From Tubulanus polymorphus (taxonomy: Eukaryota; Nemertea; Palaeonemertea; Tubulaniformes; Tubulanidae), in NCBI RefSeq assembly GCF_964204645.1, contig NC_134025.1, positions 10,855,001-10,919,000 of the forward strand: DNA of 64,000 nt, given 5' to 3'. This document shows, piece after piece, positions 1 through 64,000 of the stretch. Below the pieces are notes generated by a model. The model was not told where the DNA came from. It searched no databases and worked only from the letters and a program-made list of their open reading frames with translations. The translations under genes and the position numbers were made by a program. Positions within the stretch are counted from its first letter, which is position 1. Every line of letters starts with the position of its first letter.

Positions 1-545
1 TGCGGTTAGATGAGTTGAAGTGTTACGATGTTTTAGTTAGATGGATGGGAATTGTAAAGATGAGAGAACAAATCACTGTTCAATCACAGGATGAAGTAAC
101 GCAGTGATCTGTACTTAGTATCTGCACACAATGATACATGTATCTGTAACTGTACATACAGTCCGAGATCTATAGCAGTATAATCTAAAGAAATTGTAAA
201 CACATCCAATTGTGGCGAAGGAACGTGATTAATAACAGTTGTGTTATTGACATCAGGGACCAGTTTCATATTGAAAATAACATTTGAGTTGATCAATTTA
301 GAAAACCTGTAAACCCGCTTTATTCTTTTATGTATCGCTGAAATAACAATCCCAACTATGAACTAATCCTTACCAAATATACACCAGCGATATAAAGACA
401 ATTGAATGGATTCAATAAAGAAATTTAAAAGCCCAGATTTCATTTCAAAACATGGTTTATAACAAACACTATAAAACTGGTCCCTTAGAATCAAATCAAC
501 AACCAATAAATAGGAGATAAATGTAACTTATCTTGAATTTCCATT
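1..545. other. No gene recognised (left flank)
   Basis: AT-rich sequence with stop codons in all frames apart from short chance ORFs. I see no splice-bounded exon, RNA gene or repeat that I recognise. It ends where the degenerate tandem repeat at 546 begins. Confidence 0.5.
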
Positions 546-917
546 CAGTGACTCCTGATGTCCTGTGCACTGTGCAGAATCCAAGACAGTCTTTTTGTAA
601 AACAGTGATTCTGGATGTCCAGTGCAGAATCTGAGAGTCTGATTGTAAAACAGTGATTCCTGATGTCCTGCGCAGAATCCAAGAGAGTCTAATTGTAAAG
701 CACCGTTTTCTTGTCCTGTATTGAATCCAACAAAGTGTACTGATTCCTTGTCCTGTATTGAATCCAACAATGTCATGTAAAGTACTGATTCCTTGTCCTG
801 TATTGAATCCAACGAAGTATTACTGTAAAGCACTGATACCTGGTAGTCCTGCGCTGATTCCAAGAAAGTGCTCGTAGATGTAACACACTGATTCCTTGTT
901 GTCCTCTACTGAATCTA
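546..917. repeat. Degenerate tandem repeat, about 8 units of 40-55 bp
   Basis: Successive units share the pattern CTGATTCCTTGTCCTG, then a GAATCCAA block, then TGTAAAG. Units vary between about 40 and 55 bp and the middle three are the most alike. The minus strand is open across most of it, as a repetitive peptide with recurring LDSIQDKESV, but the unit lengths are irregular and there is no sign of selection on a protein. I read it as a decayed minisatellite rather than a gene. Confidence 0.8.
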
Positions 918-1448
918 AGTTCCCATTGTATAGTGATGCCTATAATAGACAAATCAAAGATTGTTGTCTTTCCTTAGATAACTGCAGAATTATCAAATTC
1001 AAACTTACATATCAAATTGTTCGCTCCAATCTGTGTAGTTCATTTATCCAGGGCTTTCTATCTACGGTTTAGGTTTTGCCTCCAGAGTTCAACATCAAAC
1101 AAAAAAGAATTTTATGAATATACATGAATAGACATAGACTGAAGCCGATGAAACCATTTAAAAGATAAAATAAACTTGCCCTTTTTAGTTTTTCAACTTG
1201 TCTTGCTTGATTGATTTTCACCATGTGCGCCTAGATTCACCTCTGAAATATGATTACCCACAATATCTAAGATGAACTATTTTTCGCCATTTTAACTAAT
1301 GTTACGAATACTTACCGAATATTGAAATACTGATTTCTGGGGTCTTAAATGAGGCTGCCTATGTTTGAAATTAGGCGAGGTTTTTGCTTTTCGCGTTAGT
1401 TGAGCACGCCATTTTGATATTGATATTGATATTCTTATTGTGTCTCAG
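918..1448. other. No gene recognised
   Basis: AT-rich stretch without a supportable exon. Near its right end a GATATT triplet-pair repeat runs into a polypyrimidine tract and a TGTCTCAG acceptor, which precedes the possible exon at 1449. Confidence 0.4.
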
Positions 1449-1658
1449 ATACCGCGCCGCGCATGTCACAATGTACAATGTCGGTATCGAGTTTCAATCG
1501 AGGTCGAATCCTGGCTGGGGAGATTCTCGTGCAGCCCTCAGAAAATCATCGGTCCCCAGAATTACGAGCTAAGCGGAGTTAATTGTAATGCCAAACCAAC
1601 ATTCGTTATTCCAGTGGCTAAACCGGTACCGGTAAACGCTCCAAAGGCCCCGCGCTAA
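1449..1658 (+). CDS. Possible 3'-terminal coding exon, unknown protein
   Basis: An acceptor-like TGTCTCAG precedes an open frame of 69 codons ending at TAA (1656-1658). The peptide holds four cysteines and ends in a proline/alanine/lysine-rich tail (VPVNAPKAPR). Base composition is more GC-rich than the surrounding DNA, as for real exons elsewhere in the window. No upstream exon was found and I do not recognise the family. It could be the last exon of an extracellular protein whose other exons lie outside the window, or chance. Confidence 0.25.
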   Translation: MPRRACHNVQCRYRVSIEVESWLGRFSCSPQKIIGPQNYELSGVNCNAKPTFVIPVAKPVPVNAPKAPR

Positions 1659-3542
1659 AACCAGAGATAAACCTGGCCAAAACTACTGAAATTTGTTGTG
1701 TTTTTATTATTTAATATGGAATAGCTACAGAATTCTAGTACAGAACATGCAAAAGTGCCATTTTTATAATTTAAGAACGCCCCTTCCAAAATCCTGGCTA
1801 CGGGCTTGAAAAGTGCAGTGCTTTTACTCATTAAAGTTATCATCGCAAAAATTCGTGTTATATGATTCGAATTGTAACTATCTGTAAAGCGGAACTGATC
1901 GGGATGAAGATCTTAAATTTTTTTCCTTGTACCGAATTGTATATGGATGTGATTGTATAGCCTAAGTTAACGAGTTTTGCAATAAATTAACAATTTAATG
2001 AACAAGAAGAATCTACAAAAATAAAAAAGGTACGCGGTGTCTCTTGACGGTTGACGTAATGAAACTCTAGGTGTTAACGAATTGTTCAATTTTCTTGTTT
2101 TAATTTAAGTCGGGTTGTGCAATAAACGGTGGTAAAACAACGCCATTGTAACTTGGAATGTTACGCCTTAGTAGTCTGGCTTTCTAGTTAATACAATTTC
2201 AATTTAATTCTTTCCACGCCTCATTCCCGCCATCAAACTACAACGATTTCCAAAAGTGAATAAAATTTATATTCATTTCTTCACTCTTACAATAAATAAA
2301 AGCCTAGTATTCAGATGTCTTTCTGATCTATTTCATTACACCCGTCCTAGGACGAGTACTTTGTTAGTGCTATTTTTTCTGTTAACGCAAGTAAGGATGT
2401 TTCGGGCTTTCTGTTTAAATTTATCATTCGTTGAAAAATTTTCGAAGGAATCGGCAAAGATCGTCATACCAATCGCTATCTTTCTGTAAACAAGTCGGCT
2501 CGCGACTCCCTTTTTTGGCCATTTATGCAGTGGCGAAAACTGATACCCTTGCGACTCGACAAACTGTGTAAAGGAATTCTCCAAGATGATTGGAAATGCA
2601 TTTATTGTAGGATTGTACCTTTCATTATTATCATTATATCTGTCACCGAAAATTCATCTGTCACTGAATAACTTCATTTGTAAATAGCTTGTTGTCTTGT
2701 TTTTATATGAATACCAGTATTGATATCAAAAATTAATCACTTGCAATATGCCCGAAGAGGGGAAAATGTAACCCCCGTAAAGCGTTTGCAGCAATAAATA
2801 TATTTACTCATTAGAAAATTAAGATTTGATCCATGTCAGCACCTGACTCGTTTAGGACTGCCATCGAATCTGGTATTCCTCCTATCGGCCGACCCAGTAT
2901 CTTGTTTATAATGTGAGTACAGTTGGCTCACGACAGTAGCTGTATGTCACACACAGTTTGACAAATTCATAGAAATTTCCATATCAAGTTCTGAAGTTAT
3001 TCTTAAGGGTCCAGTCATAATGGGATTGAGATTCTGAAGCTTGTGACAATTTTCTGTAAAAAGGACTTAGATTAAAGAAGAGAAATTTGAAGATAGACAA
3101 TCACATTCTTATTAAGAAATCAAAGATGACAACTCTAGACATCAACTCTAGATGACAGTAGTTCCTTCCATTATGATAACGTTTATGAACGTTTAATAAA
3201 CAATAATTACTGTAGAGACAACATCATTGGCCCATAGCTGAGCCATATAATATGGATATTGAAATGATACCATTACGTGTATGGATTTCCATTCCATTAC
3301 GCCATCTGTAGCAAAGATCAATGAAAACGCGTCTACTTTGAAGTTGACGAGGATTGGAACCGTAGTTTTGAGTTACTTCATCGGCATCGGCGATACAAGG
3401 TCCAATGAAGTAAAACCTCTCGAAAAGCCATATAATGCATTTGCAAAATGTGAGGTGGCTGATGTCATTGTTTCTGATGGATTTAATGACTGCTCTCAAT
3501 CAAAATCAACGATTCACGAAAATAACGATAAGCGCTTCACAG
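1659..3542. other. Noncoding flank of the lectin gene
   Basis: No recognised exon. Two overlapping open frames at 3281-3559 and 3435-3731 precede the PAN exon; neither begins with a convincing signal peptide. The missing 5' exon(s) and signal peptide of the lectin gene may lie in this stretch or further left. Confidence 0.4.
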
Positions 3543-5559
3543 AAACCGTACCGATCTGATAGTCACAAAAGCCGACTCCGATGCGCCGCTTTCTGTAGTT
3601 CACAAGCTCGATGTAAAGGTTTCAAATCATCCGTAATGACATCGGGCAGATGGAATTGCGAATTGTACGGCGATCCTCAGTACGAAGCGGACACTAAAAC
3701 GGTTAATACGATTTATATGAAAGGTAAGTAAACATTCCCTCGAAATCTTATTCTGATGAGCCAAAACGAAAATCGAAAATGTTTATGGCGCATGTTTATG
3801 ACCGCTAAGTCATTTCATTTTCCGGAATCATGACACGTTTTCAGTCCTCATATGCAGGTTACTTAACGATTTTGGAGAATTCAATCTCGTTTGAAAATTA
3901 CCCTTCTCTGGATATATAGATACGCAATGTTCAAAATAATATCAGTCAAAAAATCGCATTTGATTTCGAAGCAAGGGTAAGAATATCATTTTCAGTACAT
4001 AAAAATCGATGATAATGTGCTGTTAAAACGTAGAGTATTTCCTTCCTAAAAATCGATACCACACCAGGCAATTGCGCGGAGTTGATGACTATCATATTAA
4101 TCTACTAAGTAAATCGTATTCGAAAGATCCCATTAATTGTATTCATTAACTATTCATTGATGGAAAACAAAGCAAAGCGTCCAATGGTTTCAATCGATTC
4201 CACCGACAGCCACTTATTCTTCCGCAAGGCAATCGGCACTGACTGCTACAATTCAAAATTACCGCGCAGGGCGGATCTAGGAAAGCCAGGACCCTGAAGA
4301 AAATAAAAAGGCATTTCTCGGATGAAGCAGCCATCCGTGTCAAAGGCCATCAGCGGGGTCACGCCCTTAGCGTTAAGACATCCGAGGAGTGTCAAATTTT
4401 CAGGTTTTAACAATCTCTGCTATGACGAAATAAAGGGCAACGTCAGTGGGAAGGCAGGCGCCCGGACCCCTGAGACCATCACCCCCTAAATCCGCCCCTG
4501 CGTCGATATATATCTGGGCGCATCGTTTACGGGATTCCATCCACGCGTAGACTCGTCGTCCATGGTTACACGAATCGTAGGGTTTGTTAGATGAATCGTA
4601 GTAATAAGTTTGTAATTACTTGACACACTTGAATCTGAACCAATACACCATAATCACCATGGACTATTCATGATTTTACCGACCATATATATCTTTGAAG
4701 TGAAACAAATAACAGAAATATATCTTTTAAGAATAGTTTGGTGCGGAAACGTCCGGGGGACATATCTATTAAACAGAATATTTTCGAGATTAATTCTCAG
4801 TCAGTAACTCAACATAACTAGTTCTCTCAGTTAAAAGTTACTTTCGAGGTTTATACTGAGTTACAAATTCGGAATTAACCTCGAGATTTTTTGTTTTTTA
4901 AGTAAATACATACATCCCGAAGACGCTTCTGTAGTTCACGGATAAAAAGAACTTAAACCCACGTAGCATTTGGCTGTTTGCTTCATTGTGCTTCTTTTCC
5001 CATTCTTTCTCCATAATTTAGCACGTGACTGTCCGGACGGATTTTTCACCATTCTTACCTCGTGTTTTCAACTCGAGAAAACCGAGAGAAATTGGGTAAG
5101 TGCTGAGGGATACTGTCGACGTCGGGGATGGAAGTTAGCAGAACCGAGGAATGAAATGATACTCACTAAACTGAAGGCATACATGAAGGAATTCGACCGA
5201 AAATGTGAGTACTGGTATCCTCTCCCTCTCCCTCTCCCTCTCCCTCTCCCTCTCCCTCTCCCTCTCCCTCTCCCTCTCCCTCTCCCTCTCCCTCTCCCTC
5301 TCCCTCTCGTAATATGACGTAAATATTGATATTATTTGTAGATGATTGCTTTATCGGAGGCAAGGACCTGGCCACAAATATACCTCGTGGGCCGTGGGTA
5401 TGGGTTTCTGACCAAGAGGTGATTCGGAATTTTGACTGGTATTACAGCGAGCCGTCGTCGTCGACCGAAAAATGTTTAGCTATGTCCAGCGCAATGGGGC
5501 ACAGATGGAACGACATCTCTTGTCACGAGGAGCTGGCTCCGTTTTTATGTGAAATTTAA
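3543..5559 (+). CDS. PAN/apple plus C-type lectin domain protein (5' end not found)
   Basis: Three exons join in frame: 3543-3723, 5022-5204 and 5342-5559 (TAA at 5557-5559). Exon 1 encodes a PAN/apple-like module with RCAAFC, RCKGF and a later C-E-L-Y. It ends in phase 1, matching the phase of the next exon. Exons 2 and 3 form a C-type lectin domain: DCPDGF start, SCFQLEK, a WKLAEPRNE helix region, WVWVSD in place of the usual WIGL-type core, WND, and the final cysteine in FLCEI. The calcium-site motif usually EPN or QPD reads EPS here while WND is kept, so sugar binding may be altered. PAN-lectin proteins are usually secreted recognition molecules, but no signal peptide is seen because the first exon was not identified. 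Overlapping AATAAA signals lie at 5877-5886. An unspliced reading of exon 2 would run into a Pro-Leu repeat; I prefer splicing because both junctions are canonical. Confidence 0.75.
4267..4500. mobile_element. hAT-like MITE, copy 1
   Basis: Ends in inverted repeats CAGGGCGGATCTAGG and CCTAAATCCGCCCCTG. The same ends and interior phrases (GGTTTTAAC, ATCTCTGC, GGGAAGG) recur in the element at 10215-10474. It has no ORF and sits in the intron between the PAN and lectin exons. The hAT assignment rests on the TIR style only. Confidence 0.7.
5219..5308. repeat. Hexanucleotide microsatellite (CCCTCT)n, about 15 units
   Basis: A pure array of about 90 bp begins some 14 bp inside the intron that splits the lectin domain. 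The opposite strand is (GAGGGA)n, a run of triple guanines able to form G-quadruplexes. It is open in one frame as a Pro-Leu dipeptide repeat. Confidence 0.97.
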
Positions 5560-6135
5560 TATCTTTGAAAAAATCCAGTGATTTCGGTCAAGAAGACTGA
5601 ATAATTTGATAGCCACCGTACATAACGCCTACGAGAGAGATATGTTGTCAATACAGTCAAATGTCGACGGCTGCAGTGTCAAATGATGAGTCGACAGTGT
5701 CAAATGATGAGTCGACGATATCATACACATTTCCTTTGCACATTTTAAAGTTATTACCGGTAAGAACCGGTATCGCGAAAGCGTATTTCCCGCCACTTAA
5801 ACACATGATTGTCTAAAGAAGAGGGCAACACAATAACATCATTTCATTATTTAGTGAAATAAAACATATGGAAATTAATAAATAAACAACAAGGAAATCA
5901 CGTATAATTCTTTTTTTCGGTGTTTTAACATTCGAAATCATATCAGGAAAATTTACGAAATTACGATGATAGCGTCCAGAGAAGTGCTTGGACCTTGGCT
6001 CAATCAAATGTTATTGTAGGTATAAGTTCATGTTTAGAAGATGCCGTAAACGCAAGATCTGTAGGATTTAGAGAGGCTTCTCCTGAAAAATTTCTTATCT
6101 TATAATAAGTAATTAACTTTGATCATAAACTTTGC
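5560..6135. other. 3' flank of the lectin gene
   Basis: No further exon is seen. Two tandem copies of a 21-bp unit containing GTGTCAAATGATGAGTCGAC lie near 5674-5715. Overlapping polyadenylation signals AATAAATAAA sit at 5877-5886. Confidence 0.6.
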
Positions 6136-6440
6136 TATAAGCCGCGATTACACGGAGACGATTTGGCCCGGGCCAAATTGGCACAGATCAAGCTCGAGCC
6201 AAATTTGGCCGGTGCTTAATTAGAGAGCGCACTCACACACAAACCATTGGTTCGATACTACAAAACAATGCTTGAAATAAGCGAAGTGGGCCATTTCCAA
6301 TACCAGTTGCAAAAAACGCAACCATTTGTCTGGTGCTAGAATTTGGCTCAGGCCTGGTCCAACGTTTTTGGTCGGGCCAAATAGACTCGAGCCCATTTGG
6401 CACTCGTGTGAACAGTTGCCCTCGTGTGATCCCGGCTATA
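6136..6440. mobile_element. MITE with TATA-GCCG-GAT-ACAC ends, copy 1
   Basis: Begins TATAAGCCGCGATTACAC and ends GTGTGATCCCGGCTATA, an imperfect inverted pair. The interior repeatedly uses AATTTGGC and GGGCCAAA. A second, more diverged copy lies at 38418-38742. No coding capacity. Confidence 0.75.
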
Positions 6441-7359
6441 TACTACTGTAGGTTTTTAGGTGATTAGCAGGTATTAACAAAAGTAGTTCCCAGTGTGCTC
6501 AGTTTGCATATAACCGTATTACATAACATGTACCTCTAGATACTAGGTACTTAGTTGAATTGGGCCTGTTCGATCTCTTCAAATTAACCGAATACAGAGT
6601 ATTGGAAATTTCTCAATTTACCGTAGGGAATATGAATCTTTCATGCATGACCAGCACAGAAAAGCTGCAAAAATTTACTGGATACTAGTATGCATTGATT
6701 ATTCATGAGCAACTCAAATACCACAAAAACGAGGAATTGAATTGTTATACGCAAACTCTAAACGCCATAAAACTAAACCTTAAAATTAAAGTTCTTATAC
6801 CTTAAAGTTACGCCTTACAGTAATGTAAACTCTAACCTCATTATTAGGCAGGTTTTGATTGAACGTATTTCAGTCCAGGATTGTTATTCCAGATTACAAA
6901 TTCTCTAGCAGCCTTCCATCAGGTTTACGGATTATGCTATTGCGGAATAGCACATTCTGGTGGAAACGAATGCGCCAGAGAATTCTGGAATCATATTGAA
7001 AAGACATATTGAAAACCTGCATTAGATTCACAATTAACATTGAAGACACTAAATTTCAGTTGGCATAACATCCGATGAAAATAAACGAAGTCGTCATAAA
7101 ATCTAATACATCCACAATATGAACACAATGCAGACAAGCGATTAAATAATCTATCGTTGACAGCACTAGTCGTTTCTACTGCCACTTTTATCACAGTTTT
7201 TAAAAAGTCAACCACTCGCTCGTCACAATAAATAATACATTCACAGCCTCTCAGTTACTAAACTGATATAATTAACATTAACATTTCCCTCATGACAATA
7301 TTGGCCTTTGTAAACATATTAACATTTCCCTCATGACAATATTGTAATATTTGTAAAAC
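6441..7359. other. No gene recognised; short tandem duplication
   Basis: Noncoding DNA 3' of XPO5. Near 7272-7350 a phrase with TTAACATTTCCCTCATGACA occurs twice, about 44 bp apart. Confidence 0.5.
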
Positions 7360-8571
7360 TAGTTGTGGATAGCATCAAAAATAATAAGAGACGTTAGCCT
7401 CTAGGCATTTATAATTGCATGGATTCAACATGTTAAGCTGTCTTACGTGTAAATGACACATAGGTCAAGAGTTATGAAAAAATATCAAATTTCCGCCTTT
7501 CGATGATACATATAAATAGGCACAAATAGCATAATTTAATGGGTCGAGTCCTCTGAATGACACTTTCAAAACAAGTCTTTAAAACATATGTTATGAAAAT
7601 GCATGTAATGAGTTATGCGGGTACTAATATTCACCGTTGGTTCTGGAAATCTTGATAATGACTTTATTGAAAGCGCGATGAGAAAAATGTTGAATTTCTG
7701 TCATCAATGAGCCAATTTTTCAATCGAAATGTCTACTAAGGGTCGAAAAGACCTGAACACAGGATAATAAGAATTTGGCAGAATGTAGGTGAGGTTTTGT
7801 ATGTCTGATGAGCTGGGAATTGTTATCAAACGGCTGAAGGGCAAGTTCAGGTCGCAGATTCATATCAGCATTGCTTTTCTAATTTGAGTTCGATTTCGAT
7901 GGATGAGCATCGATCTTCACCGAACAGATCGCACAATCCTCCGCCAGTTCCTTCAACGACGGCAGGTTTCGGTTTCTTTTGTTTGAACATCACCGGAAGA
8001 TCGACGATATGGACTTCTTTTTTAAACAACTGAGCGACACTCCTCTGCAAAACAAAACAAGTTGTGGATAGCATCAAAAATAATAAGAGACGTTAGCCTC
8101 TAGGCATTTATAATTGCATGGATTCAACATGTTAAGCTGTCTTACGTGTAAATGACACATAGGTCAAGAGTTATGAAAAAATATCAAATTTCCGCCTTTC
8201 GATGATACATATAAATAGGCACAAATAGCATAATTTAATGGGTCGAGTCCTCTGAATGACACTTTCAAAACAAGTCTTTAAAACAGAATGCAGAATGTAG
8301 GTGAGGTTTTGTATGTCTGATGAGCTGGGAATTGTTATCAAACGGCTGAAGGGCAAGTTCAGGTCGCAGATTCATATCAGCATTGCTTTTCTAATTTGAG
8401 TTCGATTTCGATGGATGAGCATCGATCTTCACCGAACAGATCGCACAATCCTCCGCCAGTTCCTTCAACGACGGCAGGTTTCGGTTTCTTTTGTTTGAAC
8501 ATCACCGGAAGATCGACGATATGGACTTCTTTTTTAAACAACTGAGCGACACTCCTCTGCAAAACAAAACA
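7360..8571. repeat. Tandem duplication containing the XPO5 terminal exon
   Basis: Copy A is 7360-8060 and copy B is 8061-8571. Each starts AGTTGTGGATAGCATC and ends CAAAACAAAACAA. The exon part appears identical by eye. Copy B lacks roughly 190 bp that copy A has at about 7585-7777, a stretch that includes a minus-strand AATAAA (TTTATT at 7663-7668). Near-identity implies a recent event. Confidence 0.95.
7865..8044 (-). CDS. XPO5: Distal duplicate of the XPO5 last coding exon
   Basis: This 180-bp exon encodes 59 residues plus stop and matches the exon at 8377-8556. It has its own acceptor (TTTTGCAG), so it could serve as an alternative terminal exon giving the same protein. If splicing uses the proximal copy instead, this copy lies in the 3' UTR, because the nearest minus-strand AATAAA I see is at 7663-7668. 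It is intact, so I do not call it a pseudogene. Confidence 0.85.
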   Translation of the reverse strand, partial: RSVAQLFKKEVHIVDLPVMFKQKKPKPAVVEGTGGGLCDLFGEDRCSSIEIELKLEKQC

Positions 8572-11500
8572 ACACAACGATATTAGAATGTTACATGTAG
8601 CAAAACATCAAGTCGTATTCCATATTGGCAGTTTGTTCACTATGACCTAGTCCTTACCAGAAAACTTTGTTCCATAATTTCTTGAACTTAAAAGTTGACC
8701 CGGCCGGCTGCCTATCTACCCTGTACATTACTTGTTTTAAAAATCATGATCAAGCTAGCCATAACAGACCAGCAGCTTTAGAAATGAACTGATCGCAAAT
8801 CATATGGCAGTTTACAAAAGTGACCCAGCCAATTAGGAGAAACAAGGTATCATTTTATTTCAGCCTTAGATAGATGCAAAAATCATGGATGGAACATGAA
8901 GCAGAGAGTGCATGTTGGCTACTTACCCCTATCACATCGATGATAAGCTTTTTAAATGCATCTTTCTTCCTCTTGTCGGACGCTGGCTTTCCATTTGTGA
9001 GACCCAGTATATTTTCATCGAAATTCTATACGACAAATACATACATTAGTCTTATATCATAATAGTAGTGAAATATATTGTAATGTCTGTGCTCATTATA
9101 TTGACTTTATATAGAGCAATAAACTACATTGAACTAAAAAAAAAATTTAACAAAACATACAGAAAATTGCATTTTATGTGAATCCATTATTGAACAACAC
9201 ATACGGAAAATTGCATTCCACAGTTATAAATCAGTGGCTTGTTACACAGATCAAAATAAGTTTATTGTTAAATTGTGTAGAAATATATGAGTATACAGGT
9301 AGTGGCAATTGGGGGCAGAACCGTAATCATCATGGTGGCAGTGAACATGTTGAGAATAACTTCCACGCTTAAGTTTTTATGTCGTGACAAATCAAGTATT
9401 ACCTGGATCACTTCTGCTGAACAATTTGGTATTGTCATCAAAATGGCAGTCAGTTCACTGTACAATGGCCGCTGCAGAAAACAAAAATCTAATTCGTGAA
9501 ATTAAGTGAACATAATATACATCGATCTATGAAATATTTTATTGAAAAATTTATATATATATATATATATATTGAAAAATTTTAGTGCAGTAATTTGTCA
9601 ATGGTTGAGACGGTTGATATTTGACTTAATTAATCTCCACACAGTGAAAGTGAATTTTCATATCATTAGTGATGACTGTTCAACAAAGCAGACAATACAA
9701 CAGTTACCGTAGATGAGAGTTTCATTGAGAGAACTTACCAAAGTGCTATACACAAGACATGCTAATCCGATAAGAGGAGCTTGTGTGCCTTCATGCTCGC
9801 CATGAACTGTGAGTGCATTTAATACCAAGCGGAATAAATGACAAGCTGCCTCAACTGTGACCAGATTTTCAGCTACAAGCTAGAATAATAACACAGAATA
9901 TACCAAATTCATCATTAATTGTGGAATATATAGTAGAATATGCTTACGGTAATTCGGGATTATTTGGGACCGATGCAATTAATCCTGTTTATGAGAAATC
10001 ATATTTCACATTTATGTACAAGTATATTATAAATATTATCTAGATCAGAAAAATGATCTGAACTTAGCGGGTTTGACGGCTTCCTCGTGGAACAGCTCAC
10101 TCTGCTGAGCTCCTCGACAGATTTGTATCGACAAAACTTTTTTTCAGTACTAGCCAAGAATAGGGTTCATAGTTAATAAATCGTGGCCTAATGAATGAAC
10201 CAATCACATCGGTCCAGGGGCGGATCTAGGAAAATTGAAAGGCAGGGGTCCCGAAGACGAGAAAAGCTTTTTTTAGATTAAGCAGCGATGACAATGTCAG
10301 GTCCCAACCTCGGTATTAGATATTTTTGAAGAAATACGTCCTAAAAGATGCAAATTTTGATAGGATGAGTGTGAAATTTGAAGGTTTTAACTATCTCTGC
10401 CTCGTAGAAAAGGGCAACCACAATGGGAAGGTTAGGGCTCAGATCCCCGAGACCGCCCCCTAAATCTGCCCCTGCGGTCATTTCGTATGTACCTGCAGTA
10501 GTATAGCACCACCTAAGTTTATGCACTTGCGACATGTCGTCGAATCGTTCCATGTCAAACCAGTGAATACCGTCAGCACCATATATTGACAAGTAGCCTG
10601 AAATGAGTGGATTAAAAACGAATCAACACAAACAAACAATATCAAAATAATCTTCTTTGATTAGTTTGGTATGGGAAACGAAGTAATGCAATGTATTTAT
10701 TATTTATCAATGTATTTTATTGCAATGTATTTAATGCAGTATCATTATTACTGGTACCTCATTTTGAATAGCCATTATTCCTAATTCGCTGATAGTTGAA
10801 TCTTCTTTCACACTCATTTTACAATCATTTTCGAGATTATTTTCTACAACAGCGCCGGAATTCTGGCTTCTACAAACAAATCCTGCAAATTAAAGAAATA
10901 ACCGATTCTGTTGTTATTATGCGAAAAACGAACTTCGATAAAAATGAGTAAATTCTCCCATTTCAGTTTTACCTAAAATATCTAGATATTCCCGAGTTAG
11001 CTGTCTGCAAAGCTGGTCTTCGAGAACTTCTTGGGATTCTGGATTTGTGTCATCTTCTGAGAGAAGTCTAAAATACACAGACTATAAATATAGCTTTTTT
11101 TCTACTCATCAATTTCGAAATATTTTTTTGATATGCTGGATATCCTGGAATGAGTTTGCAATTCCTCAATCCCAAGAAATCTCCGTTGGAGGAAAGTACA
11201 TGTGCATATGAATATCTTTGCAGCATGACTTCAGTGAAAAGTGACAGTGAAAATATCAATTGTTGATAGGTATGGTCCAAACTACGGATGCATAAACCTT
11301 CCTAGGAAGACTAGGAAACAAGAACAGGGTTATCCACATATTACACAGATAACCAGTAAATGTACCATACTGGGTTTTCTTAGGAATTACATTATCAATT
11401 ATTTATGCTGTAAATGTTTTTACCCATCTTGATATCTTTGATGAATAAGCACCCACTTTGCTTCTAAGCGCTGAAATGTAATAAACATCAGATGAAACAT

Positions 11501-14500
11501 ATGCTATGTATCAGTTATCAATTCAAACAGGAAAAGCGACCAGAGAATTTTGTATTATTGCTTCAAATCAGTATTTTCAAATGTCATTTAATGGGAACTG
11601 CAAATAAACGTGTGACAACAAATCTTTTATTTTCAAATGGTTAAAGAAATACTAATACAAGTCATAAATCATTTTAACTGTGGGATCCTTTCGACTCATT
11701 TTACAAAGTTAGTGGTGAAATTTGATGATTACATAGTTGAATTGCCCGAGAAATTGGACCTACGTACCTTGAACATGAACGGACAAAGGAAACCAAGAAT
11801 CGGTAAGATTAGACTGTTATAGGACTCTTTAAGACACTGTTGTATGAATGGTTTAAGAAATGAACGTTTCCGGAATTAAGGAAAAGGAACTTCTTAAGGC
11901 AGCATAAAATAATGAAAATTTCTACGTGGTTACGTGAACAATGCTGGACTTCAACTCGATGAACTGACTAAAAGCTGGCAAATACAGGGACTCCACCTAA
12001 ACCAATACAGTTGGGACTTTCATTTTTGCACTGAATTAGGCAGTTACTGGTATTTTGATTTTACCGAATTGAACGGATTACCTGATAGACCGGTACCGGT
12101 TTGGGCAGTGTCTACTGTACTAGTGAAGAGAAAAATTGTAATAAGGAAGATGCAGTTTATTGTCCTATTCCTATTGTATAGGGTGCTGGAAGCATTGTGA
12201 CCACATACATTTGGAGGCAAAACACTTAGTTAAATTGCAATGCTCTTCCATGAGTAGATTTTCTTACATATCATATGTTACAATACTGTCTGCAGATGTT
12301 TTGAACACATTTACATGTATAGGGTTTAACCCTTTCAGTGCATCTACACCGCAGTGAGGTGTATAAATAAGTGATAGATTTTGCTAGTACACCGCACTAT
12401 GGTGTATTGATGTAATTAGTAATTATCTCTCTTGAAAAATGGCAGCACCTGTCAAACATAGTGAAATATTAGTAACTAACGATACACCGCACCGCGGTGT
12501 AGACGCACTATAGTGGTATGTGTGTTATTAAACACACTAGGGTGGAAGTTTTAAAAATTTTAGAATTATCTCCAGCACTATAGGGTATTAATTAGTCACT
12601 GAAAGGGTTAATATGATAAATGCATGCACCATATTCCGTCATAAAAGGATATGAATAATTGATCGCAGACTGTAATCTGGAATCGCATGGAGATTCGTGA
12701 AAACTGATTCTAAGAGCAGATTGGCTAGTCCGGGAGCCATGTAAAATTCAGCACCAAGGCATAAACCAGCGTTGCCAAGAATGTGATAGCTGTAAAACAA
12801 AATCCAACATTACTCAGTTTTTTCACATTGGTGAAGGTATACTCCTGGCCCAAACAGTGGTTTTCACTTCGACAAAGCCAAAAATAGTAAATATTACCAA
12901 GAATCGTAAGAGAGGTGAATATATGCTTGCATTCTTTCTTGAGGTTTTTTCATCATGAGGCAATCTGCATTGTCGACGCTAGGTGGTTGGATACCTAAGA
13001 GAGATATGAGTAACGTGCATTTAAGGACCATAAACAAAGTTTTCATGATGAATATTCTTAGGCTAGGGGCACACGAGCGTATTTTTTTGCCCGATCGTGG
13101 CGATGTAAATCACGGGGACAGCGATTGAGTCGGCAGGCGATTTAACATGTTTGATATTTTCGCCCGATTATTTACGCCGGCGAGCGGATCGCCCGCAAAT
13201 TAACACGTCTGCCCGCACAATACGCTCGTGCGCCCCTAGCTTTAGCCAACGCTTTCTATGTCAGTAACCTATTCTTGACTACTCCAGTAGGCAGCATCAT
13301 CCATGTTTTTTTAAGATAATAATTGTCTCAGAGCATATAGAATATGGCTAATGATATGAACATAGTAAGATGAACATATCACGTGAAAGACAAATCATAG
13401 ATTTTCAGACCTAGAACTGCAAGTTTCTCCCTCTCTTCAAGATTCATTGCCTCTGAGAATGCTGGATGAAGTTTCGCTTTATTTTCTGGAAGCCACATCT
13501 CATTCATTATTCTGAAAGACGGATAGTGAATAGGTTTTAACTAGTTAATCCATTTAAAAAAAAAAAGTTCATTTGGTTTTTCTTTTAATGCCAGGAATGA
13601 AGAGGCTGCTAGATCCAGCTATGCCCTAACAACTAGGTGTACAAATGTACAGTATTCCTCACTTTCCTCTAGTAGACCTTATATTCTCAGTCTGATTATT
13701 TGACCCTACAAAAGACATCAACTCCAATGTTCCTACATACCTCAGCAGTGGAAATAAGTTACTCAGCATCAAACTGATGTGTTGAGTTGCTGGATTGCGT
13801 AATAGACCATTTTCTCCGATGAAACATCCTTGTTTAGCATCCTGCATGATATAACAACCGAAAGAAATCCATGTACCGGTATGCTACATGGTGCCGATTA
13901 TGATTGTAAACTTTTTTTCCAAACGAAAATCATTAGGAGTGTACCTCTATATCATCTGGCCATTTGCTTCTTTTGATTGCGGCTAATACTAGATTCAAAC
14001 AATAGGTCACCTGAAATAGAAATGTAAAGATTGATTGATACCAAACTTGAAATTGGCCACATGAAATTGACAGACACAAACAAGAATTACAGAAATCGAA
14101 AAAGGCACCTGTGATCTGTTAATACCACATACATCAGCTGAACTAGGCTCGACGGGTGGTTGATTTAATCCTATGTACGTCAGATAGTTATCTGTGCTTG
14201 AAAGAGCCCTGAAATCGATGGTTACATCAATATATGGAATTAAAAGAATAACCAATTTTATTCTAAATAAGAATAAGGCTCAGATGTAAATACATCAAAA
14301 CCCAGACATACTAATGGGCCTGCTCTCTATACCAAGGGATTTTTATGTTAGAACACAAGTAGGCCTACACATCGTGAAGAAATGAGTATGGATGAAAGAA
14401 GTCCCATTTCAAATTAATTTTCAATGATTTTCAGAACAAATAAGGTCTTAAAAAGTGCAGAAACCAAAAATTTTGGTGAAGGTTTGCATCTTCTCTTAAC

Positions 14501-17500
14501 ATATGATCATTTAACTTACATTTTCATTTCATCAGACAACCAAATATCGTTAACTGGACTGATGATAACTTTGAGGAATTCTGATTGTTTTTGGAAATCG
14601 TAGAATTCATTGCTGAAAAGTATTAATTGCACTCAACTGAATAATACAACAAGAAAGTCTTAAAACTAACTTATTTTAGTTCTGCATGTGTACCTGATAA
14701 GAATCAGAGCTTCGTTGAGGGTGCATTTCTCCATTTGAGACAGTCCTTCTGGGTCGCTGCTAATTGCAGTGATGTGATTGAAAAATTGATCAAAACCAGG
14801 CTGAAAAGGTTTAACATGGTTTAGGTGTCAAGCGATAAAGATGAAGTTGAATTATACTACATTTTCCACCAGATGCATTCACACAGGTATCAGTATGCAG
14901 CCTGGACCCACCCTTGGTAAGAATTATTGGTTTTCAGATAAATAAACCTCTCAACACACGGACAAAATTTCGTGGAAACCCATCAAGAATTGCAGGCTGC
15001 ATCGTGCTAACAAGAAATTTAAGATGGCCAGCCTGGCCATTATATAAGATGGCTCTATTTTCAATAAGATTGTACATTTCACCTACCTCAATCCATACAC
15101 CAAGTTTCCTGGAATTCCATCTAGCAAGATGGCTGCCTTGGCATCCTTAATAGATGGCTGATTTACCGGGACATAAACAATTATTCAAAGGGATATGAGC
15201 AAAATATAGTAGAACTTACTAGAAGTAGACGGGGATGACTTTTACAGATTTTCACTAAGATAGAACAAGCATGACGTCTGACGTTTAACACGGCACGAAT
15301 ACGAGTGCTTTTTGTTTGGCCTTCTAAGTTGAATACAACCGTATCAAATACCTAAAATCAAAATACATGAAAATATGAGCTCCTAAACTGAAGTATATAA
15401 TATAATTATAGCAAAAGGTAAAGAGTTAAAAATCCTAAGCTTAGAAGTAATTGAAATTCAACCTTGAACCATTAGTGAGTCGAGAAGATACACATTATCC
15501 TTGTTAGTGTAGGATGAATAACAAGAAAAATTCCACAATAGATTGGAAGGGATGTGACTCCCACACAGAATGTATTGTGGGATTTCTTTCGTTATTGAAG
15601 CATAAGTTTGCACATCATATCACACCTCACTAGGAGATACAGCTCAAAGGTTGTGTTTTCGTTCCAACATAAAAAATATATTGAACCTTTTTGATGTAGG
15701 CCCTATTCAAAAATAGAAATTAAAAGTGTTTTAAATTTTCAAATACGCGGGTATATGTATTGCCACAGGGCAAAACATTTATCATAGTTGTTGGAGGCTG
15801 CTTTCAAAAGCTGAGTCAACTCATCCAGATGTCACTCACATACCACATCATCAAGGCAAAGCATTTCAACTTAAGTGATACAAGTTCAATGAATAGCAGT
15901 TTTTTAGTGATGAAATATAAATAATAATTGGTGTTAAAGCAACCATTACTCACTTTTTTCAGCACTATTGGTAGAATATCCGGTGCATGTGTAACGAATA
16001 TGAAAAGAGTTGATATGCAAGATAGGACTGATGATAAAATCACTGGGTCCTGAAATCATTTGAAAAGACTGGATGTAGGATCCAAAATTTATTGAGGATT
16101 ATGTATTTCTGAGTAGTAATTAATAAATCAAAATTTGATACTTGGCACTTAGATCAAAATGAGAAGGTTGTTCGTGTACTACTACTAAGTTTGCGTGATC
16201 AGCCCTGGAATATTGCTAAATATTTTGATGTACAGGTTAATTGAAAAATTTGCCATTTCAAAGGGCAGTGAAAATGCTAATAGTTTCCACCCGAGAATAA
16301 CCCTACTATTTCTTTTTCAATGCTTTTTCATCATGACTATTAGAGTTCTTACCCGGGTCTCATAAGCAAGTGTGTCTTTAAGCAGACGAATTCCTTCCAA
16401 GTTATTGATTGTCGCTTCAGAAAGGTTGATCTTGGTTAGAACACACTCGAGGAACACGCTCAAAGCATCCCATTCTATGAAACTGGGCGAATTCGAGTTA
16501 CACATTCCGCTCTTGTTTCCTAAGGTAAAAATAAGAATATAATGTCAAGACTATGCTATTGCTGCACAGTCCCTTAAACCTTTCACTACATCTATCCCTC
16601 GATGTCATGTATTGTACAAAATCTAATAATGTATGGCGATGTTAGGGAGCAATAAAAAACTTTCAGCTGAATTGTATAAATACCTTCTCCGAGATCAATA
16701 GGTTTCTTAAGCTGCCTGTCTAACCATTCAGTTGCTATTTGGAAAGTAACATGAGGTACTAAGAGACTAGTTTCGCGCACAACAGCTGAGATTTCACAGC
16801 GAAATTCTACAAACAATCAATAATAAGTTTTCTTCAATATCATATTCTTCATGCTAGCATCATTATATCTATATGTCCAGGCTATAAACAGTTGAATTGC
16901 AGATAATTCTTTTTTTTTTTAGAAATCAATCCTTGTCCTGCAGGTATATCATTAAATACCAAGTAGCAACTAAGGGTCCAGGGACACAATGCCCACTTGG
17001 GAACTGGACCGAAATGCTTGACAATCCGACAATCTAAACCAATGATTTTGAAACTTGCAACAATCATAAACCATTCCACGATTCAATTACGGGCTGCAAG
17101 TGTGTATAAACCAAATATCAAGACCACGCATCAAAGCATGTCGAAAATTTCCCAGAAAAATTTGAATCTGGCTAGCAATCACAGATGAATAGACGGATGG
17201 ATATACAATGGATAAAAAGTGAAAGCAATAGCCCAACCAAGTGGACTAAAAAATCAGTTCTTACTGGAGAAAAATGCAATGAATTCTTCATCGCTGTCGA
17301 AGTCCAGTCTGGCATAATCACAGCTTTTAGAATCGGAACGCGAGGGAAATCCATACTGCAAATAAAATTATGAAATTAAAATCCTATTCATAAGAGTATA
17401 AAACCTATCACAGAAATAGGAGACACTCCTGAGAAACTTTTTCCATGATGCCCGGCATAATGTGAAGGGGACTCAGGTGATGACGCTAAATCGAGCTTAC

Positions 17501-20500
17501 AGTTATCGATCAATTAAAGACAAACCTTTTGTAATGATACAGTTGCCTGCATGATTAATGGACATAGAATACTGATAAATATAGGATCCTGAGAGATGTG
17601 CTTGTGACGTAAAAACGTTGACCACTGTGAGTACACTGTATCTCCTAACACCTACATGAGAAAGAACAATGTTCTCATTTACGTATTCTCATAAAAAGAT
17701 ATCAACCATATGAAGATATAACATTCAAAAGAAAGGCAAAGCCTAGGTGGAAAAATCCAGCATGGAATCCCCATTCATGCATTAGTAAAGATCTGATGAA
17801 AGCGATATATGATGCTGAAGTAACCAGGTCCTAGCAACTGAACATTCATGTTACTGGGGTATTTATCCAGCTAGTTCTTATTCTCAACAATATTTCTACG
17901 TAATTCATTGAGAAAAGCTTGAATAACTCCCCGAGTCACCAGGAGGTATATACCAGTGTCTATGGCTAAATGGGTTTTACCACAAAAGCTAAATGGTATA
18001 AGTAATGTAGCTAACTTACCAGACTATGGTGGTGTGTAAATGCCATTAAAGCTTGTAGATAGGCTTCAAAATTTGTAGGCTGACCAATATCCATATGTTC
18101 ATGGCCCTGAAAGACACCACAAAGTACAGAATATTTTCGTTTACAAGAAGGTATAAATAATCTATGAAGTCATTGAGTTCCCTAGCTAGTCAGTCAAGCT
18201 GGTAATAATAGCAATAATGGCCTCGCAAACAAGCCCATGAAAATGAAAATCAAACCAGTCTATTGATTATGATCTTACCCATAAATAACACAACTGATTC
18301 CCAACTGCTGTTAATACTTGACAAAGCTTTTTAAGAAATATGTAGTTCTCTTCATCAACACCGGCTAAAGCAGCAACTCTTAAAAGATCAATCATTAAAT
18401 TTGGCATTGAACATTTACCAAAATATTGCATCAAGTTAACATCTTGATCTAAAATTCTGCAGGAAAACTGTCAGGGCGTACTTAGAAGGGAGCAGAGGGG
18501 CAGTTGCCTCCCTAGAAATGTTGGTAAAACTGTCCGTTTTGCATCTCCTTTCCAAAAATCTTATGCAATATCATTGTTAATCAAATTGAAATTTAATGTA
18601 TAATCCTTCACTTGGGACTGGCAAGCATTTTGCTGTATGCCAAAAAGCTTTTGTTAGGGCCTATAAGAAGAATCATTATACCAGTGTTTGACTAGGTTAG
18701 GTAACTGCCCTTTTTTAGGGTTTCTCCCTCCAACATTATATCCAAATGCTCCATACAGCCCTGGAAACAATGCAGACACAACTGCAGAACTGAACAAGGT
18801 TATCACAAAGAACCAAAGTATGAAAAACTAGGGGTCCAGGGACACCATGCCCACTTGGGAAGTGGTTTTAAATGCTCAACAATCTAACAATTTCAATATT
18901 CAACGCCCCCTGGTGACCATATACAAAAACCAATGACCTTGAAACCCACCACAATCATAGAACACGTCAGCAGCTACGATTTTGTAACTTATTGCGATAG
19001 CAAAATATGCCTCGTTACCAATTTAATATGGAAATACTAAGTTATTCTACTATTCAACGCCCCCTGGTGACCATATGCAAAACCCAATGACCTTGAAACT
19101 CTCCAAAATCATAGAACATGTCATGAACTACAACTTTGCAATTGATAATGGTATCAAAATATGCCCAGGTACCAATCTAATAAGGAAATACTAAGTTATT
19201 CAATGCCCCCTGGTGACCATATAGAATAACTAATGTCCTTGAAACTCACCACAATCATAGAACACAATATGGGCTACAACTTGCCAATTGTTTGTAGGAA
19301 CACAATATGCTTAGGTATCAATATAATGTGGAAAAACTTTTTTCCACCCACGAACGGGTACTGATGACACCAAGATGGCCACCAATTGCATCATATTTAG
19401 CTGATAAAAAATACCTGTCTCAAATATAAAACATCCCTTTCCAAAGAATACCCATCACAAATTGCAATGAGAAATGGCAAACCAGTAGGAAGCTACACTA
19501 AAAAGGTCATAGGACGGCCATCTTGAGTCCCATTGACCCAATTTTTCTTATGCCGATGGGCCCTTGGGTAATTCAAATATATACAAAAGATCAAGGTAAT
19601 TAATCAAAGCGTCTTCAAAATTTCCCTCAAAAACTTCAAAATGTATAAAAAGTGCTGATTTTGGCGAACAACAATGGCTGCTAGTTGACCATCTTGATTC
19701 TGACAGGGCAGTTTTTGGGCTGAAGGTGTGTCTAAGGTAGATACATGTGTAAACCAAATATCAAGACATTATATTGAAGCGTCTTCAAAACTTCCCAAAA
19801 TAAGTGGATTCCGTCTACGGACGGACGTCCGGAAAAACGTCTGAAAAGTGAACGCAATAGCCCGCTGGGACTAAAGTCCCAAGTGGGCTAATTACCCTAC
19901 CTCGCAGCGTCTAGAATTGTTGACATGGCATCTTCAGAAAACAAAATCATCAGAGGTTTTCGATCCTCTGGTTTTCCCTGAAAAAGTAACAAAATATCGG
20001 TGTTGAGTAATTCGTTTCCAGTGAGACTTTTTTAACAATGGCAAGAGAAAACGTACTTTACGTTCAACGATTTCGAGTAAGCAATTCGCAGCAGGCAATC
20101 GTAGTTGTTTGTCGGCCAGCAATAAACACAGCATCTGCAACAGTAGGTTATTGTTAGCAGTTATGTGGCTCATGGAGACCCAGTCCACGTAGCCATACAG
20201 CGCCGACAAAGTACTGGAAGCAACCTTGCACATCATAAGACCTGAGTCGGTTTCAGGATTTGCCTGAAATCGAAGGATGAAATGAAACTTATAATCAAAA
20301 AAATATGGAAACATGCTCCTATGACCAATACGATTCCACGATATTTTCTCTTCCATGTATATTCATCTATTGCCCAGGAACTTGTCGCGAGAACCCACTG
20401 AGATAACAGACAAGCTTCAGTCAAACCTGACCACAAAACTTATTCTCAGTTTGATATTCGATGTTTGGCAAATGCAGAGGGAAAATGTTGTACTTCAGAA

Positions 20501-23500
20501 GAAAATTGGACTAAATCTCGAGAGATGTGCTGCATTCATGGAATTGAATTTCACAACTTATCATCATTTTCAAAGCCCGGAATTTCCCACTGTTGCAGTT
20601 TAGTATGGGGTTTGATAAACATTAAGACATTAGCAATTTTTTAGTTAATCTAACTGTTAAGATTAATTAATCTCACCTGATGTTGTTGAACGCTTGCTTT
20701 CAGGACATCAATGAAGAATGAAAATATTTCCGTCATCGCCGACGTCAATGACGTTAAAATCTCTCGTCTTCGCTTCGTGGGAATATTTTGGAAATGAACG
20801 ACATCTTCAGCTAAACGCAAAAACACAAACAGAACTAACTCTGTCTGCGAAGGCTGAAATAAAGACGACTGGTTTAAATAGTGTTGTTCTACCAGGTTAT
20901 TAGTAGTTCGAGGAGTCTGGGCCGGTCGCTTTGAAGTTGGTTAAGTTATCTACTGACGAAGTTCTTGATTGGTTTCACTTAACCTATTTGCTGAGTATGA
21001 GCCAGGCTTGTAAATAAATTGACATTCGATGTGAGTATGACAAGCTCAGCTCGTCAATATAGTATTGTATGGCGCTTGTCAACGCATATCAGTATAACTT
21101 TATGTATGCACACCAGACAACTTAGCTATGATTTTTTTCTGAAAGATGGCGAAACTTTCGCCAGTTGGCACCAGGTCATAGCTCACTGCAGTTGCTATGC
21201 TGTCGAATTTTGAAAAATGTTTCTAGCTATTTTCAGTTAGGCCTAACTCATGGTTTAAAACTTTACCAACTTTTTGAACAATGTAAGCCAATTTTCTCCA
21301 AGCTTTTTTCCGTTTGATTAAAAACGAAACTTCACGAGACAAGGCAATAATGACTCTTGTTCGTAAAATGTTGTTAGTCTGTTTAGAAATGACTCTCAGG
21401 AATAACTGGCACCAATAATGTACTATGTAACAATATCAATCAAAACGTATATTAACGTGTACCTTTTTACATTATTCTACGCATACGTACCCCCATTTGA
21501 CGAAGATCGTTTAGTTCTTTCATCAATGTCGGCCATTGTTGAGGCCATTCCCTTTTTATCATCTCTACCGTTATACGAGACAGGGCATCCTTTATGTGAA
21601 GCTGCTCTGCGATGATATTTTTCGTCCCCTATCAAATGAAAAGGAACAATGCACTTTTATTTATTTCTGAAGAATAACGATTGAAGATAGACACATATTC
21701 AGAATACAATTTAGGTTCACTTACGTTCGCTAGAAGTTGCATCGTGATATTCTTAATGGACAGCTTTATGTCGGGGTTCATGTCGTTCCAGCGATCTCTG
21801 ATGAGTAGAAAGATATTTTGAATTTATTCTGTGTTGATTTTTAAAAATGAGGGATCAATAAAAGAGAGTATGACAAGCAAATACCGGTAAAGGTAAATGA
21901 AAATAATGAAATGCAAATATCTCATCAGAGCAAAGTATAACACAAAACTACCAGTATGAATGTCAATATTTTGAGCTCCCAACCAGAAGCCATCATACAA
22001 ACGACTGGTATGAAACTGCCCATTGATTTTCAATTTGACTGTCTTCGTCAATGGATGTATAACTAACTAATAACAAACAGATTCTCGTATCTAGGAACAG
22101 GTCGAAAAGGGTAGTTTTTTTCATCTTTGTTAACATTTCAGGAGCTAGTAGGCCCTACCATAATGATAGTATCTGACTTGTTTGACACCTTGTTTCTCCT
22201 CTCTGCTGAGCTTAGAAGTTGACCCGGCCTATCTACCCTGAACATCAATTTTTTTAAATCGTGATCCATTTTACCATAAACAGACCGCGATCCATTTTAC
22301 CATAACAGACCGGGCACTGCTATAGAAATTAACTGATTACAAATTTTATCATATCTTACATACATTACCCGCAGCCGTTGCGGAGAAACAAGGTATTATT
22401 TTTGTTTAGCCTTAGGCTTATACATTTATGAATACAATTCAGGTAAATGCGTAACTCACACAATGCAGTTTTCGATAAATTGCAAACCGATGTGGCGAAT
22501 AATGTCCGGCTTATCAGGTGAACACATCTGGAATGAGGCTTCAATGAGAAGCTTGGTATCGCAGCTAGTTTTCAATTCCTCCAAGAACTGAAAAAGAGAA
22601 TTACCCTGACACTGACACTACTAACTGACAGAAGTGACATGGATGGATGAAAAATTTGCGCACCTACTAAAAACTGACCGGAACCGACTGAAAACCGACT
22701 GGATGGAGCTGATTACCCAAAGACAGTGTTTCGCAACTGAATATTTAGCAGAGATAAACTTTTCAAAATCTTTGAACTTCAAAAGACAATAATAAAAATG
22801 CTCCTGTCATCAAACATGATTTTTCTCATGTAATATTAGAAACATCATTATTTCTATTATATTCTATTATTATATATTTATTCTATTACTTAATGATTTC
22901 AAAACAAGTTAGGCCTAAGTTCAAGTGTTTTTTTCTGGTACATGTAGTAGCATTTTCCGTTTTGAAAATCCAATGTTACCTATCATGGACAAATCGTGAA
23001 ACGAACCACTAAACGCTTCAAATAATAAAAACTTTTTTGGTGCCAGGGACCACAGTAGAGTTCAAAACCTAAATTGCTTTTTAAACAATCAAATGACAGA
23101 TATATTAAGAGTCATTTATTTTTCGCCATTTATTGGATACGCCGGTTTTCGCATTTTTCTTTGCCAAGGGTTCTGGCGACGAGGTTTTTGGAATCATCAA
23201 TTTCTCGTCAGTTGAGCGTTATAGTTTTGATAGATTGCTTGTTGTTTTAAGCTTTTGAACTCGATAAAGAAAAAATAAAAAAGTGGCATCACTCCCGGTC
23301 GACGCCGATGTGAATATTACTATGATAAAGAAATAATTTTGGAGAAGCTTGAAGGAAGAAATAAAAAAATGTTCATCTCTTTGCGTAGATATTCTTATAA
23401 CTTGCGCACTGTCTTTATGAGTAATGATGTATTTCGAAGATATATATAATTCGAGCTTCATCCAGTCGGTTTTTAGTCAGCTTTTGTCAGTTCCAGTCGG

Positions 23501-24466
23501 TTCTGGTCGGTTTTTATTAGGAGCCAAAATTTGAATGCAAGCACACATGCATGCATTCTAGTCAGTAACCTGTCTGTGGTTTAGTTTCACGATCGGATAT
23601 TTTCACAAACCACTGATAAAGGTATAAACCGATTATAAAAGGCTTACCACCAACGATTAGGTTAACTATATTAACTATAACTTATTAAAACTACAAATGC
23701 ATTCATGATTCACCCAGTCCTGGCAGTGGCTGTCTCCACAGTGTATCTACGTTGCTCTACGATCCTGTGTAACCAACCACCCAGACACGTTCATTCAAAT
23801 TCGCGTGACTTTTGCCGACAGAACTACTGTTGGCATTTTTGCCTGTGTTCAAACTGCCATATCTCAGCAAATAAACAACCGATTTTGATAAATAAACTAT
23901 CTACACTAACCTTATGACGTTTTGTGTTTGTTCATTATATTTGTTTGAGGATAAAGCCGATTTTAGTAGGCCCTACGATTAAATGTAAGATACAAAAATT
24001 ATGCGCTGTTTAGCGATGAGACACGCATCGCTCAAGTGTCTTGTTGCTAGCGAACTACAGTGTTACAATGCCTAGTTTCAAAGTGAAAAAATGGTGTCAT
24101 TTTTGCTATTTCTGTATTTAAATCGCATCAAGCACGGACTGTGATGAAGAAACCTCCAAATGAATATAATAATCAGAAAACTGAATGTTTGAGGTTTGTA
24201 AAGAGTTTATTTTTCACAATCGGTTTAGTGAAACTGGATTTCTGGTGGTTTAAAGTCACAGTGATTTAAGAGTATCGAGAAAATGTCGTTTGTGTCTTAG
24301 TGTCTGTGGTACATCAGGCACTGACTAAGGTTCTTGGTGAAATTCATGCATGCTTACTACTTACTCGATAGGCTTGCGCACGATCAGTTTGCGTCGAAAA
24401 TGGATTTAATTGCGTTTCTACAGCTGCAGAAATCTGGCCGATCACAGAAACTATGGTGTCATCCAT
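8377..24466 (-). CDS. XPO5: Exportin-5, 32 coding exons, 1220 codons
   Basis: RanGTP-dependent karyopherin that exports pre-miRNA hairpins and other structured RNAs from the nucleus. Exons (minus, in order): 24365-24466, 22460-22587, 21725-21797, 21491-21628, 20677-20853, 20057-20263, 19901-19977, 18279-18456, 18020-18106, 17526-17651, 17265-17355, 16684-16806, 16353-16519, 15954-16049, 15220-15351, 14694-14800, 14520-14612, 14109-14208, 13945-14010, 13741-13841, 13411-13511, 12898-12994, 12653-12789, 11768-11865, 11424-11470, 10973-11067, 10758-10882, 10493-10597, 9739-9879, 9403-9471, 8927-9025, 8377-8556. All phases agree and the total of 3663 nt is close to the human length of about 1204 residues. 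Landmarks are HIKDALSRI, GYVDWVSMSHITA, LCQVLTAVGNQLC, IPDYSLRS, FKKEVHI and a C-terminal GTGGGL. The start is the first ATG of exon 1. The intron after exon 23 is AT-AC. The head-to-head neighbour is NDUFAF4. Confidence 0.96.
8683..8875. repeat. SINE-like dispersed repeat, copy A
   Basis: Shares phrases with copies near 22203, 28246, 58230 and 62068: CTTAAAAGTTGACCCGG, CTATCTACCCTGTACATTA, AATCATGATCAAGCTA, GAACTGAT and GAAACAAGGTAT. It lies in an XPO5 intron. No tRNA-like A/B boxes or coding capacity were recognised, so class is uncertain. Confidence 0.8.
9549..9572. repeat. (TA)n microsatellite
   Basis: Short run of about ten TA units in an XPO5 intron, flanked on both sides by ATTGAAAAATTT. 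Confidence 0.85.
10215..10474. mobile_element. hAT-like MITE, copy 2, beside an XPO5 splice site
   Basis: Starts CAGGGGCGGATCTAGG and ends CCTAAATCTGCCCCTG, flanked on both sides by CGGTC, a possible target-site duplication. It is related to 4267-4500. Its edge lies 18 bp from the end of the XPO5 exon at 10493-10597, so insertion has come very close to a donor site without disrupting it. Confidence 0.8.
11866..12652 (-). other. U12-type AT-AC intron of XPO5
   Basis: The intron begins ATATCCTTTT (12652 downward) and ends GGAAAC (AC at 11867-11866). TTCCTTAAT at 11883-11875 puts the branch adenosine about 10 nt from the acceptor. No GT-AG alternative keeps the frame: reading on from exon 23 meets a stop within a few codons. 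Joining at AT-AC gives SLRSII-R-SFLKPF, which agrees with the family there, and the exon-intron phases fit exactly. All three sequence hallmarks of the minor spliceosome class are present. Confidence 0.93.
12330..12607. mobile_element. piggyBac-like MITE with TTAA target duplication
   Basis: Inverted ends CCCTTTCAGTG and CACTGAAAGGG are flanked directly by TTAA on each side (12326-12329 and 12608-12611). TTAA duplication is the hallmark of piggyBac-type transposition. The interior carries repeated ACACCGC phrases. It lies inside the AT-AC intron of XPO5, about 40 bp from its donor. A diverged, 5'-incomplete relative is at about 42605-42826. Confidence 0.88.
13063..13239. mobile_element. MITE with 20-bp terminal inverted repeats
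   Basis: CTAGGGGCACACGAGCGTAT at the left and the reverse complement of CTAGGGGCGCACGAGCGTAT at the right match at 19 of 20 positions. The interior is GC-rich (GCCCGAT, GCGAGCGG) relative to the host intron. It lies between XPO5 exons at 12994 and 13411. Confidence 0.88.
16973..17252 (-). mobile_element. GGGTCCAGGGACAC family, short internally deleted copy
   Basis: Has the family's ends (GGGTCCAGGGACACAATGCCC and GCAATAGCCC) but only about 280 bp between them, without the 154-bp tandem units. It ends 13 bp from the XPO5 exon at 17265-17355. It is in the same orientation as the copy at 18834. Confidence 0.8.
18834..19892 (-). mobile_element. GGGTCCAGGGACAC family element with internal tandem units
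   Basis: A 1.06-kb element running from TAGGGGTCCAGGGACACC to a terminal hairpin (AGCCC, TGGGACT, AGTCCCA, GGGCT) at about 19859-19891. Near the first end it holds tandem units each with GCCCCCTGGTGACCATAT, at 18904, 19058 and 19204. It has no long ORF, so it is non-autonomous; class unknown. A full copy in opposite orientation is at 50341-51598. It lies in the XPO5 intron between 18457 and 19900 and ends 9 bp from an exon. Confidence 0.88.
22203..22425. repeat. SINE-like dispersed repeat, copy B
   Basis: Contains CTTAGAAGTTGACCCGGCC, CTATCTACCCTG, a partly duplicated CCATTTTACCATAA block, AACTGATTACAAATTT and GAAACAAGGTATTATT, shared with the other copies. It lies in an XPO5 intron. Confidence 0.8.
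22658..23530. mobile_element. Element with long, repeat-containing terminal inverted repeats
   Basis: The left end (22658-22712) carries ACTGACCGGAACCGACT and AAAACCGACTGGATGGAGCT. The right end (23455-23528) carries their inverted counterparts, with extra CCAGTCGGT units. The roughly 740-bp core has no convincing protein. It lies in XPO5 intron 1. Confidence 0.6.
23556..23665. repeat. Dispersed repeat shared with 25552-25660
   Basis: Both segments contain TAACCTRTCTG, GGTTTAGTTTCACGATC, GATATTTT and CTTACCACCAACGATTAGGT in the same order. One lies in XPO5 intron 1 and the other in an NDUFAF4 intron, so the repeat occurs on both sides of the shared promoter. The class is unknown. Confidence 0.75.
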
Positions 24467-24840
24467 TGTCAGTTGCCGAAACAATAAAATATCTATTGTT
24501 TTTCATCAAATATTGTAAAAAAAATCTAGACCATGGAGGCCGCCATTTTTAAAAACCTGGAATCCAAACGCAATGAAACGTCATCTAAGATTTATTTCCC
24601 TGGAACCAAAATTGATTCACTTTTTAATGTAGGTATCATACGTATTTAACCCGTGAGTCAAATAACCCGCGTAAGAACCGCGATTGCATTTTATATCGTA
24701 TCATTCATAAAATAGGGGGTCTTTTTTCTCAGGTGAGATCGGGCTGACGTCATCATTTGAATTTCGGCTTTGAGGTATGTGAATAAATCATATTGAATTG
24801 GATTAGTTCATTTTATTTAGTCGTATCCTCAAACTTCAAA
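24467..24840. promoter_or_regulatory. Shared promoter region of XPO5 and NDUFAF4, with YY1-like site
   Basis: The two start codons are 374 bp apart and diverge, so this interval probably holds a bidirectional promoter plus both 5' UTRs. GCCGCCATTTTT at 24539-24550 matches the YY1 consensus, a common element of animal housekeeping and mitochondrial-gene promoters. No TATA box is evident at a useful place. Confidence 0.6.
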
Positions 24841-26183
24841 ATGGGCAAACACATGTCAAAAATGGTGCGACGAAGCGCAAAAAACTTCAACGTCGAGAAC
24901 AGGGCGCATGCTGCTATCGAAAGACACAAGTTGCACCCGAAACCGGCTCCAAAATATGAATCGTCGCAGCGAGAAGTGAATGAAATCCGAAACAGTACGC
25001 ATATTGCTTTACATAATCAAGTCTAATTCAAATGTTATTTTATTGGAACCTATTTATTAACGGTCTCCGTAATGAGAATAGAAATATTGGGAATGTTCGT
25101 TCTAATTGTTATCATCTTCTGTATTGTCTTACACTCAATTAGCTTCACACACCACGTTCTAGATATGACTTTGATAAAATCTCATGTTGATGATATTGAC
25201 TTTTAGGTGTCGGGCTATACACTATTTTTAGATTTTCCTGAGAAATTTGATGAAGATAAAAAAGATAATAACCTATTGGAACGTTTGAAACAAGTACGCA
25301 TAGAATCGCATGGACCACCACCGGAGGTACGTGAAACTAAGCAATTTTTTCTGCTTCGCTCAACGATGATGCCTACACTGATTGCTTCCTCGAATTATTA
25401 TCTGCTGAGGCTGATAGATTAAAAATATTTTTAACGAAATTCATATGATGGTGAACCTTAGTTGCTTTGACTGGCCTGAAATTTGTCGGGTGAACAGACA
25501 CGGACATAAACAAACATCATAGACTACACGGTTGACTGCTTGCCTCAATAACTGTAGTGAGTAACCTATCTGGTTTAGTTTCACGATCAGATATTTTTCA
25601 CATTGTTTGAACCCATCCCATTGTAAAAGCTTACCACCAACGATTAGGTGACGAACTACAAGAACTGTTGGTCTAGATCTGAGGCAATCTGAGTCAACCG
25701 TTGTCTTAAATCTTCCTCCTAACATTTTGTCTTTTTTTTCCCCAAATGGACGGATTTGTCAATGAAAATTACAATGGTATGATCGATTCGTTGATTCGAT
25801 GAGTCATTCATTTTCAGATTAAACCCAAGACGGTCAGCCCAAGCGTCAAGCCTCTGCCCGAAAACCGCCGAGCGTTCGATAGAAACGAACTGGGCGTCGA
25901 AGAACCGAGTGACATTCCACCCGGAAAGTTGAGCTTGAAACAAGCCCTGGAATTACTCGTCGAACAGCAAACGCGTAAACGAAACACCGACGACGTCTCG
26001 AAAGAATTCAAAATCGAACCTGAAAAAATCGAAGCGATGTTCGAATATTTCAAGCCGTTTAATCTACACATGCCGAAAAAGCCCACTGCCGCTAATAGGA
26101 CTGCCGCATATGAAACCGTGTTATCAGCAGTGAGGGATAAAACCACGCTGATAGGCGACAGTGGTAAAAAGGAGTCTCAATGA
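24841..26183 (+). CDS. NDUFAF4: NDUFAF4, complex I assembly factor
   Basis: Mitochondrial protein needed for early assembly of respiratory complex I. Three coding exons: 24841-25020, 25207-25326, 25818-26183 (TGA at 26181-26183), 221 codons; vertebrate proteins are about 175. Landmarks are RSAKNFNVENRAHAAIERHK near the N-terminus, a central acidic/basic LERLKQVRIESH segment, IPPGKLSLKQALELL and a C-terminal FKIEPEKIEAMFEYFKPF helix, all in family order. The N-terminus MGKHMSK fits an N-myristoylation signal (Gly2, Ser6), which I mention as inference. The exon 1 donor, CAA|gtctaa, is weak; the other junctions are canonical. AATAAA follows at 26286-26291. Confidence 0.92.
25552..25660. repeat. 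Dispersed repeat shared with 23556-23665
   Basis: Intronic copy in NDUFAF4 of the segment described at 23556, in the same orientation, with a few substitutions and short indels. Confidence 0.75.
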
Positions 26184-26547
26184 CAGGCTTTCTTCGTAGT
26201 CTGCGATTTAGGATGGCAGTTCTTTTTTGAAGTGTTGTAGATCGAGTAAATAATAGATTTAGTGTACTTGTATAAATTGTTTGTAAATAAATGTTGATTT
26301 TGCAAAGATGTTTTTTTTAATTATCGCTTCATGTAGTGGAGTTTAGCCTCAACTGTGATGAGCCAGTTAGTATTTGCGAGTAAGTTTGGGTGTACCCGGG
26401 GATCGTAATGTATCGTCGTATCGTTTCGGTTACAACCAACTGGAGGCATTATATCCCTATTTCTAGGTTGTCTCGTTGTGTCACTTGTTGATAGTTGCTA
26501 GGTTTGAAACCAGATGCGGAATACAGTTTTTGAAAGCCTGGATTCTG

Positions 26548-27205
26548 CTATTGTGGTCGTTGTTCGTACTGTTTGTGTTGCCAGTAGTTATCAAGTCGCG
26601 CTTTGAAACTGTCAATGCTGGGTGCATTAACTATATCTTCTGTTAGGCTATTCCAGTTATTTACAACACGACTGAAAAAGTTCTTCCGGATGTTTTTCCT
26701 TGATCGGGATTTTGCCAGCTTCAGTGAGTGCCCCCTAGTTCTACGGTTGTGGTTCTGTGGTATTAGTCTCTCAGAGTTGAGATGGTAGTTCCCGTGTAGG
26801 CAGTTGTAGACGGTGATCATGTCACCACGTGAATGTCTGTAACTCAGCGATGGTAGTTTGAGTTGCTTCATCTGTTGTTGATATGATGAGTCTTTTAGAG
26901 TGGGGACTAACTTTGTTGCTCGTCTTTGGACTTTTTCATAGGAATCCATGTCTTTCTTCTGGTAGGGACTATAGGCTGGAATCGCATACTCTAATATTGG
27001 ACGAACAAGTGCTTTGTACAGAAGGTTGAACGTTTTTTTATCAAGGTGCTCAAAGGATCTCTTGATAACTCCAGTCATTCTATGTCCTCTGTTTACAACT
27101 GAGGTATGCTGTGCTTGAAATGTTAACATTTCGTCGATTGTCACACCCAAGTCTTTTTCTTCAGTTACTGCTCTGAGCTGGTGGTTGGTGTAGTCGAATG
27201 ATCAC
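26548..27205 (-). pseudogene. LINE reverse-transcriptase C-terminal remnant
   Basis: An open frame of about 219 codons with the features of the end of a non-LTR retrotransposon RT ORF: KDLGVTID, a LLYKALVRPILEYA stretch, YEKVQRRATKL and a terminal FFSRVVNNWNSL. The RT catalytic domain and endonuclease are absent: the frame is cut at about 27205, where the foldback begins. It is uninterrupted, so the loss of its 5' part is probably not ancient. CR1/jockey-like by style; the clade is not resolved. Confidence 0.85.
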
Positions 27206-27357
27206 CCGGATGCGTTCGATTTATCCGTCACGTGATAGTTCGGGCTTCCCCGGGGAAGTTTAAAGTAACCTACTCTGGGAATCGCTCGCTTTAAACTTAG
27301 CTGGGGAAGCCCGAACTATCACGTGACTGATAAATCGAACGCGTTCCGGTGATCCCC
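27200..27357. repeat. Long foldback hairpin, about 66-bp arms
   Basis: The left arm from GATCACCCGGATGCGTTCG is answered by a right arm that reads GATCACCGGAACGCGTTCG on the other strand. Both contain GTCACGTGATAGTTCGGGCT and AAGTTTAAAG. The loop is about 25 bp and mismatches are few. Confidence 0.92.
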
Positions 27358-28245
27358 GGGTATACCCAGAGTTACTCGGAAGATAATCGAATGGGCTATT
27401 AGTGGACATCTACTAAAGGATAGATTTGGTCTTAGTTAAGTTTACATCCGAAATTTGAATTTATGGCAATATCTACGGAAGTAACAATGAAACTGTTGAA
27501 ATCAACGATTTTCAGTAACCATGACATGAATAAATCTCATTGAAGAACCTGTGAACCTGTGACGAAGCAAACGTAATGAAGAAAGCGGTATATTTAATTT
27601 TTGCAAAATGTATATATTTCAACCTTCAATAGACACATTTACATCATGACACATTTTTTGCAAACCGGTAATAAGGAAGGAAGCACACAAACTAGGGTAT
27701 ACTCGAAACAACCCCCTCCCTCCGCACTATTTATAACTCCAATAAGTTCAGATAGCTGTCCCTTACATTGTTCATCCATCACACCTTAATATTTATAGCG
27801 CCACGATACTTGGAAACAAGAAGGATCAAGTAAATAAATGTCATCATAGATTGACCCGACAAAAGCTAGTCCTAACTTTTACAAATTGATGAAATTTATC
27901 TGATAAAATGAGTATAAAACCAGATACTTTGGCTGAGAAGTGCCCAACATGAACAAATATGGATGGAAACATTCTCTACACTGCTCTTCAATCATGTGGA
28001 TCAAATTACTATTCAAAAAGATTGTACCCTGTGAGGGATTTGAGCTTGAACCTCAATGGCGTTGAGGCTGTTGTGGCAAGAATCCCTGTCCAAGTGGACT
28101 GGTTCATCTCATCTTCATAGATTTCCTGTTTAGACTGAATCAGTGAACTGTGAGCCGGTCAACTAGAACAAGTTTTTACCGAGGCAAATTCAAACACATC
28201 ATGCGGCTAAAAATCAATACATTGTTAGTTAGTCATTTCTGCAGA

Positions 28246-28425
28246 GCTTAGAAATTAACCTCACTGGCCACCTATCTAGCCTGTACATAACTTTTTTAAA
28301 AATCATGATCAAGCTAACCATATCAGACCCGGCAGTTATAAAAATGAACTGATTACAAATTTCATTGTCGTTGAGCCAGTTAGGAGACACAAGGTTTCAC
28401 CTTTTAGTCATAGGTTTGCCAAGGA
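28246..28425. repeat. SINE-like dispersed repeat, copy C
   Basis: Same order of phrases as the copies at 8683 and 22203 (GAGCTTAGAAATTAACC, CCTGTACATAACTT, AAAATCATGATCAAGCTA, GAACTGATTACAAATTTCAT, GAGACACAAGGT), more diverged. Confidence 0.75.
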
Positions 28426-29569
28426 AGAATGCCACTATTGTTTTTAACAGATTTATGAAAGGTTCTTGGACAGTTTATTGGTCGAGGACGGACAAGTCAA
28501 AGACATCTAAACACGAATACCTTTATCTAAAAACATTATAGACAATTGTTTATCGGCCAAATGTTTAACAGATTCAGCAGTCTGTTGGCAGGATTTAAGA
28601 CTCGTTCCACAATCAAATGGAGGGTATAAAGGGTATAACAACATGGTCAATTTAACAGTCATGTACATGTATTAAAAGCAATGAGACAATAGAAACACAG
28701 TACATTATGTACATGTAATCAAAATCTTATTTAGTTCTTTAATACTGGATATTGAAAATGAGAACTGTTTTCGTTCGTTCCTCAAACTGGCCCCCATTCA
28801 TTATTGTTAGCAACCTCACGATACCACAAAATTTCTTTTTTTGTCGGTTTGCTTAACATAACAGTCACTCCAAAGCAAGTATTATTGAAGATATCCTTGC
28901 AAATTTCAGTATCAAAGACAGACCAGTCATTCATAAAATATGTATGCAAGGTGCAAGTGAGAGAGGGTTAAATTTTCATAACCATTCCATCCTAGGCCTT
29001 TGTTTAATTACTCGGAATATGGATTTGTCGAAAATATCCTTTTTGTCAATCTTAATTTATCATTAGAATTCAATTTAACATAATTTTCACTGACTTTTTT
29101 TCACAAGGATTTTTTTTCCGCAGCCATTCCAAAATTTAATGTGGAATATATATTATCATGATTGAAAAATTTTCAATGTATTTCTCATTTTTTTCGCTGT
29201 ACCCTTTCATTTCAAATCATTAAAAAAATCTAATATCGAGCAAATTCTGCAAATAAAGTTGTGATTTTTTTCTCCTGAAAAATACATATTCAAAGCAGAA
29301 AAAAAGGCTTTACAATACTTATACCGGTAATTACAAAAAAGAAGCGGCTTACTTCATGAAAGATGGGAATCTTTTTTGAAAACATGATCAAAACAGCACA
29401 CAGCATTTGCTGGCAAATCAACAACTCAGAGATGATTAAATAAAATGTACACGAAAACAGTCTCTGAACCGGTCATTGCTGCGCCATTTCATTCCTTAAA
29501 AAAAATGCTCTAAAATAAATTATCGTCCCTACTATATACCGTAATAGATTATACTTATTTCCTGATCAC

Positions 29570-29609
29570 ATCAAAAATACGCGAAGAGTCGTCTTCGTGT
29601 ATTTTTGAT
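29570..29609. repeat. Near-perfect 18-bp hairpin
   Basis: ATCAAAAATACGCGAAGA, loop GTCG, TCTTCGTGTATTTTTGAT. All 18 pairs form, one as G-U. Too short for a canonical pre-miRNA. Confidence 0.85.
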
Positions 29610-30541
29610 AACGTACGAATCCATCACAGTTTTATTTGTATGTACACGACATATGTCTGTTACTATACCTACTATACCTATACAAACACGGTCCATTACA
29701 TGGACTCGCATGAAAAATATACATCGAATACAGTTAAGAAACTACTCGGAGATAACTGGAAACTAACGATAACTGGAAAACGTAGATGGAATCGATATAC
29801 GCCGCAGATATTTCGTAGATCGTCAAACAGTCGGGTAACAACCAATGTTATCGGCGAATTTGAGTGGTTCCGACAGCTCTTTAAAAGTTATCTTTCGAAG
29901 GTCCTGACTAAGGATGAGATGCATCAATGCTTGCAGATCTAAGTGAATGCTGCTGAACGACAAAATCTTTATCGAAGACTTTGAAGTTCGCAATACGTTG
30001 CAAATAATGGTTACAGCATTTCCAGACGTCACATCGTGGAATCAGCTTTAACAAATTCTTTCTCTAATTATTGTGTCAATGGTAACTCGGGTTTCTAAAC
30101 GAAGTATGGAATATAATATCTACAACAGTACTCCTTTTTGTAACCGTTCTATAGGCCAGTGAAACTAAAACATTTTGGTTTAATTGCCTTTACTTCATGT
30201 GTTTGATAAACAGATATGATGGGTATACGATCTTCCCTCGGCAGGGATTTCGGCTTGATGGCATCGCGAGACTCTGCAATGGCAAAAACCTATGCCTGAT
30301 TAGTCCAAGTACGCATTTAGCGACGATGTCAATGAGAAATCATGTTATACTTTTGCCGGGGTAACCTCTATCTACGTCGAGATATGCGTCAATTTACCTC
30401 ACCTCAGCATTTATCCAATGGGCAAACTGCTTAGCAGCAAAGTCTCAATGTCATGATGTTGAATCCCTGCCGATAGGGGATGTACTCAGAAAACAAATCA
30501 AAACTTGAACGGCTCTATGCAGGCCCTGATATCCAAATAAA

Positions 30542-30790
30542 AAAAAACAGGGTTCTTACAGATTTCCCAATTTCATTTTCCATAACTTTTCCATACCCCA
30601 AAAAACAGGGTTCTTACAGGTTTCCCAATTTCATTTTCCATAACTTTTCCATACCCCAAAGCTACATATGGCCGACCTAGAAGAGGCAATGTTGGCCCAT
30701 TCAAAGTAAATAAGTGCCAATAATCAACACCATTGACAAAGTGTTCATGTGGTAAGACATTTAGGTATATAGCCTAAATGTCTTGCCTTT
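30542..30790. repeat. Dispersed repeat, copy 1, with a 59-bp internal tandem pair
   Basis: ACAGGGTTCTTACAG followed by TTTCCCAATTTCATTTTCCA occurs twice in tandem. The downstream part (CCCATTCAAA, GACAAAGTGTT, TAAGACATTTA, ATAGCCTAAA) recurs in the same order at 33463-33652. Confidence 0.8.
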
Positions 30791-30975
30791 TTAGGCTGGC
30801 TTATATCGACAAGCAACGCGACGCTAACTGAGTCCTACCGACTCAATTGAGAGCAACCCAGCATATGATGACTGCACATTTTACAAAACCTGTAAGAACC
30901 CTGTTCCTACAGTAACTCCTCATAACAGCATAAATAAATCTACCGTAGTTAATCGACATTAGGACGTAAGAAGGG

Positions 30976-43628
<12,653 letters not shown>

Positions 43629-45484
43629 ATGTGGCGTCCTCTAACCGGGTTGGTTTCGTCTTCTTACCGATCATCAAGTACGGCACCCTTTTCTCACGCT
43701 GTCTTATCGTAAGTCTCAATCGTGTATGCCTATATATATGTATAAATATATCCAACGTTTATGTTCAGTGATTTAATCCAGTCATCTTGTGCTGAAAATG
43801 ATAATTATCAAAAGCTAGTTTAAATAACTGTTGAACTGTTCAGGCCTACCTGAGTTCAGATATTCGTTGCCATAGATTGAGATATTTTTGGTGTCACTCT
43901 TATCGGATACATGCATGTTGCTTAAAAGCTATCAATTTCAAAGCTATTAAAATGAACCAATGATGCAAACGCTACCCAACTTTTGAGTTGACGTGTCTCA
44001 GTCCAAACTAAATAAGTCATGACTTTTAAAACTGTAGACTTACTTTTCAAGGTAGAGTTTAAAATCATTGCTTGAACATGAGATATATCACGCCTACTGT
44101 GAGAGAGATAGACAAGTGGCAGAGATTAAGGGGGTTTCCACCCTCTTTTAAAAGGCACCCTCAAATTTTCAATAATTCCGAAGGTCTCACTCAAAAAATT
44201 CCTGATTTTCGCCTATGCTTCTCTCCAGAAGCCTGATCCTGGGATTTATAGACCTACTTCATTGTTTAGTGCAGGGATTTGTGCCTTTGGCACATGTAAA
44301 TTCTGTCAATTCAATTAGGCTACCTATTTGGATTCCCCTTAGTAGATCTACTATTGACAAATTGCTAATAGGTCTACATACATAACCATACAATAACAAA
44401 TAGACAAATTAAACCGAAAGATAAGCATCATGAAAAAAAACTTGGTTCAAACTTTAAACATGAATCAAAGAGACTCCTTAGGCTTTAGTTTGAGATTATC
44501 ATGCGGCTTAAATACTGGTCCAACATACTTATCACATAGTTCGATTAAAATTAATGGAAAAATTAATCAAAACTGCGCCTTGTAGTGCAATTCAATAAAA
44601 AAGGTAAAAGGCTGGTGTAGCTGCAGCTAGTTAGTTGTCTCAAACCTCACCCAAAAAACCATTTCACTAAAACTTTTATCCGTAAAAAGGCCTAGGTCGT
44701 CTAAATATATCCAAAAATAAGAAATAAGGAAATTCAAACTATTTTGTCGAATCCGAAATAACTCGTCAAATCATGATTCAAATTGTTGAAGGTTAAACAT
44801 GGGAATATGCTTACGGTGTGGGCTACGGGCACGGTATGTTCTCCATCGCTATCGGGATATCATCGTATCTGTGTGCTCGAATATTTACTTCCTTGAAATT
44901 ACGACAAACACAAATGGAATGCTAACCATCCAGAAACCATCTCCAAAACGCTCGCGAAACACAGCATGATCGACTGTAGATGCCGCCTTAAGCACACCAC
45001 ACATGGCGTCGACAACTCTGTACGCCTCATTTGGCACCGCAAAGCGCAAACTATCTGATATCTAAACTCTGCTATAGCGAACAAAATACTGAATCTTATT
45101 TCTTCCTTCTACTTAATCCATTTCTTCGTCATAGATTCTTTGAACTATTAAATCGAGAAAAGTGACGTTGCAACCACTTTTACCTTTTTGATTTTTGGAA
45201 TTTTTTTCAATAAAAAATATTTCTAATTAACGTTAGACTTTTATATTTGATTATAAAATATTGGTCTTAAATTCCTTGTGAACTACGAATCGAATTATTT
45301 AAGATTATCAAAATTGTGTCGTGAGTTTACAGATTCTAAAATATTTCGTTACATCGGGCGATAAACAAATTTATTTCGCGCTCGATTCGAAGTTCATTTT
45401 TTGACAAGTGGAAATAGAAACCAAGTATTACTGCTGTCCCCAGAGATATATATCGTTGGATTCCTTAATCAAATTGTGTTCGAA
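43629..45484. promoter_or_regulatory. Divergent upstream region of LATS and CEP85
   Basis: The start codons are 1.86 kb apart and point away from each other. The interval should hold both 5' UTRs and promoters; no specific element stands out. AATAAA-like AT-rich blocks and short chance ORFs only. Confidence 0.5.
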
Positions 45485-48400
45485 ATGCAACAGCAAGAAA
45501 ATAAACTTATCACTCCACCGCAGGGTAAAATGAACATTAGCTTTTAAAACCGCCCAAAAAACCCAGTCCAAAAAATCCAGTCTCAATCTGTTGTTGAAAT
45601 TTTCAGAAATAGATTTTTTAGTGAAAGTTGACTAAATTTTTTGATTTGAGATTCATTGTAAATGCTTATCCTTCATCATAATTTTTCGATATTTTACAAT
45701 AATTTTCAGGACCACGCAGTAGATCTGTGACAGATAAAGAATTTGTAACACCAACCGCAACGCAACACGCTGGCAGTGGACGAATTCTTAAAGAACGCAT
45801 CCCAGACCATGAATTGTCTGCTATAAGAGAAGGTAATCTTCGTATAAATCTATATTTCATTTCCTAGGAAGACCAGCCTATCAGATTCCATGCAATAGAA
45901 GAAGGCTGGTGATATTTTGCCAACCAGACATTATTCCTGTTGACGCTGTTTTGCGCACTGAGGGGCGTGACTTCACAGAATTGACGGGAAGTGTGGAGAA
46001 CAGGGGCCAGTTGCTCAAAAGTTGGTTAGAGTTAACCAGTGGATAGTTGACATTGCGACAATTAATAGTTCATTGTTACTATGGTATTTATCCGCCGGTT
46101 ATTTTTAACCAACTTTTGAGCAACTGACCCCAGAGTTACAGAACTCGTTGCTTTTCACTTGACCACTGAGGCTCGATGAATCCGATGAATGTTTTAACTA
46201 CAAACTCAATTCATTACCAATTGAGTTAGCCTCCGGGTTAAAGGTAATACCTTCTATGAAACCGGGCCCTGATGTTTTGTGTTTTCTTTTTTTTTTCTAT
46301 CGTGCAGCTGCTAGTCTCTCGTTTCAAACTCACGACGGCAAAGACTCGTTTATCACCGTTCCGAGCGACGCTAGTTTCAACTCGAGTTGCAATTCGGATA
46401 TTCTTTCACGTCGGAGCCTCGGCGCGGACGTCAGCGTCATCGGTCGACAGTGGCACTCCTGTAATGACATTCGGCCGGGCGATTTCTCCGAGCCGGCTGT
46501 CGAAGTCACGTTCAATGAAGGCGGGCCGCCGTCGAACGAACTTTCATATTCAAGCCAGTATAGAAGGGCCGTGCAGCCGTCGATGCTGCAGCTCGGCGCG
46601 TACAGTCATTCGTCGGAAACGATTCCGAACGTTGTATATTGTCCTTCGCAGCGTACGTGCAGCTCTTATTCGCAATCGTCTACCGGTGCGTCGGCGGCGC
46701 ATTACCCGGCGGCCCGAGTAACTCCGCAGCAACAGATGAATGGCAACTACGGCGTGCCGGCTTACCCGAGCGATTGTAGCGGATATAGTCATTATTCGGC
46801 CTATAAGAGCGTTCAACATCCTGTGACAAACGCGACGCGATGCAGCATACCACCATCAGGAGGTTACAGCGTAATGCGCCACCACAACGCTCATCAGCAG
46901 ATGGCACCCGCGAGCGCTTGTACGAGTCTTTACAGCCAACATGGGCCGTCATCTTCGGTGCACGAAGGTCAGTTTCCGTACGCGCGTGCCGATTGTCCAG
47001 TGCCGCAGTTGTCGTACAATGGTGGCTCGTCGGTTTACGGCGACGAATCCCGACGCGCTACATCCGTTTGTAGCGACATCGGCGATCAGTCATCGGTTAT
47101 TTCGTCGGCTTCAGACGCCGTCGAAAATTTGACCTCCTGGCAGAAAAAGCATCAGATGCACTTGAAAAGACAACAAGAATTGGTGAGTGAATGCTCAATG
47201 TTGATTTATTATATCTAAGTTCATTTTAGTTCGTAGATAATCTAACACTTTAAGTCTAGAGAAAGACCATATGTGGACTGTGGAACTGGCCCATGATTTC
47301 ATCTTGCTCAAATCTTTAGTTATTATTTAATTGATAACTTTTGAATAGTCTCCAAAAAATGTTACCTCCAAATATGGATGCGGTTTAGCTATTCAGAGAC
47401 AATAATTCTCTCTCTGAAAAGCCATAACACACAGTCTTGTTTGGAGGTAACATTTTAAATTATATATTTGACTTGAGAAATGAAGCCTTGTTATTGAATG
47501 TATCGCCTTTTTCAGTCGGATGACGGGATTCATAAATGGTCGGCACTTCAACGCGCTGCTGATGGTATCATTCGAGAGAAAGACATGATCATCGAAAGGT
47601 TTGTCTCGAAAAGAAAAAGTTTTCCTTATTGAGTACCTACAATTTTCCGCTGAACAGCAGTTAATGTCTTTATGAAGAATCGGGTTTTCACTTTCGTAAC
47701 GAAGGTTTTAAAAACTTTTAGACAAAAGACGCAACTTCTCAAAATGGAACAACAGAGCACCATTCACGAAGAGAACCTTAAACGGGCACTTTCATTGGGC
47801 CTCACCAAGGACTCGAACATCGATACTTTAAGTTATCGTTATCAAGTAAGTACCAGTAGGATAACCTGTTTGAAATAAATTCATAATTTTAGGTGACTTT
47901 TGCTTGAAACTGATGTAAAAACTCTGCTAAAAAAATCTAATTCGTGTATCTGCCACTTAGCTTGAAAAAAATAAATGGGGCCATAAATGATGAATGATAG
48001 AAAATCGTTTTTGAATTTTCAGGATATGCAACTTGAAAATAGCGCGCAGAGGGTTCAATTGTCTGAGCTTTTGGCAAAGAAAGATCAAGAGATTGAAAGC
48101 CTTCAGCAAAAATTGGGGTTTGTTATTTCAAGGGATCCTGATGATAATCTCCCCTTTAGGACGAGCCCACCCATACACATTTCACCATGGATTTGGTGAC
48201 AACATATTAGCTTGATGTATACAGAAATATAAAGGTGTTTTAGTGAACATCTTACCCCTAATTTTTTATTGTCAGGATTAGAAACTAGTAATTCTTCAAT
48301 GTTACTGAAAAGATTTCAACTTCTATGCCGATGTAGCACCAACCATAATTCTGAATTTGCTCATGATTTTAACAAAATGCACTGGACAAAATATCATGAA

Positions 48401-51400
48401 GAATATTTTCTATATTCATTAGGCCTACATTCTAGTCAAATGTAACAATTTATACAATTGATTGAACACTATATCCATGTTGAAGTTAAGTAGAGAGAAT
48501 TCCACAATAATAATGGAAAAACTAAGTCCAAAAATTAACTGAAGCTAGTAGTTTATTCAACGTTTCGACTAGCCTATATCCTAATAGTAATCTTCAGGAA
48601 TAAAGGATAATAATTTACTCCTGAAGATGACTATTAGGATATAGTCGAAACGTTGAATAAACTACTAGCTTCAGTTACATTTTTGGATTTAGTTTTTCCG
48701 TTATTATTGTGGGATTCTCTCTACGTAACTTTTTTTTTTTGTTATACTTTTTTAGGGCTGCTGAATACGAATTCCAACAATTGGTCGCTGAACTGCAACA
48801 AAAGGAGATCATTCCCAAAACAGATTGGAAAAAATTACAAGATGAGGTAGGCCCAATTAATGAGTTATTGAATTCAGATTTAGTCGGATTTTTAATCAAC
48901 TTGCGACATAGCCCCGGTGAACTATTGATTCACTTTTCATCCATAGTCCATAGGTGGAATTAAGTACCAGGTAATGCAGAGTGTACTGAACAGCCTAACA
49001 TGATGTCTTTTCACGCAGGTGGATGAAAGAGACAAGAAGATTAAGGATATGAAAGAGAGACACGATGAGCTTTTCGATGAACTGACACACAAGAAAGAGA
49101 AGTTAGCCGGCTTGGAGCGTTATGTTGCCGATTTGCCAACACAAGATGATCACAACAAAAAAGAGCAACAAATATCCTTTTTCTGAAAAAGTATTGTTTC
49201 GAAACAATGTTTTCTGAATGTCCCAGCTGAATTTCAAATATAGCTCAAAGTCAAATAGCCAATTGAATCCTAAATGCATGATAAAGATTAAAGATTTACA
49301 GATAATTTTGGAAACACATTTCATACAAAAAACATGCAGGTACCAATACATGTACTTAGAATACGATTACTCGCGGTGACTTCATTTTCAGTGTAAAGGT
49401 CTTAATTGGATGAAACCCACTTATTTTAATGATTAGTTCATCGACCACAAGAGGCTTGGCTGTATATATTTTTTACTTACGGGTAAATTTGTCAGAAAAA
49501 TAACACTAATACTTCTCACTCGAATCCAATGGTCGCTGGCCCTTCTGAGATATACGTTATTTCCTTAATGCGCCGTTTACTTGAAATTATTAAGAGAAAG
49601 CGAGATCATACTGAAAAGTCGAATCTCTGATATGGAATCTTCATTGGTTGAAAAGCAGACGGTTATCGAAAACAGAGATAAAACGATTAAATCGTATGAA
49701 AATCAAGTCGATGATTTGAAAACTAAGGTATGATAGTCAGCGTTGGTTTGGATTCAATTTCTTGGATCTATGATTTCTAATCCTTATACGAAAAAAAATT
49801 GATTTTTCTCTCTGTTCTGTTAGATTACCGGGCTGGAGATAGATTTACAACGATTTCAACAACCCGATAAAAATGGCCAATTGTTGGCTAGCAAAAACAA
49901 GGATATTGATGACCTCAGGTGGGAAAATCAGAAACTACACGCAGATTTTGACAAAATGAAAAAGGTATGTATCGATTTATGGACGAATCAACACAATCCA
50001 AAGAGGGGGTGGAGTTTGGCTCCAAAATGGCAAAAATGGAATGAAATCTTTAATTTGTATGTACTTAATGCTGTATTGTGATTTATTCTTTCACTTTACG
50101 TCAGTTTATGGAGGCAAGAAATAAAAAGTTTCAACAAGTCGAAGCAAAAATGCAAGCGCAGATCAAACAATATGAAGAGCAGACCGTTGCTGATGAGAAC
50201 ACCGTGAATACCCTGCAGCTTGACTTAGTTAGTAAAGAAAATGAAATACGCGAACTAAGGCAAGCGATGAAACAGGTAATTGTTGGGATAATTTTTGATG
50301 GACATTCGCCGAAGCCTATTTTATCATCGGTTGCATTTTTTAGCCCACTTGGGACTTTAGTCCCAGCGGGCTATTGCGTTCACTTTTCGTCCGTCCGTCC
50401 GTCCGTAGACGGAATCCAGTTATGTTGGGAAGTTTTGAAGACGCTTCAAGATAATGTCTTGATATTTGGGTTACACATGTATCTACCCTAGACACATCTT
50501 CAGCCCAAAAACTGGCCCTGTCAGATTCAAGATGGCCGACTGGCAGCCATTGTTGTTCGCCAAAATCAGCACTTTTTACACATTTTTGAACTTTTTGAAG
50601 GAAATTTTGAAGACGCTTTGATCAATTACCTTGATCTTTCGGATATATGTGAATTCCCCCAGGGCCCATCAGCATAACAAAAATTGGGTCGATCGGACTC
50701 AAGATGGCCGTCCTATGACCTTTTTAGTGCCCAAAAATGTTAATTTTGGTCCAAATTCTGAGTTCTGTAGCTTCCTACTGGTTTATCATCTCTCATTGCA
50801 ATTTGTGATGGGTATTCTTTGGAAAGGGATGTTTTATACCTGAGACAGGTATTTTTCATCAGCCAATTATGACGCAATTGGCGGCTATCTTGGTGTCAGC
50901 AGTACTCATTCATAAGTGGGAAAAATTTTTTCCACATTATATTGATACCTAAGCGTATTTTGTTACCACAATCAATTAGAAAGTTGTAGCTCATAACGTG
51001 TTCTATGATTGTGGTGAGTTTCAAGGTCATTGGTTTTTGTATATGGCCACCAGGGGGCGTTGAATAATGCAATATCTTAGTATTTCTATATTATATTCGT
51101 ATCAATGCATATTTTGTAACCACAATCAATTGCAAAGTTGCAGCTCATGACATCATCTATGATCGTGGCAAGTTTTAAGGCCATTAGTTATTCTATATGG
51201 TCACCAGGGGGCGTTGAAAAGTAGAATAACTTAATATTTCCTTATTATATTGGTACGTAGGCATATTTTGTTACCATGATCAATTACAAAGTTATAGTTC
51301 GTGACATGTTCTATGATTGTGGTGAGTTTCAAGGCGATTGGGTTTTGAATATGGTCACCAGGGGGCGTTGAATAGTATAATAACTTAGTATTTCCATATT

Positions 51401-52828
51401 AAAGTGGTAACGAGGCATATTTTGTTATCACAAACAATTACAAAATCGTAGCTGCTGACATGTTCTATGATTGTGGTGAGTTTTAAGGTCATCGGATTCT
51501 GTATATGGTCACCAGGGGGCGTTGAATATTGAAATTGTTAGATTGTTGGGCATTTGGAACCACTTCCCAAGTGGGCATGGTGTCCCTGGACCCCTAGTTT
51601 GATTTGGCGGAGTTAGTTAAAACCAAACTTTAAGTCATGAATCAAGAGTTTGACAGAAGGTTTCATGACCTGTGTCAGTTCATAGAAGGTGAAATCAGTT
51701 GTGTAACAACAAAGTTAATGTATCATCAGTTCAATTGGATTCGATCAAAATGATGAAACTATCAAGTGTGGATTTAGGAAGTCAACTGATCCAAGCCTTC
51801 AAAATTCCAAAAATGAAAATTTAATATAGAACACAAAAAATTATCCTCAATGGGGCCTGATAAGGGCCAGAAAAGCCCCTGTTTTTCCTAAATTTTTAGT
51901 TGAAGGGCCACCAGAATCCCCCATCAATGTTTCGGGCTTATAGCCCTCTCATTGCCCTTTTCAAATTACAGTGTAAGTGGCCATTTAAATTTTCAATTCC
52001 ACCCTTCAAAGAATCTTAGTTCCAGTCTTGGCCATGTATTGGTTACATTCATACATGTACCTATTCATGTATATCCGACTGTGGTTTACTGTCGGCTAAG
52101 AATGTCCATCTTGTTTATCTTTCGGATTTGTCTTTTAATTCAATACTGAATATTGATACCCGTAGTACCGATTTTTCATCTAGTTGAACAAGACAAATCA
52201 GGAATTGCGTGGGAAAAACCTGTCGCTCGAAGATAAAGCGATGGAATTCGATCGCATTATGTCATCCAGTCAACAACGGCTTGAAAAGAAGATCACGAAG
52301 GAGGTGAACAAGTGCGTTACGGAATTGCAGTCACTCGTAGAGACGTGCCTTCAACATTCTCAAGGACAAGATCCAAATCTTTCCATGCTGCTCGGAGTTA
52401 AAGGTTGGTAATTTGATGACTTTTGATACCCTAGTTAATAGTCCCTGGTGTTTATCGGGTCCAAAAATTACGCAACTCACGATTCTAGGCTAATCGATCT
52501 TTAGGTATCATACATGGTGTGATCTTCATTTGTATTGCCCACAATGGCTACATTGGACTTGTGGATCGTTTCTTGCCACAATTGGATTCGTGAATGCCGA
52601 GGTTATGGCGTATTTAGTAGTTAACAGGTCTCATCCATTATCGTTTCAGCGTCTTCATTATCCGACAACGAAGACGAAAATCGTAACTCGGCGGACGGTG
52701 AAGATGTCCTTCGAGAAAGACTAGCTCGCATACGCAACTTACGTAAGGACATCGATACAATACGTGACCAGGTTTCGAGCAAACTCGCGGAAGACATGGG
52801 CGATAATATTAACTGTATTACGCAGTGA
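45485..52828 (+). CDS. CEP85: CEP85/CEP85L orthologue, 13 coding exons, 813 codons
   Basis: Coiled-coil centrosomal protein; vertebrate CEP85 acts in PLK4/STIL-dependent centriole duplication and restrains centrosome separation. Exons: 45485-45524, 45710-45832, 46308-47182, 47516-47598, 47722-47845, 48023-48117, 48756-48846, 49019-49171, 49581-49727, 49824-49964, 50105-50275, 52184-52403, 52650-52828, all in phase, 2442 nt (human CEP85 762 residues). The N-terminal third, mostly the 875-bp exon, is Ser/Tyr/Gln-rich and disordered; the rest is heptad-rich coiled coil. Diagnostic matches are LERYVADLPTQDDH, a GQDPNLSMLLG segment and the C-terminus LRKDIDTIRDQ...DMGDN...CITQ. The start is a 40-nt exon opening MQQQENK, chosen because it splices in phase. 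The intron after exon 8 is AT-AC. AATAAA is at 53554-53559. It is probably the pre-duplication relative of both CEP85 and CEP85L. Confidence 0.93.
46003..46132. mobile_element. GGCCAGTTGCTC foldback MITE, copy 3
   Basis: GGGGCCAGTTGCTCAAAAGT pairs with ACTTTTGAGCAACTGACCCC; GTTAACCAGTGGATA with the inner right arm. Located in the CEP85 intron before its largest exon. Confidence 0.9.
48491..48722. mobile_element. Foldback element with near-perfect arms of about 100 bp
   Basis: AGAGAGAATTCCACAATAAT at the left pairs with ATTATTGTGGGATTCTCTC at the right. GAAGCTAGTAGTTTATTCAA and ACGTTTCGACTA on the left have exact inverted partners on the right, so the transcript would form a long hairpin. It lies in a CEP85 intron, ending about 34 bp from the exon at 48756. 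Confidence 0.92.
49172..49580 (+). other. U12-type AT-AC intron of CEP85
   Basis: A 409-bp intron from ATATCCTTTT (49172) to CGTTTAC (49580), with TTCCTTAAT at 49561-49569, so the branch adenosine is about 12 nt from the acceptor. Reading through the donor hits a stop after five codons (ISFF*). Joining at AT-AC gives KEQQ-LKLLRESE, in agreement with the QQLK-SE stretch of the vertebrate family, with phase 0 on both sides. Confidence 0.95.
50341..51598 (+). mobile_element. GGGTCCAGGGACAC family, full-length copy, opposite orientation
   Basis: Begins with the hairpin TAGCCCACTTGGGACTTTAG (partner CCCAGCGGGCTA) and ends CCACTTCCCAAGTGG (hairpin) plus GGTGTCCCTGGACCCCTAG. Its last 600 bp holds tandem units with CACCAGGGGGCGTTGA at exactly 154-bp spacing (51047, 51201, 51355, 51509). 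It has no ORF of note. It lies in the CEP85 intron between 50276 and 52183. Confidence 0.92.
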
Positions 52829-53931
52829 ATTTTGTCAGTTGCAAGTCATGTAGAAACTATTTTGACTTTTCTATTAATTGCATTCTATGCATTGTAAATA
52901 GATAATTGATCAGATTAATGTACCCGTACTTAATTTAAAGAATTTCTACTGTTTGTAATGAAATGCTTCACTTTCAGACCTTATGATGAAATTGATTAAT
53001 TTATGTTAACAATGTGGGTATCATTAGGTATCAATCTGTGGCCGAGACCACAGCCTCTGTCATTTGATGCTTTGATAACACCACGACAGTCAGCCCTGGC
53101 TGCAGATTTATACCTGCATTAGGTCAGGCCAAACCTCCTTCAAAATGCTGGGTAAAAGACAGGCCAAACCTTCAAAATGCTGGGTAAAAGATATACTAAT
53201 GTTGACCATTTTGAAACTATATATAAGATTGCTTAACCGACTTTATCAGAACTAGACTTGGAGGGGTGCAGCTGGTATTTACTATTGTATAGGCTCTGAT
53301 AGAAGTGCACAATATTATATGACTTAGCATCTACTGTATACTGTTCGTATGGGTAGTGGCAGGAAGTGTGCTTTATATCACGTGCTTCATCATTACTTTC
53401 AAGGTGGCGATTTGTAATGGGTTAATTTTCTACATTACTCTATATTTGAGAAGACAGCTTTTCGATATAATATAATCGCATATAAGGAAGATGCGGGTCA
53501 TCTTTCTGCAGCATTTATTCATGTTTCCTGTATTAAGCGACGTGTTTTTGGATAATAAATATTTTGATAGAATATTCGTTTGTAAAATTGTGTTTGGTGT
53601 ACGTGCAATTGGAGAATGGTTTCTCATTGCATAGCAGCTGTCAGAATTATGGACTTCATGTAAGATTGATTACCCAATTATCAATCACACAATACCTTTG
53701 ATGAAGAACTGGATTCTCATTTTAGCAAACCACAGTGTTAGCAGATTAGTCTTTCCACTTTGGATGTCACTTTCTATCAAGATATTCTAGTGATGAAAAA
53801 AGCCTTGGGTGGATTTGAACCCCTCAGACTAACATAGACAACCACACCGATACAGGAAATGACCAAGAATGAGGGAAACATTTCAAAAATATTAACCTTT
53901 CCATGGTATCAAAGCCATTCTTCCTTCTAAA
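52829..53931. other. CEP85 3' UTR and flank
   Basis: Contains a 33-bp tandem pair (AGGCCAAACC, TTCAAAATGCTGGGTAAAAG) near 53124-53190 and AATAAA at 53554-53559. A tRNA T-arm-like GGTTCAAATCC on the minus strand near 53815 is not accompanied by a complete tRNA. Confidence 0.6.
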
Positions 53932-54097
53932 TACAGCGCAACCTTATTTCAACCGACTTGGATACAATGATTCATCAGATAAAGCAAATACAGGATTTTG
54001 TCTGAAGACAATTTCACAGTGGTATCGATACAGTAACGAATTAAGTTCTAAATGATTGTCTAGTCCCGTGAAGTTCATTGTAACGAGGTTCCACTGT
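53932..54097. mobile_element. Tc1/mariner-style MITE, copy 1
   Basis: TACAGCGCAACCTTATTTCA at the left and ACGAGGTTCCACTGTA at the right; the same ends and interior (GGATACAATGATTCATC) as 59003-59173. TA at both ends fits a TA target. Confidence 0.8.
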
Positions 54098-54478
54098 AGT
54101 GGATCATCGAAGGGCATCGTTATGCGTCGTTTATCTACGCAGCAAAATCCATTTTTTACCTCATGAATCAAACAAATTACTTAAGATATACAAGCAGTTT
54201 TCTTTGAATATTTTATTCTTAATACATCATTGGTAAGGAGAAAAATTTATGATGGGAATCTGTGCCACAAATGTAAACAACAGATACAAGTATTTGGAAT
54301 GTAAATCATTGCGTTATAAATTCAATTGTATAAATTTGCTAAAATGAACTTTCTTTAAATGTGATTTCTGTCAAACAGGACCAAGGTTCTACAGAATCAA
54401 GTACCATGTATGATTATTGAAAGCGAATCAATTTTGATTAACTAAACTGCTAGTGAGTGATCATCCCTTACAGTATAA

Positions 54479-57400
54479 TGATATATCCCTTATATTTTAT
54501 AATCAGAGCATTTCAAAATTTGATACTACTTATATTACATTATCTTAAAACCAACATGAACAATCGGCGAAAACTCATAAGTCGATTTATTCACTATTTG
54601 TTCAGTTCACAAATGCTTAATAAAGTTTAAAGGGGGAGTGCGAAATTGTTACCATTTCAAATCGCACTTTCCTACTTAGGTCTGCGTGCAACTTTTTTCT
54701 GTATTGCGTAAATCAAGGGACTAGTTAATCCTTAAACTACTGAATTACAGTAGATATTTTTTCCGTGGAACCTTTTATGCTGCCCATGCCTGTACTAAAA
54801 TATGTGCGTTTTGTATGATCTATTTGGAGTAATCATCTGATGCTTACTCCAAGGTATAATCAACATTACAATAAAGCATATATGTAGATAGAAATGTCTC
54901 ACATACTATTTCTTGTATAAGAAATTCTATAGGAAAAAAATGCATTTGGCTAATAAACTCTAGCTACTAAATAAACTCTCAAATATGGATTTTCTAAATA
55001 CTTTCCTTTTGTAATAAGTACACGAAGGGAGCTTAACACAACGTTATAAAAAACGGTACACAAAACTTTTCAAATAGCCATAGTGTATATTGAGACAGAT
55101 AAAAATAGCACGTTTATGATGAAAAGCAACAATCATAGAATATATACCAAAACTCATGTGATTTACTTTAGAAGCAATAACCGATAAGAATAGCATTTTT
55201 ATGATGTAAAAACGATAGTCATAGAAAACTAACATGATTTACTTAAAGAGCAATTAAAAATATAAACATGTACTAACTTCTATAATTCTTATTTAGTGCC
55301 GTGTATGATTCTAAATGATTCTAAATAGTAAATATGATACCAGTCATACCCGGTAAATGAAAATCACGATAAAAATCAGTGGTACAATACTTTATTCCCA
55401 TTTACCAAATCATTCTACGCTTATTGATATAATATATGTATATATACTACATGTATAGGAAGAAAATTGTTCCATCGTACTCACATGCAATGCAAAAATA
55501 TCTGGAATGAATGAATCTTTTTGGGGCCGGTTGCAAAGTCATGGCTTAGACTTAAGACCAGTCGAAGACCAACTTAGTTCTATAGCCTATCCAGGGAAGT
55601 GTGATGTCATCACACTTCCCTGGCCTATCTAACAACTTAAGACTAGCCTTAAGATTTAAGACCAATTTTGGACTTATGTCACGATTGTGCAACTGGTCCA
55701 CACGGAGTTAAGTCCAATTTCAGGGCCAAGGAAAAAAGAAAGGTAATGAAAATTCGCTTACAGGTACCAGTAAGGGCTTATAGACCTTAAATTATAATGT
55801 GGATGGCAAATCATCCGAAACTGATACAACAAAGCCACTGCAGAACTCATTTAATTCTGATGACTAAGGACTGCCCAGATTTCTCCGAATTAAGTAAAAT
55901 CCGAATTATGAATAATAGGTTACGTGGTTCCAGGTTAAATGAACCAAATATTTCACCAGTATTAAGTGAAAATCCTGATAAAAAATCCGAATTTACATTC
56001 ACCATTGAACAGATAAACACCTGACCAGGTCAAAGCTTGGCAGAAATGAGAAACCTAAGGTACCAATTTTTGATATATCCCTTATATTTTATAATCAGAG
56101 CATTTCAAAATTTGATACTACTTATATTACATTATCTTAAAACCAACATGAACAATCGGCGAAAACTCATAAGTCGATTTATTCACTATTTGTTCAGTTC
56201 ACAAATGCTTAATAAAGTTTAAAGGGGGAGTGCGAAATTGTTACCATTTCAAATCGCACTTTCCTACTTAGGTCTGCGTGCAACTTTTTTCTGTATTGCG
56301 TAAATCAAGGGACTAGTTAATCCTTAAACTACTGAATTACAGTAGATATTTTTTCCGTGGAACCTTTTATGCTGCCCATGCCTGTACTAAAATATGTGCG
56401 TTTTGTATGATCTATTTGGAGTAATCATCTGATGCTTACTCCAAGGTATAATCAACATTACAATAAAGCATATATGTAGATAGAAATGTCTCACATACTA
56501 TTTCTTGTATAAGAAATTCTATAGGAAAAAAATGCATTTGGCTAATAAACTCTAGCTACTAAATAAACTCTCAAATATGGATTTTCTAAATACTTTCCTT
56601 TTGTAATAAGTACACGAAGGGAGCTTAACACAACGTTATAAAAAATGGTACACAAAACTTTTCAAATAGCCATAGTGTATATTGAGACAGATAAAAATAG
56701 CACGTTTATGATGAAAAGCAACAATCATAGAATATATACCAAAACTCATGTGATTTACTTTAGAAGCAATAACCGATAAGAATAGCATTTTTATGATGTA
56801 AAAACGATAGTCATAGAAAACTAACATGATTTACTTAAAGAGCAATTAAAAATATAAACATGTACTAACTTCTATAATTCTTATTTAGTGCCGTGTATGA
56901 TTCTAAATGATTCTAAATAGTAAATATGATACCAGTCATACCCGGTAAATGAAAATCACGATAAAAATCAGTGGTACAATACTTTATTCCCATTTACCAA
57001 ATCATTCTACGCTTATTGATATAATATATGTATATATACTACATGTATAGGAAGAAAATTGTTCCATCGTACTCACATGCAATGCAAAAATATCTGGAAT
57101 GAATGAATCTTTTTGGGGCCGGTTGCAAAGTCATGGCTTAGACTTAAGACCAGTCGAAGACCAACTTAGTTCTATAGCCTATCCAGGGAAGTGTGATGTC
57201 ATCACACTTCCCTGGCCTATCTAACAACTTAAGACTAGCCTTAAGATTTAAGACCAATTTTAAGACCAACCTTATGTCACGATTGTGCAACTGGTCCATA
57301 CGGAGTTAAGTCCAATTTCAGGGCCAAGGAAAAAAGAAAGGTAATGAAAATTCGCTTACAGGTACCAGTAAGGGCTTATAGACCTTAAATTATAATGTGG

Positions 57401-57668
57401 ATGGCAAATCATCCGAAACTGATACAACAAAGCCACTGCAGAACTCATTTAATTCTGATGACTAAGGACTGCCCAGATTTCTCCGAATTAAGTAAAATCC
57501 GAATTATGAATAATAGGTTACGTGGTTCCAGGTTAAATGAACCAAATATTTCACCAGTATTAAGTGAAAATCCTGATAAAAAATCCGAATTTACATTCAC
57601 CATTGAACAGATAAACACCTGACCAGGTCAAAGCTTGGCAGAAATGAGAAACCTAAGGTACCAATTTT
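54479..57668. repeat. 1.6-kb near-identical tandem duplication
   Basis: Copy 1 is 54479-56070 and copy 2 is 56071-57668, period about 1592. Each starts TGATATATCCCTTATATTTT and ends CTAAGGTACCAATTTTT. Differences by eye are only a few: ACGG/ATGG at 55053/56646, a short TAAGACCAACC-type indel near 55665/57254, and CACACGG/CATACGG. Identity is about 99 percent or more. Copy 2 ends 21 bp from the stop codon of the STAND gene, so part is probably its 3' UTR; TTTATT (minus AATAAA) occurs in both copies. No gene is seen inside. Confidence 0.95.
55523..55699. mobile_element. Foldback MITE with GGGGCCGGTTGC ends, inside copy 1
   Basis: GGGGCCGGTTGCAAAGTCAT pairs with ATTGTGCAACTGGTCC; CTTAAGACTAG and a central CAGGGAAGTGTGATG with its inverted partner CATCACACTTCCCTG make a long hairpin. 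The identical element sits at about 57115-57296 in copy 2. The ends resemble the GGCCAGTTGC foldback family. Confidence 0.85.
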
Positions 57669-57688
57669 TCAACTTAACCATGAAAAGA

Positions 57689-60600
57689 TTAGAAAGAATC
57701 ATCACTGCAACTTGATGCTGCGTCCTTTTCAATTTGATTCAACCATTCGCAAGCAGCTTGCTTTTGTTGCGCCCAACTATAGATCTCTTCATTAAGCCTA
57801 CTGTCAAAATCGACAGCGACGTTTTTAAAACTGCTGTCGGAGCAGCTACTGTAACTGCTGCTGTCCTCGGTGTAGAACGGTTCATGATCGATGCCTCTTA
57901 ACGTTGAATCATCATCCGAACTATTCTCCGTATTGGACGAATTATCATTTGAAAGCGGAACCACGTCGGCTTGGTTTCGGTTGCTCAGACCCGGAGCCCG
58001 CTCAACAGAATCGCCCGCGCTATTGTCAAATGAAAAAGATTTTCGTAGCCAATTCATTATACGCCTGCCGACCGGTTTGTCATCAGCTTCAGTCTCACCT
58101 ACAATAGCGTTGGCAGAAGACGCAACGAGTGGCTGAAATACAAACATTGTTTACATTGAATACTGTATGCACATGTAAAATTACGGCATATCCTATCAAA
58201 CAAAGCAGGATCAAAATTACACTGCGGTACCATAGTTGCACAAAATACATTCCCAAATTATATTCTTTCATTATTTAAAAAAAATTATGGACAAGCTAAT
58301 CATAGCCTGGCGGAGGCTATAGAAATGAACTGATTACAAATTTCATTGCATTATAAACCACGTCTACACTAGCTAGCTGAACTCGGGTTCCGATGTACCC
58401 GGGTTTGACAAAAACCCGCGTACGCAGTGAGTAGCGTCTACACTTAACACAGTTTCCGTAGTAAGAATCCACATCTGTAGTTCATGTTCAAGGTCAATTG
58501 TGCTTCCGAACGCTGCATTGAATTCGGGTTTTGAGCGTAGTGGAGACGCATAACCTGGGTACAAAATGCTAGTGTAAACGGAGCTTTACAAAATGACCTG
58601 GCAAATTAGAAACAACAAGGTATTATTCTTTTTTATCAGACTTATCATCATTTTAATAATAAGAAAAAAGTAAAATAAAAGAAAAATCATTCTCTCACCT
58701 CTGGATTAATCAATTCACTATCGTCTAACTCCAAGGAATTGTCTTTTCTTAACTTTTTTGAATTGGATATGGCGGCAGTGTCAGACATTTTACGTTTATG
58801 TGACAACTTTTTTCCCGATTGAGGCACTGGTAACATCGTTGTTTGTTTTGAACTATTCTCCTTGAGATCCTGGAATATGATGTCGAATTAGTACACGCAT
58901 GAGTAATACAACAAAGAATAGCTACCCAGAATCATTTTGGTAGAGTAGACTACTCGTATTGTTGTCAAACCGCTCAAACCCAAATTTGTATGGAAAACCT
59001 TCTACAGTGGAACCTCGTTTTAATGACCTTGGATATAATGATTCATCGGTTATTACAAACCTAGAATTTCATCGCAAATACAACGATATCAATACTTTCA
59101 TGCTAAATATAATCGGATATAACAAACAGATTTTCTGGTCCCCTGAAGTTCGTCGCACCGAGGTTCCACTGTATTTTCTTGATTCTTAACTCGATGAAAT
59201 GAGTTTATTGTACATACCTGTATTTCTTTTTCAATGGCCTTGCTTTCATCGTCTTTACCCAAAATACTCAATGTACGTTTGTAATCGCGAAGTAACTTTG
59301 GTATGAACTGGTCACACGGCATGAAGTTTCCTTCATGCAGCAGTAACTTATAGGCCTGTGCAAAGTCTGACTCGGCATCAGTGTAATGTCTTACATGATC
59401 TGAAACAGAAAACCTTTTGATTGAACATGTACTGTACGCATCAGTTCAAATGTAATACCCTGCAGTTTTGCCTAGACTGATTTGCCTCTTAACGAATTAA
59501 TCATGTAAAAGCTTTGAAACTTTAATTGATAATGGCTATCTTGGTAATTTCTTGTTTCAAATACTGTTATGTAAAAAGCATTTTTCCATGATAATGCATC
59601 ACAGGTAGTACCTCCAGTTTTGTTTTCCAGTGCTCTTTTTCCTAAGTCATTTTTGATAGTGCCTCTCATGTAAAAGAACTTCATTCTTTGTTCGCCACCC
59701 ACCAGATTTTTGAAAAGGGAAGAGCTTTTGTTTAGAGTTCTCAGTGCTTCATCAGGATCTTCCAATTCAGCCAGGGCACAGGCTTTGTTCTTTAAAATTC
59801 GGCCATAAAGTAATGTTGATTTCATTCCAAGAGTTTCACAACACTGCAGGGCTCGATCGAAATACTTAATCGCTTCATCATATCTCTTTTTCATGCTCAC
59901 TTCCAATTTATGACCTTGCTCATCTGATTTACATTTTTCTTTTGCGTAGCAATCATGGTTGCCAAGCACAAGATAAGCACTACCTGTATTCATCATATAG
60001 TTAGGTGTATCAAAATGAAGGTCGCTTTTATCATTTTTAGCAGCGATTTCCTGCATTACAATGCACGATTTATCATAGTATTTAACAGCCTTTGCTGGGT
60101 CATCAATATTCAGATACAAATGTCCAAGCAGGTTTAAATCCCGTGCCTTCAATACATTCCATAATAGATATCTTGAGTGAATCTTCAACGCCTTTTTAAC
60201 TTCGACTATTCCCTCATCAAATCTGCCAATTCTGTCAAAAAATCTTCCCTGAACATAGAGATAAAGTGCCCTGCAAAGATCCGTTGATTTGCCTGAAGTG
60301 CTGATGTCTTTCTTTTCTAATTTCTTCAATGTCTTGTCAACTTTTTTCAACACCAACCGCACGACGTAAGGATCAAAAAGATGACCCTCGAAGTACTGCT
60401 CAGCATACCATAACAACATCATACACAAGGTTAGAGGCTTTGTAGTTGATGCAGCTTTTGCCAGATGAAAAAAATAGTCGGCCCTCCTTTCGGGCTCTAG
60501 GAACCAGTCCATGAGCATGTTTGCATAAGAATAATTACAGAATTCTTTTTTATCCCTTAAGTCAGGGATTGAAGGGGTGAACTTTTTAATGTTTTCCAGA

Positions 60601-63600
60601 TATTTCATCAGGTATTGTTTATCGTCGGCGAGGCGTTTGGTGACTTGAAGTGCTCTGCTACATGACAGCTTTCCAAGTTTCAACATCAATATTCTTCCAT
60701 AATCTATGAGGCGGAGATTGGAAACATTTAACAAATCATTTTGCTGATCAGTTAGCGATAATTGCCTCAAAGAAGTGGTCACCAATATATGTAAAGAAAA
60801 TGATTCGCCTTGGGCAGAATTAAAGGAATCAGAAGCCCGGCTGCCTCTCACTTCAAGCAGAGAGCGAGTATACAACTCGTCCAATTCCATTTTCATCAAT
60901 TGACCGTCATGACCTGTCACATGAATGGCCGCTTTATAATCGAATTGATTATTTTCGAATACGGACAACTGAATGAGAAGATCTTGCTTCGATTTATCCA
61001 AATTTTCTAAGATTGATACCATACTGGTCCTGTGATCATTGTGGATCAATCGCTCGATGAATTGATTGATCTCCATCGGTCCGCGGCTCGAGTCCTTCAG
61101 ATAGCTGCCGACGACACGAATCACGAGCGAATTGCGACCACACCTTTGCGCAATGGTTGAACATACTGTTGAATCCAATATTGCCTGAAATGTCAAAGAG
61201 AACGTGAATAGCAACTAGGGGTCCAGGGGCGCCACGTGCTCACTTGGTCTGAAATGCTAGAAATCTGATAATGACATCCCTGGTGAACATTTACAGAAAC
61301 CGATGAGCTTAAAACTCACCACTATCAGAAAATATTGTGAGCTACAACTTTGCAATTGCATGAGGTAACAAAATATGTTAAGATCCTTATATAAATGGAA
61401 GTACTAAGTCATTCCCCCATTCAACGCCTCCTAGTGAAAGTATGCAGAAGCCAATGACCTTAAGAATCATAGTGTCATGATCTACAACTTTGCTAGTGAT
61501 TATAAATTATGCATAGGTACCAATATGAATTGGAATATTTTAGGGAACATTTGATGAGAACGACATAAGGTATCATCAATAGTCAATCAGAAGTGGTTCA
61601 TTTGATTCCTCCAGTAGAGCAAATATACAAGAGGAGATCCAACCGGGTACACACAATTTTTTGACCCCCCCTCTGTACGCAAATCAGCCATTTTTTCATA
61701 TACATCTAGCAGTACAGTACGCAATTGCACTGACCCCTCCAACCTCCCCTAATGCGTACGTGATAAATGAATGACCCCTAAATAGAAACCCCTGTTGAGT
61801 ACCAATGGGATAGAGTAATACATACAGCACGCTGCTTCGTGTCCACCATTTTCTTCAGAAGATCACTACATTCATTCAGGGATAACGGTTCTAATTTGTG
61901 TACTGGTATTCTGTTTTCTATTCCGCAAGGCACGTTCTGCTGCTGCTGCTGCCAAGGATTCATGAGAGACGTCATTATTATCTTCACCTGAAATATGTAC
62001 TGGTACATCTACATATTCCTCAATATGATAAGAGATTTCTGTATATGATACCTTGCCTCTCATTTCTGCTGAACTTAAAAGTTGACCCGCCCGGCCATCT
62101 ATCTACTCTGTATATTACTTTTTTTTCAAATCATGATCAAGCTAACTCTAACAGACCCGGCAGTTAGAGAAAGATCTGATTACAAATTTGTAACGAACAT
62201 GATGGGCAGTTGTGATTTTGATTGAGTTGTGACCTTGTGATTTCTAACTTGAGTGATAGTTGACAAGATTTCCATGAATTGTACAGCTTCGCTATGGCTG
62301 CAGTTCACATCAATCAGCAATTCAGCGGAATCGAGTATCACAATTAAATCTGAAAAGACCATGATATAATGGGGACATGAAGGAGTTATGAATTGACTCG
62401 AAATAGAGGCCAAAATGAATTACGTAAACGCATTACATTGCATAAAAAACATTTCATAAATGGCTTGCGTTATGCGGAATCAGTGTAATAAAGGGGTCGT
62501 TTACTTGCCATTTTCCCAGTTCTGCAGGATTTGTTCTAAGTCAGAAATGTCTGTTTGCGAAGAAAATGTCCGGTCCATTTTAACGTATAAACGCAGCAAA
62601 AAATCCTTCACAGTTGTGATACCTCTAGAAGAACCGAAGAAGTTATGTTTCATCGAAAAACTCCCAAAGCATACATTAATCAGAGGATTGGAATATTAGT
62701 AAAACATTAGGCATGCACATCGATCCAGTACCGGTACTTCAAACCCAAAAATAATGATTCAACCAGCAATATTTTCATAAAAGCCAAAAGAAAAAGACTC
62801 AACCACAGTGATGAGGTTACTTACTAGAGATCCCTGAAATGCTTGAAAATCAGGCAATAATTGAGTAGTGCAGGCAAACCCCCTTAATCTGGATTGGTTA
62901 AATTTGGATAATATTTGCAGTCCATTTGTTCATTAATTCACAAGAAAATAACTTTTAATCTGGATTTCCCGTTTAAATGAATTTTCTTAGTCCCAAATGA
63001 TCCGAACTAAGTGGATTCTAGGCCTTCTGTAGGCTAGTAGCCTACATGTATTTCTGCTCCAAGAGATGAGGACAACCTGTTGACAGCTTACTTGTTGGGC
63101 CATTTGAGACTTGTTATTAAGGCCTCTTTCGGCCAAGATGAGACTCTACAAACAAAGCAACATGTACCTAATTATGATAATATGATTTACCTCAAATTGA
63201 CAAGACACTTGTCCACATGTCTTCTCATGCATATATTTTCAACTATAGTAGTTTTGCCAACACCAGCCATCCCATAAATACAAATACCTGTCAAAATTGA
63301 TATTAACTATGTTTGTAAAAAATCTATCAGTAATACTTCATTTAACCTTTAATGCCACTATATATGCATCACTAGCTAATATAAATCAACTCCCCACATA
63401 AAAACCTGAAAAAAACAAGAAAGCCCAAATCAGTTTCATCATTTTCAGGTAAATTCATAAATTCCTATTACAGTCAAACATCGTTAATACGATTGTGTTT
63501 AGCATGAAACCTGTTGCCTATACCAGAGGTTCCAGAGAGATAATACAAAAATCAAATCCAAAAATTTGATTGTTGCCCACAAAATTTGCATGCATCAATG

Positions 63601-64000
63601 AATTTCCACTGTAATTTCATTTTTGAAACGCATATCCTCTTGTAAAATAGGCTCATTACGATATCCAAATTATCATTTGAAGTTTACAAAGTATAATACA
63701 AAAATACATTCGGCATTCACTAATAACATAAATGAAAATGTTATATCATTGTATTACTTTTTTATATCGTAGCAAAGGAAAAGGACAAAAAAGGACCCTA
63801 AGAAAAGCGTGTAATACCATACTGTTGTTTGTCAATTTGTGGTCTTACCTGAAATATGAACCTGGTTGTTGAAAAGCAGTCTTTCGATTGCATCCATATC
63901 TTCGCGTCTACCGACAAAGTTTTCGTCCAGCACGGAGCCCTCTTCCAGTCTTTTCTTATGAAATGTTTCCAATTCATTTTCGTAAATTTCTAGCCGATCT
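57689..64000 (-). CDS. STAND NTPase: NB-ARC plus TPR repeats (5' part outside window)
   Basis: Exons in order: 63849-64000 (continues beyond the edge), 63191-63287, 62509-62624, 62195-62349, 61826-61987, 59612-61184, 59218-59399, 58699-58869, 57689-58132 (stop TAA), about 1017 codons. NB-ARC: FVGRREDMDAIE entry, Walker A GMAGVGKTT, Walker B LIVILDSAE, sensor-like KIIMTSLMNP followed by five glutamines, and a CGRNSLVIRVVG GLPL-type motif. A winged-helix-like LSVFENNQFD region follows, then TPR-like helical repeats (RIGRFDEGIVEVKKAL, NIDDPAKAVKYYDKS, RYDEAIKYFDRAL) over about 300 residues. The C-terminus has a basic NLS-like KKLSHKRK and a Ser/Asp-rich tail. Such proteins oligomerise on ligand sensing; animal NB-ARC-TPR genes are expanded in several marine invertebrates and are thought to act in innate immunity or cell death. 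An N-terminal effector domain, if any, lies outside. The intron at 62350-62508 is GC-AG. Confidence 0.9.
58230..58640. repeat. SINE-like repeat, copy D, interrupted by a MITE
   Basis: AGCTAATCATAGCC, AGAAATGAACTGATTACAAA and TTTCATTGCATTATAAA are followed, after the 58358-58583 insertion, by AAAATGACCTGGCAAATTAG and AACAAGGTATTATT. This dates the MITE as younger than this SINE copy. Located in the STAND-gene intron before the last exon. Confidence 0.8.
58358..58583. mobile_element. MITE nested in SINE-like copy D
   Basis: CGTCTACACTAGC at the left and GCTAGTGTAAACG at the right form inverted ends; AACTCGGGTT and AACCTGGGTAC phrases flank the interior. Confidence 0.8.
59003..59173. mobile_element. 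Tc1/mariner-style MITE, copy 2
   Basis: TACAGTGGAACCTCGTTTTA at the left and CGAGGTTCCACTGTA at the right, TA on both ends. It lies in a STAND-gene intron, ending 45 bp from the exon at 59218-59399. Confidence 0.88.
61213..61560. mobile_element. GGGTCCAGGGACAC family, truncated copy
   Basis: Starts TAGGGGTCCAGGGGCGCCAC and carries diverged units (CAACGCCTCCTAGTGAAAG, CTACAACTTTGC, ACAAAATATG). It breaks off before the far hairpin. Located in a STAND-gene intron. Confidence 0.75.
62068..62194. repeat. SINE-like repeat, copy E, abutting an exon
   Basis: CTTAAAAGTTGACCCGCCCG, ATCATGATCAAGCTAAC and CTGATTACAAATTTG match the family. The copy stops at the 3' end of the STAND exon at 62195-62349, so the donor's intronic bases are probably repeat-derived. 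Confidence 0.75.
62350..62508 (-). other. GC-AG intron in the STAND gene
   Basis: Exon 62509-62624 ends AATG followed by gcaagtaa, the usual context of GC donors. Using the overlapping gt (four bases on) shifts the frame and meets a stop within nine codons of the next exon; GC use restores the Walker B peptide LIVILDSAE. Confidence 0.85.

Follow-up and report, generated by a model that had tools for sequence, protein, structure and literature searches.

What kind of intron interrupts the exportin-5 gene (XPO5) of this locus between an AT and an AC, and does a second AT-AC intron in the nearby CEP85 gene make the pair more than a coincidence? Both introns lie in the 64-kb stretch of DNA that was analyzed as a whole (the window), and XPO5 and CEP85 are the genes, of the four that the first-pass annotation counted as well resolved, whose identities were examined. 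We address the splice sites and the protein junction of the XPO5 intron first, then the splicing machinery encoded in the same genome, the place of the intron among nuclear transport genes, and the pairing with CEP85.

Splice sites and protein junction of the XPO5 intron

The U12-type AT-AC intron of XPO5 spans 11866..12652 on the minus strand, where it is read from 12652 to 11866, and is 787 nt long and in phase 1. It starts with the 5' splice site ATATCCTTTT (12643..12652), whose exact 9-mer ATATCCTTT (12652..12644) occurs three times in the window, and it ends in TTCCTTAATTCCGGAAAC. The branch site TTCCTTAAT (11875..11883) is close to TTCCTTRAY and differs by one base from the branch-site consensus TTCCTTAAC. 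The AC of the 3' splice site (11866..11867) makes up the final two of the 9 nt that follow the branch 9-mer, and the branch A at 11876 falls 10 nt before the intron end; in U12-type introns the distance from the branch A to the 3' splice site is about 10–15 nt. Using an approximate consensus score built for this analysis, we find that both the highest U12 donor score and the highest branch-plus-acceptor score of the minus strand across the 64 kb belong to this intron. On the plus strand, the CEP85 donor ties with a site at 29034, and the CEP85 branch ranks second.

The upstream exon (12653..12789, minus strand) encodes YHILGNAG...LRSII and the first base of an Arg codon, and the downstream exon (11768..11865, minus strand) continues with (R)SFLKPF...FMFK before reaching a GTACGT donor. 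Joining the two at ...CGATCAATTATTC|GTTCATTTCTT... gives LRSII-R-SFLKPF, and the intron divides the codon of the central R as C|GT. The 78 residues of the joined exons align without gaps to residues 848-923 of human exportin-5 (3a6p; E 3.4e-15) and match the Pfam family Exportin-5 with 49.6 bits against a cut-off of 27. A wider set of translated exons retrieves the same human protein (E 9.6e-42), and the exons around the intron are collinear with human XPO5 715-974. Because the ungapped match, the Pfam match, and the wider match all point to exportin-5, the gene identity and the exon junction can be called firm at the level of sequence, and the firm evidence for the intron itself is the protein junction taken together with the donor. 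The first-pass annotation had placed an AT-AC intron in XPO5 at this position; its coordinates, donor, branch, and acceptor all stand.

Retention of the intron would introduce an in-frame stop (18 stops are found in the read-through frame), and 787 nt is not divisible by 3. One in-frame TGA lies at intron nucleotides 12-14, and the branch site, shortly before the acceptor, itself contains an in-frame TAA. These stops bear on the possibility that U2-type GT-AG (or GC-AG) sites nearby are used and that the AT-AC ends are coincidental. A search over a donor range reaching 20 nt into the upstream exon on one side and 120 nt into the intron on the other, and over an acceptor range that opens 150 nt ahead of the downstream exon and closes at its end, gave 10 in-frame, stop-free GT/GC-AG combinations around the interval. 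However, each of them removes 19 to 51 residues, among them ungapped exportin-5 positions, and the TGA and TAA exclude any nearby alternative within the intron. We give the use of such sites next to no probability.

AT-AC ends by themselves are not proof of U12 dependence, as discussed in passages of PMC2831892, and AT-AC introns spliced by the U2 machinery are described there and in the main text of PMC8280824. The XPO5 intron might in principle be processed by the major (U2) spliceosome in the same manner as some sodium-channel introns. In the sodium-channel cases covered in PMC2831892 the +5 position is G, whereas in the XPO5 intron it is C, and the U12 branch is properly spaced. As this +5 C is part of a complete U12 donor, we consider splicing of the AT-AC intron by the U2 machinery unlikely and would assign it scarcely any probability.

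We note that the intron also contains a palindromic element of ∼286 bp (12326..12611), with TTAACCCTTTCAGTG ends and flanking TTAA, that begins 31 nt past the donor 10-mer and that we take to be a piggyBac-like MITE. At least 39 other near-full copies with 90–92% identity were found among the best 40 of 3008 candidates scored. Subtracting the element leaves an intron of about 500 nt.

Minor-spliceosome components and proposed splicing

The genome (267.8 Mb, 77 contigs) was scanned for the U11, U12, U4atac, and U6atac genes, which the first-pass annotation had named as a check on its reading, and all four are present over their Rfam cut-offs. The counts are lower bounds from the best candidates scored, and the matches were re-scanned: at least one match for U11 (98.1 bits), at least one for U12 (111.8 bits), at least one for U4atac (contig C6, 73 bits), and at least three for U6atac (96.5, 93.5, and 40.5 bits). 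The weakest U6atac match (C8:15260197-15260307) has altered ends and is possibly a pseudogene or degenerate copy. An Rfam scan of the window itself returned no families over cut-off. For CENATAC/CCDC84 (PF14968), one exon match was obtained (38.8 bits, cut-off 25.3); it spans positions 1-43 of the 330-position profile. The U11 sequence UAAAAGGG can pair with UCCUUUUA with one wobble, and the U12 sequence UAAGGAAAA can pair with UUUUCCUUA. The U6atac segment AAAAGGA is complementary to UCCUUUU in the canonical register, as read by eye; the longest scripted duplex is in another register.

In the standard mechanism of minor splicing, U11 is followed by U6atac at the donor, U12 pairs at the branch, U4atac/U6atac provides the catalytic RNA, and CENATAC serves A-type introns. 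Applied to XPO5, U11 and then U6atac would pair with AUAUCCUUUU of the intron, and U12 would pair with UUCCUUA such that an A is left over as the branch nucleophile. U4atac/U6atac would bring in the catalytic RNA, CENATAC would promote the A-type subtype, and the exons would be joined inside the Arg codon. In human cells, CENATAC favors AT-AN minor introns, according to the main text of PMC8280824.

From the observed splice sites, protein junction, four snRNA genes, and partial CENATAC match we infer both the splicing of this interval and its mechanism, and we hold it to be almost certain that 12652..11866 is a conventional U12-type AT-AC (A-type) intron of exportin-5. It resembles animal U12-type AT-AC introns in its donor, branch, spacing, and AC end and in the presence of the snRNAs in the genome, and its phase 1 is the commonest phase of minor introns in the main text of PMC10639083. 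We see no substantial difference between the XPO5 intron and that class.

Nuclear transport genes

IPO5 and XPO5 are, we assume, members of the same superfamily. Human IPO5 intron 21 is presented in the main text of PMC8280824 as a CENATAC-sensitive U12-type AT-AC intron, and it is like the XPO5 intron in being an AT-AC minor intron of a nuclear transport receptor; the gene differs, and the likeness is one of class. In the genome analyzed here, exportin-4 also appears, judging from its exons, to hold an AT-AC intron (C1:8016989-8017069, 81 nt), with the donor 10-mer and the branch TTCCTTAAT of the XPO5 intron. Its flanking exons are collinear with exportin-4 (E 1.7e-49 with neighboring exons, 0.013 for the two exons alone), and the junction falls in an 18-residue stretch unaligned to the solved XPO4 chain. 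The exportin-4 intron lies near residue 240 of that chain and the XPO5 intron near residue ∼893 of human XPO5, so that the positions are not obviously homologous. The AT-AC introns of the two exportins agree with the report in PMC8280824 that AT-AN minor introns are enriched among nucleocytoplasmic-transport genes.

A search of paper listings and main-text passages on minor introns found neither XPO5 nor the exportins named as minor-intron genes. The term "XPO5" was not found in the main text of PMC10639083, nor "XPO" in that of PMC8280824, and the passages of PMC11460701 that deal with XPO5 discuss the protein. The literature searched likewise yielded no statement on a minor intron of the same position or class in XPO5 of other animals. 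We regard the XPO5 intron as a newly found and solid case of a familiar intron type and not as a surprise, and we do not claim a first report. With it, exportin-5 joins the genes with a well-supported AT-AC minor intron, alongside the one that exportin-4 of the same genome appears to hold, and the AT-AN enrichment in transport genes is thereby extended to an animal apparently outside the vertebrates.

A-type introns are reported to be spliced slowly in human cells (PMC8280824, main text), and minor introns can serve as switches when U6atac is limiting, as described in PMC3728624. If the XPO5 intron also splices slowly, XPO5 output could depend on minor-spliceosome levels; that miRNA export is tied to minor-spliceosome activity through this intron is a guess. 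A broader proposal, which we consider unlikely, is that A-type minor introns occur in several karyopherins of this lineage, exportin-4 and exportin-5 at a minimum, and that splicing limited by CENATAC/U6atac could tune nuclear export, that of miRNA precursors among it, as a single set.

The CEP85 intron and the expected frequency of such pairs

The second U12-type AT-AC intron of the window, in CEP85, spans 49172..49580 on the plus strand (409 nt, phase 0) and is also sound. The two introns were initially described as closely matching in donor, branch, and acceptor, and this is confirmed: the donor 10-mer and branch 9-mer are common to both, both end in AC, and they lie on opposite strands ∼37 kb (36.5 kb) apart. 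The identity of CEP85 comes from a Pfam CC4_CEP85 match of a wider set of translated pieces (E 3.1e-8); the 100 residues around the intron, searched alone, gave no specific match.

Taken singly, the donor and branch motifs are at chance level in the window, with 29 donor motifs (30.09 expected) and 32 branch motifs with up to one mismatch (32.15 expected). The exact branch 9-mer is present at 45461 as well, and no branch/acceptor partner was found for the third ATATCCTTT donor, at 29034. A strict composite (ATATCCTTT, TTCCTTRAY, 5–12 nt, AC, 60–2000 nt), fixed after the hits were known, occurs twice in the window, exactly at the XPO5 and CEP85 introns; 1000 dinucleotide shuffles of the window gave a mean of 0.02, and two were reached in 1/1000.

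Genome-wide, ATATCCTTTT occurs 1671 times, compared with 1321 for the same pattern read backward. We sampled 97 ATATCCTTTT sites outside the window, among 100 listed and all on C1, and found a strict branch plus AC within 2.34 kb of the donor at 3/97, versus 0/97 for the reverse-complement control and 8/97 for the reversed control. Because the reversed control reaches 8/97, the motif count alone proves nothing. Protein support exists for two of the three strict sites. One is the exportin-4 intron described above. The other lies in a two-pore channel gene, which has an AT-AC intron (C1:9202492 onward, 113 nt) with the same donor and branch and an ungapped junction (E 1e-15). A relaxed NTCCTTRAY+AC partner was seen at 10/97 sites (2/97 reverse-complement, 16/97 reversed), not clearly above controls, and a branch with up to one mismatch at 25/60 of the first sampled donors (control, 24/60). 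One of eight further candidates (L045, 180 nt) has both flanks open and is in phase 1; in the other seven, including the strict L101 (1962 nt), no convincing coding junction was seen. Two other patterns were set aside: an exact composite with a 10–11 nt gap, far too short, gave no match, and a genome-wide count of a short AT-AC pattern gave eight matches (four of them copies of one repeat) versus four in the reversed control, which provides no usable estimate.

Scaling from 2/97 gives ∼34 such introns genome-wide (4–124) and 0.16 pairs within 36.5 kb (0.002–2.1), and including the window gives 67 introns and 0.6 pairs (0.04–4.0), figures that cover perfect donors and branches only, come from part of one contig, and assume uniform placement. 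With intervals reaching 2 to 4 pairs, the first-pass view that two AT-AC introns in the window are notable in themselves goes too far. The accompanying premise that AT-AC introns are a small minority of U12 introns is likewise overstated: Table 2 of PMC7367187 gives their share as 26% in human and 47% in Drosophila, and the main text of PMC8280824 puts it at 24% of minor introns. Because of the human and Drosophila shares, the subtype is not extreme.

The two introns could nevertheless form a physically or functionally linked pair that reflects local clustering. The 36.5-kb spacing and the shuffle mean of 0.02 per window speak for such a link, as does the strict partner at 2/3 ATATCCTTTT sites in the window versus 3/97 elsewhere in the sample. 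However, the window was picked out after the pair was known, the expected numbers of pairs this close are those given above, and the introns lie on opposite strands of unrelated genes in phases 1 and 0. We judge a linked pair to be very unlikely and regard the XPO5/CEP85 pair as two individually sound AT-AC introns whose proximity is mildly unusual at most.

Downstream of CEP85, the ORFs 54457-54627/56025-56219 and 55459-55787/57051-57385 are near-identical at a distance of ∼1.6 kb, which suggests a tandem duplication. Elsewhere in the window, near-identical ORFs at 7704-8092 and 8171-8607, about 0.5 kb apart, suggest a local duplication.
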